From positions 1-64,000 of the forward strand of contig NZ_JASISP010000019.1 of the NCBI RefSeq assembly GCF_030063185.1: a stretch of 64,000 bases of DNA. Direction: 5' to 3'. Source of the stretch: Arthrobacter sp. H35-D1 (GTDB lineage Bacteria > Actinomycetota > Actinomycetes > Actinomycetales > Micrococcaceae). Positions 1-64,000 of this stretch are shown one piece after another. The stretch's first letter is position 1. Each line of letters begins with the position of its first letter. The notes under the pieces were generated by a model. It did not search any database and was not told where the DNA came from. It saw only the letters and a list, made by a program, of their open reading frames with translations. Made by a program: the position numbers and the translations under genes.

Positions 1-110
1 TCAGGGCCAAAGGGTTCAATGGAAGGAAGAGTGATCGCACCAAGCAGTGCAGCCACATCCGCTGTGGCTGCAAAGCCCCGGTCCCCGGGGAACTCCTCCC
101 GACTACTCAT
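1..110 (-). CDS. N-terminus of an unidentified protein, cut by the window edge
   Basis: An open frame of 36 codons starts at an ATG at 110 and runs leftwards off the window without a stop. The peptide begins MSSREEFPGDRGFAATADVA and then becomes moderately hydrophobic. A TATTAT hexamer lies about 6 nt upstream of the ATG on the minus strand, which would suit a leaderless actinobacterial transcript. Its orientation matches the PepSY lipoprotein and the trkA genes. In mycobacteria a DUF3159 membrane protein and an OB-fold protein sit beside the TrkA pair, so either is possible by synteny, but the fragment is too short to assign. Codon use is compatible with a real gene. Confidence 0.4.
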   Translation of the reverse strand, partial: MSSREEFPGDRGFAATADVAALLGAITLPSIEPFGP

Positions 111-257
111 ACCCCCATAATACCCCCGCCGTTACACCACCGCAATAGATACGCGTACATAGATACGATTGATTCGCCACGTTCCAGCACCGGTCCCATC
201 AAGACCGAGCAACGCCGAAAATGAGGAGAACTGGCAGCCTTGGACGGTCGTTGAACG

Positions 258-905
258 TCAGTTGGTGTGCTTCTTCTGGATGAGTTCACCGCTGCCGGCG
301 TCGATGAGGACGCTGTACTTTGCGTCGGGAGACTCGCGCACTTCGGCCTCCCACACGACAGTTCCGTTTTCGTCGTCGAGTTCGAGTTCAACGACAGTGC
401 GATTGGGCACGATGGACAACACCTTGTTGGCGGCAGCTTCGTAGTCCACGGATGCGGCTTTCATCCGGCTCACATGCCTGGCCTTGTCGACTGCGTCGTC
501 GTGCTCGGACGTTGGCCCGGACAAGACGCTGGCGCCGTCTGCGGAAACCTGCATCTCGTGTTCGGTGCCGTCCGCGGCGGTCACTTCAACCTCCCATCCC
601 TCTCCGTTGCCTTCCATGTCGAGGGAGGTGACAGTGCTGTCGGGGACGGCGTTCAGTGCCGTGCGGCCCGCCTGGACGAGCGCGCTTAGCGAGGCCGCAC
701 CGTCCGCCGTCGCACCGTCCGCCGTCGCGCCGGGCGCGGCAGGCTCGGAGCTTTGCTGGGTGGCATCGCTGGCTTGTGGCGCCGCCTCGGTCATGCTCTG
801 GGTGGCGGTGACCGGCGGCGGCGGATCTGTTGGCGAATCGGGCTTCGTGCAGCCGGTCAGGGCAAGGGTTGCGACTGCCAGAATGGCCAGGGTGCAGCGG
901 GACAT
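258..905 (-). CDS. PepSY-domain lipoprotein
   Basis: This 215-residue protein has a lipoprotein signal peptide: a short charged start, a hydrophobic stretch and the lipobox LTGC with the lipidated cysteine at residue 19. A Pro/Thr/Ala-rich linker containing the duplicated unit GATADGATADGA follows. Two PepSY-like repeats then occupy about residues 65-130 and 145-215, with the typical pattern of a valine-rich strand, 'WEVEV' or 'WEAEV', and a closing strand ending in an Asp-Gly or Ser-Gly turn. PepSY proteins are usually extracytoplasmic and are often thought to modulate peptidases or ligand binding. The function here is unknown. It lies 93 nt downstream of the second trkA gene on the same strand and may be read from the same transcript. 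Confidence 0.8.
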   Translation of the reverse strand: MSRCTLAILAVATLALTGCTKPDSPTDPPPPVTATQSMTEAAPQASDATQQSSEPAAPGATADGATADGAASLSALVQAGRTALNAVPDSTVTSLDMEGNGEGWEVEVTAADGTEHEMQVSADGASVLSGPTSEHDDAVDKARHVSRMKAASVDYEAAANKVLSIVPNRTVVELELDDENGTVVWEAEVRESPDAKYSVLIDAGSGELIQKKHTN

Positions 906-998
906 GGGACACCTCGTCTTCGTTGGGCGGCGGCGCGCCGCTGTCGATTCCTACCGATGCTACGGCGGCCCGCTGGTACTGGCAACGACGAGATTGCC

Positions 999-1664
999 CT
1001 ATTCGCCGTGGCCGGAAAGCAGCGTGCGCAATTCGTTTTCTGCAGCGATGGTGGTGAGGAAGAACAGTTCGTCGGCGGCCTCCACAACATCGTCGGCACT
1101 CGGCGTGATGGGGGCTTCGTCGCGAAGGATGGCCACGAGCGTGGTGTCGAGCGGCCAGTTGACGGCGCCAACAGTCAACCCGATCACGTGCGAATCAGCG
1201 GGCACGGTGAATTCAACGAGCGAAGCCACTCCTGTCTGCAGGGTCATCAAGCGCACCAGGTCGCCAATTTCCACGGCTTCCTCCACCAAGGCCGTCATGA
1301 GCCGCGGGGTGTTGACCGCAACGTCCACACCCCAGGAGTCGTCAAACATCCAGTCGTTCTTGGGGTTGTTGACACGGCCCACAGTGCGTCCCACACCAAA
1401 TTCGGACTTGGCCAGCAGCGAGACCACAAGGTTGACCTTGTCATCCCCGGTGGCGGAAACGACGACGTCGGCCTCTTCCAGTTTCGCCTCGCGCAGGGTG
1501 CTGATTTCACAGGCGTCGCCCACCAGCCACCGTGCCCCGCGCAGGCCGCTCTTGCCAATTACCTCCGGCTTGGGGTCGATCAACAGGGTTTCGTGGCCAT
1601 TGGAGAGCAACTCCTTGGCAATCGAGCAGCCCACGCTGCCTGCACCAACGATGACAACCAGCAT
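999..1664 (-). CDS. TrkA-family potassium uptake regulatory protein (second of a pair)
   Basis: This is a 221-residue cytosolic RCK protein that would bind NAD(H) and gate a membrane potassium channel or transporter. The N-terminus begins MLVVIVGAGSVGCSIAKELL with the Rossmann GxGxxG at residues 7-12 and an acidic residue after the second strand (LLIDPKP). A C-terminal RCK_C-like region follows from about residue 135. The ATG at 1664 is chosen because it lies one base after the stop of the preceding trkA gene, with the AGGAGC near that stop serving as ribosome site; an upstream in-frame extension to 1796 would overlap that gene. The paired arrangement corresponds to CeoB/CeoC of mycobacteria. 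Confidence 0.88.
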   Translation of the reverse strand: MLVVIVGAGSVGCSIAKELLSNGHETLLIDPKPEVIGKSGLRGARWLVGDACEISTLREAKLEEADVVVSATGDDKVNLVVSLLAKSEFGVGRTVGRVNNPKNDWMFDDSWGVDVAVNTPRLMTALVEEAVEIGDLVRLMTLQTGVASLVEFTVPADSHVIGLTVGAVNWPLDTTLVAILRDEAPITPSADDVVEAADELFFLTTIAAENELRTLLSGHGE

Positions 1665-1665
1665 G

Positions 1666-2337
1666 TTAAAGCTCCTTGATCGGTGCGGCAGAAAGAATGT
1701 GGGCGACTTCGCTGGACTGCTTGCCGACCAACATGGCATGCACTGTATCGCCCTGCTGATAGCTCGTGTCGGGACCGGGCAGCATGCCTTCGCCAAAACG
1801 CGTCAGATACGCCACCCGAACCCCGGAAGCCTTTTCAATGTCCAAAATATGCCAGCCAATCCACTCCGGATGCAGTGTCAGCTCGCTCAACAGCAGCCGG
1901 CCGGACGGTTCGCGGAAGTCGCCCTTGATGGCGGATTCCGGAAGGATGCGGCGCAACACCTGGTCGGCGCTCCAACGCACGGCGGCCACTGTGGGGATGC
2001 CCAGGCGCTGGTAGATCTCAGCGCGGCCCGGATCGTAAATCCTGGCGACGACGTGTTCAACATGGAAGGTCTCGCGGGCCACGCGGGTGGCCAGAATGTT
2101 GGAGTTGTCGCCGCTGGAGACGGCGGCAAAGGCGTAGGCACTTTCAATGTCCGCCTGCTTGAGGGTTTCCCGGTCAAAACCAACACCGGTGATTTTGTGC
2201 CCGCCAAACCCCGTGCGCAGCCGCCTAAACGCCCGCTCGTCCTGGTCGATGATGGCCACCGAGTGGCCGGAGTCCTCCAAGGTGTGGGCCAGTGTTGCTC
2301 CCACGCGACCGCAACCCATGATCACAAAGTGTGCCAC
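1666..2337 (-). CDS. TrkA-family potassium uptake regulatory protein (first of a pair)
   Basis: A 223-residue RCK protein. It starts MAHFVIMGCGRVGATLAHTL with the nucleotide-binding GxGxxG at residues 8-13, followed by VAIIDQDERAF, whose aspartate would bind the ribose of NAD. The C-terminal half has the RCK_C-type pattern GDTVHAMLVG. It is followed after one base by a second trkA gene, so the two are almost certainly co-translated. It is divergent from a KimA-like transporter gene starting at 2664, and this arrangement suggests a potassium homeostasis locus. RCK pairs act as cytoplasmic gating rings; the membrane partner could be encoded elsewhere. Confidence 0.9.
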   Translation of the reverse strand: MAHFVIMGCGRVGATLAHTLEDSGHSVAIIDQDERAFRRLRTGFGGHKITGVGFDRETLKQADIESAYAFAAVSSGDNSNILATRVARETFHVEHVVARIYDPGRAEIYQRLGIPTVAAVRWSADQVLRRILPESAIKGDFREPSGRLLLSELTLHPEWIGWHILDIEKASGVRVAYLTRFGEGMLPGPDTSYQQGDTVHAMLVGKQSSEVAHILSAAPIKEL

Positions 2338-2663
2338 TGATGCTCCTTGTCATGGCAGCCCCGGCATCACTGCCGGGATCTGCTGCTGGTGCCGCATGCT
2401 TTGGCATGCGGTGCGGGTCCAATTTGACGTTGCCGGTGCCCCGGCGGTCAAGTTGAGACCGATGGGGCAGTGCCGTGCCCCGCCAAACCTGCGTTGCTGT
2501 ACCGAGTCAAACTTCCCCGAACCTCCCGGACCCCCGGAAGCCGCGAGAAGCCGCGAGAAGCCGAATGAAAAGGGTGGCGCGGTCAGCAGAACCAGTGTGT
2601 CACGCGGCTCCTTCCAAAGTCATTGCCATCCGTGCGTGTCTTTCTGGTGCTAGCGTTACCCGC
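2338..2663. other. Divergent intergenic region between trkA and the KimA-like gene, with hairpins
   Basis: These 326 nt must contain the promoters for both directions. On the trkA side two perfect short hairpins follow one another: CCCGGCA/TGCCGGG (2360-2377) and CCGCATGC/GCATGCGG (2392-2411). Nearer the transporter, the decamer GAAGCCGCGA is repeated twice with a third degenerate copy (about 2538-2567). I looked for the conserved segments of the c-di-AMP (ydaO) riboswitch, because KimA is controlled by it in Bacillus, and did not recognise them. No ORF here looks like a gene. Confidence 0.45.
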
Positions 2664-4634
2664 GTGCTGAATTTTTTCAACGCGTTTAAGCGGGTCCTGG
2701 TGGGGCGTCCGTTCCGAAGCGACAAGTTGTCCCACACGCTGTTGCCCAAACGCATCGCGCTTCCGGTGTTTGCCTCCGACGCGCTCTCTTCGGTGGCCTA
2801 CGCCCCTGATGAAATTCTGCTCACCCTGGCGTTGGCCGGTGCTGCGGCAGTGACGCTGTCCCCTTGGGTGGGGCTGGCGGTCATGGTGGTCCTGCTGACG
2901 GTGGTGGCTTCCTACCGCCAGAACGTGCACGCCTACCCGTCGGGCGGCGGCGACTACGAGATTGCCTCCGTCAACCTCGGCAAGCGCGCCGGTCTCACGG
3001 TGGCCTCGGCCCTCATGGTGGACTACGTCCTGACCGTGGCAGTGTCCATGTCCTCCGCCGCAAATTACCTGGCCACGGCCATTCCCGGCTGGCACGGCAC
3101 ACAAGCCGTGATCGCCGTCGTCGGTGTCATCATCCTGGCGCTGGTGAACCTGCGCGGCATCAAGGACGCAGGAAACGTGTTTGCCGTTCCCACCTACATT
3201 TTCATGTTCTGCATCTTCTCCATGACGGCCGCCGGTCTCTTCCAAGCCGCCACCGGCAGCCTCGGAAGGGCGCCGTCGGCCGAGTTTGAGATCATCCCCG
3301 AAGCAGCCTTCAACCAGGGCCTGGTGGGCCTGGCCGGGGCATTCCTGCTGCTGCGCGCGTTCTCCTCCGGCGCTGCGGCGTTGACGGGCGTTGAAGCCAT
3401 CAGCAACGGCGTGCCGAACTTCCGCAAGCCCAAGAGCAAGAACGCGGCCACCACCTTGCTGCTGCTCGGCGCCATTGCCGCCGGCATGATGGCAAGCATC
3501 CTGTTCCTGGCCAATGCCACCGGCGTGCACATTGTGGCCGATCCGCACACCGAATTCCTTGTCAACGGCGTCGCTCCGCCGGCCGACTACGTGCAAAACC
3601 CGTCCATCAGCCAAATCGCCTCCACGATCTTCGGCGCCGGTTCCATCCCGTTCTTCATCATCGTGGCCGCCACCGGCGTCATCTTGGTGTTTGCCTCCAA
3701 CACTGCGTTCAACGGCTTCCCCGTGCTGGCCTCCATCCTGGCCAAGGACGGCTTCCTGCCCCGTCAACTGCGCACCCGCGGTGACAGGCTCGCCTTCAGC
3801 AACGGAGTGATCCTGCTGGCCATCGGCGCCCTGGTGCTCATCGTCGCCTTCAACGCGGACGTCACCCGCCTCATCCAGCTCTACATTGTGGGCGTGTTCA
3901 TCTCCTTTACGGCCAGCCAGCTGGGCATGGTGCGGCACTGGACCCGGGAACTGCTCAAGGTCAAGGACAAGCCGGTGCGGTACCGCATGATGCGCTCACG
4001 TGTCATCAACACCCTGGGCTTTTGCATGACGCTGACGGTGCTGCTCATTGTGCTGGTGACAAAATTCGAGCAGGGCGCCTGGATTGCGCTGCTGGCCATG
4101 GCCGTGCTGTTTGTCATCATGTGGGGGATCCGCTCGCACTACGACAACGTCGCCAAGGAACTCGCCGTCGAGACGGATTCCCCGCTCAAGGCCCTCCCCG
4201 CCCGCATCCACGCGGTGATTTTGGTCTCACACGTGCGCAAGCCCGTGGTCCGCGCCGTCGCTTTCGCCCGGGCATCCCGGCCCTCCACCCTCGAAGCGAT
4301 CACGGTGGATCTGGATCCTGTCGAGACCGAGCAAACGCTGCTGGATTGGGAGAGGCTGGCCATCCCGGTACCGTTGACTGTGTTGGCGAGCCCCTACCGG
4401 GAAACGCTGACACCGCTGATCAACCACATCAAGGCCATGCGCCGGGACGCCCCGCGCGACTTGATTGTGGTGTACATCCCGGAATACGTGGTGGGCAAAT
4501 GGTGGGAGCAACTGGTGCACAACCAGACGGCCCTGCGCATTAAGACGCGATTGCATTTTGAACCCGGCGTGGTGGTGGCCAGCGTGCCTTGGCAGTTGAA
4601 GTCCTCCACCGACGCGAAGAAATATCAGGAATAG
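2664..4634 (+). CDS. APC-family (KimA-like) potassium/amino-acid permease
   Basis: A 656-residue integral membrane protein with about 12 hydrophobic helices up to residue 480 and a cytoplasmic C-terminal domain of about 170 residues. The start of the membrane region, KRIALPVFASDALSSVAYAP, closely resembles the signature of the KimA (YdaO) high-affinity potassium importers, and SGAAALTGVEAISNGVPNF is the conserved substrate-site helix of the family. The GTG at 2664 is preferred over an upstream in-frame ATG because the family similarity begins immediately after it. Divergent trkA genes support a role in potassium transport, although APC members of this subgroup are often annotated only as amino-acid permeases. 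The next gene begins 5 nt after the stop, so the two are likely cotranscribed. Confidence 0.85.
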   Translation: MLNFFNAFKRVLVGRPFRSDKLSHTLLPKRIALPVFASDALSSVAYAPDEILLTLALAGAAAVTLSPWVGLAVMVVLLTVVASYRQNVHAYPSGGGDYEIASVNLGKRAGLTVASALMVDYVLTVAVSMSSAANYLATAIPGWHGTQAVIAVVGVIILALVNLRGIKDAGNVFAVPTYIFMFCIFSMTAAGLFQAATGSLGRAPSAEFEIIPEAAFNQGLVGLAGAFLLLRAFSSGAAALTGVEAISNGVPNFRKPKSKNAATTLLLLGAIAAGMMASILFLANATGVHIVADPHTEFLVNGVAPPADYVQNPSISQIASTIFGAGSIPFFIIVAATGVILVFASNTAFNGFPVLASILAKDGFLPRQLRTRGDRLAFSNGVILLAIGALVLIVAFNADVTRLIQLYIVGVFISFTASQLGMVRHWTRELLKVKDKPVRYRMMRSRVINTLGFCMTLTVLLIVLVTKFEQGAWIALLAMAVLFVIMWGIRSHYDNVAKELAVETDSPLKALPARIHAVILVSHVRKPVVRAVAFARASRPSTLEAITVDLDPVETEQTLLDWERLAIPVPLTVLASPYRETLTPLINHIKAMRRDAPRDLIVVYIPEYVVGKWWEQLVHNQTALRIKTRLHFEPGVVVASVPWQLKSSTDAKKYQE

Positions 4635-4639
4635 AGCAT

Positions 4640-6070
4640 ATGAGCGAGCCCACCAGCACCCCCCGCCTCACCGTCACCGTGGGGCCGGTGGCCCATGGCG
4701 GCCATTGCGTTGCCCGGCATGAAGGGCGCGTGATCTTCGTCCGCCACGGCATCCCCGGTGAGACCGTGGAAATTTCGCTGACCGAGCACGACGACGAGGC
4801 CAAGTTTTGGCGCGGGGACGTCACCCGGGTGCTTGCGGGCTCCCCGGAACGCGTCACCCACTTTTGGCCCGAAGCCGATGCGCTGAGGGCCGCGGTGCGG
4901 CACGGCGCGCCCGTCGGGGGCGCCGAATTCGGCCACATCTCCCGCAAGGGCCAGCTTGAACTGAAAACCGCCGTGGTGCGCGAACAGCTCGAACGTTTGG
5001 GCGGCCTGCGCACGGCGGCCATCGACGCGTTGTTCAGCGACGGCGTTGAGGATGTTGACACGAATGGCAGCACGGACCAGCAGGCAGGCCTGGGCTGGCG
5101 CACGCGCGTCGGCTTCGCCGTCACGCCCGCAGGGAAACTGGGCATGCACCCGCACCGCTCCCACGCCGTTCTGCCCGTGCAGGAAATGCCGCTGGCCCTG
5201 CCCGCCGTGAACGAACTGCGCCTGTGGGAGCTCGACTTCACCGGCATTGATCGCGTCGAAGTGGCGGCCCCCGCCAACGGCTCTGGCGTGCTGGTGCTGC
5301 TGGCACCCGCCGCAGACTTGAGCGAAAAAGCCGCCGGTGCCGCAGTCAAGCGCGTTGCTCGGGCCCTGGCTGCACTGGAAACTCCGCCGTCGGTGGCCCG
5401 CTGGAACCCGGAAAACAGTGCCATTGAAGTTCTCAACGGCCGCGGCTGGGTCAGGGAAACCACCGACGACCACGAATTCCGCGTCTCCGGCGACGGCTTC
5501 TGGCAGATCCACCGCAAGGCGCCGGCAGTCCTCACCGACGTTGCCCTCGGCTTCCTGCTCCAGGGCGGCTACCTGAACGACGGCGCCGACGTGGCGGATC
5601 TGTACGCCGGCGCCGGGCTTTTCACCGCACCCCTGGCCGACGCCGTGGGACCCGACGGCAGCGTGCTCTCGGTGGAAGGCTCCGCAGGCACCAGCCGGGA
5701 CGCGCGCAAGAACCTGCACGCCAGCGAACAGGTGGAAATCCTGCAGGGCAGGGTGGAAAAAATCCTGGGCACGCAGTCCCGCGCCTCGCGGACCGCAGCC
5801 GGACAGCGGCGCCGGTTTGACGCCGTCGTGCTTGATCCGCCGCGCGCAGGTGCCGGAAAAGCAGTGGTGCAGGCGCTGGCAGCCACCGCCCCGGAGGCCA
5901 TTGCCTACGTCTCTTGCGACCCCGCAGCTTTTGCGCGCGACGTGAAGTACTTTGCCAACGTCGGCTGGAGCGTTGAAAAGCTCCGTGCCTTCGACCTGTA
6001 CCCGCACACCCACCATGTGGAGACAGTGGCCTTGCTGGTGCCGGCTGTGAAAGCAACCACCAGCAACTAG
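4640..6070 (+). CDS. TRAM-domain class I SAM-dependent RNA methyltransferase (TrmA/RlmD type)
   Basis: A predicted 476-residue RNA m5U methyltransferase acting on tRNA or 23S rRNA. A TRAM RNA-binding domain covers about residues 7-65. The SAM-binding motif VADLYAGAGLFTAP starts near residue 319, DPPRAGAG near 398, and the catalytic cysteine lies in YVSCDPAAFARD near 425. The [4Fe-4S] cysteine cluster of classical RlmD is not evident, which is common in actinobacterial members. The ATG at 4640 (MSEPTST) starts 5 nt after the permease stop and leads directly into the TRAM domain. The exact target base cannot be assigned from the sequence. Confidence 0.88.
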   Translation: MSEPTSTPRLTVTVGPVAHGGHCVARHEGRVIFVRHGIPGETVEISLTEHDDEAKFWRGDVTRVLAGSPERVTHFWPEADALRAAVRHGAPVGGAEFGHISRKGQLELKTAVVREQLERLGGLRTAAIDALFSDGVEDVDTNGSTDQQAGLGWRTRVGFAVTPAGKLGMHPHRSHAVLPVQEMPLALPAVNELRLWELDFTGIDRVEVAAPANGSGVLVLLAPAADLSEKAAGAAVKRVARALAALETPPSVARWNPENSAIEVLNGRGWVRETTDDHEFRVSGDGFWQIHRKAPAVLTDVALGFLLQGGYLNDGADVADLYAGAGLFTAPLADAVGPDGSVLSVEGSAGTSRDARKNLHASEQVEILQGRVEKILGTQSRASRTAAGQRRRFDAVVLDPPRAGAGKAVVQALAATAPEAIAYVSCDPAAFARDVKYFANVGWSVEKLRAFDLYPHTHHVETVALLVPAVKATTSN

Positions 6071-6078
6071 GACCGGAC

Positions 6079-8613
6079 TTGAACCAGACTCCTACAAAGG
6101 TCCGTCCGCCGCGGCGCGACCTCACTCGGAACAAACCCAAGGGCACAGTCCTGGCCGAACGGCGAGACGAGCACCGCCGTCAGGCCATGGAGCAGGCTCG
6201 CGAAAAGCTTGCGCCGGTCGATGCGGCCCAGCTTGAACGCAGCGGGCTCAGTGCAGTGCAAATCCAGGAACGACGCACGGCACTGCTGACAAATGCCGTG
6301 GCCCACGAGAGCAGTCGCAGCGTCTGGGCCATTGTGCGGGCCAACGTCTTCACCCTGTTCAACACGGTGTTGGGCAGCTGCCTGGTCCTGGTGCTGGTGG
6401 TGGGGGACCCCCGCGACGCCTTGTTTGGTTTCATCGTGCTGGCCAATGCCGCCATCGGGGTGGTGCAGGAATACCGGGCCAAGCGCACGCTCGACAAGCT
6501 GGCCGTGCTGCACGCCCCGCTGGCCCGGGTGCTGCGCGAGGGGCGGGAGGAGGAGATTGCGGTCGCCGACGTGGTCCAGGACGACGTGCTGCTGCTGCGC
6601 ACCGGCGACCAGATCCCGGCCGACGCGATCATCCTGTCCGCCGAGGCGCTGGAAATTGACGAGTCGTTGCTGACGGGGGAGTCCGACCCCGTCAGCAAGA
6701 CGGCCGGCGCCATGACCTTGTCCGGCTCTGCCGTAGTGGACGGCTACGGCACGGCGCGCGTGCACAGGGTCGGCAGCGAAGCCTATGCATCGGCGTTGAC
6801 GGCCGAGGCACGCCGCTTTTCGCTGGTGAATTCTGAGATCCGCAATTCCATCAACCGAATCATCCTGTACATCGCCTGGGCGCTGATCCCCATCATTGTG
6901 CTTGTCATCAACGGCCAGATGAGCGCCCACGGCGGCTGGGCTGTGGCCGTGGCCTCCGGGGATTGGCGGATAGCGGTGGTCAGTGCCGTGGCCAGCATTG
7001 TGGCCATGATTCCCGAGGGCCTGGTGCTCTTGACAAGCATTTCCTTTGGGATGGCCGCCGTGACCCTTGCCAAACGCCAGGTGCTGGTCCAGGAGTTGCC
7101 CGCCGTGGAGGGCCTGGCCCGCGTGGACATGGTGTGCCTGGACAAGACGGGAACGCTGACAGAGGGCAGCATGGAATGGGCCGGCACCACCGTCTTTGAC
7201 GCCGTGCCCGGGTGGGAACAGGTCCTGGCCTGGAAGGGCGACCATCCCAACGCCAATGCCACCTCCGCCGCCCTGGCCGCCGAATATGCCGACGTCCCCG
7301 CGGAACGTCCGACGGCGGAGATCCCCTTCAGCAGCGCCCGAAAGTACAGCGCTGTCACCTTCGGCAACGGCCCCATGGTCGGTGAATGGGTGCTGGGTGC
7401 CCCTGAGCTGGTCTTGACGCACGAATCCCACCAGGAAGCCCTCGCTGCGTCCTTCGAAGCCTCAGGGCGCGGCCTGCGCGCGGTGGTGCTGGCACACAGG
7501 GCGCCTGCCACGGACAGTGCGGGGCAGGGGGAACTCCAAGCGGTGGCACTGTTGACGTTCCGTGAAAAGGTGCGCCCCGACGCCGCCGAGACGTTGGCGT
7601 ACTTCCGCGAACAGGGCGTTGAACTGAAAATCATCTCCGGCGACAACCCCCGCACTGTGGCCATCGTGGCCCGTGAAGTGGGCTTTGAGTTCACCGGCGA
7701 CGGCTACGACGCCCGGGCACTGCCCGAAGACCGGGAAGCCATCGCAGACGTGCTGGAGCACGAAAGCGTGCTGGGGCGGGTCACACCGGAACAAAAAAAG
7801 TCCATCGTCCTGGCCTTGCAGAGCCGCGGCCATGTGGTGGCCATGACGGGCGACGGCGTCAACGACGCCTTGGCGCTCAAGCATGCCGACATGGGAATCG
7901 CCATGGGCAGCGGCGCGGCAGCCACCAAGGCCGTTTCCCGGCTGGTACTGCTGGACGGCAAGTTCTCCCACCTGCCCTCGGTCGTGGCCGAGGGGCGACG
8001 CGTCATCGCCAACGTGGAGCGCGTGGCCAATTTGTTCCTGACAAAAACCACCTACGCAATCATCATTTCCATCACGATTGGCATCTTGATGTGGCGTTAT
8101 CCGTTCCTGCCCCGCCAGCTCTCCATTGTCAGCTCCATGACCATCGGCATCCCCGCCTTCTTCCTGGCGCTGTTGCCCAACAACAGGCGCTACAAGCCCG
8201 GATTCCTCCGGCGAACGCTCATGTTTGCCATACCGGCCGGAACCATTGTGGCCGCCTGCATCATGGCGGTTTATTCCTTCGCCTACGCTTTCCCGAACGC
8301 CTCGGTCGACGAAGGGCAGATGGTGACCGAGGCCCAGACGGCGGCGACCATGACGGTGCTGATGGTTGCACTCTGGGTGCTGGGCGCCCTGGCTCGACCC
8401 TTCGACAGATGGCGGGCGCTGCTCGTGGCGGCCATGGTGGCCGGGCTGGTCCTGGTGATGGCCGTGCCGTTCGCCCGGAATTTCTTCGCACTCGATATCC
8501 CCAGCGGCGGTCTTTTGACGGCTACGATTGCGGTAACTGCAACAGGATGCCTGGCGATCGAGCTGCTCTACCGTTACCTCAAGAGGCGCGGAGCGGTTTC
8601 CGAGCGTGAGTAA
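6079..8613 (+). CDS. Cation-translocating P-type ATPase (CtpE-like)
   Basis: An 844-residue membrane ATPase with a full set of P-type motifs: TGES in the actuator domain (about 199-202), IPEGL in helix M4 (about 311-315), the phosphorylation motif DKTGTLT at 355-361 and MTGDGVNDA at 589-597. No CPx metal motif or N-terminal heavy-metal domain is present. The PEGL helix resembles P2-type pumps and the actinobacterial CtpE group, for which calcium uptake has been reported in mycobacteria; the ion here is not proven. The start is a TTG at 6079, 8 nt after the methyltransferase stop, with GGACC-type spacing rather than a strong Shine-Dalgarno. It is the third gene of a likely operon with the permease and methyltransferase. 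Confidence 0.9.
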   Translation: MNQTPTKVRPPRRDLTRNKPKGTVLAERRDEHRRQAMEQAREKLAPVDAAQLERSGLSAVQIQERRTALLTNAVAHESSRSVWAIVRANVFTLFNTVLGSCLVLVLVVGDPRDALFGFIVLANAAIGVVQEYRAKRTLDKLAVLHAPLARVLREGREEEIAVADVVQDDVLLLRTGDQIPADAIILSAEALEIDESLLTGESDPVSKTAGAMTLSGSAVVDGYGTARVHRVGSEAYASALTAEARRFSLVNSEIRNSINRIILYIAWALIPIIVLVINGQMSAHGGWAVAVASGDWRIAVVSAVASIVAMIPEGLVLLTSISFGMAAVTLAKRQVLVQELPAVEGLARVDMVCLDKTGTLTEGSMEWAGTTVFDAVPGWEQVLAWKGDHPNANATSAALAAEYADVPAERPTAEIPFSSARKYSAVTFGNGPMVGEWVLGAPELVLTHESHQEALAASFEASGRGLRAVVLAHRAPATDSAGQGELQAVALLTFREKVRPDAAETLAYFREQGVELKIISGDNPRTVAIVAREVGFEFTGDGYDARALPEDREAIADVLEHESVLGRVTPEQKKSIVLALQSRGHVVAMTGDGVNDALALKHADMGIAMGSGAAATKAVSRLVLLDGKFSHLPSVVAEGRRVIANVERVANLFLTKTTYAIIISITIGILMWRYPFLPRQLSIVSSMTIGIPAFFLALLPNNRRYKPGFLRRTLMFAIPAGTIVAACIMAVYSFAYAFPNASVDEGQMVTEAQTAATMTVLMVALWVLGALARPFDRWRALLVAAMVAGLVLVMAVPFARNFFALDIPSGGLLTATIAVTATGCLAIELLYRYLKRRGAVSERE

Positions 8614-8629
8614 GGCATGCCTAACTGGC
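8611..8629. promoter_or_regulatory. Possible DtxR/IdeR-type iron box upstream of acnA
   Basis: The sequence TAAGGCATGCCTAACT overlaps the stop codon of the ATPase gene and lies about 55 nt before the aconitase start. It contains a perfect AGGCATGCCT palindrome and matches roughly 11 of the first 16 positions of the DtxR/IdeR consensus as I know it. Iron-dependent control of an Fe-S aconitase is plausible but inferred. Confidence 0.35.
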
Positions 8630-8681
8630 GTCCTGTCCCATGCGTGACAAAGATAAAAGTAGTGGCGAGAGGAGTCCATCG

Positions 8682-11525
<2,844 letters not shown>

Positions 11526-11539
11526 TCCCCACCCGCCGG

Positions 11540-11567
11540 CCCGTAAATCGCTGACGCGATTTGCGGG
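11540..11567 (+). terminator. Hairpin after acnA, possible degenerate repeat copy
   Basis: A 12-bp stem (CCCGTAAATCGC / GCGATTTGCGGG, one wobble) with a TGAC loop lies 14 nt after the acnA stop. It lacks a T-run, so it is not a classic intrinsic terminator, but it may stabilise the transcript end. It is followed by GGCGTGGGCCCA, which is also the 3' edge of the 66-bp element that begins at 11590, so it may be a degenerate third copy of that element. Confidence 0.5.
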
Positions 11568-11589
11568 TACCTGGCAGGCGTGGGCCCAT

Positions 11590-11655
11590 CCACGCCCTCC
11601 CGGGCTCATGTCGCTGGCGCGACTTGAGCCCGGGGCCCTCGGGCGTGTGGGCCCA
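11590..11655 (+). repeat. 66-bp structured intergenic repeat, copy A
   Basis: This element begins CCACGCCCTCCC and ends CCCTCGGGCGTGTGGGCCCA. Between these edges is an inner hairpin with arms GGGCTCA and TGAGCCC around the conserved loop CGCTGGCGCG. The edges can pair with each other as an outer stem. A second copy of exactly the same length lies on the opposite strand at 38939-39006. It differs in both arms of the inner stem in a compensating way (GGGCT/AGCCC versus AAAGT/ACTTT). The element sits downstream of acnA in the sense orientation. Confidence 0.75.
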
Positions 11656-11786
11656 CCGCTTTGCGCAAGTGGCGGGACAAGGTTGCAGTGAGCAAGGGGC
11701 GGGCATCCGGGAAACCGGGTGCCCGCCCCGGTACATTAACGATCGCGATAGTCTTAGACCTTGACTGTGCACCCGGGAGGTATGCC

Positions 11787-13778
11787 ATGGGACTTTTAGA
11801 AACCATCACGGATCCGCGTGACCTGAGCAGGCTCAGTGATACCCAAATGGAGTCGCTGGCCCAGGAAATCCGCGACTTCCTCATTGCAAACGTGTCCCAG
11901 ACGGGCGGGCACTTGGGGCCCAACCTGGGTGTCGTGGAACTGACGCTTGCCATCCACAGGGTCTTTGACTCCCCGCGGGACAGCATTGTCTTTGACACCG
12001 GGCACCAGTCCTATGTGCACAAATTGGTAACGGGCCGGCAGGACTTCTCCACCTTGCGCCAAACCGGCGGGCTCTCCGGGTACCCGGACCGCGGCGAATC
12101 AGAGCACGACATCGTGGAAAGCTCGCACGCGTCCTCCTCGCTGTCCTGGGCCGACGGGATTTCCCGCGCCCGGAAGCTGACAGGCGAAGGCGACCGCTAC
12201 GTGGTGGCCGTTGTTGGCGACGGAGCCCTGACGGGTGGCATGACGTGGGAAGCCATCAACAATATTGCCGCCGACAAGGACAGACGCGTGGTCATTGTTG
12301 TCAACGACAACGGCCGCTCCTACGCCCCCACGGTGGGTGGCGTGGCTGAGTACTTGGCGTCCCTACGCCCGGCCATCGACCACGTCCGGACGCGAAAAAG
12401 CTATGAAGCGTCCATGACGTGGGGCAAGAAGCGCTTGCAGGACGGCAGCGTTGCGGGCCGCTTCGTGTACAAGAGCCTGCATGCCGCCAAGACGGGCATG
12501 AAGGATTGGTGGGCCCCGCAGGGGCTCTTTGACGATTTGGGGATGAAGTACTTGGGGCCCGTGGACGGCCACGACGAAAAGGCCATGGAAGCTGCGCTGA
12601 CGGCTGCCAAGAATTACGGCGGACCCGTCATTGTCCACGCCTACACCGAAAAAGGCCGCGGCTATGCCCCGGCACGGGCAGACATCAATGACCAATTCCA
12701 TGCCGTGGGCGTCATCAACCCCGAGACAGGTGTCTCGGTGGAAGCAGCGGGTGGCAAGTCCTGGACGTCGGTCTTCGGCGAGGAAATCACCAAGATCGCC
12801 GAAGAACGCGAAGACATTGTAGCCGTCACGGGGGCCATGTTGCAGCCTCTTGGCTTGACGGCCTTTGCCATGGAGTTCCCCGACCGCGTGGTGGATGTCG
12901 GCATTGCAGAGCAGCACGCCTTGACGATGGCGGCAGGCATGGCCTTTGGCGGCCTGCACCCTGTCGTGGCCATGTATGCCACGTTCCTCAATCGCGGCTT
13001 CGACCAGCTGCTGATGGACATTGCCCTCCACAAGGCCGGGGTCACGATTGTTCTCGACAGGGCCGGTGTCACGGGCCCGGACGGCCCCAGCCACCACGGC
13101 ATGTGGGACTTGGCCATGCTGCAGATTGTTCCTGGCCTGCACTTGGCAGCCCCGCGCGACGAGGTGCGGCTGCGCGAGGAACTGCGCGAAGCCGTGGCCA
13201 TTTCCGATGCCCCCAGCGTGGTTCGCTACTCCAAGGGCAAGGTCGGTCCCGAGGTGGTGGCCATTGAGCGCTTGTACGACGGCGTCGACGTTCTGGCGCG
13301 CAACGAGCACGACATGCCCGAGGACGGTGTTGAGCCCCAAACGGATGTCTTGATCGTCAGTGTCGGCGCCATGAGCGAGATGTCCCTCGACGTGGCCCGG
13401 CGCATCGGTGCCCAGGGGATCTCGTCCACAGTTGTCGACCCGCGCTGGGTGATGCCCGTGCCGCGCTCCATCGTGCAGCTGGCCTCCCAGCACCGCATTG
13501 TGATTGTCGTCGAGGACGGCGTGCGAACCGGCGGGGTCGGCGCGCGCATCCGTCAGGAATTGCGTGCGGCAGGCATTGACACGGCGCTGAACGAAGTGGG
13601 CTTGCCGGTTGAGTTCCTGAGCCACGGCACCCGTGCCGAGGTCATGGAACGAGTGGGCCTGACCGCCCAGCGCGTGGCCCAGGACACCGTGGAGCAGGTC
13701 ATTGGCACCAGGGTGCCCTTTGCCCGCCCGCTGCCCGGCCACCCCGCCCCCCGCACAGGGCAGATGCCAATCCTGTGA
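11787..13778 (+). CDS. dxs: 1-deoxy-D-xylulose-5-phosphate synthase
   Basis: A 663-residue thiamine-diphosphate enzyme that condenses pyruvate and glyceraldehyde 3-phosphate, the entry step of the MEP isoprenoid pathway. [19 protein letters not shown] and [11 protein letters not shown] lie in the N-terminal domain, and the ThDP/Mg2+ motif GDGALTGG lies near residue 144. The transketolase-like middle domain has [17 protein letters not shown], whose Glu is the catalytic residue, and [18 protein letters not shown]. The ATG at 11787 follows a GGGAGG ribosome site; an upstream in-frame extension is rejected. Its stop overlaps the start of the DUF402 gene by 4 nt, so translational coupling is likely. 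Confidence 0.96.
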
Positions 13779-14368
13779 CGGCCCATCCCGAACTGCTCCC
13801 GGCTGTTATGAATGTTCCTGTGCCGGGTGATCTCCCCGTGCCCGGAGACCTCATTGTGGCCCGCAACCGCAAGTACGACGGCACGGCCCATTGGGTGGTG
13901 CCCGGACGTTATTTGGGCTCGGACGAGCACGGGCACTGGGTTTTCCAGGGCACGCACGAGTTCATTTCCCGCCCCGGCGCCGCCTCGTACACCGAATCCG
14001 ATGCCATCTTCCTGATCCCGCACGCGGGGGACTGGGTGGCGACGTTCTTCGACAACGCGCACCCGCACGGCGTCGAACTTTACATCGACCTGGCCATCGA
14101 GCTGCAATGGCGGCGCATTCGTCCCGGGGTCGTGGAGTTCCACATGATAGACATGGACCTGGATGTGGTCCGCAGCAAATCCGAGGGGCTGTTCGTGGAC
14201 GACCGCGACGAGTTTTCCGAGCACGGACGGCAGATGTCCTACCCCGACGCGCTGGTGGCCCGCATGGGAGCGGCCTGTGACGCCCTCACCGAGGCGGTCG
14301 CCGCCGCCCTCCCACCATTCGACGGTCGCGCAGCGGCCTGGTTCACCCTAGGAAGGACCCTGCCGTGA
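13775..14368 (+). CDS. DUF402 domain-containing protein
   Basis: A 197-residue protein starting at a GTG inside the dxs stop (GTGA overlap). The C-terminal two thirds match the DUF402 pattern: a strand leading to [20 protein letters not shown], followed by an EF...H segment and a Tyr-Pro helix ([10 protein letters not shown]). Its acidic residues would be expected to bind a metal. Related families have been reported as nucleoside phosphatases or nucleic-acid-linked hydrolases, so a phosphatase role is possible but not shown. It overlaps the next gene by 4 nt as well, so all three genes from dxs onwards form one translationally coupled unit. Confidence 0.8.
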
Positions 14369-15045
14369 GCAGCTCCGAACAAATCAATCAGACCGTCTTG
14401 GACGGCCTGGACCCGAACATTGTGCGCATGTACAAGAAGAACGACGACGGCACGCTGGTCTTCCGCGAAGCGTGGGTTGACGCCGGGGGAGCCGAGGAGA
14501 CGGACGGGGCCGGCAATGGCAGCGGCGCATCCGCTGGAGCAGCTGCGGAGGTGTTCTTCGTGGTCAACCACGGCACGGTGGGACACATCAGCACCTCAAA
14601 GGACGCTGCCGTCAAGTCTGTGGAAGAGGCCGAAGGGATGCTTGCGGCGTTTGCCGAACAGTGCGGCGAGGACGGCTATGCCGTGCTGAAACGGGAAGAA
14701 CAGACGCTGGTGGTGGCCCAGTTTGCGCTGAAGAGCGATCGTGTCAGCGACCGCGACAAGCACCTCGCCCAGCGCGTGAAGGACGCGCTGACCCCGCACC
14801 TGGCCTGGCGCGGGAGCGGCGTGCTGGAAAAGCTCGAGTTCACCTCCGCCGGGCACGGCCTGGGCAAGCTGAACGTCTACGTCGTTGCACCGGATGCCGC
14901 ACGTGCGGTGGCGAACATCAAGGTCTGCATCCGCGAGGAGAAGCTCGACTTCACGAAGCTGACAGTGGCCACCGGTCCCATCGACGACCCGTCCGCGTTG
15001 CGCGCCAAGCACAGCCTGAACGGCGGCACCGCTTTTAGCTTGTAG
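14365..15045 (+). CDS. Conserved actinobacterial protein of unknown function
   Basis: I do not recognise this 226-residue protein. It starts at a GTG overlapping the DUF402 stop by 4 nt. It is soluble, with no signal peptide or membrane segment. The N-terminal part reads as a short two-layer domain (VRMYKKNDDGTLVFREAWVD, then VFFVVNHGTVGHIS) interrupted by a Gly/Ala-rich loop of about 20 residues. The C-terminal half (about 120-226) has strand-helix repeats around LEKLEFTSAGHGLGKLNVY and ends FSL. It is the last gene of the dxs unit; a terminator follows 24 nt after the stop. Confidence 0.65.
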   Translation: MSSSEQINQTVLDGLDPNIVRMYKKNDDGTLVFREAWVDAGGAEETDGAGNGSGASAGAAAEVFFVVNHGTVGHISTSKDAAVKSVEEAEGMLAAFAEQCGEDGYAVLKREEQTLVVAQFALKSDRVSDRDKHLAQRVKDALTPHLAWRGSGVLEKLEFTSAGHGLGKLNVYVVAPDAARAVANIKVCIREEKLDFTKLTVATGPIDDPSALRAKHSLNGGTAFSL

Positions 15046-15069
15046 CCGCCGATCACGGTTCACGGGGAA

Positions 15070-15131
15070 GGGGCCATCCTGCGAGAACGGCGTTCCGTCG
15101 TTGCCTTCATCTCGCAAGCTGGCCCCTTTTT
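15070..15131 (+). terminator. Rho-independent terminator after the dxs unit
   Basis: The arms GGGGCCA...CTGCGAGA and TCTCGCA...TGGCCCC form a long interrupted stem that ends directly in five T residues at 15127-15131. It lies 24 nt after the stop of the unknown gene and would end the dxs-DUF402 transcript. Confidence 0.7.
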
Positions 15132-15688
15132 CGGCGAGAACGGTGGATGGATGCACCGTTCTCGCGCGTCTGTGGCTGGCTGCGGATCGCAACGCACGCG
15201 CACCGGCAAGGGCTGCCGTGTGGTCGGGATGACCGTGTGTGGGGACCACACCGGACACATGGATCCAAGCGGCACCTGCGGCTTCCCGAGCCGCATCGTT
15301 AGCACGTCCGGTCGGGCCCATGCCGGTCGACGAGGACAGGGCCGGAGTCATGTGGGGCCAGGCAGGCGAGGAGGTTCAGCGTTGTTGCTGTCGGTCCGAG
15401 CAAGCCGGCCGGAAGTTGCCCTTCCATGCTGATGCCCAAAATATCAGCTGCCATAAGGAAGGAGCAGCTCCTGTGTCCTGCGTCCCGTCGGGAAAAGGGG
15501 AACACCTCCATCGACAGCAATCTCCGAGCCTGGGTTCCATGGGGTTGCCTGTGGTTGACTTCCATTGTGTGCTGGCTTCCTGCAAGGTAAGCTCGGGCAC
15601 TCCAGCCACGGACCCCATCGGCTGGGCTGCCGCGACTGTCATTTTGTGTTGCTCTCCCGAGGGGCGCAAGCCAAGGGAGGCACCATCC
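15132..15688. other. Long intergenic region without a recognisable gene
   Basis: In 557 nt I see no frame with convincing codon bias, start site and family similarity on either strand. The last 25 nt contain AAGGGAGG, the ribosome site of the following hydrolase-OsmC gene, and its promoter must lie here. The base composition is less G/C-rich at the right end than in neighbouring genes, which marks the left edge of the accessory block. Confidence 0.4.
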
Positions 15689-16957
15689 ATGTCGACGTCC
15701 AATACCTGCACGTTCACCGGCGACCGCGGGCACCAGCTTTCGGCTCGCTTGGAACGCCCTGATGGGCCGATTCGCGGATCCGCCCTCTTTGCACACTGCT
15801 TCACCTGCTCCAAGGACCTTCGGGTGGAACGCCAACTGACCCAAGCACTCGCGGAGCAGGGATATGCGGTGCTGTCGTTCGACTTCGCCGGCCTCGGTCG
15901 CAGTGGAGGCGACTTCGCTGATTCCTCCTTCTCCGCCGATGTGGCCGATCTCCGTGCGGCCGCCCGCTACCTATCCGAAACGGTGGCAGCACCGGCACTG
16001 CTGGTGGGGCACTCCTTGGGCGGTGCGGCGGTGATCAGCGCCGCGCCCGACCTGCCCAGTGTCCGCGCTGTGGCGACCATCGGCGCGCCGGCGGACACCG
16101 CGCACGTGCTCGGCCTCCTTGACGGCGACCTGGACGCAGTTCGCCGCGTTGGATCCGCCCCCGTCACCATCGGCGGAAGGACCTTCACCGTCGGCAGGTC
16201 CTTCCTGGACGATCTCGAACAAGGCAATCCCCGCGACCGCATCGCCGAGTTCGACGGTGCCACGATGATCCTGCACGCACCGTTGGACGCTCTCGTCGGC
16301 ATTGAAAACGCCGAGCTGCTCTACCGCGCGGCCCGCCACCCCAAGAGTTTTGTGTCCCTCGACGACGCCGACCACCTGCTCACGAAGGAAGCGGACGCCC
16401 ACTATACGGCCACCGTGATCGCCGCGTGGGCAGAGCGCTACCTTCCCGTCACACCCGAGGGAATTCCGGGCGCAGAAATCCTGGGCGGTGGAGTCTCGGG
16501 TGCGGGAGGGGAAGGCTACAACGTCGCCGGTGCCACCGCCCGCAACGGCGGCGGGTTCGTGACCCGCTTGGAATCGCGGGGCTTCGTCCTCGCCGCCGAC
16601 GAGCCTTCCGAATCCGGTGGAACCGAAACCGGTCCGACGCCCTACGACTACTTGGCGATGGCGTTGGCATCTTGCACCGCCATGACCATGCGGGTGTATG
16701 CGGACCGCAAGGGGTGGCAGATCGGCGAGCTAGACGCCCACGTCCAGCACGACCGGATCCATGCCAGCGACTGCCGGGAGTGCGAGCACAGCAATGGTCG
16801 CATCGACAGGCTCCACCGCACGCTTGAGCTGCCTGAAGACCTCAGCGACGATCAACGCGATGCACTGGTGCGCATCGCCGACCGGTGCCCGGTACACCTC
16901 ACCCTCGAAGGACAAATCGAGGTTCACACCACCCTGCGATCCCCTGGGAGCATCTGA
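15689..16957 (+). CDS. Bifunctional alpha/beta hydrolase - OsmC family protein
   Basis: A 422-residue fusion. Residues 1 to about 255 form an alpha/beta hydrolase with the nucleophile elbow GHSLGG (serine 109), an acid in the HAPLDALVG turn and a histidine in DADHLL. Residues about 280-422 form an OsmC/Ohr domain with the two redox cysteines at C329 (LASCTAMTM) and C400 (RCPVHLTLEG), which would reduce organic hydroperoxides. The fusion is a known family; the hydrolase part may release fatty-acid hydroperoxides from esters. The ATG at 15689 follows GGGAGG; a longer in-frame extension lacks family similarity. The flavin oxidoreductase gene begins 1 nt after the stop and is probably cotranslated. 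Confidence 0.92.
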   Translation: MSTSNTCTFTGDRGHQLSARLERPDGPIRGSALFAHCFTCSKDLRVERQLTQALAEQGYAVLSFDFAGLGRSGGDFADSSFSADVADLRAAARYLSETVAAPALLVGHSLGGAAVISAAPDLPSVRAVATIGAPADTAHVLGLLDGDLDAVRRVGSAPVTIGGRTFTVGRSFLDDLEQGNPRDRIAEFDGATMILHAPLDALVGIENAELLYRAARHPKSFVSLDDADHLLTKEADAHYTATVIAAWAERYLPVTPEGIPGAEILGGGVSGAGGEGYNVAGATARNGGGFVTRLESRGFVLAADEPSESGGTETGPTPYDYLAMALASCTAMTMRVYADRKGWQIGELDAHVQHDRIHASDCRECEHSNGRIDRLHRTLELPEDLSDDQRDALVRIADRCPVHLTLEGQIEVHTTLRSPGSI

Positions 16958-16958
16958 C

Positions 16959-17690
16959 ATGCCTGCGAACGATCTTGACTACTCCGACTTGAGCGCAATG
17001 TTCATCAATACAACACTCACCCGCTCACCGGCCACCAGCCACACGCAACTGCTGGTCGACACCAGTGCCGCCATCATGGCGAAGCAAGGTGTGTGCATTG
17101 ATACGTTTCGTTCGGTGGACCATTCGATTGCGTCCGGAGTGTATCCCGATATGCGCGAGCACGGCTGGGAGGTGGACGCCTGGCCGGAGTTGTTCCCGCG
17201 CGTTCTTTCCGCCGATATTCTCGTCATCGCCGGTCCGATCTGGCTGGGAGACAACAGCAGTGAGACCAAGAAAGTCATCGAGCGGCTGTATGCCTACTCC
17301 GGGGAGCTCAACGACCGCGGCCAGTGGCTTTACTATGGCCGCGTTGGTGGCTGTCTGATCACCGGAAACGAGGATGGCATCAAACACTGCGCATCCAACG
17401 TGCTCTACAGCCTGCAGCACATCGGCTACTCGATTCCACCACAGTCCGATGCTGGTTGGATCGGCGAAGCAGGTCCAGGACCGAGCTACGGAGACAAGCA
17501 GGACGATGGCTCGCGGGCGGGGTTGGGCAACGAATTCACGAATCGCAACACCACCTTCATGGCCTGGAACCTGATGCACATGGCACACACCCTGACGTCG
17601 ATCGGCGGGTTCCCTGCACACGGCAACCAGCGCCGCGAATGGGATGCCGGAGCGCGCTTCGACTTCGAAAACCCCGAATACCGTTCCTGA
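16959..17690 (+). CDS. NAD(P)H-dependent flavin oxidoreductase (flavodoxin-like fold)
   Basis: A 243-residue flavodoxin-fold oxidoreductase that should bind FMN. MFINTTLTRSPATSHTQLL corresponds to the first strand and phosphate-binding loop, ADILVIAGPIWLG to the second flavin loop, and GGCLITGNEDGIKHCASN to the third. The start at ATG 16959 is 1 nt after the OsmC fusion stop, whose coding end supplies the GGGAG ribosome site. Pairing with a peroxide-reducing OsmC protein suggests a role in reductive stress defence, for example quinone or azo reduction, but the substrate is not deducible. Codon use is slightly less C/G-biased than in the flanking housekeeping genes. Confidence 0.85.
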   Translation: MPANDLDYSDLSAMFINTTLTRSPATSHTQLLVDTSAAIMAKQGVCIDTFRSVDHSIASGVYPDMREHGWEVDAWPELFPRVLSADILVIAGPIWLGDNSSETKKVIERLYAYSGELNDRGQWLYYGRVGGCLITGNEDGIKHCASNVLYSLQHIGYSIPPQSDAGWIGEAGPGPSYGDKQDDGSRAGLGNEFTNRNTTFMAWNLMHMAHTLTSIGGFPAHGNQRREWDAGARFDFENPEYRS

Positions 17691-17742
17691 GCTGCCAGCA
17701 CCATGTTCTGAAACGGAACCGTTGATTCGCTAGGGTGGAGGC

Positions 17743-18732
17743 ATGACTGAAAACAGCATTGAATACCGCCAAGTGGGCCGTTCGGGATTGACCGTTTCAA
17801 CAGTGGGGCTCGGGTGCAACAACCTGGGCCGCATAGGAGCCGTCACCGAGACGCAAGAGGGAAGCGATGTGGTGGTGCATGCCGCGCTGGATGCCGGCAT
17901 CACCCTTTTCGACATGGCCGACATGTACGGGTCCTACGCCGGCCAGGGAGAAACCATGCTGGGGAAGGCGTTGGGCAAGGAACGCGAAAACGCTGTCGTG
18001 GCCACGAAGTTTGGCCTCGACGCTTCGGGGGCAAACGGCGTTGACTGGGGCAGGCGCGGTTCGCGCAAATACATCATGCAGTCGGTGGAAGCATCGTTGC
18101 GCCGGTTAAACACGGACTACATCGATCTGTACTACTACCATTCCCCGGATCCGCTGACGCCCATCAGTGAGACTCTGGACGCCCTGGACGACTTGGTGAA
18201 GCAGGGCAAGGTTCTGTACCTGGGCCACTCCAACATGGCCGGTTGGCAGATTGCCGAAGCGGAGTTCACCGCCAGGGCCTCGGGCGGCCACCGCTTCACG
18301 GCCAGCCAAAACCACTACAACTTGATGGACCGTCGCGCCGAACTTGAAGTGGTTCCGGCCGCGGAGGCGTTTGGCCTGGGCGTCTTCCCGTATTACCCTC
18401 TCGCCAACGGACTGCTCACCGGCAAGTACAGTGCCGGCAAGGCTCCTGCGGGCAGCCGGCTCAGCCACACCCGCCAACACCTGGTGGAGGATGCCGACCG
18501 GGCACAGCTGCAGGCGTTTGGCGACTTTGCCGCCGAACGCGGACTCAGCGAAGTGCAGGTGGCCTTCTCCTGGCTGGCGGCCCAGCCGTCCGTTGCCAGC
18601 GTAATTGCCGGTGCCACCAAGCCGGAACAGGTGCGTGAAAACGCCCGCGCCGCTTCGTGGCATCCCACAGCGGAGGACCTCGCCGCCTTGGAAACGATTT
18701 TCCCGAAAGAGCCGCGCGTGGCCTTGTTCTAG
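17743..18732 (+). CDS. Aldo/keto reductase
   Basis: A 329-residue NADPH-dependent TIM-barrel reductase. The catalytic tetrad can be traced as Asp and Tyr in LFDMADMYG, Lys in VVATKFGLD and His in DLYYYHSPDP. The C-terminal coenzyme motif includes VIAGATKPEQVRENARA. It belongs to the Tas/YajO-like branch acting on small carbonyls or sugars. The ATG at 17743 has GGTGGAGG as ribosome site. The start lies 52 nt after the flavin oxidoreductase stop, and a possible promoter (TTGATT, then TAGGGT) sits in this gap, so it may be transcribed alone. The neighbouring gene on its right is convergent. Confidence 0.92.
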   Translation: MTENSIEYRQVGRSGLTVSTVGLGCNNLGRIGAVTETQEGSDVVVHAALDAGITLFDMADMYGSYAGQGETMLGKALGKERENAVVATKFGLDASGANGVDWGRRGSRKYIMQSVEASLRRLNTDYIDLYYYHSPDPLTPISETLDALDDLVKQGKVLYLGHSNMAGWQIAEAEFTARASGGHRFTASQNHYNLMDRRAELEVVPAAEAFGLGVFPYYPLANGLLTGKYSAGKAPAGSRLSHTRQHLVEDADRAQLQAFGDFAAERGLSEVQVAFSWLAAQPSVASVIAGATKPEQVRENARAASWHPTAEDLAALETIFPKEPRVALF

Positions 18733-18795
18733 GCTGTGGCAGCTCTAGCGGGCGCTGGTTCCAGCACGTGGCGGTTCTGGCGGCGATGGCCGAGG

Positions 18796-19431
18796 CTACG
18801 GCGCAGGCGTGTGCCCGGAGTCCAGGATGCGCTGAAACAACAGGTGGTCCTGCCATTCGCCGTTGATGCGCAGGTACTTCTCGGCCAGGCCGATGGGAGT
18901 GAAGCCGTTCCGCGAGAGCACCGCCTGTGAGCCGAGATTGGACGTCAGGGTCCCAGCCTGGAGGCGGTGCAGGCCCAGCGTGTCGCGGGCAAGTTCGGCC
19001 ACCATGTTCAGGGCGGCGGTGGCCAGGCCTTTTCCCTGCCGGTCGGCGGCCACCCAGTAGCCCACATGGGCATTGCGGAATGCGCCCCGGACCACGTCGT
19101 TGAGCGAGATGCGTCCGGCGATGTCTCCGTCCTCCACCATCAGCCAGTGGAAGCTGCGCCCGGAAGCAGCTTCCGCGATGGCAGCGGCCAGGAGCGGCTG
19201 CTGGCCGTCGGCCGTGAAAAACGAGTCGGGACGCACAGGTTCCCAAGGCTGCAAATAGCTTCGGTTGCGGGCATACGCCTGAGCGAGGGGTGCGGCGTCC
19301 GCCATGGCAACAGGACGGATCCGGACCGCCCCCTGCAAGAGTCGTGCCGATCCCGCTGCCTGTCCAGATGCTGCCTGTCCAGACGCTGCCGGCTCGGAGA
19401 CTTCCCGTTCTGAGACTGCCGGCTCAGACAC
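18796..19431 (-). CDS. GNAT-family N-acetyltransferase (RimJ/RimL type)
   Basis: A 211-residue protein. The acetyl-CoA pyrophosphate loop is DRQGKGLATAALNMV, and HRLQAGTLTSNLGSQAVLSRNGF is the typical RimJ/RimL segment, so it probably acetylates a protein N-terminus or a small amine. The GTG at 19431 overlaps the Rieske stop in the sequence GTGTCTGA, which would couple the two genes. The first 30 residues are a low-complexity repeat of SEPA/SGQAA units, so translation might instead begin at a later ATG (MADAAPLAQ). The body of the protein is complete. Confidence 0.85.
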   Translation of the reverse strand: MSEPAVSEREVSEPAASGQAASGQAAGSARLLQGAVRIRPVAMADAAPLAQAYARNRSYLQPWEPVRPDSFFTADGQQPLLAAAIAEAASGRSFHWLMVEDGDIAGRISLNDVVRGAFRNAHVGYWVAADRQGKGLATAALNMVAELARDTLGLHRLQAGTLTSNLGSQAVLSRNGFTPIGLAEKYLRINGEWQDHLLFQRILDSGHTPAP

Positions 19432-19876
19432 TGACGGTGATCCACTCACCAGCGATGGCGGCGGCGTAGCGCGGCAGCGGCAGCTTCGCCGGGCCCGTCT
19501 GCACGGTTCCGTCGCTGCCCTTGAACACCGATCCGTGGCAGGGGCATTTGAAGTCCACGCCGTCGGGGGCCACCTTGCAACCGGCATGGGTGCAAATGTC
19601 GCTATAGGCCAGCACGGTGGTTTCATCGGGACGGAACAGCATCACCTCAATCCCGTTGGCGGTCCCGCCCGCCGTGCTGCCCACGGGCAGTTCGGACACC
19701 TTGCCCACCTGGTAGGGGGTGCCGGCCGCCGGAATCTCTTCCGGGGCGGCACCCTTGCCGGGCGTCTTGGTGGCCGAGGGGGCACAGCCCGCCAGGGCCA
19801 GGGCGCAGGCAGCGCCCGAGGCAGTGGTGGTGACGCGCAGGGCCGTGCGACGGGTCAGGAAAGGTTCAACAGTCAT
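19424..19876 (-). CDS. Rieske (2Fe-2S) lipoprotein
   Basis: A 150-residue exported iron-sulfur protein. The N-terminus has a twin-arginine motif (TRRTALR) and a hydrophobic stretch ending in the lipobox LAGC at about residue 31, so it is probably Tat-exported and lipid-anchored. The cluster ligands are in CTHAGC and CPCHGS, the classic CxH...CxxH pair. No transmembrane quinol-oxidase partner is encoded nearby, so it is one of the small standalone Rieske proteins of actinobacteria, with an unknown electron partner. It shares an 8-nt overlap with the downstream GNAT gene. Confidence 0.9.
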   Translation of the reverse strand: MTVEPFLTRRTALRVTTTASGAACALALAGCAPSATKTPGKGAAPEEIPAAGTPYQVGKVSELPVGSTAGGTANGIEVMLFRPDETTVLAYSDICTHAGCKVAPDGVDFKCPCHGSVFKGSDGTVQTGPAKLPLPRYAAAIAGEWITVSV

Positions 19877-19937
19877 GCCTGCATTCTCTCAGCTTCAGCT
19901 GTGTGAACGCCAAACCGTGCACGACGGCGGCCCGACC

Positions 19938-22082
19938 CTAGCTTGCCGGGTGGAAGGGCTTCCCGTTGACCCGTTCGGAGGCTCCCACGCGGTCAAGATA
20001 GGGAGTGATCCCGCCCAGGTGCATGGGCCAGCCGGCGCCCAGGATCATGCACAGGTCAATGTCCTCCGGTCCTGCCACCACGCCTTCGTCCAGCATGAGT
20101 CCGATCTCCTCGGCCAGTGCGTCCTGGGTGGTGTGCAGGAGTTGCTCGGCAGTGGAGGGCGAGTTGCCAAAGCTGAGCAGCGCCAGCGTGCTTTCCGGAA
20201 TCTGCTGGGTGCCGTCCTCGGCGGTTTCCCACAGTCCCTTGAGCCCGGCGTCGATGAGCGCCTGCTGGTTGCTCGAGACGTGGAAGCGGTCGCCAAATGC
20301 TGCGTGGAGCGACTCCGTCACGTGCTGTGCCACGGGGATGCCCACCATGGCCAGCAGGTTGAAGGGCGTCATGGGCAGGCCCATGGGACGCAGGGCGTTA
20401 TCCGCCACGGCGGCGTCGGTGCCCTCGTCGAAGGCCTTGGACACCTCAGCCATGAGCCGCAACAGCACCCGGTTGACCACAAACGCGGCTGCGTCCTTGA
20501 CCAACACGGCGCTCTTGCGCAGCGCCTTGGCGGTGGCGAACGCGGTGGCCAGCACGGCGTCGTCGGTCTTGGGGGCCCGCACAATCTCCAGCAGCGGCAT
20601 GAGGGCCACGGGGTTGAAGAAGTGGAAGCCCACCACGCGCTCGGGATGTGCCAGGTCTTCGGCCATGGCCGTCACGGACAGCGACGAGGTGTTGGTGGCC
20701 AGAATGCACTCGGGCGAAACAATGGCTTCGACCTCGGCAAACACTGCCTTCTTGACGCCGAGCTCCTCAAAGACGGCCTCGATGACAAAGTCGGCGTCGG
20801 CAAACGCCTCCTTGGACACGGATCCCGTCACGAGCGCCTTGGTCCGATTCGCGGCGTCCTGGCTGACCCGCCCCTTGGCGAGGAGCTTGTCCACTTCGGC
20901 GTGCACGTGGGCCACGCCCTTGTCCACGCGCTCCTGGTCAATGTCCGACATGACCACCGGCACCTTGAGCTGGCGCGCAAACAGCAGCGCAAACTGCCCG
21001 GCCATGAGCCCGGCCCCCACCACACCAACTTTGGTCACTGGCCGTGCGAGCTTGGGGTCCGGCGCTCCGGCAGGGCGCTTGGCGCGCTTCTGCACCAGGT
21101 CGAGGAAGGCATAGACGGTATCGCGGAACTGCGGGGTTTGCATGAGGTCCGCCAGCGCCTCTTCCTCGGCGGCAAAAGACTCTGCCTTGCTGAAGTGCTT
21201 GCCCTTTTCCAGCAGCTCAATGACCCGCGCCGGGGCCGGGGCCGCGTTGGAGGTTTTGACTTCCACAAATTTCTTGGCACGCACCACGGCGGCATCCCAG
21301 GCGGCGCTGTTTTCTTCGCTGAGCGGTTCGGCCACGGCATTGGGCCGGGCAGGGGTTTCCGCTCCGGCCAGGACGCGGGCTGCCCAGGAAACGGACTGTT
21401 CCAGGAAATCGGCCGGCTCAAACAGGGCATCGGCCATGCCGAGCTTGTACGCGGCTGCCCCGCTGAGCGTGCGGTTGTTGGAGAGCGGGTTTTCGATCAT
21501 CACCTTCACGGCGTTGTCCGGGCCGATCAGACGGGGGAGCAGGTACACGCCGCCCCATCCGGGAACAAGGCCCAGGAACGCCTCGGGAAGCGCCAAGGCG
21601 CCGGCACCGGTGGAGACGGTCCGGTAGTTGGCGTTGAGCGCGATTTCCAGCCCGCCGCCCAGTGCCACTCCGTTGATGAAGACAAAGCTGGGCACGCCGA
21701 GGTCGTTCAGGGTGGAGTAGACGTCGTGGCCCAGCTGCGCCATCCACAGCCCTGCTTCCCGGTCCCTGACGCCCTTCACGGCGGAAAGGTCGGCCCCGGC
21801 GGCCAAGAAGAAGGGCTTGCCGGTGACGGCGACGGCGGCAATCTCGCCGCGGGATGCCCGCTCGCGCTGGGCTTCAAGCACGGTGCCGAATTCCACCAGG
21901 GTGTTGGGCCCCAAGGTGGTGGGGCGGCGGTGGTCAAGGCCGTTGTCGAGCGTGATCAAGGCGAGGGTGCCCGCGCTTGTGGCGCCGTCGACACCGGGCA
22001 GGGCCACGTCCTGAACGTACGGGTGTGTCACCACTTCGTCGGGGAACAGTGCTGCAAGCTTGTTGAAGTCCTGGGCGCTCAT
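19938..22082 (-). CDS. fadB: 3-hydroxyacyl-CoA dehydrogenase / enoyl-CoA hydratase (FadB/FadJ type)
   Basis: A 714-residue fatty-acid beta-oxidation enzyme. The N-terminal crotonase domain (about 15-190) has the oxyanion-hole segment FFLAAGADLSAVKG and GVALGGGLEIALNANYR. The dehydrogenase domain begins with the NAD loop VGVVGAGLMAGQFALLFA at about 340 and continues with HFFNPVALMPLLEIV. Two C-terminal HCDH segments follow. The ATG at 22082 overlaps the thiolase stop (ATGA), giving a thiolase-first operon in which this subunit forms the trifunctional complex with it. A second ATG four codons upstream is possible but lies inside the thiolase gene. Confidence 0.93.
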   Translation of the reverse strand: MSAQDFNKLAALFPDEVVTHPYVQDVALPGVDGATSAGTLALITLDNGLDHRRPTTLGPNTLVEFGTVLEAQRERASRGEIAAVAVTGKPFFLAAGADLSAVKGVRDREAGLWMAQLGHDVYSTLNDLGVPSFVFINGVALGGGLEIALNANYRTVSTGAGALALPEAFLGLVPGWGGVYLLPRLIGPDNAVKVMIENPLSNNRTLSGAAAYKLGMADALFEPADFLEQSVSWAARVLAGAETPARPNAVAEPLSEENSAAWDAAVVRAKKFVEVKTSNAAPAPARVIELLEKGKHFSKAESFAAEEEALADLMQTPQFRDTVYAFLDLVQKRAKRPAGAPDPKLARPVTKVGVVGAGLMAGQFALLFARQLKVPVVMSDIDQERVDKGVAHVHAEVDKLLAKGRVSQDAANRTKALVTGSVSKEAFADADFVIEAVFEELGVKKAVFAEVEAIVSPECILATNTSSLSVTAMAEDLAHPERVVGFHFFNPVALMPLLEIVRAPKTDDAVLATAFATAKALRKSAVLVKDAAAFVVNRVLLRLMAEVSKAFDEGTDAAVADNALRPMGLPMTPFNLLAMVGIPVAQHVTESLHAAFGDRFHVSSNQQALIDAGLKGLWETAEDGTQQIPESTLALLSFGNSPSTAEQLLHTTQDALAEEIGLMLDEGVVAGPEDIDLCMILGAGWPMHLGGITPYLDRVGASERVNGKPFHPAS

Positions 22083-23386
22083 GAGGCGTCCCATTCCGTG
22101 GTTGGGGTGGCTGTGATCGAGGCGGCCGAGTCAGGGGCCACGGCGGCAGGGGTCCCCGGCCGAGCTTGCGAGGCGGGGGAGCCGCTGGGGACGAAGTGCG
22201 GGTTCTCCCAGATGATGGTGCCGCCCATGCCCAGCCCCACGCACATGGTGGTCATGCCGTATTGCACTGAGGTGTCTTCAGCGAATTGGCGGGCCAGCTG
22301 GTTCATGAGCCGGACGCCGGAGGAAGCCAGCGGGTGGCCCACGGCGATGGCGCCGCCATAGCGGTTGACGCGGGGGTCGTCGTCGGCCATGTTGAAGTGG
22401 TCAAGGAAGCTGAGCACCTGGACGGCAAACGCCTCGTTGATTTCAAACAGGCCAATGTCCTCGATGGCAAGGCCGGCGTTCTTGAGTGCCTTTTCCGTGG
22501 CAGGGACCGGACCGATGCCCATGACTTCCGGTGCCACGCCGGCAAAGGCATAGCTGACGAGGCGCATCTTCACTGGCAGCCCCAGCTCGGCGGCAGCGTC
22601 GGCAGAAGCCAAAAGTGCCACGGTGGCGCCGTCGTTCAAGCCGGCGGAGTTGCCCGCCGTGACCCGGCCGTGGGCGCGGAAGGGGGTGCGCAGCGCGGCC
22701 AGGTCGGCCAGGCTGGTGCCGGGGCGCGGCGGCTCGTCGAGCGTGTTGACGTTCCAGCCTTGGCCGGGCTTGAGCGTGGCAACGGGGACCAAGTCCGGCT
22801 GGATCTGGCCCTTGTTGTAGGCGGCTGCAAGCTTGTCCTGGCTGGCCACGGCGTAAGCGTCGGTGCGCTCCTTGGTGATGGCAGGGAAGCGGTCGTGCAG
22901 GTTTTCGGCCGTGTTGCCCATGTTCAAGGCGGCGGGGTCCACCAGGCGTTCGGACATGAAGCGCGGGTTGGGGTCGGCGCCGGATCCCATGGGGTGGTGG
23001 CCCATGTGCTCCACGCCGCCGGCAATGACGACGTCGTACGCGCCAAAGCCAATGCCCGACGCCGTGGTGGTCACGGCCGTCATGGCGCCGGCGCACATCC
23101 GGTCGATGGCGAAGCCGGGCACCGACTGGGGGAGTCCTGCCAGCAGTGCCGCCGTGCGCCCGATGGTCAAGCCCTGGTCGCCGGTTTGGGTGGTGGCGGC
23201 GATGGCCACCTCGTCAATGCGCTCCGCTGGCAACTGGGGGTTGCGGCGCATCAGCTCGCGGATGCATTTGACCACGAGGTCGTCGGCGCGGATGTCGGCA
23301 TAGATGCCTTTTTCCCCGGCGCGTCCGAAGGGTGTGCGGACGCCGTCAACAAAGACCACGTCCCTAACTTGCCGATTTTGGCTCAC
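22079..23386 (-). CDS. fadA: Acetyl-CoA acyltransferase (thiolase, FadA type)
   Basis: A 435-residue thiolase performing the last step of beta-oxidation. The nucleophile is C98 in DRMCAGAMTAV. The C-terminal catalytic His is in IAVGHPLASSG and the second Cys in TTMCVGLGMGG. The GTG at 23386 is chosen because it follows TTTGAGGAGCC, a strong ribosome site; an ATG eight codons upstream has none. It overlaps the fadB-like gene by 4 nt. A 22-bp palindrome about 72 nt upstream is a likely operator. The C-terminal tail beyond the catalytic segment is long and Ala/Pro/Ser-rich (about 40 residues). Confidence 0.93.
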   Translation of the reverse strand: MSQNRQVRDVVFVDGVRTPFGRAGEKGIYADIRADDLVVKCIRELMRRNPQLPAERIDEVAIAATTQTGDQGLTIGRTAALLAGLPQSVPGFAIDRMCAGAMTAVTTTASGIGFGAYDVVIAGGVEHMGHHPMGSGADPNPRFMSERLVDPAALNMGNTAENLHDRFPAITKERTDAYAVASQDKLAAAYNKGQIQPDLVPVATLKPGQGWNVNTLDEPPRPGTSLADLAALRTPFRAHGRVTAGNSAGLNDGATVALLASADAAAELGLPVKMRLVSYAFAGVAPEVMGIGPVPATEKALKNAGLAIEDIGLFEINEAFAVQVLSFLDHFNMADDDPRVNRYGGAIAVGHPLASSGVRLMNQLARQFAEDTSVQYGMTTMCVGLGMGGTIIWENPHFVPSGSPASQARPGTPAAVAPDSAASITATPTTEWDAS

Positions 23387-23457
23387 GCTTGGCTCCTCAA
23401 ATGCTTTCAACGGGTGTCGCCAAGCCTACCCATGAGACGGACGACTGTGTCACACAT

Positions 23458-23479
23458 CATGTTACTCACGAGTAACATG
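23458..23479. promoter_or_regulatory. Palindromic operator upstream of the beta-oxidation genes
   Basis: CATGTTACTC-AC-GAGTAACATG is a perfect inverted repeat with 10-bp arms and a 2-bp spacer, about 72 nt before the thiolase start. The form is typical of a TetR-family dimer site. TetR regulators commonly control fatty-acid degradation in actinobacteria. No regulator gene is present in the window, so the protein that binds is not known. Confidence 0.6.
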
Positions 23480-23542
23480 GAGGTCAAAAGCGGCGTGGTT
23501 GCTTGAATCTTGGCATAAACCCGCAGAGAGGCGAAGCTGTGG

Positions 23543-25000
23543 CTAGGACTTGGTTTCCTTGCCGTCTTTTGCTTCCTTGGGAGGCAGCGGCTCGGGGTGC
23601 GCCAGCGCTTCGGTGAGCATGGGGGCGGTCATCGCGATTTGCCACGGGCGGGCTCCCAGTTCGGCCAGTTGCCCGGCCACCGTTTCTTCGGTGATCTCCG
23701 ACGGCGGCCGCCAGCACACGCGGCGCAGGAAGTCCGGGGTGAGGACGTTCTCTGCCGGTATGTTGACTCCTTCAGCCAGCTCGCCCAGGCGTGCCCGCGC
23801 CGTGGCATACCGGGCGGCCGCTTCAACGTCGCGTTCGGCCCAGATGCGCGGCGGCGGCGGGGCGTTGCTGGAGACCTGCAGGGGTGGCGGTTCATTGCCG
23901 TTCTTGGCTGTTTGGATGGCATGCAACCACTTGGGGGCATCGCGTTTGGCGGAGCGGCCATGGAACCCGGACAGTGCCAGCAATGCCGGAACCGTGCCGG
24001 GCATGCCCTTGGCTGCGGCCACGATCGCGGAGTCGGGGATGAGCCGGCCCGGGGCTATGTCGCGGTGTTCGGCAAGCTTTTCGCGGGTCTCCCACAGCTC
24101 CCGCACGGCGGCCAGCTGGACGCGGTTGCGGATGCTGTGCGAACCGGACGTGCGCCGCCACGGGTCCACGCGGGGTGCCGGAACCCCGGCGTCGATGAGG
24201 TGCTGGAATTCCTGGGCCGCGTAGTCGAGCTTGCCGTCGTTTTCCAGCAGTGCTACAAGTTCCTCTTCGAGGTCCACCAGGACCTCGACGTCCAGGGCGG
24301 CGTAGCGCAGCCACGGCTCGGGCAGCGGGCGCGTGGACCAGTCCGCGGCGGAGTGTTCCTTGGCCAAGTGGTAGCCCAGCAGCGACTCCACCACGGCGCC
24401 GAGCCCCACACGCGGCAACCCGGCAATGCGGGCGGCAAGTTCGGTGTCAAAAAGCTTGTCCGGCCACATGCCGACCCCGGCCAGGCACGGCAGGTCTTGG
24501 CTGGCAGCGTGCAAAATCCATTCGACGCCGCGCAGGGCTTCGTCGATGATCTTCAGGTCGGGAAACGCCTCGGGGTCGATGAGCCAAGTGCCGGCACCTT
24601 CGCGGCGGATCTGCACCAGCATGGCGCGCTGGCCGTAGCGGAACCCGGAGGCACGTTCGGTGTCCACGGCGGCCGGGCCGCTGCCGCCCGCCAGGGCAGC
24701 GGCGCACCTTTTGAGCGCCGGCTCCGTTTCGACAACTGCCGGGATCCCGTCCTGGGGCGTGTCGAGCTCCACGAGTTCAGGGAGTTCGCCCAACTCCACG
24801 CGGCGGCCGGCAATGAGCACGGACGTCAAGGGGGCGGGCGCCACATCGGTGCCAATGCCGGTGGAACTGCCGGACGCCTCGCCGGCCGCACCGCCCGGCG
24901 GGGCACCGGCAGGGGTGCTTGTGGCCGAGTTGTGGCCGTGGTGGGGGGTGGACTTTTTGTCCCTGGCGCGGCTGTGTGAGCTTGATTCTGCGTTGGTCAT
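23543..25000 (-). CDS. rnd: Ribonuclease D-like 3'-5' exonuclease with HRDC domain
   Basis: A 485-residue exonuclease involved in 3' processing of structured RNA. The DEDD residues are visible in AAVDTERASGFRYGQRA (DxE), in LHAASQDLPCL (Asp) and in the YAALDVEVLVDLEEEL segment with the YxxxD of the DEDDy class. An HRDC-like helical domain follows near residues 275-350. The first about 60 residues are a low-complexity Gly/Ala/Pro/Ser region. In related actinobacteria this gene directly follows a DUF3000 gene; here an accessory island separates them (25175-28365). Confidence 0.92.
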   Translation of the reverse strand: MTNAESSSHSRARDKKSTPHHGHNSATSTPAGAPPGGAAGEASGSSTGIGTDVAPAPLTSVLIAGRRVELGELPELVELDTPQDGIPAVVETEPALKRCAAALAGGSGPAAVDTERASGFRYGQRAMLVQIRREGAGTWLIDPEAFPDLKIIDEALRGVEWILHAASQDLPCLAGVGMWPDKLFDTELAARIAGLPRVGLGAVVESLLGYHLAKEHSAADWSTRPLPEPWLRYAALDVEVLVDLEEELVALLENDGKLDYAAQEFQHLIDAGVPAPRVDPWRRTSGSHSIRNRVQLAAVRELWETREKLAEHRDIAPGRLIPDSAIVAAAKGMPGTVPALLALSGFHGRSAKRDAPKWLHAIQTAKNGNEPPPLQVSSNAPPPPRIWAERDVEAAARYATARARLGELAEGVNIPAENVLTPDFLRRVCWRPPSEITEETVAGQLAELGARPWQIAMTAPMLTEALAHPEPLPPKEAKDGKETKS

Positions 25001-25174
25001 GATTGCCCCAGTCTACCGAACGGTCCGCGCCGCTGGCGGGTGGGCGGCACCAGTGGTGGGAGATTCCCTGCTCAAGTGTCGGCAACAGTTCGGGGAAGTG
25101 TCTTCTGTTTGCCCAGTTGGGTCGACCTTGTGGGCCATGGTTGCTGGAGCTTTCCGCCCGTGTTGGCAGGAGGC

Positions 25175-25570
25175 CTACACCCCGGGGTCAGCTGGCCCGG
25201 CGATCGCCCCGGCCCGCATGAGTCCGGCCAGCCCCATCACGTGGGCCCCCGTCAGATTTGTGCCGGAGACCTGCGCGCCGTCCAGTTGGGCGTCCGAAAG
25301 ATCGGCATGGGAAAGGTCTGCCGCAGTGAGGTTGGCGCCCCGAAGATCCGCGTCCCGCAGGCACGCCCCGGCAGCCTTGGCGCTAAAGAGACTGGCTCCG
25401 CGCAGGTCGGCCCCGACCAGCGAGGCACCTTCCAGGAGGGCGTGGGAGAAGTCGGCCCCGGCCAAATCCAGCCCGTCGAGAACCACGCCACGAACGTCCG
25501 TCCCGTTCAGCCGGGCCGGGCCGGCCGTGAGTGCGTGTTCGATCTCGCCACGCGTCAAGCGCTTCGGCAT
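25175..25570 (-). CDS. Pentapeptide-repeat protein
   Basis: A 131-residue protein. After about 25 residues come roughly 13 consecutive A(D/N)LxX-type pentapeptides (for example GADFS, GASLV, GADLR, GANLT, GTNLT), which should fold as a right-handed quadrilateral beta-helix. There is no signal peptide. Such proteins range from gyrase protectors of the Qnr/MfpA type to proteins of unknown role; the acidic surface that defines MfpA cannot be judged here. The ribosome site GGAAGGAG is strong. It is the last gene of the island after the DUF6345-like gene, from which it is separated by 108 nt. Confidence 0.88.
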   Translation of the reverse strand: MPKRLTRGEIEHALTAGPARLNGTDVRGVVLDGLDLAGADFSHALLEGASLVGADLRGASLFSAKAAGACLRDADLRGANLTAADLSHADLSDAQLDGAQVSGTNLTGAHVMGLAGLMRAGAIAGPADPGV

Positions 25571-25678
25571 GGGTTCTCCTTCCCTTGGGGCACAGCTTCC
25601 ACCTGCCGCTTCAAGGACACCGGCCCATGTGCTGCGCCAACCGGCGGGGCCATTGCTGGTCCCGCCGAAACGGTGTTC

Positions 25679-27292
25679 CTAGTCGAACAGCGGAGCATTG
25701 ATCCAGTACCTCTTGCGGAAACCGCCGGCAAATTCGAGTTCAACGGCCTTGCGGGCGACCAAGGACGCATGGGAGCCCTGAATGTCATAGCCGACCTCGG
25801 TGCTTTCCGGAACAGTAGCGACCGAGACAGGCGCCTGCGGACCGGACAGGATGGTCCGCAAACGCGGCCCAAAAGCGCGAGCCAACGCTGTTTGCGGGTC
25901 CGTTTCACCGATGGCGCGCGCCAGCCCGCCCGGAGGTGCCGGCTCCCGAGTCGTGGCGCGTGGCTTGTCGGAGAGTTCCTCCACCGGCCGTATGCCGGAA
26001 TAAACATCCGTGACCCGTCCGTCGTTGTCAATATTGATCCGCACCATGCCGCGGTCTGTGGTGATCACCGGCAAACCGTTGACGAGTTGCCGGTATTGCA
26101 CCAGCGTCCCAGTGGTGAACGGATCCTCAACATGGCCGTCCCCCCTGGCTGAGACACCGCCTTCGCATAGGCTGGCAACCCTGTCCAGCACCAGCTCCGA
26201 ACCTTCGTCGAGACCGAAGTCGCGCACTGCGGCCCCCGCTGCGGCCAAGGCATCGGACCGGGACAGTTGTGTCCGGTTCTCCAAGTTGGGCTGGTTGAGC
26301 CGTGCGGAGACAAGGCCGGCATCGTCCACAGTGACAGTCCTGCCGTCAGCGGCCATGTGGGCGAAGCTGCCGAAGGTCCGGGCGGAGCCCCCCTGCACGT
26401 TGAACCGGCCCGCAATGTCCCGCAGTGACCGGGAATTCGGCGGCGCGAGGAGCGCGGTGCGCAACTGGTGCGGCATTTCCATGGACGGTGCCCGGACCAC
26501 GCTGGAAGCGGTGTCATACCACCGCCACCACCACCAATCCGTGCTGGCACGTTCGGCCGACAGGTAGCGTTCGTTGAAAAGCCTGTCCTGGGCCTGCTCA
26601 GGGCTGGCTCCGGTGGCGCATACGCTGGGCGCCTGGTCGTGGGCAATGTCCCAGCTGGAATTGAGCCAAGCTGAGCTGAGACTCTCGCCGGCCTGCCAAT
26701 GCCGCCAGAATCCCGAGCCGTACCGTGCATCGTCCCAGCTGACCGTCTCGAATCCAAACATCATTCGCAGTCCCAGGTTGGCGTCCTTCCACGTGCGGAA
26801 AGGTGAATGGCCGTCCAGCACGCGCAAGGACGAACAGGTCGACCAGAAAACGTACCGTGCGTACTCGTTCCCCAGCCGCATGATCGACGACGTCGCCGTG
26901 CAGTCATCGCCCAGCCAGGGAGCGCCCATCGGGACGTAGAAGACGCCATTGGCGTCCATTCCCCCGTGGCCGCAATGATATAGCACACGGGAGGAATCCA
27001 TGCCGTAAGTGTCTTGCCAATTGTCGTAGTCTTCACCGTAGGCCCACACTTTGACTCCCGCGTCAGTGAACCAGAAGTTTCTCGGCGTGAACTGCTCGGC
27101 GTAGGCCAAAAATCCGGCCGTGTCATCGTGGGTGAGGGTGAGCGAGCCCGTGTTGCAGAACGTTTCGACGCTGAACGCGCCGTAAAGTTTCGCGCCGCCC
27201 CGCGGGGCTTTGGCCCCGTCGGAGGCGGGGTCCTCCTGCCCTGCGGGGGCGGTGTCAGGGGGCGCAGGCTGTTGTCGCTGTTCGGTGTCCAT
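25679..27292 (-). CDS. DUF6345-like protein with a caspase-type His/Cys pair and a propeptide-like C-terminus
   Basis: A 537-residue protein. After a Pro/Ala/Asp-rich start (1-35), residues about 36-260 resemble DUF6345 proteins. RVLYHCGHGG (H109) and YVFWSTCSSLRV (C153) each follow a hydrophobic strand. Their spacing of 44 and local pattern match the catalytic dyad of caspase/gingipain-fold (clan CD) peptidases; this is my inference. Residues about 395-435, with YRQLVNGLPVI and INIDNDGRVTDV, resemble the FTP/PepSY propeptide domains that inhibit metallopeptidases. A run WWWWRWYD lies at 253-260. No signal peptide is evident. The ATG at 27292 is preferred for its AAAGGAG ribosome site over a GTG at 27340. 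It follows the metzincin gene by 44 nt. Confidence 0.75.
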   Translation of the reverse strand: MDTEQRQQPAPPDTAPAGQEDPASDGAKAPRGGAKLYGAFSVETFCNTGSLTLTHDDTAGFLAYAEQFTPRNFWFTDAGVKVWAYGEDYDNWQDTYGMDSSRVLYHCGHGGMDANGVFYVPMGAPWLGDDCTATSSIMRLGNEYARYVFWSTCSSLRVLDGHSPFRTWKDANLGLRMMFGFETVSWDDARYGSGFWRHWQAGESLSSAWLNSSWDIAHDQAPSVCATGASPEQAQDRLFNERYLSAERASTDWWWWRWYDTASSVVRAPSMEMPHQLRTALLAPPNSRSLRDIAGRFNVQGGSARTFGSFAHMAADGRTVTVDDAGLVSARLNQPNLENRTQLSRSDALAAAGAAVRDFGLDEGSELVLDRVASLCEGGVSARGDGHVEDPFTTGTLVQYRQLVNGLPVITTDRGMVRINIDNDGRVTDVYSGIRPVEELSDKPRATTREPAPPGGLARAIGETDPQTALARAFGPRLRTILSGPQAPVSVATVPESTEVGYDIQGSHASLVARKAVELEFAGGFRKRYWINAPLFD

Positions 27293-27336
27293 GGTGTGGT
27301 GCTCCTTTGCGTTGATTGCTGTTCTGCGTGCCACAG

Positions 27337-28365
27337 TCACCAGTACATGACGGCGGTCTGGCCGGAGGCCCCGCTCCAGTACAGCCGGAGCCGGAGCACA
27401 TACTTGCGGCCCTGGAAGAGCTTGAGGGAGAGATGGGAGTTCAAGTCGGTGCCGCCGTCGTCGTCACCGGCGAGGAAACGCAACTCGCCGTCAACTTCTT
27501 CGAACAGCACCATGACGGTGTCGGCCGTGCCGAAGCTGGAGATCTGGTACTCCCGGGACTCGGTTGGTTCGATCCGCGCGTCGGCCTGCTGCCCTGCCGT
27601 AAGTGACAAGGGCCTGGACACGAAGGGTTCCAGCTTGGGCGTGGTTGGTCCCAGCGGGGGGTAGAAGCGGAGAACCCATTCCTTGTCCAGTGTGGAGAGT
27701 CCGCCGGGCGGCCTCAGCCCCGCGTGGAAGCGGGCGGGTTCCACAATCAGCCCGGCCGGGAACCAGTACTCCATGACCGAGTCCGGGTCCCATTCGGAGC
27801 CTTGTACTTCGGCGACGGGGATCTTGCGCAGCACGTTGTTGTACGTCTGTTCGCGCGGCCAGAAATTGGGGCTGCCGGCGAAGTAGCCGTAGACCTTGTC
27901 CTCATCCCACACGATGCCTGCGAAGGGGTTCTGGTGTTCGTGCGGCATCCCCAGCGAGTGGCCGATCTCGTGCAGGGCCGTGGTGTGTCCGTAGTCGTCG
28001 GTGAGGTTCCAGCCAAAGTTCATGGTTGCCTGCGCCGCACCGATGCCCAAGGCATCGCGGCCCACGTATGACCATGAACCAGCATCCTGGTCGAAGGAGA
28101 TGCGCAGTTCTGCTTCATTGGCGGTGCCCACCTCGGCGAACGCCAGGCCGATGCCCAAAGCCTTCCATTCGGCAAAGGCATCGCGGACGGCTTGGCGCTG
28201 TGGTTCCGGGCCTCCAAGCAGCGTGTAGTGCAGCACAGTCCCGTTGGCCCAGACGGCGGACAGGACGGTGAGGAGGTGTTGCCTCCGGTCGAGCATCCCC
28301 GGTGGGGTCACCCGCGGGATTCGGGGTTTGACTGCACAATACGGTCGGGCGGTTTCCGTGGGCAT
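27337..28365 (-). CDS. Astacin-like metzincin metallopeptidase with a C-terminal PPC-like domain
   Basis: A 342-residue predicted zinc endopeptidase. The metzincin zinc site HEIGHSLGMPHEH places the ligands at H132, H136 and H142 with catalytic E133; the glutamate after the third histidine is typical of astacins (M12A). The Met-turn is SVMEY (M198). Residues about 250-342 form a beta-rich domain with GDDDGGTDLNSHL and a closing YVLRLRLYWSG, resembling bacterial pre-peptidase C-terminal (PPC) domains. Surprisingly, no signal peptide is visible: the protein begins MPTETARPYCAVKPRIPR. It is the first gene of the island, and the DUF6345-like gene follows 44 nt later. Its ribosome site is weak. 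Confidence 0.85.
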   Translation of the reverse strand: MPTETARPYCAVKPRIPRVTPPGMLDRRQHLLTVLSAVWANGTVLHYTLLGGPEPQRQAVRDAFAEWKALGIGLAFAEVGTANEAELRISFDQDAGSWSYVGRDALGIGAAQATMNFGWNLTDDYGHTTALHEIGHSLGMPHEHQNPFAGIVWDEDKVYGYFAGSPNFWPREQTYNNVLRKIPVAEVQGSEWDPDSVMEYWFPAGLIVEPARFHAGLRPPGGLSTLDKEWVLRFYPPLGPTTPKLEPFVSRPLSLTAGQQADARIEPTESREYQISSFGTADTVMVLFEEVDGELRFLAGDDDGGTDLNSHLSLKLFQGRKYVLRLRLYWSGASGQTAVMYW

Positions 28366-28627
28366 GGCTGGTTCCCATCACTAGGTTTTCCATCAGGTAA
28401 GCCAAGGCTATTGCTGCTCCCGCTGCGGGTCATGAGTGGGGGGACGCTCATGTTTTCTCCTGATGAGTCCCGACTGTCGGTGCCGGGCCAAGTGCGGCAT
28501 CGACCGGGCTTGGGGCGTGGACCGGGCACAGGGCATCCACAGGCAGCGCTTGGCTTCCAAACGCCTTGGGCCGGGCCGTTGCCATGGGTTGGTCCCGATC
28601 AGCCCCGCTGCCATCCTCCATTGCAAC
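28366..28627. other. Upstream region of the protease island
   Basis: These 262 nt between the metzincin start and the tandem repeat contain no convincing gene. They must hold the island promoter. A short inverted repeat, CATGAG/CTCATG with a 10-nt G-rich spacer (about 28431-28452), is the only structure I can point to. No strong ribosome site precedes the metzincin ATG, so an alternative start remains possible. Confidence 0.4.
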
Positions 28628-28697
28628 GGGGGCGCTGGTCGATCAGCGGGGGCGCTGGTCGATCAGCGGGGGCGCTGGTCGATCAGCGGGGGCGCTG
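28628..28697. repeat. 20-bp tandem repeat, 3.5 copies
   Basis: The unit GGGGGCGCTGGTCGATCAGC occurs three times without change (28628-28647, 28648-28667, 28668-28687), followed by the first 10 bp of a fourth copy. Each unit contains the near-palindrome GCTGGTCGATCAGC. The stop codon and last codons of the DUF3000 gene lie within the array, so the repeat straddles the end of that gene and the start of the island region. Confidence 0.95.
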
Positions 28698-29249
28698 TGG
28701 CAGCAAGGTCACGCCGTCGGGCACGGGCGGCAACCCGGCAAAGGTGCCCACAATATTTGCCCACGCCTGAAGGTGCGGGCGGACAGCGGTGCCGTTTGGC
28801 GTCCACGATGCGCGCAGTTCAATGTCAATGGCGTCGGGGCGGGCGGCAAGCGTCCCGTAACTTTCGGACAGAACGCGGGTGGCGGTCCCGCCGGCGCTCG
28901 TGTAGGCGGCACCCTGTTCTTCCAAGGATTCGACGAGCCACGCCCAGGCGACATTGCCCAACAGCGGGTCGTTGCCCATGTCCGGTTCCAGCCGGGCGCG
29001 GATATACGTCACGATGCGGAAGGTGCCGTCCCACAGCGGGGATCCTTGTGGATCGTGGAGCAGGATGAAGCGCCCGGTGGCCATTTCGTCGCCGTCGACA
29101 ATGATCTCCGCACCGAGTGCCACGCCGTACGGTGCCAGGCGGGCCGGGGCCGGAACTTCCGCGAGCATGATCTCGTTGCGTACCTTGCCCGCGCGCAACG
29201 ATGCCAAGGCTAGTTGGAAGTCAGCGGGAAGCTGCGGGAGCAAGGTCAC
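28683..29249 (-). CDS. DUF3000 domain-containing protein
   Basis: A 188-residue cytosolic protein of the actinobacterial DUF3000 family. Recognisable segments are RNEIMLAEVPAPARLAPYG, GRFILLHDPQGSPLWDGTFR and the C-terminal IDIELRASWTPNG followed by HLQAWANIVGTFAGLPP. Its function is unknown; family members usually sit next to the RNase D gene, as in mycobacteria (Rv2680/Rv2681). Translation starts at a GTG at 29249 without a clear ribosome site. The stop codon TGA is part of the first unit of a 20-bp tandem repeat, so the final residues (QRPR) are encoded by repeat DNA. Confidence 0.85.
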   Translation of the reverse strand: MTLLPQLPADFQLALASLRAGKVRNEIMLAEVPAPARLAPYGVALGAEIIVDGDEMATGRFILLHDPQGSPLWDGTFRIVTYIRARLEPDMGNDPLLGNVAWAWLVESLEEQGAAYTSAGGTATRVLSESYGTLAARPDAIDIELRASWTPNGTAVRPHLQAWANIVGTFAGLPPVPDGVTLLPQRPR

Positions 29250-29310
29250 ATTCGCAGATTATGACGCTGCAGGGTCAAAGTGTGGCAGGCGCGCCGCACC
29301 CGGCCCGGGG

Positions 29311-30438
29311 CTAGGCTCCCAACTCCGTCTGCAATGCGGCCACAAACGCTGCTATGTCCTGCTCCTGCGTGTCGAAGGAGCACATCCACCGCACTTCCCG
29401 GGCGGCCTCGTCCCAGTCATAGAAGCGGAACTTGGTGCGCAGCCGCTCCGCCACGCCCTCGGGCAGCACGGCAAAGACGCCGTTGGATTCGGTGGCCTGC
29501 GTGCAGTGGACGCCGGGCAGCGATTCGACGGCGGCGCGCAGCGTGGCCGCCATCGCATTGGCGTGGCCGGCCGAACGCAGCCACAGCCCGTCCGCCAGCA
29601 GCGCCAGCAGCTGGGCGGAGATGAAACGCATTTTGGAGGCGAGCTGCATGTTCATCTTGCGCAGGTAGACCAGGCCGTCCGTGGCCGTGGGGTTCAGTGC
29701 CACCACGGCCTCGCCAAACATGACCCCGTTCTTCGTGCCGCCAAAGGACAGCACGTCCACGCCGGCGTCGGAGGTGAACTCGCGCACCGGCACGCCCAGG
29801 AAGGCTGCGGCATTGGCCAGCCGGGCGCCGTCCATGTGCACCTTCATGCCCAGCGAATGGGCATGGTCGCAGATGGCACGCACTTCCGCGGGGGTGTAAC
29901 AGGTGCCCAGCTCGGTGGTTTGGGTGATGGAGACGGCCAGCGGCTGGGCGCGGTGCTCGTCGCCGAAGCCCCACGCCTCCTTGTCGATGAGCTCTGGTGT
30001 GAGCTTCCCATTGAGAGTGGAGACCGGCAGCAGCTTCATGCCGCCCACTCGCTCCGGCGCCCCGTTTTCGTCCATGTTGATGTGCGCGGTGCCGGCGCAC
30101 ACCACGGCGCCCCAACGCGGCAGCAGCGACTGCAGGGCCAGCACGTTCGCCCCCGTGCCGTTGAAGACCGGGAACACTTCCACGTCCTTGCCGAAGAGCT
30201 GGCGCATCTCCTGCTGCAGGCGCGCCGTGTAGTCGTCGCCGCCGTAGGCCACCTGGTGCCCGCCGTTGGCCGCGGCCAAGGCGGCAAGGACTTCCGGGTG
30301 CACGCCCGAGTAATTGTCCGAGGCAAAGCTGATCAGCTTCGGGTCGTGCAATGTTGCGAAGGCCTGTGCTGTGGGGGCCTGGGTCGGGAAGGTCTGTGCC
30401 GTGGAGGTCTGTGGGGTGGGGGTGCTGCCGTTGGTCAC
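29311..30438 (-). CDS. ltaE: Low-specificity L-threonine aldolase
   Basis: A 375-residue PLP enzyme cleaving threonine or allo-threonine to glycine and acetaldehyde. The N-terminal substrate segment is ISFASDNYSGVHPEVL, preceded by about 30 low-complexity Thr/Ala/Gln residues. AHINMDENGAPE and QTTELGTCYTPAEV lie in the large domain. KVHMDGARLANAAA contains the aspartate that pairs with the PLP ring, and LSFGGTKNGVMFGEAV carries the Schiff-base lysine. The start codon is a GTG that overlaps the upstream SDR stop (GTGA), so it is the third gene of a coupled set with the DUF6421-like and SDR genes. Confidence 0.92.
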   Translation of the reverse strand: MTNGSTPTPQTSTAQTFPTQAPTAQAFATLHDPKLISFASDNYSGVHPEVLAALAAANGGHQVAYGGDDYTARLQQEMRQLFGKDVEVFPVFNGTGANVLALQSLLPRWGAVVCAGTAHINMDENGAPERVGGMKLLPVSTLNGKLTPELIDKEAWGFGDEHRAQPLAVSITQTTELGTCYTPAEVRAICDHAHSLGMKVHMDGARLANAAAFLGVPVREFTSDAGVDVLSFGGTKNGVMFGEAVVALNPTATDGLVYLRKMNMQLASKMRFISAQLLALLADGLWLRSAGHANAMAATLRAAVESLPGVHCTQATESNGVFAVLPEGVAERLRTKFRFYDWDEAAREVRWMCSFDTQEQDIAAFVAALQTELGA

Positions 30439-31187
30439 TGTTCGCCTTGCTTCTTGGATGGTGTGGGCAATATCAGTCGCGCGCCATTGAGCTCGCCGGC
30501 CGGACGGGAAAACAGCCCCGTGGCCGTGCGGCCCAACTCGGCCACGTCGGTGAAGCCGGGGAAGCGGCGGTCGGGGGAGCGTTCACGCATGCCGGGGTCC
30601 ACCAGCGCCTTCACCACAAGCACGACGGCGGCACTGGAGTTCTTTGCGTTGCTTCCAAACCCTTGGGCGACGGCCTGCACCCACGTTTCGGCGGCAGCCT
30701 TCACGCTTGCATAGTTGGCGTTGTCCGCGGTGGGTGCCGTGACGGTGGTGGAGGAGACGATGGCCAACCGGCCCACGGGGGAGGCCGTCAGATCGGGGTG
30801 GAAGGCACGGGTGGTGTTGCGCAGCGTGGTCAGCACCGAAGTGTGCAAAAAATCCCAGTCGGCGTCGCTTTGACCGGCCAGGCCGGAACCGCCGCGCCAC
30901 CCGCCCACCAGATGGATGAGCCCGTCGAGGGGCCCAAAATCGGCGTGGATGCGGCGCGCCAGCTCTTCCACAGCTGCCGGATCCGCCAGGTCGCACACCA
31001 GGGGGACGGCACCGCCGGCGGCTTCGGCCGCCGCCGTGATGCGTCCGGCGTCGGACCCCGCGGTGAGCACTCGCATGCCAGCGGAAAGCAACTCGCGGGC
31101 CACGGCGATGCCGGCGGCGCTGCTGCCGCCGGCAACCAGCACGAGTGGAGATGCAGGGGGAGGAGACGCCAAGGGTGATTCAGTCAT
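30435..31187 (-). CDS. Short-chain dehydrogenase/reductase
   Basis: A 250-residue Rossmann-fold oxidoreductase. The coenzyme loop is VLVAGGSSAAGIAVARELL, a GxxxGxG variant, and the catalytic Tyr/Lys lie in NYASVKAAAETW. The segment LVCDLADPAAVEELARRI marks the usual adenine-binding Asp, suggesting NAD rather than NADP preference. The substrate is unknown. MTESPLAS at 31187 is taken as start; a methionine six codons upstream would overlap the upstream gene's stop. It starts 18 nt after the DUF6421-like gene and overlaps ltaE by 4 nt. Confidence 0.87.
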   Translation of the reverse strand: MTESPLASPPPASPLVLVAGGSSAAGIAVARELLSAGMRVLTAGSDAGRITAAAEAAGGAVPLVCDLADPAAVEELARRIHADFGPLDGLIHLVGGWRGGSGLAGQSDADWDFLHTSVLTTLRNTTRAFHPDLTASPVGRLAIVSSTTVTAPTADNANYASVKAAAETWVQAVAQGFGSNAKNSSAAVVLVVKALVDPGMRERSPDRRFPGFTDVAELGRTATGLFSRPAGELNGARLILPTPSKKQGEQ

Positions 31188-31205
31188 GTTCCCTACAGTA
31201 CCCAC

Positions 31206-32591
31206 TCAGGACGCCGTGGCGCCGGTGATTCCGGAGGTGGATTCAATGACTGCCGCCATCTTCTTGGAAAGGGCCTCATAGAACATGGAGAGCGGGAATT
31301 CGTCGTCCAAGACTTGGTCCGTGATCTCCCGCAGCGGCCCTGTCAACGGAAGGGCGCCGGGGCCCTTGGCCCACGTGGAGGCCGGGTTTGGCGTCAGCGT
31401 GGCGGAGACCAAGCGGTAGGCGGCGAGCCAGTGCGCCAACTTGGGTCGGTCGATGGAGCGCCAGTACAGGTCCTCAATCTCCTGGCCCAGGGCGATCACG
31501 GCCTCCGGCACGCCGGCCCAGTCAATGGTCAGGGTGGTGTCCGTCCAGTGCAGCACACGGTGTTGGTGCAGCCAGGCAAACAGCAGCTGCCCGCCCAAGC
31601 CGTCGTAGTTGCGCACGCGCGAGCCGGTGATGGCAAAGCGGAAAATCCTGTCAAAGATCACGGCGTACTGGACCAGTTTCGCGTGCCGACGTGCCTCGGG
31701 GGAGGCTGCTTCATCGTGCTCGACGGCCACGGATTCGCGGTACGCCGTCAGGTCGCAGCGCAGCTCCTCCAATGAATACAGGAAGTACGGCATGCGCTGC
31801 TTGATCATGAACGGGTCAAAGGGCAGGTCCCCGCGCATGTGCGTGCGGTCGTGGATCATGTCCCACATGACAAAGGTTTCCTGGGTCAGGGCCTGGTCGT
31901 CCAACAGCTCGAGCGCATCCTCCGGCAAATCCAACCGGGTCACAGCGGCGGCCTCCTTGACCACGCGGCGGAAGCGTGCGGCTTCGCGGTCCTGGAAGAT
32001 GGCGCCCCAAGTGAACGTGGGTGTTTGCCGCACGGCAACGCTTTCCGGGAACAGCACGGCCGCGTTGCTGTCGTAGCCGGGGGTGAAGTCGATGAAGCGC
32101 AGCGGGACAAACAACTTGTTGGAGTAGCTCCCCGCCTCCAGCTCGCCAATGAACTCCGGCCAAATGACCTCTACCAGGACTGCTTCGACGTGGCGGGAGG
32201 TGGAGCCGTTTTGCGTGTACATGGGGAAAACCACCAAATGCCCCAGCCCGTTGATCCGGTGTTCCTGCGGGTTGAAGGCCAAGAGCGAGTCAAGGAAGTC
32301 CGGCACGCCCAGACCAGCGGCAACCCACTTGTTGAAATCGGCAGTGAGGAGCTCCAAATAGGCGCGATCGTGCGGGAAATGCCGGGCCAGTTCCGTGATG
32401 GAGGATTTGATGGTCTCGACGTGGCCGGTGGCCGCGGCATGGTCGGACGGCTCGGGCACCGAGCCATCCTTGACCTGCAGTTGGGCAAGCTGCGTCGCGG
32501 CGCCCTTCAACTCCACCCAGGCCGGGTCCCCGGCCAGGGTGCTGTAGTCGAATGTGCCGGCCGTGCCGGTGTTTTCCATGGTGATGCTCAT
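31206..32591 (-). CDS. DUF6421-like family protein
   Basis: A 461-residue soluble protein of a family known to me only as DUF6421, found in actinobacteria next to short-chain dehydrogenases. It is mostly helical, with many conserved aromatic and charged residues (for example FVMWDMIHDRTHMRGDLPFDP and FAWLHQHRVLHWTDT). The HDRTHMRGD and HQHRVLH clusters could bind metal, but no enzyme motif is certain. The ATG at 32591 follows AAGGAGAAACGCC, a good ribosome site. It is the first gene of the unit with the SDR and threonine aldolase. The function is unknown. Confidence 0.7.
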   Translation of the reverse strand: MSITMENTGTAGTFDYSTLAGDPAWVELKGAATQLAQLQVKDGSVPEPSDHAAATGHVETIKSSITELARHFPHDRAYLELLTADFNKWVAAGLGVPDFLDSLLAFNPQEHRINGLGHLVVFPMYTQNGSTSRHVEAVLVEVIWPEFIGELEAGSYSNKLFVPLRFIDFTPGYDSNAAVLFPESVAVRQTPTFTWGAIFQDREAARFRRVVKEAAAVTRLDLPEDALELLDDQALTQETFVMWDMIHDRTHMRGDLPFDPFMIKQRMPYFLYSLEELRCDLTAYRESVAVEHDEAASPEARRHAKLVQYAVIFDRIFRFAITGSRVRNYDGLGGQLLFAWLHQHRVLHWTDTTLTIDWAGVPEAVIALGQEIEDLYWRSIDRPKLAHWLAAYRLVSATLTPNPASTWAKGPGALPLTGPLREITDQVLDDEFPLSMFYEALSKKMAAVIESTSGITGATAS

Positions 32592-32709
32592 GGCGTTTCT
32601 CCTTGCTGCGCTGAGCCTGCGGGTGGTCCCTGCAGGTCCTTTTTTCGAGCGTAGCAATGGGAAAGGAAAACTAATGCCCTAGATGGTTGAGCATAAGAAA
32701 CTCTCGTGC

Positions 32710-33168
32710 TCAGTCCGTGGTGGAAGCCTCGGGCGACAGTTCCCGTGGTCCTTCCCGCAGTTTCAGGGAGACGGAGTTGATGCAGAAGCGCTCGTCGGTG
32801 GGCGTGTCATAGCCCTCGCCTTCAAAGAGGTGGCCCAAGTGGGAATCGCAGGCTGTGCAGCGAACTTCGACGCGCTTCATGCCCATCGAGTGGTCGTGCA
32901 GGTAGCGTACGGTTCCGTCGGCCAGCGGCGCGAAGAAGGACGGCCAGCCGCAGTGCGAGGAGAACTTTTCCCGGGAGCTGAACAATTCAGCGCCGCAGGC
33001 ACGGCACTCGTACACGCCTTCCTGCATGGAGTCCCAGTATTCACCGGTGAAGGGCTTTTCGGTGCCGGCTTGGCGCAGCACCTGGTACTCGGCACGGCTG
33101 AGCTCCTCACGCCATTGGGAATCGGGCTTGACCACGGACGGGGCGGCGGGGGTTTCAGAAGTTGTCAT
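32710..33168 (-). CDS. msrB: Peptide-methionine (R)-S-oxide reductase
   Basis: A 152-residue enzyme repairing methionine-R-sulfoxide in proteins. The structural zinc site is formed by YECRACGAELF and RCTACDSHLGHLF (two CxxC pairs), and the catalytic cysteine lies in RFCINSVSL. HCGWPSFF is the substrate-binding segment. The N-terminus has about 15 extra residues but no signal peptide, so it is cytosolic. The stop lies 118 nt beyond the start of the DUF6421-like gene on the same strand. The unknown gene at 33183-33674 ends 14 nt upstream of its start, so the two are likely cotranscribed. Confidence 0.94.
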   Translation of the reverse strand: MTTSETPAAPSVVKPDSQWREELSRAEYQVLRQAGTEKPFTGEYWDSMQEGVYECRACGAELFSSREKFSSHCGWPSFFAPLADGTVRYLHDHSMGMKRVEVRCTACDSHLGHLFEGEGYDTPTDERFCINSVSLKLREGPRELSPEASTTD

Positions 33169-33182
33169 GCCCTTTACAACGT

Positions 33183-33674
33183 TCAGGAGTCGCCAATAAA
33201 TCCCGAATCAGAGTACAAGTGCAAAACCGGCAGTCCCAATTTCCGCTGCGCCTGGTTTGCCCAGTCCTGCCGGAAGGTGTCGGCGACGGCGTGCGGGCGG
33301 GTGACCACCACTGCCTGGCGCGCCCCGGTCTCTCCGACCTTGGCCACGAGGGAAGCAACGGCGTTGCCCTCGGCAACGGCCCCGGTGGCATTTGCTCCAA
33401 CGGCCTCCAACACGGCGAGGGAACCCGCCAAAATCTCGCTCGCCTCTGCCTGGACCGTCTTGGCGTCGGGCCGCTCCCGGAATTCACGCAGCACGCCCGG
33501 GATGTCAAGCATCGTCAACTGGTCAATGACGTCGACAAAGAGGTTGCGTTTCGTGTCGGCCGGAACCAGCAGGACAAGCTCAATGTCGTCGTCGGGGCCA
33601 TAGAGGTCGGTGATGTTTGCCACGTCGACGGCGGTTAGCGTTTCTTCGGTCAAAATGATGATGGCGTCGCTCAT
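33183..33674 (-). CDS. Hypothetical protein upstream of msrB
   Basis: I do not recognise this 163-residue protein. From MSDAIIILTEETLTAVDVAN onwards it reads as an alternating alpha/beta protein without signal peptide or membrane segment. Hydrophobic strands (IELVLLVPAD, QAVVVTRPH, LPVLHLYSD) alternate with amphipathic helices. The last strand, before SDSGFIGDS, suggests a Rossmann- or USP-like fold, but nucleotide motifs are absent. The ATG at 33674 lies in the divergent region opposite an alpha/beta hydrolase; an upstream extension to 33815 would run into that gene's start. It probably shares a transcript with msrB, 14 nt downstream. Confidence 0.65.
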   Translation of the reverse strand: MSDAIIILTEETLTAVDVANITDLYGPDDDIELVLLVPADTKRNLFVDVIDQLTMLDIPGVLREFRERPDAKTVQAEASEILAGSLAVLEAVGANATGAVAEGNAVASLVAKVGETGARQAVVVTRPHAVADTFRQDWANQAQRKLGLPVLHLYSDSGFIGDS

Positions 33675-33797
33675 TGCTCCAGCATAGGCGCCATCGCCCC
33701 GGGATTCTTTGCGGCACGGCAGGGGTGTTCGAAGAAACTTGCCCATGCCCCGGTGCGCCGCTCGACGCGACCACACACCGATGGGCAGAATGGAGGC

Positions 33798-35015
33798 ATG
33801 GCTACCTCGGATCAACAGTCAAGTGCATGGCTCAAGTGGGGTGCCTTGGGCGCCGCAGCAGCAGGAGCGGGTTCGCTTGCGGTGGTGACAGCCACCGCTG
33901 GATTGGCGGCATACTTCGCCCGGAGGGTGGTCACCCCGGAAAAACAACGCGTCGACGACCTCGCCATTTTGGCCGTCATCGCCGACGGTCCCAAGCTCCA
34001 GGTGGTGCTGGAAGCCACCGCCGACACCGTCATCGAAGGTACGTACGGCCTGTACTTCAACGGCAGCCGCGCCCACGCCATCATCGGGCCCATCCTCTCC
34101 TACGTGCCGAGGGAAGGCAGCGTCACCCGCGAAGTCCTGGCGGTCCACGGCGGGGACTTGCGCACTGCCACCTCCGGCTCGTGGTCCGGAAACCTGCACG
34201 CGAATCCCGATGAAGCCGGCCTGCCCTACGAGGACGTGACCTTGGAGCTGCCCGTGGGCCGGGCACCCGCCTGGCTGTTGCCCGCACCGAATCCCGGCCC
34301 CACGTGGGCCATCATGGTCCACGGCCGCGGCGCCACCCGCAACGAAGGACTGCGCGCAGTACCCACCGCGCACCGCCTGGGCATGAACGCGCTGCTGATG
34401 TCCTACAGGAACGACGGCGATGCTCCCGCCGCGCCCGACGGCCGATACGGGCTCGGGGTCACCGAGTGGGCGGACGTGGAAGCGGCCATTGACTTTGCCC
34501 TTTCCCGCGGCGCCAAGGACGTGGTGCTGTTTGGCAACTCGATGGGCGGGGCCATCAGCCTGCAGACAGCCGACCTTGCCCGCAACCGGAAGCACGTACT
34601 GGCGATGGTGTTGGATGCGCCCGTCATCAACTGGGTCAATGTGCTGGCCCACCAGGCAAAGCTGAACAAGTTGCCCGACTACATTGGCCGCTATGGCCAG
34701 CTCATGCTCACGCACCCGCTGGGCCAGCGGATTACGGGGCTCGCAGCTCCGGTGAATTTCAAGAGCATGGACTGGGTGAGCCGGGCCGTCGAGCTGCGGA
34801 CGCCGTCGTTGATCCTGCACAGCATCGACGACGACTTTGTTCCCTATGAGCCCACAGCGGAACTGGCCAAACGCAATCCCGAGATGGTCACCTTTGAACC
34901 GTTCAGCAAGGCCCGGCACACCAAGGAATGGAATGTGGACCCGGTGCGGTGGGAGAACGTCGTGGAGGCTTGGCTGCGGCCGCGCTTGGGCAGGCGCGGC
35001 CTGCCGCGGGAATAG
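33798..35015 (+). CDS. Membrane-anchored alpha/beta hydrolase
   Basis: A 405-residue protein. One hydrophobic segment near residues 16-38 (LGAAAAGAGSLAVVTATAGL) would anchor it with the hydrolase domain following. The oxyanion region is WAIMVHGRGATRNE, the nucleophile elbow is LFGNSMGGAIS, the acid lies in LHSIDDDFVP, and the histidine in the RHTKEW turn. This resembles the YqkD/BEM46-like hydrolases, which may be esterases or thioesterases. The ATG at 33798 follows TGGAGG. A frameshifted beta-lactamase-like gene follows on the same strand, 147 nt downstream. Confidence 0.85.
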   Translation: MATSDQQSSAWLKWGALGAAAAGAGSLAVVTATAGLAAYFARRVVTPEKQRVDDLAILAVIADGPKLQVVLEATADTVIEGTYGLYFNGSRAHAIIGPILSYVPREGSVTREVLAVHGGDLRTATSGSWSGNLHANPDEAGLPYEDVTLELPVGRAPAWLLPAPNPGPTWAIMVHGRGATRNEGLRAVPTAHRLGMNALLMSYRNDGDAPAAPDGRYGLGVTEWADVEAAIDFALSRGAKDVVLFGNSMGGAISLQTADLARNRKHVLAMVLDAPVINWVNVLAHQAKLNKLPDYIGRYGQLMLTHPLGQRITGLAAPVNFKSMDWVSRAVELRTPSLILHSIDDDFVPYEPTAELAKRNPEMVTFEPFSKARHTKEWNVDPVRWENVVEAWLRPRLGRRGLPRE

Positions 35016-35162
35016 CGTCCGGTTCGCAGGTGTGGACTGCAGCTGTCGTGGGACCGTCACGACGGCAGCCAGTGGGGGGCGGCGTTACGCTGAAGTGGCA
35101 ACGCAACACAGACAGCCATCAGGGTGACGGGGACTTCCCGAATTGAAAAGGACGTGGCAATC

Positions 35163-36659
35163 GTGTCTGCAAACCCCCGGAAACGTCGAGCACGCGCTCG
35201 AAGAGACGGTCCACCGGCGCTGCTCGACTGGCAGTTGCCGTGCCCGGTGTGAGCATGGGACTGGTGGCGTGTTCGTCCAGCGCCACTCCGCCGGACACCC
35301 CGGGGACCAGCAGCGCGAGCACCCCGACCGGTAGCCCAACCGGAACCCTGCCAGCAGCGCCGCCGGAACCACTGCCAGCACCCCGTCGCCTTCGTCACCG
35401 TCGACGGAGGTGCCTGACACTGCAGCCGGCAAGCAGCTTTCATGGTTGTTGGATGCAACCAAGAGCCTGCCCATTGACGCGCAGGTCGTGACCGAACACC
35501 TAAACACTGATTTCTTTAATGAGGTGCCCCGGAGAAGCTCAACGAAGTTCTGTCCTCGCTGACTCCCGAGGGAGGTCTGGTGCTGACGTCAATCGAGTCC
35601 AGCACGCCGTCGGCACTTATCGGGACCGTCAGCAGCAGCCAGGGACCATTGCAAGTCAGTCTGTCAACGCAGGCAGACGGGAAGATTCAGGGACTGTTGT
35701 TCAAGCCGGTACCCACAACCACTGGCACACCCACTTCGTGGGGTGCGGTGGACCAGCGGCTTGCCGCTCTCGCGCCGCAGGTCGGCATGCTGAGTGCCGA
35801 GGTTGAGAAGGACGGCAGTTGCACACCGGTCCACGCACTGAATGAGCGGCAAACACGCCCCACGGGATCGATGTTCAAGGTGTACGTCTTGGGCGCGGTC
35901 GCCCACCAGATTGATGCAGGCGAGCTGAAATGGGACCAACAGCTGGAGATCACCGAACAGGTCAAGAGCCTGCCGACCGGAGTGTTGCAAGACGAGCCTG
36001 CTGGCACCATGGTCGGCATCGCCGACGCCGCGACCAAGATGATCTCGATCAGCGACAACACCACTGCAGACTTGCTCGCACAAACTGTTGGCCGGGCCGC
36101 CGTCGAATCGACCCAGCACGCCTTCGGCTCTACCCATGCCGAGAGAAACGTGCCGTTCTTGCGCACCAAGGAACTGTTTGTGCTCAAGGGCGCCGACTAC
36201 CCCAAATACGCCGACGCCTACCTCCAGCTCAGCCCCGAGGAACGTTCACAGTACTTGAGCGCAACGATCGACCCCGTCCCGCGCAGCAAGATCACAGGAT
36301 GGCAGGAGCCCCGCGACATCGAAAAACTGGAGTGGTTCGCCTCGCCCCAGGACTTGTGCAAGGCTTTTGCAGCGCTGGACTCGCTTGCTTCCAAGCCGGG
36401 CCTTGAACCGATCTGCACCATCATGTCAACCAGTGACGGCGGTCTGGGCCTTGATCCGAAGTCGTGGCCCTCAGTGTGGTTCAAGGGCGGCGCGGAACAG
36501 GGAGTCCTGTCGCTGGGCTGGAAGGCAACCAACGCACAGGGCCGAACTTTCGTGACGGCAATGATGACAGCCAACCCCAAGAACGCGATCAACGCCGGAG
36601 CCGCCGCAAGCGAATTGGCCTCGCTCACACGCGGAGCGTTCGCGTTGGCGCAGAAATGA
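35163..36659 (+). pseudogene. Beta-lactamase-fold serine hydrolase lipoprotein, frameshifted
   Basis: The product resembles ORF12/LpqF-type lipoproteins: a signal peptide with lipobox LVAC, a Ser/Thr/Pro linker, an NTF2-like segment, then a penicillin-binding fold. GSMFK (nt about 35865-35879) is the SxxK motif and SISDNTTADLL the SDN motif; KGG replaces KTG in WFKGGAEQG. Translation must change frame three times, near 35174-35180, 35381-35385 and 35527-35530. Each change is repaired by one extra C in a run of 4-5 C. The last frame (35580-36659) is open and could give a 359-residue product lacking the export signal. It is either a genuine pseudogene or carries assembly errors. The MpaB-type gene is convergent, 2 nt away. 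Confidence 0.75.
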
Positions 36660-36661
36660 CA

Positions 36662-37573
36662 TCACGACGGCCCATGATTCGGACGGCTGGTTGGCTTCAT
36701 GATGTTTTCCGGCCCTATATCTGCAAGGCGGTAGCCGGTGGGGTGCGGGCCGGATACTTCCTCGCCGGGCACAAAGTGCGCCCTGGTGACTAGCGGACGA
36801 CGGCGGTGGATTGCGTTGCGTGTCTCCAGAACCATGCGCAGGGCTGCCTTGGAAGCCCTGTTGGCGCGGTGGAGGCCGAGTGCGTCGGTGAGGCGGTCGT
36901 CGTCGAACATGGCAGAAAGCATGGTCCTGGCAACCGGTCTGGCTAGCGCAGGGAGTCTGGACTTGAGAACTTGGACGGTGCCGGCCATCAGTTGGACGCC
37001 GGCGGGAGAGTGGGCGATGTCAACACGCTCGTAGTGGTCGAAGAACCGCTCCGCTTCCGTCAACGTCGCGGGGATGGCGGCGATGTTCATGCGGGCCCCC
37101 AGCTCTTGATAAAAGCGCGTTGCTGCAGCCTCCTCTGCCAGCGTCGGGGCGCGCCAAGCGTGACCGCGGGCCCAGCGGATCGGGACGTCGAGGAGCGTGA
37201 GCAGGACGTAGAGGAAGTCGTCGTTGCTGCCGGGGACGTGGCGGTGGACGCGGTTGAGCAGCCGGATCATGTGGCGCCCGCGTTCGCTGTTGAGGCCACA
37301 GGCGATGAGTTCATAGGTCACAATGGCGGTGTCGAACGTGCGCTTCACGGGGCGCTGGATGATCTCGCCGTTCCGGTGCAAGGTTGCAGCGATGCCGGGG
37401 ATGGCGAAATTGCGGTAGTAGGCCAGGAAGAACCCAAGTTCAACGTCAGCTGCGAGGTCGTACAGCACCATCTGCCGATAGGTGGCTTCCCAATCGCCGG
37501 GGTCGGCGGCCGTTTGACGGTGGACGCTCTCGGCGAGGCCGCGATGCATTTCCATCAAGAATCTTCCCATCAC
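36662..37573 (-). CDS. MpaB-type oxygenase (DUF2236 family)
   Basis: A 303-residue protein of the DUF2236/MpaB group, whose members include fungal MpaB and the latex-clearing (Lcp) relatives, thought to bind heme or metal. Family-type segments are GRHMIRLLNRVHRHVPGSNDDFLYVL and LLDVPIRWARGHAWR, with conserved His and Arg residues that could be ligands. It has no obvious signal peptide. The start ATG at 37573 is assigned without a strong ribosome site; an ATG shortly downstream (MEMHRG) is an alternative. It is convergent with the frameshifted lipoprotein gene. The substrate is unknown. Confidence 0.75.
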   Translation of the reverse strand: MMGRFLMEMHRGLAESVHRQTAADPGDWEATYRQMVLYDLAADVELGFFLAYYRNFAIPGIAATLHRNGEIIQRPVKRTFDTAIVTYELIACGLNSERGRHMIRLLNRVHRHVPGSNDDFLYVLLTLLDVPIRWARGHAWRAPTLAEEAAATRFYQELGARMNIAAIPATLTEAERFFDHYERVDIAHSPAGVQLMAGTVQVLKSRLPALARPVARTMLSAMFDDDRLTDALGLHRANRASKAALRMVLETRNAIHRRRPLVTRAHFVPGEEVSGPHPTGYRLADIGPENIMKPTSRPNHGPS

Positions 37574-37908
37574 CGCGCCGCCGATTGTTCCGGCCGCGTT
37601 TGTTATTCGCCTATAACTTGTTGGAACCAGCCCAGGGCCTTTGTCCGGCGGCTACCAGAATAGGTTGCTGGACCCCATCGGGGAGGACGAGCAGTGCCTT
37701 GAAAGCTACGGTGCGGGCCGTCGTTGAGGTGTTCGCTACCCGGGCGGATCTGGAGGCACGGAACGAGTACATCCCGGTGACACTGAAACGGTTGGGGGTG
37801 GCCTATTTCCCAGCACGTATTGTCCCGGGGCGACGATGGCCGGCCTCCATGTTCCCGCCGACCACGAATCGCACACTGGGATCCATGGCTGCTGCGAGGC
37901 AGGTCTGC
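37574..37908. other. Intergenic region with a protein-like stretch
   Basis: These 335 nt separate the ybaK stop from the MpaB start. On the plus strand, about 37697-37870 translates to a stretch that looks protein-like (VVEVFATRADLEARNEYIP and a following LKRLGVAYFPARIV), but it has no good start and continues into antisense of ybaK. It may be a gene remnant. The promoter of the MpaB-type gene must lie in the left part. I see no other feature. Confidence 0.3.
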
Positions 37909-38406
37909 TCAGGCAGGGTGGCCGATCTGCGCAGTCATGGCATGGGTCAAGGTGATGAGGTCTCCGGGGGAGAGCTCGACGTCGAATCCCCGGCGTCCGC
38001 CCGAGACGAAGATGCTCTCATGTGCAAGAGCCGATGCATCAAGGACGGTGGGGGACTGCTGGCGCTGGCCGAGCGGGGAGATGCCGCCGAGCACGTAGCC
38101 GGTGCGTCGCTGTGCCAAGGCAGGGTCGGCCATCACGGCCTTTTTGTGGCCAAGCGCGTGGGCGAGGGCTTTCAGGTCTAGGGTGCCGTTGACGGGCACG
38201 ATCGCCACCGCCAAGGCGCCCCCGACGTCTGCCATCAGCGTCTTGAAAACGCGTTCCGGGGCAATGCCAAGAACCGTGGCTGCCTCCATGCCATAGCTGG
38301 TGGCGGCCGGGTTGTGGGCATAGCTGTGGGGTATAAAGGCCACGTTGGCGGCCGTCAGCGCAACAGTTGCCGGCGTGCTTGCACCCGCTGCTTGTCGTTT
38401 GGCCAT
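37909..38406 (-). CDS. ybaK: YbaK/EbsC-type Cys-tRNA(Pro)/aminoacyl-tRNA deacylase
   Basis: A 165-residue trans-editing domain that hydrolyses misacylated tRNA, typically Cys-tRNA(Pro). Characteristic segments are the catalytic lysine in RVFKTLMADVGG, LAVAIVPVNGTLDLKALA, the GYVLGGISPLGQRQQSPTVLD loop with the GxxSP motif, and the terminal IFVSGGRRGFDVELSP. The length is normal for the family and there is no fusion to a synthetase. The sufE gene lies just to its right on the same strand, its start being upstream and its stop 8 nt before the ybaK start, so they are probably cotranscribed. Confidence 0.92.
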   Translation of the reverse strand: MAKRQAAGASTPATVALTAANVAFIPHSYAHNPAATSYGMEAATVLGIAPERVFKTLMADVGGALAVAIVPVNGTLDLKALAHALGHKKAVMADPALAQRRTGYVLGGISPLGQRQQSPTVLDASALAHESIFVSGGRRGFDVELSPGDLITLTHAMTAQIGHPA

Positions 38407-38414
38407 GGAAGCAG

Positions 38415-38873
38415 TCAGGCAGCGGGGCGGAGTCCGCCGTTGATCTTCCGCTTGACGCGGCCCAGCATGGCGCTCATGCCGCGCATGCGCAGCGGGGAGA
38501 TGGCACGGGTCAGGCCCAGCTGGTCCGGCATGTCGTCGGGTACGGCAAGGATTTCTTCGGCTGTCAATCCGTCGAGGCCTTCAAACAGCACCGACGCAAA
38601 ACCGCGCGTGGTGGGTGCTTCGGGGGGAGCCTGGAAGAACAACCTGACGACATCGCCGTTCGGTGTCTTTTCCGACTCGACTGTCAAAAACAACGGCGAC
38701 TGGCATTCCAGGACCTGCTCGAGCAACTCCGGGTGATTTGTGAGGCGCTCAGGCAGGGCCGGCAGGGAACGGGAAAATTCCAGCAGCAGCGTCAGGCGGT
38801 CGCGTTCTTCCAGTTCCTGGAAATCCTCGACGATCTCAGCCAGTGCGGGGGGAAGTGCTTGTGAAGTAGTCAT
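38415..38873 (-). CDS. sufE: SufE-family sulfur acceptor
   Basis: A 152-residue protein that takes persulfide sulfur from a cysteine desulfurase for iron-sulfur cluster assembly. The acceptor cysteine is C57 in LLEQVLECQSPLFL, and the fold-defining segments DFQELEERDRLTLLLEFS and GFASVLFEGLDGLTAEEIL are present. The C-terminal part GMSAMLGRVKRKING is typical. It lies downstream of a rhodanese-type sulfurtransferase on the same strand, an arrangement common in actinobacteria that suggests joint sulfur handling. A structured 66-bp repeat lies in the 134-nt gap between the two genes. Confidence 0.93.
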   Translation of the reverse strand: MTTSQALPPALAEIVEDFQELEERDRLTLLLEFSRSLPALPERLTNHPELLEQVLECQSPLFLTVESEKTPNGDVVRLFFQAPPEAPTTRGFASVLFEGLDGLTAEEILAVPDDMPDQLGLTRAISPLRMRGMSAMLGRVKRKINGGLRPAA

Positions 38874-38938
38874 CGACTAAAGCGTACGTTTCTTTTCGGT
38901 GGAAGGTGAAACAGAGGAAAGTTGGTCCCGGAAGCGTA

Positions 38939-39006
38939 TGGGCCCACGCGCCCGAGGGGCCCAAAGTCCAGACGCGCCAGCGGCTGAACTTTGGGAGGGC
39001 GTGGGG
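38939..39006 (-). repeat. 66-bp structured intergenic repeat, copy B
   Basis: Read on the minus strand, this copy begins CCACGCCCTCCC and ends CCCTCGGGCGCGTGGGCCCA, matching copy A at 11590-11655 in both edges and in the loop CGCTGGCGCG. The inner stem arms are AAAGTTCA and TGGACTTT instead of GGGCTCA and TGAGCCC, so pairing is kept while the bases differ. The distance between the edges is the same 30 bp. It begins about 2 nt after the sulfurtransferase stop and may serve as a transcript-end structure. Confidence 0.75.
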
Positions 39007-39007
39007 A

Positions 39008-39931
39008 CTAGTTCTTTGCGGGCAGTTCGCCGCGTTCGGTGCCCACGGCGATGGGAACACGCACGGCGTTGCCCCATTCGGTCCAGGAGCCGTCGTAGTT
39101 GCGGACCGTGTCGAAGCCCAGCAGGTACTTCAGCGCGAACCAGGTGTGGCTGGATCGCTCGCCAATGCGGCAGTAGGCCACGACGTCGTCCCCTGCCGCC
39201 AGTCCGGCTTCGCCGAGGTACAGGGCCTCGAGCTCTTCGCGTGAGCGGTAGGTGCCGTCTTCGGCCGCGGCACGGGCCCACGGGATGGAGGCAGCCGTGG
39301 GGATGTGGCCGCCACGCAAGGTGCCTTCCTGCGGGTAGGCAGGCATGTGGGTGCGTTCACCGGTGTATTCCTCGGTGGAACGGACATCGATCAGCGGGTT
39401 CTTGCCCAAGTGGGCCAGGACGTCTTCCTTGTAGGCGCGGATGGGGGCGTCGTTGCGCTCCACCACCGGGTAGCCTGCGGACGCGGTGACGGCGGTGGCG
39501 TCGGTGGTCATCTCGCGGCCCTCGGCAATCCACTTGTCGCGGCCGCCGTCGAGCAGGCGAACATCTTCGTGGCCGAACAAGGTAAAGACCCACAGGGCGT
39601 AAGCGGCCCACCAATTGGACTTGTCGCCATAGACCACAACTGTGGTGTCGCGGGAGATGCCCTTGGCCGTGGCGAGCAGGGCGAAAGCGGCGCCGTCAAT
39701 GTAGTCCCGGGTGACGTCGTCGTTCAGGTCCGTGTGCCAGTCAATCTTGACTGCTCCGGGGATGTGCCCGGTTTCGTACAGCAGCACGTCCTCGTCGGAC
39801 TCCACGACCACAAGGCCGCCGTTGGCAGTGGCCCCGCCGGCAATGGCCTCGGCGAGCCACTCGGTGGACACAAGCCGCTCCGGGTGGGCGTAGGCTGCGA
39901 ACTTCTCATTCGATTCAACTGCAACAGGCAT
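39008..39931 (-). CDS. sseA: Sulfurtransferase (tandem rhodanese)
   Basis: A 307-residue protein with two rhodanese domains. The N-terminal domain is inactive ([15 protein letters not shown], no catalytic Cys). The C-terminal domain has C254 in [13 protein letters not shown], the persulfide-forming residue, in a CRIGERS loop typical of thiosulfate sulfurtransferases of the CysA2/SseA group. [14 protein letters not shown] and [11 protein letters not shown] complete the domain. It is cytosolic. sufE follows 134 nt downstream on the same strand, which suggests supply of sulfane sulfur. The symbol is assigned by family resemblance only. Confidence 0.9.
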
Positions 39932-40198
39932 GGTGCCCTTTCTCTTATAACTGCTCAGGCCGGGGCCGCCGAAGGTATTTCCGGGACCGTTCCGTGGCCG
40001 TGAGGTGCAGATTAGCGTTCCGCCGCGAAAATCTTGGGTGCGGCAGCTATTCCCTACTATCAGCGTAACGAGTTGCCCCGCCGTTTACTTCCTTGGCCGT
40101 TAACGCAACGCAATATGCCGTGGGTATTCTTGTATCCATGAGCCGTGTGTCGTGTCCGGCATGCACTGTCGGAAGAATCTTTATGATCGGAATCATTC

Positions 40199-41281
40199 TT
40201 GGTACACGTTGAGCAACTATCCACCCGCCGTCCGGCTGTCTCGGTCGCGGAACTGTTGCAGGGTTTTGTCCCGTCCCCGCGCTTTGGCAAAGTTTCCTTT
40301 GACACGTACCGCCCGGACCCCAACCAGCCCTCGCAGTCCCAAGCGGTGACGTTGCTGCAGGAATTCGCCACCGGCACGGCGGGGAAACCGGCCGGCGGCC
40401 TGCGCAAGCTCTTTGGCGGCAAATCCAAGGGAAGCGGCAAGGGATCCGGGGCCAAGGGTGCGGGCAAGCGCGCCGGTGTCTACCTCGACGGCGGCTTTGG
40501 CGTGGGCAAGACCCACCTGCTCTCTTCCCTGTGGCACGAAGTTGAGGGGCCCAAGGCCATTGGCACTTTTGTGGAGTACACCAACTTGGTGGGCGCGCTG
40601 TCCTTCCGCAAGACGGTCGAGGCGCTGAGCCAGTACAAACTGGTGTGCATTGACGAGTTTGAACTTGACGATCCCGGCGACACGGTGCTGATGTCGCGAT
40701 TGATGCGTGAACTGGCCGACGCCGGCGTGAAGCTGGCAGCGACCTCCAACACGCTGCCCGGTTCACTGGGCGACGGACGGTTCGCCGCCGTCGACTTCCA
40801 GCGGGAAATCCAGGTCCTGGCCGACCAGTTCGAGATCCTGCACATCGACGGCGAAGACTTCCGCCACCGCGGACTGCCCACCCCGCCCAATCCGGTGGCC
40901 AACAGTGAGCTTGATGCGCGCATGCGCGCCGATTTCGGGGACCGCACCGTGGCTGTGGACGACTTTGGCACGCTGGTGGACCATTTGGCAGGCGTCCACC
41001 CCTCCAGATACAGGCAGCTGCTTGACGGCATCGATGCCGTGGTGTGGCGCAATGTGGCCACCATTACCGAACAATCGGTTGCACTGCGCTTTGTAGTGCT
41101 GGCCGACAGGCTCTACGACAGGGACGTGCCAATCCTGGCCAGCGGGGCACCGCTGGACCAACTGTTCACCGAAGAGATGATGACAGGCGGCTACCAGAAG
41201 AAGTACTTCCGCGCGGTGTCGCGCCTGACAGCTCTGGCCCGTGAAGCCCAGGAGGCCACAGTTCCCCAACCCGTGAGCTGA
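40199..41281 (+). CDS. zapE: Cell division protein ZapE / AFG1-family ATPase
   Basis: A 360-residue P-loop ATPase of the AFG1/ZapE family. Walker A is GGFGVGKTHLL with lysine 104, Walker B is LVCIDEFELDDP, and a sensor segment is LAATSNTLPG. In actinobacteria the Walker A strand is preceded by a basic Lys/Gly/Ser-rich insertion, seen here at about 65-92. The family has been linked to FtsZ-ring stability in proteobacteria, with mitochondrial roles for AFG1. Translation starts at a TTG at 40199, the first start codon after an in-frame stop; its ribosome site is weak. A hairpin terminator follows 106 nt after the stop. Confidence 0.88.
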   Translation: MVHVEQLSTRRPAVSVAELLQGFVPSPRFGKVSFDTYRPDPNQPSQSQAVTLLQEFATGTAGKPAGGLRKLFGGKSKGSGKGSGAKGAGKRAGVYLDGGFGVGKTHLLSSLWHEVEGPKAIGTFVEYTNLVGALSFRKTVEALSQYKLVCIDEFELDDPGDTVLMSRLMRELADAGVKLAATSNTLPGSLGDGRFAAVDFQREIQVLADQFEILHIDGEDFRHRGLPTPPNPVANSELDARMRADFGDRTVAVDDFGTLVDHLAGVHPSRYRQLLDGIDAVVWRNVATITEQSVALRFVVLADRLYDRDVPILASGAPLDQLFTEEMMTGGYQKKYFRAVSRLTALAREAQEATVPQPVS

Positions 41282-41346
41282 CGGGGCACGGCAGCTGAGG
41301 GCGTCCGCGGGGCCCGTGCAGGATCCACTCCCGTACCTATGTCAAT

Positions 41347-41388
41347 GCCAAAAGTGTTTTAACGCCAAAAGTGTTTTAACGCCAAAAG
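41347..41388. repeat. 17-bp tandem repeat next to a terminator
   Basis: GCCAAAAGTGTTTTAAC occurs twice (41347-41363, 41364-41380) and then begins a third time (GCCAAAAG) before merging into the terminator stem. The repeat is A/T-rich against a G/C-rich background. It lies in the 3' region shared by zapE and the convergent antitoxin-like gene. Confidence 0.9.
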
Positions 41389-41422
41389 GCGCCGGTGCCG
41401 TCGTCACGACGGGACCGGCGCC
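41388..41422. terminator. Bidirectional terminator between zapE and the antitoxin-like gene
   Basis: GGCGCCGGT-CCGTCG pairs with CGACGG-ACCGGCGCC around a short loop, a 15-bp G/C-rich stem with one offset on each side. On the plus strand it is followed by CTCTTT, and on the minus strand by CTTTTGG, so it can serve both convergent genes. Confidence 0.75.
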
Positions 41423-41456
41423 CTCTTTGACGCTCTGGACACGAGCGAAGGACCAG

Positions 41457-41678
41457 CTACTTGGCTGAACCGTCTACATTGGGTTGGCCGTCTGCCTTGG
41501 CTGAACCGTCTACATAGTCGGAAGTTGCCTTTTGGGCGGAGTCAATCTGGTCCTTGTACTTGTCACCAGTTTTCCCATCGACCCAGTCGCCGGACTTTTC
41601 GACGCCACGTTTGATGGCGTCTCCATGTTTGTTGACCAATCCTTCGGCCTTGCCCTTGACATCGTCAAAAATAGACAA
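41457..41678 (-). CDS. MT0933-type antitoxin-like small protein
   Basis: A 73-residue, strongly charged helical protein matching the pattern of the MT0933-like antitoxin family: IFDDVKGKAEGLVNKHGD, then GVEKSGDWVDGKTGDKYKDQIDSAQKA. The TTG at 41678 follows GGGAGG with proper spacing, better than upstream ATG codons. The C-terminus contains a 20-bp direct repeat 36 nt apart (41460-41479 and 41496-41515), so YVDGSAK is duplicated as NVDGSAK. No toxin gene is adjacent, and many members of this family are orphans whose antitoxin role is unproven. Confidence 0.7.
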   Translation of the reverse strand: MSIFDDVKGKAEGLVNKHGDAIKRGVEKSGDWVDGKTGDKYKDQIDSAQKATSDYVDGSAKADGQPNVDGSAK

Positions 41679-41820
41679 CAGGCACCTCCCTTCGCTCATG
41701 GGGTCCTTGCGCCCCAACTTTTCTTAGCCTAGTTCCCGCCTGCGCTTTGTCAAGGGAAATTTTGCTGGAATCCGGAACGAATCGTTGCCATGTGGCACAC
41801 TGGTTTGAGCCACTAGGCAC

Positions 41821-41862
41821 CCGGACGAGGTGCGCCGTACCCGGACAGCGACAAGACGGCGC
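41821..41862 (+). promoter_or_regulatory. Guanidine-III (ykkC-III) riboswitch
   Basis: The segment starts CCGGACGAGGTGCGCCGTAC, continues CCGGACAGCGACAAGACGGC and ends GC. It matches, almost base for base, the guanidine-III aptamer whose Thermobifida structure I know, including the GACAAGACGGCGC pseudoknot strand. It ends one base before GAGGAG, the ribosome site of the SMR gene, so guanidine would control translation start by exposing or hiding that site. The gene it precedes is of the Gdx guanidinium-exporter subtype, which fits. Confidence 0.9.
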
Positions 41863-41878
41863 CGAGGAGATGCTTTTC

Positions 41879-42193
41879 ATGGCGTGGGTTGTTTTGGTTG
41901 TTTCGGGATTGCTGGAGGCCGTGTGGGCCACTGCGCTGGGAAAAAGTGAAGGCTTTTCCAAAATAGGTCCCAGTATTGTCTTTGTTGTTGCCGTTGTCGT
42001 CAGCATGTTCGGACTGGCCTGGGCCATGCGCACGCTTCCAGTGGGGACCTCCTACGCGGTTTGGGTGGGCATTGGCGCTGCCCTGACGGTCAGCTATGCC
42101 ATGCTCACGGGCACCGAGGCCGTTTCGCTGGTGAAGATCCTGTTGCTGCTGGGCCTGGTGGGCTGCATTGTGGGCCTGAAACTGGCCCACTGA
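41879..42193 (+). CDS. gdx: SMR-family guanidinium exporter (Gdx/SugE subtype)
   Basis: A 104-residue protein with four transmembrane helices. It starts MAWVVLVVSGLLEAVWATAL, with the proton-binding glutamate at E13 and tryptophan 16, as in Gdx proteins. WAMRTLPVGTSYAVWVGIGA is the second signature. It should exchange guanidinium for protons as an antiparallel dimer. The ATG at 41879 is 9 nt from GAGGAG; an ATG at 41870 lies too close to it. A guanidine-III riboswitch directly precedes the ribosome site, so expression should rise with guanidine. Confidence 0.93.
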   Translation: MAWVVLVVSGLLEAVWATALGKSEGFSKIGPSIVFVVAVVVSMFGLAWAMRTLPVGTSYAVWVGIGAALTVSYAMLTGTEAVSLVKILLLLGLVGCIVGLKLAH

Positions 42194-42232
42194 CTTTTTC
42201 CGTCAGGCGCTGTCATGGCAGCGGTTTGCCAG

Positions 42233-43699
42233 CTACTCGCCTGCTCGACGCGAGCGCAGGTCCGCATAGCCCACAACCAGCGTGAGGACCACCAAGATGA
42301 AGATCGTGGTCAGCCCTGCGATAAACGCCATCGACCAGTTGCTGAATCCCAACACCGTGAAAGCCACTGCAGTGATCAAGGCGATGCCCACCGAGGTTCC
42401 GATGCGCTGGCCGGTCTGCATGATCCCGCCCGAGCTGCCCGCGTACTCCAGCGGCACCTCGGCCAGGGTGAGCGTCTGGTTGGGGCTGATCACAGCCCCT
42501 TGCGACACCCCGACGAACGTCAGGCTCAGCAGCAGCCACCATTCACTGGCGGCGCCGATTGCTTGAAGCCACACCACCAGGATGCTGGTAGCGAGTCCGA
42601 ACAAGCCAAAATACAGCCCACCGACGACGACCTTGCGACCGTACTCGGCAACTTTGCGCCCGCCCCACAACGCCGCTATGCCCGAGGCGATGGCACTGGG
42701 CAGCCCTACCATCCCGGTCGCCAGGGCGCTGTGGCCCAGCCCATCCTGGAAGTACAGCGCAATCAGCACCCAGATGCTTGTCATGCCCAGAAAGTACAGG
42801 CCCACCAGCAGAGTTCCATTGGCGAAGCTCTTCACCTGAAAGATCCCGAGATCAACCATTGGGCTCTTGCCGAGGCGCTTGTAACGACGCTCCCACCACA
42901 GCCACACTGCCAGCAGGACGCCCCCGAAGGGGAGAACTGCCCAGACCAGCGCTGATTCCCTTGACTCCAGGAAGGGGAAGAGCACAGCAACCACTGCAAG
43001 CCCCAGAAGGACCGCGCCCACCATGTCCAAGTCCCTGCTCTGCTTCGGCACGCCGGGAACAGCCAGCCCTTGGCCCTGCCTGCTGTTGAGCAATGGTTTG
43101 GGAAGCCACAAAAATGCAAGGACGATGGCAAGAATACCCACCGGAAGATTCACGAAGAACACCCACCGCCAGCCCTCCTGCACCCCGGCTGCGTGAATCA
43201 GGAGGCCGCCGAGCAACGGCCCCGCCGCCACCGAGACACCCACCACACCGCCGAAGACACCGAAGGCCCGCCCCCGCTCGGCGCCCCGGAAGTACTGCTG
43301 AATCATCCCGATCATCTGCGGGTTGAACAGGCCCGCCGCGATGCCCTGCAACGCCCGTGAGATGTTCAGCCAGAGTGCATCAGGGGCGAATCCTGCGGCG
43401 GCGGAAGTAATTGTGAACAGTGCAACGCCGATGATGAACAAGGGTCCGCGCCCAAAGAGGTCACCTGCCCGGCCTGCCGAGACGAGGCCGATGCCGAAGG
43501 TGAGCGCATATCCGGAAAGCACCCACTGCAACTCCGATGTGGATGCTTCCAGCCCTGTCTGGATTGATGGCAGCGCCACGGTGACGATGCTGACGTCGAT
43601 CAAGGACATAAAGAGCGTGACAGCGAGAACCGTAAGGATCCGCCAGCGACGCGGATCGGGAATGTATTGCTGGGTACTCTGTCCGTCGATCACTGGCAC
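42233..43699 (-). CDS. MFS drug-efflux transporter (DHA2/EmrB-QacA type)
   Basis: A 488-residue membrane protein with 14 predicted helices. The first helix, ILTVLAVTLFMSLIDVSIVT, carries the DxSIV motif of the DHA2 family. RAGDLFGRGPLFIIGVALF is the loop 2-3 antiporter motif A, and GVVGVSVAAGPLLGGLLI is motif C, typical of drug:proton antiporters. The GTG at 43699 is chosen as start (VPVIDGQ); an ORF extended to 43921 would overlap a tRNA gene and is rejected. It is convergent with the SMR gene, separated by 39 nt. The substrate is unknown. No regulator is adjacent. Confidence 0.9.
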   Translation of the reverse strand: MPVIDGQSTQQYIPDPRRWRILTVLAVTLFMSLIDVSIVTVALPSIQTGLEASTSELQWVLSGYALTFGIGLVSAGRAGDLFGRGPLFIIGVALFTITSAAAGFAPDALWLNISRALQGIAAGLFNPQMIGMIQQYFRGAERGRAFGVFGGVVGVSVAAGPLLGGLLIHAAGVQEGWRWVFFVNLPVGILAIVLAFLWLPKPLLNSRQGQGLAVPGVPKQSRDLDMVGAVLLGLAVVAVLFPFLESRESALVWAVLPFGGVLLAVWLWWERRYKRLGKSPMVDLGIFQVKSFANGTLLVGLYFLGMTSIWVLIALYFQDGLGHSALATGMVGLPSAIASGIAALWGGRKVAEYGRKVVVGGLYFGLFGLATSILVVWLQAIGAASEWWLLLSLTFVGVSQGAVISPNQTLTLAEVPLEYAGSSGGIMQTGQRIGTSVGIALITAVAFTVLGFSNWSMAFIAGLTTIFILVVLTLVVGYADLRSRRAGE

Positions 43700-43785
43700 A
43701 ACCTTACTTAGCGTCTTGAGGGGTGTCGACGTGCCCGCGTTGCCGTGCACGCGCCGGCAACGCGGGTGGTGGCCCGACGGCGCGA

Positions 43786-43830
43786 AAAAGCCCCTCCGGC
43801 CAGCGTTTCTGCTGGTGGGAGGGGCTTTTT
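43786..43830 (-). terminator. Bidirectional terminator after tRNA-Val(CAC)
   Basis: AAAAAGCCCCTCC and GGGAGGGGCTTTTT form a perfect stem, extended by CCAGC/GCTGG around a TTTCT loop. It lies 5 nt beyond the 3' end of the minus-strand tRNA-Val and has A/T runs on both sides, so it ends that transcript. Confidence 0.88.
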
Positions 43831-43835
43831 GATCG

Positions 43836-43907
43836 TGGGCGATACTGGGTTCGAACCAGTGACCTCTTCGGTGTGAACGAAGCGCGCTACCACTGCGCCA
43901 ATCGCCC
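43836..43907 (-). tRNA. tRNA-Val (anticodon CAC)
   Basis: A complete 72-nt cloverleaf on the minus strand. The acceptor GGGCGAT pairs with ATCGCCC, the anticodon arm is CTTCG-TTCACAC-CGAAG giving anticodon CAC, and the T arm contains GGTTCGAAC. It reads GUG. It differs from the GAC isoacceptors at 44650 and 44927 mainly in the anticodon arm. Confidence 0.97.
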
Positions 43908-44430
43908 AAAGTCGCCTTCACAGCCCGTCAAGCGGGTTGTGCGCGTTCCTTGGTGCGTTCAAAACAATAGCCCAAACTGCTGCGCACTCATAATCGTCCA
44001 TGTTCGAACGCCTCCTTGTGCAACGGACCGCATGGTGGTGTCCGGGGATGGGGCGCCACCGGCAGTGTTGTGCCAAGAGTGTTGTGCCAAGAACCAGCTG
44101 GCACCCAAGGCGCCCGAAACGCACAGGGGAGTGTCCGGCGTCGTGCCCGGAAAAGAGTGAATGTGACGAGCACCTCAGGATTGTTTCTGCTCGAAAACGT
44201 CGAAATCGAAACAAATCGGGCCCAAATGGGGGCATTGAATGACATGCATGTAATTCGAATGGAAACGCGAAATCCCCGCCAATTCAACGATGCAGGCACC
44301 TCGCCGGCTTGGGAAGCGAAACCGGGAGCGGGCCGATTTGGTGTTTGGGAAAAAGCTCGGGTATTGTTTTCACCGCAGCAACACGGACTACCGAAGCGGA
44401 AACGCAAGCGGTAAGAAAATGTTACTCACT
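43908..44430. other. Intergenic region between divergent tRNA genes
   Basis: I find no convincing protein gene in these 523 nt. It should hold the promoters of tRNA-Val(CAC) to the left and of the Gly-Cys-Val-Gly-Val array to the right. A 14-bp unit AGTGTTGTGCCAAG is tandemly duplicated at 44064-44077 and 44078-44091. The right half is lower in G/C than the surrounding genes. Confidence 0.4.
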
Positions 44431-44503
<73 letters not shown>

Positions 44504-44527
44504 CGCAAGACACCGTTCAGTTTTCAC

Positions 44528-44598
44528 GGTGGGGTGGCCGAGAGGCGAGGCAACGGACTGCAAATCCGTGCACACGGGTTCGAATCCCGTTCCCACCT
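44528..44598 (+). tRNA. tRNA-Cys (anticodon GCA)
   Basis: A 71-nt cloverleaf with acceptor GGTGGGG/TCCCACC, anticodon arm ACGGA-CTGCAAA-TCCGT (anticodon GCA) and T arm with GGGTTCGAATCCC. The discriminator is T, the usual identity base for cysteine. It lies 24 nt after tRNA-Gly. Confidence 0.97.
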
Positions 44599-44649
44599 CC
44601 ATTAGGCTGATCCAAAGTATTTTGCTGTAGAGTACAGCGGAATGCATTT

Positions 44650-44721
44650 GGGCGATTGGCGCAGCGGTAGCGCGCTTCCCTGACACGGAAGAGGTCACTG
44701 GTTCGATCCCAGTATCGCCCA
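44650..44721 (+). tRNA. tRNA-Val (anticodon GAC), copy 1
   Basis: A 72-nt cloverleaf with acceptor GGGCGAT/ATCGCCC, anticodon arm CTTCC-CTGACAC-GGAAG (anticodon GAC) and T arm GGTTCGATC. It is identical to the copy at 44927-44998. Confidence 0.97.
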
Positions 44722-44771
44722 CGAATGAACTTGTTCATTCATCCAATGAAAGTTGGGCAAAAGAAGTAAAT

Positions 44772-44844
<73 letters not shown>

Positions 44845-44926
44845 CGCATATATATGGATGGACTGCCGGAAGCCGTGAGGTTTCCGGCAGTCTTGTTCCA
44901 AATCCGGATGTTGATCCAACGAATCC

Positions 44927-44998
44927 GGGCGATTGGCGCAGCGGTAGCGCGCTTCCCTGACACGGAAGAGGTCACTGGTTCGATCCCAGTATCGCCCA
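44927..44998 (+). tRNA. tRNA-Val (anticodon GAC), copy 2
   Basis: A 72-nt cloverleaf identical to the gene at 44650-44721 (acceptor GGGCGAT/ATCGCCC, anticodon GAC). It is the last gene of the array and is followed by a terminator 12 nt later. The Gly-Val pair appears to have been duplicated around the tRNA-Cys gene. Confidence 0.97.
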
Positions 44999-45009
44999 CC
45001 AGTACACCA

Positions 45010-45032
45010 GGCACCCTGACAGGGTGCCTTTT
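45010..45032 (+). terminator. Rho-independent terminator after the tRNA array
   Basis: GGCACCC and GGGTGCC form a perfect 7-bp stem with a TGACA loop, followed by TTTTCT. It lies 11 nt after the last tRNA-Val and ends the five-gene tRNA transcript. Confidence 0.85.
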
Positions 45033-45119
45033 CTATTAGCTGCCGGACCCTGTGACAACGTGTAAGTTGCTTTTCCGATGGGAGCCGGCCGCCGTTGCGA
45101 GCAGGGATGGCGCAAGCGC

Positions 45120-45716
45120 ATGTCGATTGAAACGTGGGTCTGGCTCGGTGTTGCGGTTTTTAGCATTGTTTTTACTACGGGCTTTGGGATGTGGGCGAAA
45201 CGCCGACCCAACTTGGACAAAGTCACCAAGGGCGCCGTTCGCCAACCAAAGATCATTCCCATCTTTGGCTGGATTCTGCTGGTCGTGGGTGCGCTGCTGT
45301 TCTTGCTTTCCATCCCGCTGATCATGGAGTCCAGTGCTGGTATTGGTCCTTTGGCGAGCGGGGCGGGCATGATGGCCTTCGGCGGCGTCTTCTTGTTGAT
45401 TTACAAGAATTGGTACGTCTTGGTACGTCTTGGTTCGTCTTGGTACGTCTTGGTGGGTCCGGATGAGATTGTCAATCGAAGTGTTTTCGGCAAGATCAAG
45501 CGCATCCGTTACGACTCCATCCGCCGATACTCCTTCACGACAAACGGTGTTGTTCCCATGGTCAATGTTTGGGGGCTCGACGGCGTCGGAATCTCCGTGA
45601 ACAGCTCAGCCTTCAACGTTGATCCGCTGTTGGACGTTCTTGAGCATCACCTGCACCACGGCGGGTGGCCCCACGAGGTTGCGGGGAGCGGGGACTACTA
45701 CGGCGACAAGCGGTAG
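45120..45716 (+). CDS. Membrane protein with PH-like C-terminal domain
   Basis: A 198-residue protein with two to three transmembrane segments (about 4-23, 48-66 and 75-95) and a cytoplasmic domain that starts at VGPDEIVNRSVFGKIKRIRY. The short strands VNRSVFG, IRYDSIRRYSF and GVGISVNS suggest a bacterial PH-type fold, but the match is loose. A 10-bp tandem repeat in the coding sequence (45411-45450) inserts NWYVLVRLGSSWYVLVGP; with three units fewer the text would read NWYVLVGPDE, the usual join between membrane helix and domain. The ATG at 45120 has no strong ribosome site. Confidence 0.7.
   Translation: MSIETWVWLGVAVFSIVFTTGFGMWAKRRPNLDKVTKGAVRQPKIIPIFGWILLVVGALLFLLSIPLIMESSAGIGPLASGAGMMAFGGVFLLIYKNWYVLVRLGSSWYVLVGPDEIVNRSVFGKIKRIRYDSIRRYSFTTNGVVPMVNVWGLDGVGISVNSSAFNVDPLLDVLEHHLHHGGWPHEVAGSGDYYGDKR
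45411..45450 (+). repeat. 10-bp tandem repeat inside a coding region, four copies
   Basis: TGGTACGTCT occurs at 45411-45420, 45421-45430 and 45441-45450, with one variant TGGTTCGTCT at 45431-45440, and TGGTGGGTCC follows. The unit length is not a multiple of three, so loss or gain of one unit shifts the reading frame of the membrane-protein gene, while three units (30 bp) keep it. Confidence 0.95.
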
Positions 45717-45852
45717 CAACGGGCGGCCCCACAACTCCGTGCGAGCAAACCAGTTGGGGCGAGGTGATCCGTATGCCGCCCAGGGCCTGGTTATCCACAG
45801 CTTCCTGCCCGCACCGACACCGAGTGTTGGCAGCTAATGGAATAGTAGAGGC

Positions 45853-46707
45853 ATGAGCGCACCAGCATTGGCACACAGCACCGAATTGGGGCGCATGTAC
45901 GCCCGTTCCCTCCAAGACCCGCCCAAGGTCCCTTCCATCACCACGGTCATTGGCCAACAGTCCACCTCCCTTGACGGCTGGATTGGCTACATGGCAGCAA
46001 CTGCCGTGGCGAAGCACCCGGACCTGGGCGCCAGCATTGGCAATCCCGGACAATTGCGCACCGTGGTGCGCGACAGCTCCAACGCTGCAGAACAGTTCCG
46101 CGATGCCGCAGCTGCCCGCGGCGACAGGGTGCACAACTACTGCGAGCAGGTGGCACTTCGTGTGCTGGACCGCCCGCACCAGCTGGCGGAAGCCAAGGAC
46201 GCCCTTGCCGAAAACGGCGAAGGCGACTTCGCGTTGCGCTTTGACGCGTGGTGGCAGGAGTACAACGTGCAGCCGTTGGCCCCGGAAATTACCGTGTGGA
46301 ATGAATCCCTGGGCTACGCCGGCACCCTGGACCTGGTGGCCACCATCGGTGGGAAGCTGTGCATCATCGACTACAAGACGAAGGGCACGGACCGCAATGG
46401 TCAGGTAAAAAGTCTTGATGCGAAGGTGGTCATGCAGCTCGTGGCCGGGATGAAGGCGGAGGAATCCATCATCGATGAAGCAGCAGGCACTTGGGAGGCA
46501 TGGAAGTACGGCCAAGACCCGATCCTGCTCGGTGTTGCCATCGGCGAGACGGAGGTGCGCACGCTTCGGGCCAACCCGGAGGTCTTGAAGGCGCACTGGT
46601 TCAAGTTCGCGTCGCTGCGACGGGTGTGGCAAACCTCATTGGATGCCTCATCCGCAGGCACGCCGTTGCTGGACATTTCGCCACCGCCGGCCCCGGCAGC
46701 CAACTAG
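45853..46707 (+). CDS. PD-(D/E)XK (RecB-like) nuclease family protein
   Basis: A 284-residue protein with the RecB/Cas4-type nuclease core. GYAGTLDLVATIGGKLCIIDYKTKG contains the Asp of GTLDLV and the DYKT motif, and AKVVMQLVAGMKAEE supplies the QxxxY-like helix region, where Gln is seen but the Tyr is not obvious. An upstream helix holds a conserved histidine (RGDRVHNYCEQV). Such proteins are DNA exonucleases or nickases. The gene stands alone with no helicase, CRISPR or phage genes nearby, so its role is unknown. The ATG at 45853 has no strong Shine-Dalgarno. Confidence 0.8.
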   Translation: MSAPALAHSTELGRMYARSLQDPPKVPSITTVIGQQSTSLDGWIGYMAATAVAKHPDLGASIGNPGQLRTVVRDSSNAAEQFRDAAAARGDRVHNYCEQVALRVLDRPHQLAEAKDALAENGEGDFALRFDAWWQEYNVQPLAPEITVWNESLGYAGTLDLVATIGGKLCIIDYKTKGTDRNGQVKSLDAKVVMQLVAGMKAEESIIDEAAGTWEAWKYGQDPILLGVAIGETEVRTLRANPEVLKAHWFKFASLRRVWQTSLDASSAGTPLLDISPPPAPAAN

Positions 46708-46803
46708 ACTTGAGGCACCAGCTCTCCCGCGCGCCGAAACCGGTCCGCAGCACCACCTGAGCAATGACACTCGTGCAACAACATCAAAGTGAGGTGCCCA
46801 CCC

Positions 46804-47367
46804 ATGGCCATCCTGAGCATTCGCATTATTGGCGACCCTGTCCTGAGAACCGTCGCCGAGGACGTGACGGTTTTTGGGCCTGAGCTGGCCAAGCTCATTG
46901 AGGACATGCACGAAACCATGCTCGATGTTCGCGGTGCCGGCCTGGCAGGACCCCAAATTGGCGTGAACAAGCGCCTCTTCACGTATTCAGTGGACGGGGC
47001 GGAAGGGCACATCGTCAACCCCATCCTGGTGGCCAGCGACGACTTTGCCCCGGCCGAGCCCGAGGGCTGCCTGTCGGTGCCCGGCATGGGTTTCACCCTG
47101 GCCCGTTACCGGTGGGTGCGGATTACCGGCGTCGACATGCACGGCGCCCCCATCGACCTGGAAGCCACCGGCACCTTGGCCAAGTGCTTCCAGCACGAAA
47201 CCGACCATCTGAACGGCAAACTCTATGTTGACCGGCTGGAGGGCGAGGACCGCAAGGAAGCCCTGCGCGCCATCCGCATGGCCAACTACCACGACGTGAC
47301 GGCCGGGACCGTGGCCAAGCGGGCCCGCACCGTGGGCTCGGCCTTTGGTGCCGGGGCCGCCCAATGA
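46804..47367 (+). CDS. def: Peptide deformylase
   Basis: A 187-residue metalloenzyme that removes formyl groups from nascent proteins. The three motifs are GAGLAGPQIG (usually GxGLAAPQ), EGCLSVP and QHETDHLNG, with the Cys and two His ligands in the last two. ATG 46804 (MAILSIR) follows a GAGG ribosome site; an ORF start five codons upstream is not supported. The stop overlaps the start of fmt by 4 nt, the usual def-fmt coupling. Confidence 0.95.
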   Translation: MAILSIRIIGDPVLRTVAEDVTVFGPELAKLIEDMHETMLDVRGAGLAGPQIGVNKRLFTYSVDGAEGHIVNPILVASDDFAPAEPEGCLSVPGMGFTLARYRWVRITGVDMHGAPIDLEATGTLAKCFQHETDHLNGKLYVDRLEGEDRKEALRAIRMANYHDVTAGTVAKRARTVGSAFGAGAAQ

Positions 47368-48284
47368 GGGTCTTGTTTGCCGGAACACCAGCGGTGGCGC
47401 TGCCCTCCCTTGAAGCCTTGCGCGCGGCCGGACACGAGATTGTCGCCGTCCTGACCCGCCCCGACGCGCCGCTGGGCCGCAAACGGGTCCTCACGCCGTC
47501 GCCCGTTGCCGCCCGTGCCGCCGAGCTGGGCCTGCCGGTCATCAAGGCCAACAAGGTCGACGCCGAGGCTGCCGCCGCCATTGCTGCCGCGTCACCCGAC
47601 GTCGCGGCGATCGTCGCCTACGGGGCGCTGGTGCCGGAAAGTGCGCTCGGAATTCCGGCGCACGGCTGGATCAACTTGCACTTCTCGCTGCTGCCGGCCT
47701 GGCGCGGCGCAGCCCCCGTGCAGCATTCGGTGATCAACGGAGACGAGATCACCGGGGCGTCCACGTTCCTGCTGGAAAAGGGCCTCGACACCGGACCGGT
47801 CTTTGGCACCGTGACTGAGTCCATCCGCCCCTCCGACACCAGCGCGGTGCTGCTTGAGCGGCTCTCCCACAGCGGTGCCATGTTGTTGGTGCAGACCATT
47901 GACGGCCTGGCCGCCGGGGCTCTCGGCGGAGTCCCGCAGCAAGGGGAGATTTCCCTGGCCCCCAAACTGACGCTCGAGGACGGCCACGTGCAGTGGGACA
48001 GCCCGGCACTGGCCATATCGCGGCGCATCCGCGGGGTCACCACCGAACCCGGCGCATGGACCATGCTGGAGGGGCAACTCTTCAAGCTGGGCCCGGTGCT
48101 ATTGCGGACCGATGTCACGGACCTGGCACCGGCCCGGCTCCGCATCGAGGGAAAGACCGTCCTGGTGGGCACGGGATCGCATGCGGTGGAACTGGCGGAG
48201 GTCCAGCCTGCCGGCAAAAAACTTATGAAAGCAACGGACTGGGCCCGCGGCCTGGCCAACAAGGAAGATGTGGTGTTTGGATGA
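47364..48284 (+). CDS. fmt: Methionyl-tRNA formyltransferase
   Basis: A 306-residue enzyme that formylates initiator Met-tRNA. MRVLFAGTPAVALPSLEAL opens the formyltransferase domain. The catalytic N-H-D residues lie in WINLHFSLLPAWRGAAPVQH and in the GLDTGPVF loop. The C-terminal OB-fold starts near 210. It overlaps def and rsmB by 4 nt on each side (ATGA), so three translation-related genes are coupled. Confidence 0.96.
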   Translation: MRVLFAGTPAVALPSLEALRAAGHEIVAVLTRPDAPLGRKRVLTPSPVAARAAELGLPVIKANKVDAEAAAAIAAASPDVAAIVAYGALVPESALGIPAHGWINLHFSLLPAWRGAAPVQHSVINGDEITGASTFLLEKGLDTGPVFGTVTESIRPSDTSAVLLERLSHSGAMLLVQTIDGLAAGALGGVPQQGEISLAPKLTLEDGHVQWDSPALAISRRIRGVTTEPGAWTMLEGQLFKLGPVLLRTDVTDLAPARLRIEGKTVLVGTGSHAVELAEVQPAGKKLMKATDWARGLANKEDVVFG

Positions 48285-49858
48285 CCAGCGAGCAAGGCGG
48301 ACGTTCGAGCCACCGGGACCAGCAGGGGCGGCCGGAGCACTCCGGCGGTGTCAAGCGCAGGGACGCCTCGGGGCGCGAACGCAATCGAAGCACCGGAGCG
48401 AACCGGACGGACACGGCCCCCGGGCAGCGCACCCGCATCGCCGACCCCGCACGCCTGGTGGCCTTTGAAGTTTTGCGCGCCGTCTCGGCCGACGACGCCT
48501 ACGCCAACCTGGTGCTTCCCACCCGCATCCGCCGGCACGGCCTGGATCGCCGCGATGCCGGCTTCGCCACCGAATTGACCTACGGCGCGCTGCGCGCCCA
48601 AGGCACCTACGACGCCATCCTGGCCAAGTGCGTGGACCGCCCGCTCAGCGAGCTGGACCCCGCCATCCTTGACGCGTTGCGCATCGGCGCCCACCAGCTG
48701 ATGGCCATGCGCGTGCCCACCCACGCCGCACTGGACCAGACGGTGGGCTTGGCCCGTGCCGTCATTGGCGCCGGCCCTTCGGGTCTTGTCAACGCCGTGC
48801 TGCGCAAAGTTGCGGTCAAGGAATTGCCGCAGTGGCTCGAGGAGCTGACGGAGGGCCTGAGCGACGAAGTGAAAATCGCCTCGATCGAGCACTCGCACCC
48901 CGAGTGGATTGTGCGAGCCATGCGCCAGGCGCTCGTGGCCCACGGCCGCGACGTTTCCGAAATCACGGCCCTGCTCGAAGCCGACAACGCCGCCCCCGTG
49001 GTCAATCTCGTGGCGCTGCCGGGCCTGGGAGACTTGTCCGAAGCCTTCGATGCGGGCTTCACGCCCGGGGAACTCGTGGCTGACTCCGCGCTGTCCTCCG
49101 GCGGAGACCTGAGCCGGCTGGAGAGCGTGCGCGAAGGTTCAGTCCGTGTGCAGGACGCCGGTTCGCAGCTGGTGGCCCGCGCCCTGGCCGCCGTCGAGAT
49201 TGCCACCGATTTGGGTGCCACTGAACAGAACGACGGCGAGGAGCGCTGGCTTGATATGTGTGCCGGCCCCGGCGGCAAGGCCGCCCTGCTGGCTGCCTTG
49301 GCTGCTGAAAAGGGCGCCTGGATTCTTGCCAACGAGCCCTCCGCCCACCGTGCCAAGCTGGTCTCGCAGGCCCTCGGCGCCGTGCCGGAAGACACCTGGA
49401 CGGTACGCACCGGCGACGGCCGCGACATTGGCCGCGAGCACCCCGACGCCTTCGACAGGATTTTGGTCGATGCACCCTGCACGGGCCTGGGCGCATTGCG
49501 CCGCCGCCCGGAATCGCGCTGGCGCCGCCAGCTCTCCGACGTGGGCGAGCTGGGCCGGTTGCAGCGCGAGCTGCTCGACTCTGCCCTGGCCGCCGTCAAG
49601 CCCGGGGGAGTCGTGGCGTATGTGACGTGCTCACCCCACGTGGCCGAGACCATCGCCGTCGTCGACGACGCCCTGCGCAAGCGGGACGACGTTGAACTGC
49701 TCGACGCCGGCAGCACCCTTGACTCCGTCAGCCTCAGCGGCGAGCTGCAGGCCGGCAACCCCGCCTCGAGCATTCCCGAACACCGGAAAATGGCGCAGCT
49801 GTGGCCGCACATCCACCAAAGCGACGCCATGTTCCTTGCGCTGATCCGCAAGAACTAA
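48281..49858 (+). CDS. rsmB: 16S rRNA (cytosine-967-C5)-methyltransferase
   Basis: A 525-residue methyltransferase. The first 48 residues are a charged, low-complexity extension. The NusB-like domain (about 50-180) starts RIADPARLVAFEVLRAVS. The SAM domain has LDMCAGPGGKAALLAALA, ILVDAPCTGLGALRRRP and YVTCSPHVAET; the two cysteines in the last two motifs are the catalytic and release residues. The ATG at 48281 overlaps the fmt stop. The length exceeds the 430-residue E. coli protein because of the N-terminal extension. Confidence 0.94.
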   Translation: MTSEQGGRSSHRDQQGRPEHSGGVKRRDASGRERNRSTGANRTDTAPGQRTRIADPARLVAFEVLRAVSADDAYANLVLPTRIRRHGLDRRDAGFATELTYGALRAQGTYDAILAKCVDRPLSELDPAILDALRIGAHQLMAMRVPTHAALDQTVGLARAVIGAGPSGLVNAVLRKVAVKELPQWLEELTEGLSDEVKIASIEHSHPEWIVRAMRQALVAHGRDVSEITALLEADNAAPVVNLVALPGLGDLSEAFDAGFTPGELVADSALSSGGDLSRLESVREGSVRVQDAGSQLVARALAAVEIATDLGATEQNDGEERWLDMCAGPGGKAALLAALAAEKGAWILANEPSAHRAKLVSQALGAVPEDTWTVRTGDGRDIGREHPDAFDRILVDAPCTGLGALRRRPESRWRRQLSDVGELGRLQRELLDSALAAVKPGGVVAYVTCSPHVAETIAVVDDALRKRDDVELLDAGSTLDSVSLSGELQAGNPASSIPEHRKMAQLWPHIHQSDAMFLALIRKN

Positions 49859-49905
49859 TCCGTGAGAATCAAGCCCCACCACCAGCATAAAGATGAGGTT
49901 CATTC

Positions 49906-50607
49906 ATGACCAGCTCTTCGCTTGCCTGTTGCATCAACCCCAGCATCCTGTCCGCGGACTTCGTCAACCTCGAAGCCGAACTGGCGCGCATTGCCAACGC
50001 CGATGCCGTGCACGTTGATGTCATGGACAACCACTTCGTGCCCAACCTGACTATCGGGCTGCCGGTGGTGGAGCGGATTCAGCAGGTCAGTTCGGTGCCC
50101 TTGGACGCCCACCTGATGATTGCCGACGTCGACCGCTGGGCGCCGCTGTACGCCGACGCCGGCCTGGCATCGGTGACGTTCCACGTGGAGGCCTCCGACG
50201 CACCGATCAAGCTGGCCAGGGAACTGCGCGCCCGGGGCGCCAAGGCAGGCATGGCCCTGCGCCCGGCCACGCCCGTGGAGCCGTACTTGGACATGCTTCC
50301 CGAGTTGGACATGCTGTTGATCATGACCGTGGAACCGGGCTTTGGCGGCCAGGCGTTCCTCGACTTGACGCTGCCCAAGATTCGCCGCGCCCGCGCCGCC
50401 ATTGAAGGCAGCGGCATCAATGTGGCCCTGCAGGTGGACGGCGGCGTCACGGAGGAAACCATCACCCGTGCCGCCGAGGCGGGGGCCAACGTTTTCGTGG
50501 CCGGATCGGCCGTGTACGGCAAGTCCTCGCCGGCCGACGCCATCGACGCGCTGCGGGCGAAGGGCCGGCTCGCTTTTGGCGACGCGCACCAGCACCGCGA
50601 CGTCTAG
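49906..50607 (+). CDS. rpe: Ribulose-phosphate 3-epimerase
   Basis: A 233-residue TIM-barrel enzyme of the pentose phosphate pathway interconverting ribulose 5-phosphate and xylulose 5-phosphate. [17 protein letters not shown] holds the first conserved serine, [19 protein letters not shown] the metal His and Asp, [16 protein letters not shown] the phosphate loop, and [12 protein letters not shown] the second Asp. It starts 47 nt after rsmB, so it may belong to the same transcript. The FMN riboswitch 113 nt downstream starts a new unit. Confidence 0.95.
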
Positions 50608-50720
50608 CCGGGTCCGACCACGACATTTGGCGGTGCGGCACGGCAACATTTAGCTTGGCGCGCCAAAGGTGTCATAATGAAAGTGGTTCCGGCATTCGTC
50701 GGGACCAAAACAAAGTATTA

Positions 50721-50862
50721 CGTGCTCCGGGGTCGGTGTAATTCCGAACCGGCGGTTATAGTCCGCGACCCGCGCGCAGCAGGCTGGCAACAGCCAAGCA
50801 GCGCTCGGTTGATCTGGTGAAATTCCGGAACCGACAGTTAAAGTCTGGATGGGAGAAGCACG
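50721..50862 (+). promoter_or_regulatory. FMN riboswitch (RFN element)
   Basis: The P1 stem CGTGCT/AGCACG encloses the conserved segments GGTGTAATTCCGAACCGGCG, GTTATAGTCCGCGACCCGCG, GATCTGGTGAAATTCCGGAA and CCGACAGTTAAAGTCTGGAT, which are diagnostic of the FMN aptamer. Downstream, GGGTG-GGCAG and CTGCC-CACCC (50886-50930) can pair around a T-rich loop and may form the expression platform. The element precedes ribM and the whole rib cluster. Confidence 0.95.
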
Positions 50863-50989
50863 AACAGTCTTGGCCGCCAGGTCAGGGGTGTGGCAGCAGC
50901 ATTTTTGCATCCCTGCCATTTCTTGCACCCTGCGCGCCGCTGTACGTTACCCCCGGAGCCATCGCGGTCTCGAAAGGGCAAAGGTAACG

Positions 50990-51802
50990 ATGGACGTTCT
51001 GCGATGGCTCTTTGACGCCAAACTGGAATTCGCCGGTGGTGGATTCCTTTTATGGCGCGAAGTCATAGGAAATCTTTTTGGGCTGGCCAGCGCCCTCGGC
51101 GGCATGCGCCGTAAAATCTGGGCCTGGCCGGTGGGCATCGTCGGCAACCTGCTGCTCTTCACCGTCTTCATGGGCTCCGTTTTCGGTTCGGCCGACCACG
51201 TGAACCTGCTCGGCCAGGCCGGGCGCCAAATCATGTTCATTGCCGTCTCCATTTATGGCTGGAACCGGTGGAACCAGACACGGCACCCCAAGAACGACGT
51301 CGGCACCCATGTGGGCGAAGCGGTTGAGCCGCGCTGGGCTGGAGCCCGGGTGCGCTGGCTCCTGCTGGCAGCCATCGTGGGCGGTACCGTGGTCCTCACC
51401 CCGATCTTCCGCGCCATGGGATCCTACGAACCGGTTTGGGCCGACGCCTGGATTTTCATGGGTTCGCTGCTTGCCACGTACGGCATGGCCAAGGCGTGGG
51501 TGGAATTCTGGCTGATCTGGGTCGCTGTGGACCTGGTGGGTGTGCCGCTGCTGTTCAGCGCCGGCTACTACGCCTCGGCCTTCATGTACATTTTCTACGG
51601 TGCCTTCACCCTGGCAGGATTCTTCGTATGGTGGAAGGTACGGTGCAACAGCGATGCCTTGGCACGCACAGTGTCCGTCGACACCACTTTCCCCGACATC
51701 ACGGTCGGCAACACCTTGGGCAACACTGAAGGCGACTCTGAAGGCAATACTGAGGACAACACACACGGCAATACTGTGGCCAATCGAGAGGCAAAACTGT
51801 GA
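50990..51802 (+). CDS. ribM: PnuC-family riboflavin transporter (RibM)
   Basis: A 270-residue membrane protein with about six to seven helices. VIGNLFGLASALGGMRRKIWAWPVGIVGN and FWLIWVAVDLVGVPLLF are PnuC-type segments. Because it follows an FMN riboswitch and leads the rib operon, it matches RibM, the riboflavin facilitator of corynebacteria and streptomycetes, rather than a nicotinamide riboside carrier. The C-terminus is an acidic Asn/Thr/Gly/Glu tail built on GNTEG-like repeats (about 238-262). ATG 50990 follows AAAGG. The stop overlaps the ribD start (GTGA). Confidence 0.9.
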   Translation: MDVLRWLFDAKLEFAGGGFLLWREVIGNLFGLASALGGMRRKIWAWPVGIVGNLLLFTVFMGSVFGSADHVNLLGQAGRQIMFIAVSIYGWNRWNQTRHPKNDVGTHVGEAVEPRWAGARVRWLLLAAIVGGTVVLTPIFRAMGSYEPVWADAWIFMGSLLATYGMAKAWVEFWLIWVAVDLVGVPLLFSAGYYASAFMYIFYGAFTLAGFFVWWKVRCNSDALARTVSVDTTFPDITVGNTLGNTEGDSEGNTEDNTHGNTVANREAKL

Positions 51803-52998
51803 ATTTCAGCTCCATGGATCCCGGCTTCATGAACTCCGTCCCCTTCGGCCATGACTCCGGGAACTTCACCTCGGCCGAGATCCTCGGCATGGAAACAGCC
51901 CTGTCCGCCGCCAAGCAGGGCGTCCGCAGTGCCAACCCGCTGGTCGGGGCCGTCATTATCGACGCCGACGGCACTTTCCTGGCGATCGGCCACCATCGAG
52001 GGGCTGGCACCCTCCACGCCGAAACGGATGTCATCAACCGCCTGTTGGGCACCGGCGTCAAGCGCGACCTGTCAGCGGCAACGCTCATTGTCACCCTTGA
52101 ACCGTGCAACCATGTGGGACGCACGGGCCCGTGCACCCAGGCGATTCTTGAAGCCGGCATTGGCAATGTGGTCTTCGCCGTCAGGGACCCCCACCTGCCT
52201 GCCGCCGGCGGGGCGGAAATTCTGCACAATGAGGGCATCAACGTCCGCATGGGACTCCTGTCCGCCGAAGCCGAGGATTTGAACCGGCAGTGGTTTGTGG
52301 CCGTGCGGGAACAACGGCCCTTTATTACCGCCCGCCTGGCCCAAACCGTGGATGGCAGGATTGCCGCGGTGGACGGCTCAAGCCAGTGGATCACCTCGAA
52401 GGAATCCCGGCAGGACTCCCATGACCTGCGGGCCCGGGTGGACGCGATCGTGGTGGGCACGGGGACCATAGCAGCCGACAATCCCCGGCTCACCGCCCGT
52501 GCCGCCGACGGCTCGGATACAGCCCACCAGCCGCTGCGGGTGGTCATGGGACTGCGCGACATCGCTCCCGATGCCGCAGTGCGCGGTGTCTCCGGCACCC
52601 CCAGCAGCCCGGACCGCCTGGGGGACGGGGACTTCCTGGCCATGCACACCCACGACCCTGCCGCCGTCGTGCGTGAACTGCAGGAGCGCGGGGTGGGGCA
52701 CCTGATGATCGAGGGCGGGTCAAAGATCTGCGGCGCGTTCCTGGCGAAGGGCCTGGTGGACGAACTCGTGGTGTATCTGGCGCCCACGCTGCTCGGTGCC
52801 GGAATCCCCGCGCTGACGGACCTGGGCATTGGCACGCTTGCCGAAGCCCAGCGTTGGGAGTGGGACGCGACCACCACCGGGCCCGTTGAACTGCTGGGCC
52901 CGGACTTAAAATTGACACTCATGCCGGCCAAGGCCGCAGCGAAAGATGCCGGCACAGTCGCCGGTGCCGCTGCCTCCGACGCCGCAGAAGGAAGGTAG
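51799..52998 (+). CDS. ribD: Bifunctional riboflavin deaminase-reductase
   Basis: A 399-residue protein for the second and third steps of riboflavin synthesis. The N-terminal deaminase has the zinc ligands in LHAETDVI and PCNHVGRTGPC. The C-terminal reductase begins RPFITARLAQTVDGRIA and has DAIVVGTGTIAADNPRLT and HLMIEGGSKICGAFL. The first about 30 residues are an extension before SAEILGMETALSAAKQG. It starts at a GTG overlapping the ribM stop. Confidence 0.95.
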   Translation: MNFSSMDPGFMNSVPFGHDSGNFTSAEILGMETALSAAKQGVRSANPLVGAVIIDADGTFLAIGHHRGAGTLHAETDVINRLLGTGVKRDLSAATLIVTLEPCNHVGRTGPCTQAILEAGIGNVVFAVRDPHLPAAGGAEILHNEGINVRMGLLSAEAEDLNRQWFVAVREQRPFITARLAQTVDGRIAAVDGSSQWITSKESRQDSHDLRARVDAIVVGTGTIAADNPRLTARAADGSDTAHQPLRVVMGLRDIAPDAAVRGVSGTPSSPDRLGDGDFLAMHTHDPAAVVRELQERGVGHLMIEGGSKICGAFLAKGLVDELVVYLAPTLLGAGIPALTDLGIGTLAEAQRWEWDATTTGPVELLGPDLKLTLMPAKAAAKDAGTVAGAAASDAAEGR

Positions 52999-53000
52999 AG

Positions 53001-53627
53001 ATGTTTACCGGAATCATTGAAGGACGCGGCACGGTGCAGCGCGTTGACCTGCACCCGGAGACTGACAGCGCCGTGCTGGTGCTCCACGCCGGGGACGTCC
53101 TGGAGGGACTTGAACTGGGCGGCTCGCTGGCCGTCAACGGCGTGTGCTTGACGGCAGTGCGCCTTGACGGCGGCACAGTGGAGGTGGACGTCATGGGCGA
53201 AACCCTTGTGCGCACCACCACCGGCGGGCTGTGCGACGGCGACACCGTGAACCTTGAACGCTGTGTTCCCGCCGGCGGACGCCTTGACGGGCACGTTGTC
53301 CAGGGCCACGTGGACGGCACGGGTTCGTTGCTTGAGCGCGAAGACCAGGGCAAGTGGGAGCGGCTGCGCTTTGCCGTCCCGTCGGAGCTCTCGCGCTACA
53401 TCGCCGAAAAGGGCTCCATCGCGATCGACGGCGTCTCCCTCACCGTCACCGCCGTCAGCCCGGCCACGGAGCCGCAGCAGTGGTTCGAGGTGGGACTGAT
53501 CCCCGTCACCTTGGCCAAGACAGGGCTTGGCGAGAAGGCGGCCGGCGGCGCCGTGAACCTGGAAGTTGACGTGCTGGCCAAATACGCCGAGCGACTGCTG
53601 GAATTCACCAACTTGAAGGGTGCCTGA
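53001..53627 (+). CDS. ribE: Riboflavin synthase alpha subunit
   Basis: A 208-residue protein with two lumazine-binding repeats, which form riboflavin from two molecules of 6,7-dimethyl-8-ribityllumazine. The first repeat begins MFTGIIEGRGTV, and the second begins HVVQGHVDGTGSLLER at about residue 100; each contains a GVSLTV or GVCLTAV core. It starts 2 nt after the ribD stop with GAAGGTAG as ribosome site. The symbol ribE follows the Bacillus/Corynebacterium style. Confidence 0.95.
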   Translation: MFTGIIEGRGTVQRVDLHPETDSAVLVLHAGDVLEGLELGGSLAVNGVCLTAVRLDGGTVEVDVMGETLVRTTTGGLCDGDTVNLERCVPAGGRLDGHVVQGHVDGTGSLLEREDQGKWERLRFAVPSELSRYIAEKGSIAIDGVSLTVTAVSPATEPQQWFEVGLIPVTLAKTGLGEKAAGGAVNLEVDVLAKYAERLLEFTNLKGA

Positions 53628-53628
53628 C

Positions 53629-54332
53629 ATGAGCGAAACCATCAGCCGTGAAACGATCCTGGACCCCATCACCATGGCTATTGCCGCCATGGCACGCGGT
53701 GAAGCGGTGCTCGTGGTCGACGACGAAGACCGCGAAAACGAGGGCGACATCATCTTTGCCGCCCAGCACAGCACCCCGGCGCTCATGGGCTGGACCATCC
53801 GGCACAGCTCGGGGGTGGTCTGCATCCCCATGGACGACGCCCACGCCGACCGCCTGGCACTGCCTCCCATGGTCGCCCACAACCAGGACGCCAAGGGCAC
53901 CGCCTACACCGTCAGCTGCGATGCCGCATTCGGCGTCAGCACAGGCATCAGCGCCACGGACCGTTCGCTGAGCGCCAGTGTTTTGGCCAGTCCCTTGTCC
54001 ACGCCGGACTCCGTCACCCGCCCCGGGCACATGTTCCCCCTGCGCGCCGTCGCCGGGGGAGTGCGCCAGCGACCGGGCCACACCGAAGCATCCGTTGAAC
54101 TTTGCAGGTTGGCAGGGTGCGAGCCCGTGGCCGTTATCGCCGAAGTGGTCGATGACGAGGGGGAGATGCTGCGACTTCACGGCTTGCGCGACTTCGCCAA
54201 CAAGCACGGCTTGGTGCTGGTTTCCATTGCCGACCTCGTGGCGCATGTGGCTGGCTTGGACGCGGCAGACTTGGAGGTGGCAGGCCCGCAGGCGGCAGGC
54301 CAACCCGTCGCAGGCCGGGAAGCGACGCCGGC

Positions 54333-54336
<4 letters not shown>
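53629..54336 (+). CDS. ribB: 3,4-dihydroxy-2-butanone 4-phosphate synthase (separate from RibA)
   Basis: A 235-residue protein. DEDRENEGDIIFAAQHST carries the acidic metal site, TDRSLSA the substrate loop and RPGHMFPLRAVAGGVRQRPGHTEASVEL the His/Glu catalytic site. ATG 53629 is 1 nt after the ribE stop; an in-frame GTG upstream is unlikely. In most actinobacteria it is fused to RibA; here a stop codon and an ATGA overlap separate them. The last 30 residues are an Ala/Gly/Glu-rich tail, perhaps the former linker. Confidence 0.94.
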
Positions 54337-55570
<1,234 letters not shown>

Positions 55571-55964
55571 CGGCCGGGCGGCAATGCGGCCCCGCCCTCC
55601 CCGCCCTACAGACGCTCCTGCACGTTCGGGGCCATATATCCGAACGCTCCTGCACTCCTTCGGACTCCTGGACACCTTGTCTGCTTGCACGCCGTTACTG
55701 GCGGGCCAGCAGGCACTGGGCGTTGGTGCGCGAATGCCCCACCGGCTGGCGCAAAGGTGTGCCCGCGTCTTACCCGCGTGCCTGCACCTGCCCCGCGAAC
55801 CAGCTGATAGGCAACAGCGGTTTCGCGGGGCAGACGCGGGCATGCAGCGTAGGCGCGGTTTCGGGATCCCCTCGCCTCGAACCATGCCGCGGAACTGTTC
55901 ACATGCTGGACACGGCCCGTCTCGAAATCCGCAAACCTGTGGCAAAGCAAGTAAGGTGGTTTGC
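55571..55964. other. Intergenic region after ribH with repeat pair and inverted repeat
   Basis: No gene is convincing in these 394 nt. Two copies of (G/A)ACGCTCCTGCAC lie at 55611-55623 and 55643-55655, 32 bp apart; the same motif occurs after hisF. Further on, CTGCCCCGCGAACC (55788-55801) and GGTTTCGCGGGGCAG (55819-55833) form a long stem with one bulge, extended by GCCCGCGT/ACGCGGGC (55761-55768, 55834-55841). The hisE promoter and its AAGGTGG ribosome site are at the right end. Confidence 0.6.
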
Positions 55965-56228
55965 GTGAAGACCTTCGAATCCCTTTTTGACGAGCTCAGC
56001 GCGAAAGCCGCAGCCCGGCCCGCCGGCTCCCGTACCGTGGCCGAACTTGAATCCGGCATTCACGGCATCGGCAAGAAAGTGGTTGAGGAAGCCGCCGAGG
56101 TGTGGATGGCCGCCGAGTATGAGTCGGACGAGGCCTGCGCCGAGGAGATTTCCCAGCTGTTCTACCACCTGCAGGTCATGATGATCGCCAAAGGTTTGAC
56201 CCTTCAGGACGTTTACAAGCATCTCTAG
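55965..56228 (+). CDS. hisE: Phosphoribosyl-ATP pyrophosphatase
   Basis: An 87-residue MazG-fold enzyme, the second step of histidine synthesis. The acidic metal site is in [17 protein letters not shown] and the following [13 protein letters not shown]. It starts with a GTG at 55965 after AAGGTGG. It is not fused to hisI, as is usual in actinobacteria. hisG follows 92 nt later. Confidence 0.93.
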
Positions 56229-56320
56229 CCACGTGTCGTGGCTGTTTGACCAACCCTGAATCGGCATTGATTCCAATGCCAATACCTTTTGCTTGAACCG
56301 ATCTGAAAGTACTTTTCCTT

Positions 56321-57166
56321 ATGCTGCGTGTTGCCGTTCCCAACAAGGGTTCCCTGTCCGAAGCTGCTTCAGCGATGTTGGCGGAGGCTGGTTACCGCCA
56401 ACGCCGCGATTCCCGCGAGCTTGTCATGGTTGATCCCGAAAACAATGTTGAATTCTTCTTCCTCCGCCCCCGAGACATCGCCGTTTATGTCGGCGCCGGC
56501 ACGCTCGACGTCGGCATCACCGGCCGCGATTTACTCATGGACGCCAAGGTCGAAGCCGACGAACTCCTGCCGCTGGGCTTTGCCGTCTCCACCTTCCGCT
56601 TTGCCGGTCCCGTGGGCCACTTCAGCAGCGCCGCCGAGCTTGAAGGCAAGCGGATCGCCACCAGCTACGATGTGCTGCTGCGTGAGTACCTGGCCGAGTT
56701 GGGCATCAACGCCGAAGTGGTTCGCCTGGACGGGGCCGTTGAATCCTCCGTCCGCCTCGGTGTCGCCGATGCCATTGCCGACGTCGTGGAAACCGGCAGC
56801 ACACTCAAGGCTGCCGGCATGGAAATTTTCGGTGAGCCCATCCTGAACTCCGAAGCCCTGCTCATTGGCCGCCGCGGCGTCACCCGCCCCGCCGGCGTCG
56901 AGGTGCTGATCCGACGCCTGCACAGCGTCCTTGTGGCCCGCCAGTACGTGCTGCTGGACTACGACGTGCCCAAGACGCTCATGGAAAAGGCCACCGCGGT
57001 CACCCCGGGGCTGGAATCGCCCACCGTTTCCCCTTTGCGCGACTCTGATTGGGTCGCCGTGCGCTCCATGGTTGCGGCCAAGGACACGAACCGGATCATG
57101 GATGAGCTGTACGAAATTGGCGCCCGCGCCATCCTCGTCAGCAGCATCCACGCCTGCCGCATCTAG
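56321..57166 (+). CDS. hisG: ATP phosphoribosyltransferase (long form)
   Basis: A 281-residue first enzyme of histidine synthesis. MLRVAVPNKGSLSEAASAML opens the catalytic part, VGITGRDLLMDA and DGAVESSVRLGVADAIADVVETG form the PRPP loop, and the C-terminal ACT-like domain (about 210-281), which mediates histidine feedback, is present. There is no ribosome site; a TACTTT hexamer ending 6 nt before the ATG suggests a leaderless transcript, but this is tentative. It follows hisE. Confidence 0.94.
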   Translation: MLRVAVPNKGSLSEAASAMLAEAGYRQRRDSRELVMVDPENNVEFFFLRPRDIAVYVGAGTLDVGITGRDLLMDAKVEADELLPLGFAVSTFRFAGPVGHFSSAAELEGKRIATSYDVLLREYLAELGINAEVVRLDGAVESSVRLGVADAIADVVETGSTLKAAGMEIFGEPILNSEALLIGRRGVTRPAGVEVLIRRLHSVLVARQYVLLDYDVPKTLMEKATAVTPGLESPTVSPLRDSDWVAVRSMVAAKDTNRIMDELYEIGARAILVSSIHACRI

Positions 57167-57232
57167 GCGCAGCCACCGGTCGCCGCCCGCATCGGCGGCA
57201 AACTCCACAGCCCACTAGAGAAGGTACCTGCC

Positions 57233-58003
57233 ATGAGTGTTGCCATCAGGGTTATCCCCTGCCTCGACGTCGACGCCGGCCGCGTGGTCAAGGGCGTGAA
57301 GTTCCAGAACCTGCGCGACGCCGGTGATCCCGTTGAGCTGGCCAAGCGCTACGATCTTGCCGGGGCCGACGAGCTGACCTTCCTTGACGTGACGGCATCC
57401 TCGGGAAACCGCGAGACCACCTTCGACGTTGTCTCCCGGGCAGCCGAGGAGATCTTCATTCCGCTGACTGTCGGCGGGGGAGTGCGCGAAGTATCCGACG
57501 TCGACAAGCTGCTGCGCTGCGGTGCCGACAAGGCCTCCATCAACACGGCGGCGATCGCCCGCCCCGCCGTCATTGACGACATTACCCGGCGGTTCGGCTC
57601 CCAGGTCCTGGTGCTCAGCGTTGATGCGCGCTGCAACCAGGGCGTGGTGACGCCGTCGGGCTTTGAAGTGACTACCCACGGCGGGCGCAAGGGCACGGGC
57701 ATGGACGCCATCGAGTGGGCCAAGGAGGCTGCCGACCGGGGAGTGGGGGAGATCCTGCTGAACTCGATCGACGCCGACGGCACGAAAGAGGGCTTCGACC
57801 TGGAGCTGATCCGGCTTGTCCGTGCGGCCGTGCACATCCCCATCATCGCGTCCGGAGGAGCCGGCAAGCCCGAGCACTTCCCACCCGCTGTGGCCGCCGG
57901 CGCCAATGCCGTGCTGGCTGCTTCGGTGTTCCACTTCGGTCCGGACAGCGCGATTGCCGACGTCAAGCAGGCCATTCGCAACGCCGGCTACGAGGTCCGC
58001 TAA
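57233..58003 (+). CDS. hisF: Imidazole glycerol phosphate synthase cyclase subunit
   Basis: A 256-residue TIM barrel. [19 protein letters not shown] has the catalytic Asp near the start, [15 protein letters not shown] is a phosphate loop, SVDARCNQG holds the second Asp and [17 protein letters not shown] the other phosphate loop. The ATG at 57233 follows AGAAGG. hisH is not adjacent. The gene lies 66 nt after hisG and is followed by a cluster of inverted repeats. Confidence 0.95.
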
Positions 58004-58009
58004 CCCCCC

Positions 58010-58187
58010 GACGCTCCTGCACTTCCGGGCCGTTGCCTTCCGACGCTCCTGCACTTTTGGAGCTGATTTCCCGGACGCTCGAGCAGTCCGGGGGATCGGC
58101 TCAGGAAAAAGTGCGGGAGCGTTTGTCGTTGGCGCACTGAAGCTGCAGGAGGGAACGCGAACAGCGCCCCGAATGTGCAGGAGCGTC
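58010..58187. repeat. Cluster of four ACGCTCCTGCAC motifs in inverted orientation after hisF
   Basis: Direct copies GACGCTCCTGCAC lie at 58010-58022 and 58042-58054 (32 bp apart), and reverse copies at 58108-58120 (GTGCGGGAGCGTT, one change) and 58175-58187 (GTGCAGGAGCGTC). The motif pair spaced by 32 bp recurs after ribH (55611, 55643). The cluster lies between the convergent ends of hisF and the TIGR03085 gene and could act as a terminator or a REP-like element. Confidence 0.9.
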
Positions 58188-58216
58188 GCAAAGGGGGTTG
58201 GTGTCGGGGGGGGTGT

Positions 58217-58861
58217 TTAGAGTCCGACGTCGGCTGTTTGCAACAGGGCGACGGCGTCGGGCTGGCCCTCGAAGGAGACGAGGGCTTCGCCCGTGCGTCC
58301 ATTGGCGTGCATGACCAGTTCGCCGGGGTCCCCGATGATGGCCACCGAGACGGGGGCGCGCTTGGCCACGTGGCGGTGGCCCTCGGGATTGACAAGTACG
58401 ATGCCCAGATCAACGCTGCGATACAGGATGGCGGCGCGCTTGACCAGCTCGGTCCAGAGCGCCCGTGAGTAGCCCGCGTCGAGGGCTCGTGGTGCCCAGC
58501 GGTCGGTGGCGCGGCGGATGTCTTCGGTGTGGACAAAGAACTCGATGAGGTTTGCCGTGTGGTCGAAGCCCTTCAACGCAAAAATAGACATCTTGGGCGG
58601 CCCGGCACGGAATTTCTCCACGAGCGCGGCAAAAGCTTCAGGGGTGCACGACTCGGCAGCCAGCGCTGCGATGGCCTTGTCGGTGGCCTTGCGCCACGGC
58701 TTGAGCACCATGCCCAATCCCACCCGCGGATTGTGTTCGCGCAGGTAGAGGTGCGCGGCCAGTTCCTGGGTCCGCCATCCTTCACACAGCGTGAGAGCAC
58801 CGGGACCGGCTGCCAGCAGGGTCTCGGCGAGGACTTCACGGGATGGTTCTACAAAATGCAT
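58217..58861 (-). CDS. TIGR03085-type DinB/maleylpyruvate-isomerase-like protein
   Basis: A 214-residue protein of the TIGR03085 family, placed next to hisI in actinobacteria. The DinB-like helical bundle includes CEGWRTQELAAHLYLRE, and the conserved histidine and GFDHTANLIEFFVHTEDIRR supply the putative metal ligands (three His). The C-terminal part is an SCP2-like segment. ATG 58861 (MHFVEPS) is chosen because upstream ORF sequence lacks family features. Function is unknown, possibly thiol-linked. Confidence 0.8.
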   Translation of the reverse strand: MHFVEPSREVLAETLLAAGPGALTLCEGWRTQELAAHLYLREHNPRVGLGMVLKPWRKATDKAIAALAAESCTPEAFAALVEKFRAGPPKMSIFALKGFDHTANLIEFFVHTEDIRRATDRWAPRALDAGYSRALWTELVKRAAILYRSVDLGIVLVNPEGHRHVAKRAPVSVAIIGDPGELVMHANGRTGEALVSFEGQPDAVALLQTADVGL

Positions 58862-58993
58862 CACTTGTGAAATTAGCATGTATTGGCCGCCGACGGCAGC
58901 TGGAACCGCCGCAAACACGCACCAACTTTGGCAAAGCCGTGCGATTCGGCCCACACGCCCGCCGGGGTGGCCCGTCATAAACGTTTCTGGCAT

Positions 58994-58999
58994 TAGAAT
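58994..58999 (+). promoter_or_regulatory. Possible leaderless promoter of hisI
   Basis: TAGAAT ends 9 nt before the hisI ATG. In actinobacteria a -10 box at this distance places the transcript start at or just before the start codon. No ribosome site lies between the two. Confidence 0.4.
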
Positions 59000-59007
59000 T
59001 GGCTCTA

Positions 59008-59424
59008 ATGCAGCAAAGCCCAGAACCCCAGTCAACGCCCGAAATTCCCAGCACGCAGCCGTCCCTTGAAGTGCCGGCCGAGGTTTTGGCGATGCTCAAA
59101 CATGATGGCGCCGGTCTGGTGGCAGCCATCATCCAGCAGTTTGACTCCAAGGAAGTCCTCATGCTCGGGTGGATGGACAACGAGGCGCTGCGCCGCACGC
59201 TCACTTCCGGGCGGGTCACGTTCTACTCGCGGTCGCGCCAGGAATATTGGCGCAAGGGCGACACCTCGGGCCACGCCCAGTACGTGAAGACGGTGGCTCT
59301 GGACTGCGACGGCGACGCCCTGCTGATCACCGTCGACCAGGTGGGCGCTGCCTGCCACACCGGCACCCACACCTGCTTCGACGCCCGCAAACTGACGGCG
59401 GTCGTGGGCAACCGCGGGGAATAA
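59008..59424 (+). CDS. hisI: Phosphoribosyl-AMP cyclohydrolase
   Basis: A 138-residue enzyme for the third step of histidine synthesis. GWMDNEALRRTLTSGRVTFYSRSRQEYW is the family core, and the metal cysteines are in VALDCDGDALL and GAACHTGTHTCF. The first 25 residues are a Pro/Ser/Thr-rich extension. The ATG at 59008 is used; a TTG three codons upstream is possible. trpE follows 69 nt later, an actinobacterial his-trp arrangement. Confidence 0.95.
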   Translation: MQQSPEPQSTPEIPSTQPSLEVPAEVLAMLKHDGAGLVAAIIQQFDSKEVLMLGWMDNEALRRTLTSGRVTFYSRSRQEYWRKGDTSGHAQYVKTVALDCDGDALLITVDQVGAACHTGTHTCFDARKLTAVVGNRGE

Positions 59425-59493
59425 GTCCCGGACTCCCGCTTCGCATTCCTTATCCGCTGTTCACCCGTTTGACCGACGAAAGCCACACATTCC

Positions 59494-61047
59494 ATGCAAG
59501 ATCTTGGTGTCATCACCCCCTCCCTGGCGGAATTCCGGGAATTGGCCCGCACCCGCCGCGTGATCCCGGTCCACCTGAAAGTCCTCGCCGACGCGCAAAC
59601 CCCCATCGGCCTGTACCGCAGCCTGGCCGCCGAGGCCGCGGGCACGTTTCTGATGGAATCGGCCGCTGTGGGCGGCGTTTGGTCGCGTTACTCCTTCATC
59701 GGCGTGCGCTCCAGCGCCACCTTGACCACGCACGACGGCGGGGCGTTCTGGCAAGGGGAGCCTCCCGTGGGCGTTCCCCTGGCAGGCAACCCGGTGGAGG
59801 CCATGGAGGCCACGCTGAAGTTGCTCGCCACTGAGCGCTTCGAGGGCCTGCCACCCTTCACCTCCGGCCTGGTGGGCTTTGTTGGATGGGAGTCCGTGCG
59901 GCACTGGGAAAAGCTGCCATCGCCTCCGCCGGATGACTTGCAGCTGCCCGAACTGGCGTTGAACCTCGTGGCGGACATGGCCGTGCACGACAACAACGAA
60001 GGCACGGTGTTGTTGATCGCCAATGCCATCAACGCCAACGGCACCGATGAGAACATCGACGGAGCCTGGCATGACGCCGTGGCACGGGTGCAGGCCATGG
60101 TGGAGCAGCTGCGCCAGCCCGTCGCCCAGCCCATGTCGGTGGTTGATGTTCCGGCAGCCACCTTCGCGGACAGCGTGGAAGAACGCTGGGATCGCAACGA
60201 ATACTTGAAGGCCATTGACTTGGCCAAGGAAGCCATCGTTGACGGCGAAGTGTTCCAGGTGGTTGTTTCGCGCCGCTTTGAAATGGCGTGCGAAGCGTCC
60301 GCACTTGATGTGTACAGGGTGCTGCGGAACACAAACCCCAGCCCGTACATGTATCTGTACAGCTTCGAGGACGCGGCCGGTGAGCCGTACTCCATTGTTG
60401 GCTCCTCCCCGGAAGCCCTTGTCACCGTCCTGGGCAGGGAAGTCATCACGCACCCCATAGCCGGCTCGCGACCGCGCGGGGCCACCACCGAAGAGGACAA
60501 GCTGCTGGCCAAGGACCTGCTGGCAGACAGCAAGGAACGCTCGGAGCACCTGATGCTCGTGGACCTTTCCCGCAACGACATCTCCAAAGTGTGCGAACCG
60601 GGCACGGTGGACGTCACCCAGTTCATGGAAGTGGAGCGCTTCAGCCACATCATGCACCTTGTCTCCACAGTGGTCGGCACACTCAGCCAGGGCAAGTTCG
60701 CCTATGACGTCCTGGCCGCGACGTTCCCGGCCGGCACCCTGTCCGGCGCTCCCAAGCCGCGGGCCCTGAGCTTGTTGGACGAACTTGAACCGCACCGCCG
60801 CGGGGTGTACGGCGGCGTGGTGGGCTACCTGGACTTTGCCGGCGACATGGACATGGCCATAGCCATTCGCTCGGCCCTGCTGCGCGGTGGCAAGGCCTAC
60901 GTCCAGGCCGGCGGCGGCATCGTGGCCGACTCCGTCAATGAAACGGAAGCGCTGGAAACTGTGAACAAGGCGGCCGCCCCGCTGCGCGCAGTGTATGCAG
61001 CAGCCTCGCTGCGCACCTTGGCCGACACCACAGGAGGTACGGCATGA
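59494..61047 (+). CDS. trpE: Anthranilate synthase component I
   Basis: A 517-residue chorismate-using enzyme. The N-terminal domain contains the tryptophan feedback segment LLMESA-type (FLMESAAVGGVWSRYSFIG). The C-terminal domain has YLYSFEDAAGEPYSIVGSSPE, HPIAGSRPRGAT, LVDLSRNDISKVCEPG, and the FPAGTLSGAPKPRAL loop. The gap between hisI and trpE (69 nt) holds no Trp-rich leader peptide, so no classical attenuator is visible. The stop overlaps the next gene by 4 nt. Confidence 0.96.
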   Translation: MQDLGVITPSLAEFRELARTRRVIPVHLKVLADAQTPIGLYRSLAAEAAGTFLMESAAVGGVWSRYSFIGVRSSATLTTHDGGAFWQGEPPVGVPLAGNPVEAMEATLKLLATERFEGLPPFTSGLVGFVGWESVRHWEKLPSPPPDDLQLPELALNLVADMAVHDNNEGTVLLIANAINANGTDENIDGAWHDAVARVQAMVEQLRQPVAQPMSVVDVPAATFADSVEERWDRNEYLKAIDLAKEAIVDGEVFQVVVSRRFEMACEASALDVYRVLRNTNPSPYMYLYSFEDAAGEPYSIVGSSPEALVTVLGREVITHPIAGSRPRGATTEEDKLLAKDLLADSKERSEHLMLVDLSRNDISKVCEPGTVDVTQFMEVERFSHIMHLVSTVVGTLSQGKFAYDVLAATFPAGTLSGAPKPRALSLLDELEPHRRGVYGGVVGYLDFAGDMDMAIAIRSALLRGGKAYVQAGGGIVADSVNETEALETVNKAAAPLRAVYAAASLRTLADTTGGTA

Positions 61048-61691
61048 ACACGGAAACCCCGCACTCGTCTGAAACCCCGGAAACCCCGGAAATCCCGCAC
61101 ACAACGGCTAAGTCTGTGCGGTTCTGGCAGCGCAAGGCGCCCCTGATCCTGCTGGCGGTGCTGGCCGCACTGGCCATTTTTGGCACCACCACCCAGACGT
61201 GGATCCACGTGTCCATCGGACAGGGCGAAGTGGCCCAAAGCGACCTCAACATTCCCGGCAGCAAGGCCGCCGTGGCCGTCTCCGCCCTGGCCCTGGTGGC
61301 CCTGGCAGGCGCCCTGGCCACCAGCATTGCCGGGAAAATCGCCCGCATCGTCACCGCCATGATCATGTTTTTGAGCGCGGCGGGAATCGTCGCCGTCGTC
61401 TTCGGCATTGTGGCCGATCCGGCGGGGGCAGCCATGGCGGAGGTGGGGGTCGCCACCGGCATCGAAGGCGAGGCCGCAAACGCCACTACGACGTTTTTCC
61501 CGGTGCTGGCGATCGTCGCCGCGCTCGTGTTGGCCGTGGCATCGCTGCTGGTCTTGTTCTTCGGCCGGTCATGGAATGTGCGCACCAAGTACGACGCCGC
61601 CAGGCCGGCCCAGGCGGGCGGCCCGGCCGAGGCGGTCGACGAGATTGACCGCTGGGACCAGCTCAGCCGCGGGGAAGACCCCACGGACTAG
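61044..61691 (+). CDS. TIGR02234-type Trp-operon membrane protein
   Basis: A 215-residue protein of the actinobacterial trp-associated membrane family. Four helices are seen at about 29-45, 72-92, 102-125 and 148-172; TQTWIHVSIGQG follows the first helix. The C-terminal segment is charged (EIDRWDQLSRGEDPTD). It starts at an ATG overlapping the trpE stop. Its role in tryptophan metabolism is unknown. Confidence 0.88.
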   Translation: MNTETPHSSETPETPEIPHTTAKSVRFWQRKAPLILLAVLAALAIFGTTTQTWIHVSIGQGEVAQSDLNIPGSKAAVAVSALALVALAGALATSIAGKIARIVTAMIMFLSAAGIVAVVFGIVADPAGAAMAEVGVATGIEGEAANATTTFFPVLAIVAALVLAVASLLVLFFGRSWNVRTKYDAARPAQAGGPAEAVDEIDRWDQLSRGEDPTD

Positions 61692-61788
61692 GCCCGGCAC
61701 ACGTCCAAGGAGTGCGAGCGTTTCGGATTACTTGGGCAACTAATGGCAGAATGTATTTCAGTATCCGCGTTTAATAGGGAGATTCACC

Positions 61789-62067
61789 ATGAGCAACAAG
61801 TCGGCCGCAGACGTTTCCGTGCAGGGGCCCATCGACCACAGCATTGAATTGGGTCACGGCAACAGCCCGGCAGCATGGACAAGTGTGGCAATCATGTTGG
61901 TTGGCACCATCGTTGGCTGTATTGCCTTCCTCATCGGCGAAAGTGCAACCTTGCTGTTCTGGATCGGCGGGGTGGGAATCATTGCCGTGGGCCTGATCGC
62001 CGGCGGTGTCATGAAGGCTGCAGGCTATGGTGTTGGCGGCAGCAAGCTGAAGAACAACGGACACTAG
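61789..62067 (+). CDS. HGxxPAAW-motif membrane protein
   Basis: A 92-residue membrane protein with the family motif HGNSPAAW at about residues 23-30, followed by two transmembrane helices (TSVAIMLVGTIVGCIAFLIG and FWIGGVGIIAVGLIAGGVM). The family occurs between trpE and trpC in actinobacteria; its function is unknown. The ATG at 61789 follows GGGAG. trpC begins 2 nt after the stop. Confidence 0.9.
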   Translation: MSNKSAADVSVQGPIDHSIELGHGNSPAAWTSVAIMLVGTIVGCIAFLIGESATLLFWIGGVGIIAVGLIAGGVMKAAGYGVGGSKLKNNGH

Positions 62068-62069
62068 TC

Positions 62070-62885
62070 GTGAGTGTTTTGCTGGACATTATTGCCGGTG
62101 TCCGGGAGGACATGGAGACACGTCGGCAGCTGGTGGGCCTGGCGGAACTTCAGGATCGCATCCTCCGGACAGCCCCGCCGCTTGACGCTTGGGCCGCGCT
62201 GGGCGGGGACTCCGCCGAGCGCGCGGAGCTGAAGGTCATTGCAGAGGTCAAGCGCCGCAGCCCCTCCAAAGGCGATCTTGCCGGGATCACCGATCCGGCA
62301 GCCCTCGCCGCGCAATACAGCGACGGCGGAGCCTCGATCATCAGCGTCCTGACCGAAGAGCGCCGCTTCGGCGGTTCGCTGGCGGACTTGGATGCCGTGC
62401 GTGCGGCTGTGGACATCCCCGTGCTGCGCAAGGACTTCACCTGCGACGAGTACATGATCTGGGAGGCACGCGCCCATGGTGCGGACCTGGTGCTGCTGAT
62501 TGTCGCCGCCTTGGATGATGCGGAGCTGCGCAGCTACCTCGCGTTGACCCACCAGCTGGGCATGAACGCGATCGTGGAAACCCATACGGCGGAGGAAATT
62601 GAGCGTGCCGTGGCCGTCGGCGCAAAGATCATCGGCATCAACGTGCGCAACCTCAAGACACTTGAAGTGGACCGCGGTGTCTTCGCTGCGTTGGCCGGCA
62701 GCATTGCCGCCGGGCCCGTCGTGATCGCGGAGTCCGGAGTACGCGATGTGGATGATGTCCGGCACTACAGCGCCCACGGCGCCCACGCCATATTGGTGGG
62801 GGAGGCGCTGGTGAAGGACTCAACCCCACAAGAACGAATCGGCGAATTCAAGGCAGCCGGGGCACTGCAGAACCACCGAAGTTAG
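62070..62885 (+). CDS. trpC: Indole-3-glycerol phosphate synthase
   Basis: A 271-residue TIM barrel. [18 protein letters not shown] carries the catalytic Lys, [21 protein letters not shown] the second catalytic segment, [19 protein letters not shown] the Asn/Arg site and [13 protein letters not shown] the phosphate site. It begins with a GTG at 62070, 2 nt after the HGxxPAAW stop. A terminator follows 5 nt after the stop. Confidence 0.95.
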
Positions 62886-62890
62886 AGAAG

Positions 62891-62919
62891 GGCTTGCACG
62901 GCAGCGTGCAAGCCTTTTT
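62891..62919 (+). terminator. Rho-independent terminator between trpC and trpB
   Basis: GGCTTGCAC and GTGCAAGCC form a perfect 9-bp stem with a GGCAGC loop, followed by five T residues. It lies 5 nt after trpC and 105 nt before trpB, so trpB is either read from its own promoter or by read-through. Confidence 0.88.
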
Positions 62920-63024
62920 CATCACGGCAGGCGCCTCGAGCCGCAGCACGGCACAGCGTGGCCGGCGCCGGCCGCCCCCAAGACAATTAGTGCACAACTA
63001 TCGATGAACAGGACGGTGGAACTG

Positions 63025-64000
63025 ATGGCTCATGTGCCAGCAGCTTCGTCTCAGGATCCGGCCGACATGGTGGATCCGGCAACAGCATTCTTGCAGGGCG
63101 GTGTCCCTGCCGGCTCGGCACCGGAGCAATCGCTGCGGCACGCCCCGGGACCCTACTTTGGCGCGTTCGGCGGGCGCTGGATGCCCGAGTCGCTCATCGC
63201 GGCCCTGGATGAGCTTGAAGAGACCTTTGAAAAAGCCAAGGTCGATCCGGAGTTCCTCGCCGAAGTGCTGGAGCTGAACAAGAACTATTCAGGCCGTCCC
63301 TCCCTGCTGACGGAAGCCAAACGCTTTGGCGCCCATGCCGGCGGCGCCCGCGTCTTCCTCAAGCGCGAGGACCTGAACCACACGGGTTCGCACAAGATCA
63401 ACAACGTCTTGGGCCAGGCGCTGTTGGCCAAGCGCATGGGCAAGACTCGTGTCATTGCCGAGACCGGTGCGGGTCAGCACGGTGTTGCCACTGCCACCGC
63501 GGCTGCCCTGCTGGGACTTGAGTGTGTGGTGTACATGGGCGCCGAGGACTGCCGCCGGCAGGCCCTCAACGTGGCGCGCATGCAATTGCTCGGTGCCACC
63601 GTGGTGCCTGTGACGAACGGTTCGCAGACGCTCAAGGATGCCATCAACGACGCCCTGCGCGACTGGGTGGCGAACGTGGAGAACACCCACTACGTGCTGG
63701 GCACCGTCTCAGGGGCCCACCCGTTCCCGGCCATGGTGCGCTTCTTCCACGAGGTCATCGGCGAAGAAGCCCGGGCCCAGATCCTTGAACAGACCGGCCG
63801 GCTGCCCGACGCCCTGTGCGCTTGCATTGGCGGCGGATCCAACGCCATCGGCCTGTTTCATGGTTTCCTCGACGACCCTTCCGTGAAGATGTTCGGTTTT
63901 GAGGCAGGAGGCGAGGGGGTCGACACAGGCCGCCATGCCGCCACCATCACCCTGGGCCGCCCGGGCGTACTGCACGGGGCCCGCTCCTACTTGATGCAGG
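63025..64000 (+). CDS. trpB: Tryptophan synthase beta chain (3' end outside the window)
   Basis: The first 325 codons of trp[21 protein letters not shown] marks the start of the family core, [15 protein letters not shown] contains the PLP lysine (HTGSHK), [20 protein letters not shown] the substrate loop and [15 protein letters not shown] the phosphate loop. ATG 63025 has GGTGGA 5 nt upstream; an in-frame ATG at 63004 is an alternative. The first about 45 residues form an actinobacterial extension. The frame is open to the window edge, with trpA expected downstream. Confidence 0.95.

Follow-up and report, generated by a model that had tools for sequence, protein, structure and literature searches.

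In the soil bacterium Arthrobacter sp. H35-D1, the genes for an astacin-like metzincin, a DUF6345 protein and a pentapeptide-repeat protein form a genuine, small inserted cassette on the minus strand between the genes for DUF3000 and RNase D (rnd), in the 64,000-nucleotide stretch of DNA analysed here (the window; contig NZ_JASISP010000019.1). Pfam lists DUF6345 as a family without an assigned function; comparative evidence suggests a caspase-like fold for it and, in both bacteria and archaea, a recurrent link with peptidases and peptidase inhibitors. The chances appear about even that the three genes constitute a modular cassette whose peptidases, probably latent, are restrained by prodomains and by partner or inhibitor proteins; if this is true, unrelated proteases and their antagonists have been combined and exchanged as modules around a prokaryotic relative of the caspases. 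In some distant microbes DUF6345 occurs together with proteases and known inhibitors, a sign of a self-restrained proteolytic system not described before.

The inserted genes and their junction

The rnd gene is present in all 23 genomes of the genus, and in the 22 other genomes DUF3000 lies upstream of rnd with none of the three cassette genes between them, which bears out the original prediction that these flanking genes are usually adjacent and that three same-strand genes have been inserted here. Based on tblastn ends, the gap between DUF3000 and rnd measures 43-185 bp in 20 of these genomes, 368 bp in one (L086) and 1,052 bp in another (L098), where it is occupied by an alpha/beta-hydrolase-like ORF (named by eye); in the window it measures 3,683 bp. 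The gene calls and coordinates proposed for the three genes and both flanks were confirmed by Pfam domains, and the relevant features are as follows.

28683..29249, minus strand: flanking DUF3000 gene (Pfam, 231.9 bits)
28627..28697, no strand: perfect tandem repeat (20-bp x 3.5) where the insert meets DUF3000, overlapping that gene's end
27337..28365, minus strand: astacin-like metzincin (M12A), 342 aa (Pfam Astacin, 33 bits, cut-off 22.5)
28336..28338, minus strand: Cys10 near the N-terminus of the metzincin, a possible cysteine switch (alignment)
27934..27972, minus strand: predicted zinc site of the metzincin, HEIGHSLGMPHEH (H132-H144; HE..H..G..H aligned in homologues)
25679..27292, minus strand: DUF6345 protein, 537 aa (Pfam PF19872, 54.6 bits, gathering cut-off 26.9)
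26957..26986, minus strand: His motif VLYHCGHGGM of the DUF6345 protein, residues 103-112, after a strand (conservation)
26834..26836, minus strand: Cys153 in FWSTC of the DUF6345 protein, candidate nucleophile (conservation; outside the search patterns)
25682..26479, minus strand: C-terminal half of the DUF6345 protein, residues 272-537, prodomain-like (profile and fold)
25175..25570, minus strand: pentapeptide-repeat protein, 131 aa (Pfam PF00805, 86.5 bits, cut-off 20.2)
23543..25000, minus strand: flanking RNase D gene, rnd (Pfam exonuclease and HRDC domains)

The rnd product also scored 127.5 bits against TIGR01388, below the cut-off of that model. The space between DUF3000 and rnd is filled by the three ORFs and contains no transposase or integrase gene, and the tandem repeat stands at a single border; the insert is thus not the mobile element that had been envisaged, in the strict sense of one with its own integrase or transposase or with repeats on both sides. 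The metzincin and DUF6345 genes share a strand and are separated by 44 bp, which suggests their co-transcription. A scan for promoters and terminators was uninformative (0 promoters; 1 terminator-like site versus 3.0 in shuffles). By eye, no signal peptide was seen at the N-termini of the three proteins, in agreement with what had been noted before.

The DUF6345 protein

The start codon of the DUF6345 gene is taken as the ATG at 27292, which is preceded by an AAAGGAG site, rather than the GTG at 27340, which has no such site. The structural model of the protein is confident (pLDDT 88.5, pTM 0.89) and consists of a caspase-like N-terminal domain and a YycI/propeptide-like C-terminal half. Foldseek searches with this model retrieved the paracaspase MALT1 (2.8e-4) and caspase-1 (8.2e-3, probability 0.90), in addition to more caspases and metacaspases at weaker E-values, interspersed with unrelated low-probability matches; with just three matches reaching E 0.001 and a TM by query length of ~0.2, this moderate support suggests that the N-terminal domain has a caspase-like predicted fold. 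The protein resembles the clan CD peptidases (caspases, MALT1 and metacaspases) in this fold and in having the His before the Cys, each following a strand in the model, but it represents a distinct family with an additional YycI/propeptide-like half and without a meaningful sequence match to solved structures, a PDB sequence search with the DUF6345 profile having returned one chance-level match (E 0.28). No paper was found for DUF6345 by name in a PMC literature search.

Relatives were collected with two patterns, one of which is the His motif, and for this reason the invariance of Y105, H106, G108, H109 and G110 in 37/37 dereplicated sequences, which includes the candidate catalytic His (H109), is partly built in; in at least 7 of the 37, residue 111 falls outside the search pattern and the His motif is still kept. 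Cys153 is a Cys in 30 of the 37 sequences, that is in every non-Paracoccus one (30/30), and is replaced by Ser in all seven from Paracoccus. The C-terminal half gave a Foldseek match to the YycI fold (3.2e-5), and hhalign pairs its residues 272-440 with the N-terminal part of a Nocardioides MAG protein of the DUF6345 family whose start resembles a signal peptide (L119:4160-6037; 89.7%, with an E of 1.8e-6 that holds for that single comparison). A Pfam FTP assignment for this half was rejected (10.9 bits against a cut-off of 21), the fold and profile evidence being used instead. The L119 protein has the same domain and a homologous second region, but there the propeptide-like region precedes the DUF6345 domain and in the cassette form it follows, and of the His motif only the second His is common to both (YTGHG in L119); this swap of domain order is suggestive of a prodomain or inhibitor role for the C-terminal half. 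Conservation and predicted fold in this way lend some support to the candidate His/Cys pair and the propeptide-like end originally predicted for this protein.

It is conceivable, if rather unlikely, that DUF6345 is not itself a peptidase and instead acts as a pseudoenzyme or adaptor of caspase-like fold, with the propeptide-like half serving to bind peptidases. The seven Paracoccus proteins would fit such a role, as they retain the His motif and the C-terminal half despite the Ser, and six of them (all except L011) have a pentapeptide partner gene; the conservation of Cys in all the other dereplicated sequences and the concentration of invariant columns in the caspase-like half (23 of 28, against five in the C-terminal half) argue against it.

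The metzincin

The upstream protein carries HEIGHSLGMPH, which agrees with the zinc-binding consensus HExxHxxGxxH. The Met-turn of astacins reads S-x-M-x-Y and has its counterpart in SVMEYWF, S(V/I)M.Y being aligned in homologues. By motif and family this protein is an astacin-type metzincin and a predicted peptidase, so that, as had been proposed, the cassette encodes two predicted peptidases of different clans. It resembles the bacterial astacin myroilysin in its catalytic domain (phmmer 7.5e-39) and in an N-terminal Cys as in cysteine-switch zymogens, but the window metzincin has no visible signal peptide, possesses an extra C-terminal domain of ~85 aa and adjoins DUF6345. Cys10 is aligned in 8/8 close metzincins (the window's P0001, L003-L005 and L109-L112), and in the distant L113 and L114 an N-terminal Cys is present but unaligned. 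By analogy with the cysteine-switch mechanism given for myroilysin (PMC9848320), the metzincin is probably produced in a latent zymogen form, with the N-terminal cysteine keeping it inactive.

The pentapeptide-repeat protein

Of the 70 other DUF6345 loci scanned, 16, spread over three phyla, carry a pentapeptide relative directly downstream, and these DUF6345-adjacent proteins form a conserved subfamily; the window protein is 55% identical to its Blastococcus counterpart. The 70 loci include near duplicates (L007/L019 and L008/L020 look like the same genomes), several closely related Paracoccus and some short contigs. The recurrent partner of DUF6345 is accordingly the pentapeptide protein and not the metzincin. 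A gyrase-protecting protein of the Qnr/MfpA type finds little support, Qnr and MfpA scores being far below their cut-offs. No chagasin domain is found in the window's pentapeptide protein; the Nocardioides partner carries one as a fusion (Pfam 45.7 bits), and in the Paracoccus partner one is recognised by fold (EhICP2, E 8.5e-5). A C1A gene was found in 0/4 Paracoccus genomes searched, and the chagasin-like domain there is therefore without a papain of its own to inhibit.

Peptidases and inhibitors around DUF6345

The position upstream of DUF6345 is occupied by different peptidases in different genomes: within one clade (SH-aLRT 98 and 84) it holds the M12A metzincin in the window, an S8 subtilase in Blastococcus and a C1A papain in Nocardioides, and in Microcystis it holds an M6 peptidase. 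Other DUF6345 copies lie beside a papain with chagasin (C1A and I42: Zixibacteria, Mycolicibacter, Chlorobiaceae, Mucilaginibacter, Tannerella, Nocardioides and a Chitinophagaceae MAG) or beside an M4 peptidase with emfourin (Nocardia, Mycolicibacter and an actinomycetote MAG). Nine of the ten loci with C1A near DUF6345 also have I42, the exception being L017 on a 4.8-kb contig, and emfourin accompanies M4 in 6/6 loci; no C1A gene neighbours the chagasin-like gene of L041. Papain-like peptidases are the targets of inhibition by chagasins (PMC7863939).

Within 5.5 kb of DUF6345 lie 9 of 27 chagasin genome rows (0.09 expected), 4 of 16 emfourin rows (0.036 expected) and 9 of 52 papain rows (0.18 expected), in a Poisson count that treats gene positions as random, takes the two Mycolicibacter genomes separately and has rows as its unit, one gene sometimes contributing several fragments. 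DUF6345 is thus associated with peptidases and their inhibitors beyond chance. The in-house neighbour profiles were seeded from the same loci, with Pfam and whole-genome family searches serving as independent checks. A peptidase is found near DUF6345 in 16/39 loci, including the papain gene of L070, and 15/39 showed no recognisable peptidase, inhibitor or pentapeptide partner over a distance of ~5.5 kb; in this table the L061 pentapeptide gene was added by hand from the 70-locus scan, and the 127-aa protein of L016, which has the common C-terminal tag only, was excluded from the M6 count. This small tag domain is common to the Microcystis M6 peptidase and the Nocardioides papain, adjoins DUF6345 in free-standing form in a Verrucomicrobium, and is possibly related to the end of the Methanosarcina and Zixibacteria papains. 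Beside Paracoccus DUF6345 no peptidase was recognised except for a weak S8 profile match in L063, and the S8 neighbours in six Streptomyces loci are weak evidence because their N-termini are signal-like by eye. The window cassette contains no I42, emfourin or C1A gene, and so lacks the known inhibitor gene next to a peptidase that marks an operon of protealysin-emfourin type and that occurs in relatives; its genome has one I42 gene and one emfourin gene, both on other contigs, the emfourin gene forming a pair with an M4 gene apart from the cassette.

These data bear on a reading that we regard as unlikely, though deserving consideration, namely accretion, in which the recurrent DUF6345-pentapeptide pair has its own function and the metzincin was acquired along with it as an unrelated neighbour. 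The metzincin adjoins DUF6345 in none of the 70 other loci; matches to it occur in 9 of 37 other DUF6345 genomes searched, several of them weak, and none lies within 6 kb of DUF6345 in the 37 (by contig or coordinate). It also stands alone elsewhere, as a second, 64% identical copy in the same genome, whose neighbours, named by eye, are response-regulator and folD-like genes, and in two other genomes of the genus. A fixed metzincin-DUF6345 pair was rejected, the two being adjacent only in the window among the loci scanned. Against accretion stand the peptidases that fill the same slot in Microcystis and in both of the nearest relatives, the enrichment of other peptidases and inhibitors near DUF6345, and the short gap and common strand of the metzincin and DUF6345 genes. 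The suggestion of a linked proteolytic system consequently survives in that DUF6345 and proteases occur together more often than by chance, and fails as a conserved pair; given the chagasin and emfourin side, the picture moves from a cascade to a cassette of peptidases with restraint.

Proposed function of the cassette

The restrained-cassette model builds on the observed gene content, conservation and genomic association and on the predicted folds; latency, proteolysis by DUF6345, the role of the partner, the trigger and the target would be as follows. The three genes would act as one operon-like cassette, with a core made up of the caspase-like DUF6345 protein, with its propeptide-like C-terminal domain, and a dedicated pentapeptide-repeat partner, which in the window may serve for restraint or docking. 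The upstream slot would receive one exchangeable peptidase: in the window the metzincin, as a latent zymogen held by its N-terminal cysteine, and in relatives, there or in the near neighbourhood, a papain-like, subtilisin-like, M6 or protealysin-like enzyme, the papain-like and protealysin-like ones paired with the matching inhibitor (chagasin and emfourin, respectively). Destructive peptidases could in this manner be stored restrained inside the producing cell and act once restraint is lost, following lysis or entry into another cell, or as self-killing under stress. Several findings weigh against the model: the 15/39 loci with no recognised peptidase, inhibitor or partner; the Ser of the Paracoccus copies and the lack of a papain gene there; the L041 chagasin-like gene with no C1A beside it; the missing chagasin domain of the window's pentapeptide protein, with the I42 and emfourin genes on other contigs; and the moderate Foldseek support for caspases.

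Somewhat more tentatively, and at a level just short of even, it is proposed as one joint reading that: i) DUF6345 is the hub of undescribed, cross-phylum modular peptidase-restraint cassettes, with peptidases of five families (M12A, M6, M4, S8 and C1A) exchanged in the slot or its near neighbourhood; ii) its prodomain has been transplanted; iii) the pentapeptide partner is able to carry a chagasin inhibitor domain; iv) C1A and M4 peptidases are exchanged along with their matching inhibitor; and v) since the Microcystis M6 peptidase and the Nocardioides papain have a tag domain in common, unrelated enzymes may depend on a shared means of recruitment or delivery.

On the restrained-cassette reading, the arrangement is comparable to the protealysin-emfourin operon of Serratia proteamaculans, in which an M4 peptidase is encoded with its inhibitor; the likeness lies in an intracellular peptidase and a dedicated inhibitor gene, but the window cassette has a metzincin and no emfourin, and its core consists of caspase-like and pentapeptide proteins. 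It likewise differs from the chagasin-papain pairs of its relatives in having the pentapeptide protein as sole partner. The authors who studied the protealysin-emfourin operon regard it as characteristic of competition between bacteria, and protealysin cleaves FtsZ and RecA (PMC9505478).

The latter activity would also suit regulated housekeeping or stress proteolysis, in which latent intracellular peptidases and inhibitors trim the cell's own proteins without a part in competition or death, as would the lack of a secretion signal visible by eye and of delivery machinery apparent in the window's gene list (read by eye). We judge this improbable, as conflict better fits both the patchy distribution (1/295 genomes of the family) and the exchange of peptidases, together with the amidase, nuclease, PLD-like and haem peroxidase enzymes near some DUF6345 copies. 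Caspase-like proteins occur in some defence systems, and the cassette is a small island at a chromosomal junction; an anti-phage role, as first suggested, is nevertheless highly improbable, with 0 PADLOC families matching the three proteins, no confirmed relative in viral contigs, and no sign, by eye, of a defence-type gene in the neighbourhoods inspected.

Relation to AbsR1

The public name beta-glucuronidase AbsR1 sits on the metzincin subfamily to which both the window protein and SCO6992 of Streptomyces coelicolor belong. Escherichia coli has a beta-glucuronidase of its own. That the upstream protein is a beta-glucuronidase deserves scarcely any credence, as its match to NCBIfam AbsR1 (NF050131; 437.9 bits over 293 profile positions) lies under the 650-bit cut-off and its sequence is that of an astacin-type metzincin near myroilysin, although the purified MBP-SCO6992 fusion is reported to have beta-glucuronidase activity and no protease activity (PMC9705864). 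The same report of a streptomycete metzincin homologue without protease activity counts against the restrained-cassette model; because the assayed protein was a full-length fusion, it may still have been in a latent form (PMC9705864). The fusion was produced in E. coli JM109 and purified in a buffer with 1 mM EDTA, and SCO6992 and SCO6993 are oppositely oriented in the cloned fragment (PMC9705864).

Insertion of a three-gene cassette between DUF3000 and rnd

The metzincin, DUF6345 and pentapeptide-repeat genes form an insert between DUF3000 and rnd:

28683-29249, minus, DUF3000 (flank)
28627-28697, perfect 20-bp repeat, 3.5 copies, at the DUF3000 border of the insert
27337-28365, minus, metzincin
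25679-27292, minus, DUF6345 protein
25175-25570, minus, pentapeptide-repeat protein
23543-25000, minus, rnd (flank)

The rnd gene is present in all 23 genomes of the genus, and DUF3000 lies upstream of it in each of the 22 others, at a distance (between tblastn ends) of 43-185 bp in 20 genomes, 368 bp in L086 and 1,052 bp in L098 (L-numbers denote loci or contigs from other genomes, except L117 and L118), as compared to 3,683 bp in the window. The three cassette proteins found no match at any of these 22 junctions, which bears out the original prediction of a protease island inserted at this site. In alignment with the two closest relatives, whose gap is 79 bp, homology ends in the last DUF3000 codons and restarts approximately 20 bp before rnd. 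The island has a GC content of about 62-68%, near or slightly below that of its flanks, its genes are separated by 44 and 108 bp, ribosome-binding sites are clear for the DUF6345 and pentapeptide genes, and a PADLOC search with the three proteins returned no match. The L098 gap, in a different species of the genus, is filled by an ORF that by eye looks alpha/beta-hydrolase-like (L098:2901-4256), so gene gain at this junction may have happened repeatedly among the 23 genomes. The window also carries a six-tRNA cluster (Val, Gly, Cys, Val, Gly, Val) at 43835-45001.

Distribution and predicted fold of DUF6345

DUF6345 occurs in one of 295 family genomes and, by protein search, in three of 396 phylum genomes (own genome counted). 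Genome contigs yielded 65 relatives, mostly near full length, from Actinomycetota, Cyanobacteriota, Pseudomonadota, Bacteroidota, Chlorobiota, Verrucomicrobiota, Acidobacteriota, Planctomycetota, Zixibacteria and methanogenic archaea, while none of 16 stretches in viral contigs that fit a DUF6345 search pattern was confirmed. Residues Y105, H106, G108, H109 and G110 are invariant in 37 dereplicated sequences, an invariance that is partly built in because relatives were found by two patterns, one of which is this His motif; at least seven of the 37 nonetheless keep the motif with a residue 111 outside the pattern. Cys153, which is in neither pattern, is retained in 30 of the 37 and replaced by Ser in the seven from Paracoccus.

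The model (50 sequences; pLDDT 88.5, pTM 0.89) predicts a strand immediately before the HxGHG loop and another before Cys153. Foldseek matched it to YycI (3.2e-5), MALT1 (2.8e-4) and insect caspase-1 (8.2e-3, probability 0.90), followed by weaker matches to more caspases and metacaspases, interspersed with unrelated low-probability ones. We infer from the motifs and a weak Pfam YycI match at residues 397-431 that the N-terminal half accounts for the caspase matches and the C-terminal half for YycI, the Foldseek table listing no aligned ranges. L119:4160-6037, a DUF6345 protein of a Nocardioides MAG whose start resembles a signal peptide, has ahead of its DUF6345 domain a region similar to residues 272-440 of the cassette protein (single hhalign comparison, 89.7%, E 1.8e-6), so the propeptide-like region lies before the domain in L119 and after it in the cassette form.

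Peptidases, inhibitors and pentapeptide proteins beside DUF6345

The original prediction of a linked system called for co-occurrence of the metzincin and DUF6345 genes elsewhere; a metzincin adjoins DUF6345 in none of 70 other loci. Other peptidases are found in its neighbourhood, including papain-like C1A (L017, L021, L022/L024/L074, L031, L050, L052, L053, L070), thermolysin-like M4 (L007/L019, probably one genome, L022/L024/L074, L076), subtilisin-like S8 (L012, L022/L024, L025, L042), S8 proteins of six Streptomyces loci whose N-termini look signal-like, and M6 in three Microcystis. On the tree, Blastococcus is the closest to the window (98) and Nocardioides joins next (84), and the slot upstream of one DUF6345-pentapeptide core is occupied by an astacin-type M12A peptidase in the window, S8 in Blastococcus and C1A in Nocardioides.

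In 16 of the 70 other loci, the gene immediately downstream of DUF6345 and in the same orientation encodes a relative of the pentapeptide protein (one locus each for Blastococcus and Nocardioides, three for Microcystis and 11 of 13 for Paracoccus). These partners belong to a single subfamily, in which the N-terminus and an LWS/LFS..A segment are conserved; the window and Blastococcus proteins are 55% identical. In the window-Blastococcus-Nocardioides clade a chagasin domain (I42, 45.7 bits) is borne by the pentapeptide protein, at its C-terminus, in the C1A version only, that of Nocardioides. The C-terminal part of the Paracoccus protein has no Pfam match; by profile it resembles the chagasin set (probability 86, E 4.7e-6), and its model (pLDDT 79.7, pTM 0.51) matches, ranked after many pentapeptide proteins, EhICP2, an inhibitor of cysteine proteases (E 8.5e-5, probability 1.00).

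Chagasin is present in nine of ten C1A loci near DUF6345, the exception being L017 (contig 4.8 kb), and the M4 inhibitor emfourin in all six M4 loci. Pfam chagasin matches were above cut-off in L016, L021, L022, L031, L050, L052, L053 and L070 and below it in L041, and emfourin was above cut-off in L076. Chagasin-like genes without a C1A neighbour occur in L016 (where the contig ends before the upstream position), L041 and Paracoccus. Within 38 DUF6345 genomes, 9 of 27 I42 rows, 4 of 16 emfourin rows and 9 of 52 C1A rows lie within 5.5 kb of DUF6345, against 0.09, 0.036 and 0.18 expected, respectively, these expectations ignoring shared ancestry and the rows including gene fragments. Several of these genomes also have C1A-I42 pairs that stand apart from DUF6345, so this pair is an independent module joined by DUF6345.

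A domain of about 75 residues is possibly a common tag of M6 and papain-like peptidases. The C-terminus of the Microcystis M6 resembles two sequences, the end of the Nocardioides papain (39% identity, 4e-18) and, in L016, a separate 127-aa protein encoded next to DUF6345 (35%, 6e-15). The L017 and L021 papains resemble one another in this region, and only a profile with all four as seeds unites them with the others; that profile did not pick up the window metzincin. The L016 copy matched no Pfam family at E 0.1.

L013:5697-5930, L070:5559-5792, L016:1599-1982, C-terminal domain of about 75 residues
L017:1137-1331, L021:5581-5793, possibly related papain ends

In L016, a Verrucomicrobium, the tag stands free beside DUF6345.

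The metzincin

The metzincin has an Astacin match above cut-off and a myroilysin match of 7.5e-39, and is found in three of 23 genus and seven of 296 phylum genomes (own genome counted). A cysteine in its N-terminal region is aligned in all eight close sequences (own included), as would be expected of a cysteine-switch zymogen by analogy with myroilysin (PMC9848320). Its best NCBIfam match, scoring below the family cut-off, is AbsR1, the SCO6992 protein, for which PMC9705864 reports beta-glucuronidase and no protease activity. Because the assay was done on a full-length MBP fusion that had been made in E. coli JM109 and purified in an EDTA-containing buffer (PMC9705864), we treat the glucuronidase name with caution. 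The public equivalog name beta-glucuronidase AbsR1 is attached to a metzincin subfamily (27337-28365).

A possible peptidase-restraint system

We rate the cassette as a variant on a known operon type, that of peptidase and inhibitor, built round an uncharacterised caspase-like family. Our preferred reading is a peptidase-restraint system, in which the metzincin would be latent through its cysteine switch, the putatively active caspase-like DUF6345 protein would bring its own propeptide-like half, and the pentapeptide protein might bind as a docking or restraining partner. Release would come with lysis, with stress, or once the proteins enter another cell. Among studied systems the nearest precedent is protealysin-emfourin, a peptidase and inhibitor operon that its authors judge typical of interbacterial competition (PMC9505478). 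Against this reading, no known inhibitor was found in the window. Within about 5.5 kb of DUF6345, 15 of 39 loci (the 37 dereplicated, window counted, plus L017 and L076), some on short contigs, had no recognised peptidase, inhibitor or pentapeptide partner. In Paracoccus, where the Cys is missing from DUF6345, no peptidase was recognised beside it except one weak S8 profile match (L063), and none of four genomes searched has a C1A gene. Literature searches, with most subscription journals outside their scope, found no paper on DUF6345 and none joining chagasin with pentapeptide repeats, and the arrangement is unnamed in titles and abstract openings from related searches.

Elsewhere in the genome of the window, on contigs other than that of the cassette, lie an M4-emfourin pair, one I42 gene and one C1A gene; on contig 85 (L117:3276-4624) a thermolysin-like M4 gene is followed by an emfourin gene. 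A second AbsR1-like metzincin, 64% identical and without DUF6345, lies on contig 22 (L118:6358-7386), flanked by genes that, named by eye, are folD-like and for a response regulator. Other enzymes near some DUF6345 genes (L022/L102/L103 from Mycolicibacter, L042 from Streptomyces, and L019) include an N-acetylmuramoyl amidase, a PLD-like protein, an animal-type haem peroxidase, Endonuclease_NS and an alpha/beta hydrolase, with an L103-like peroxidase seen again, by eye, in L019.
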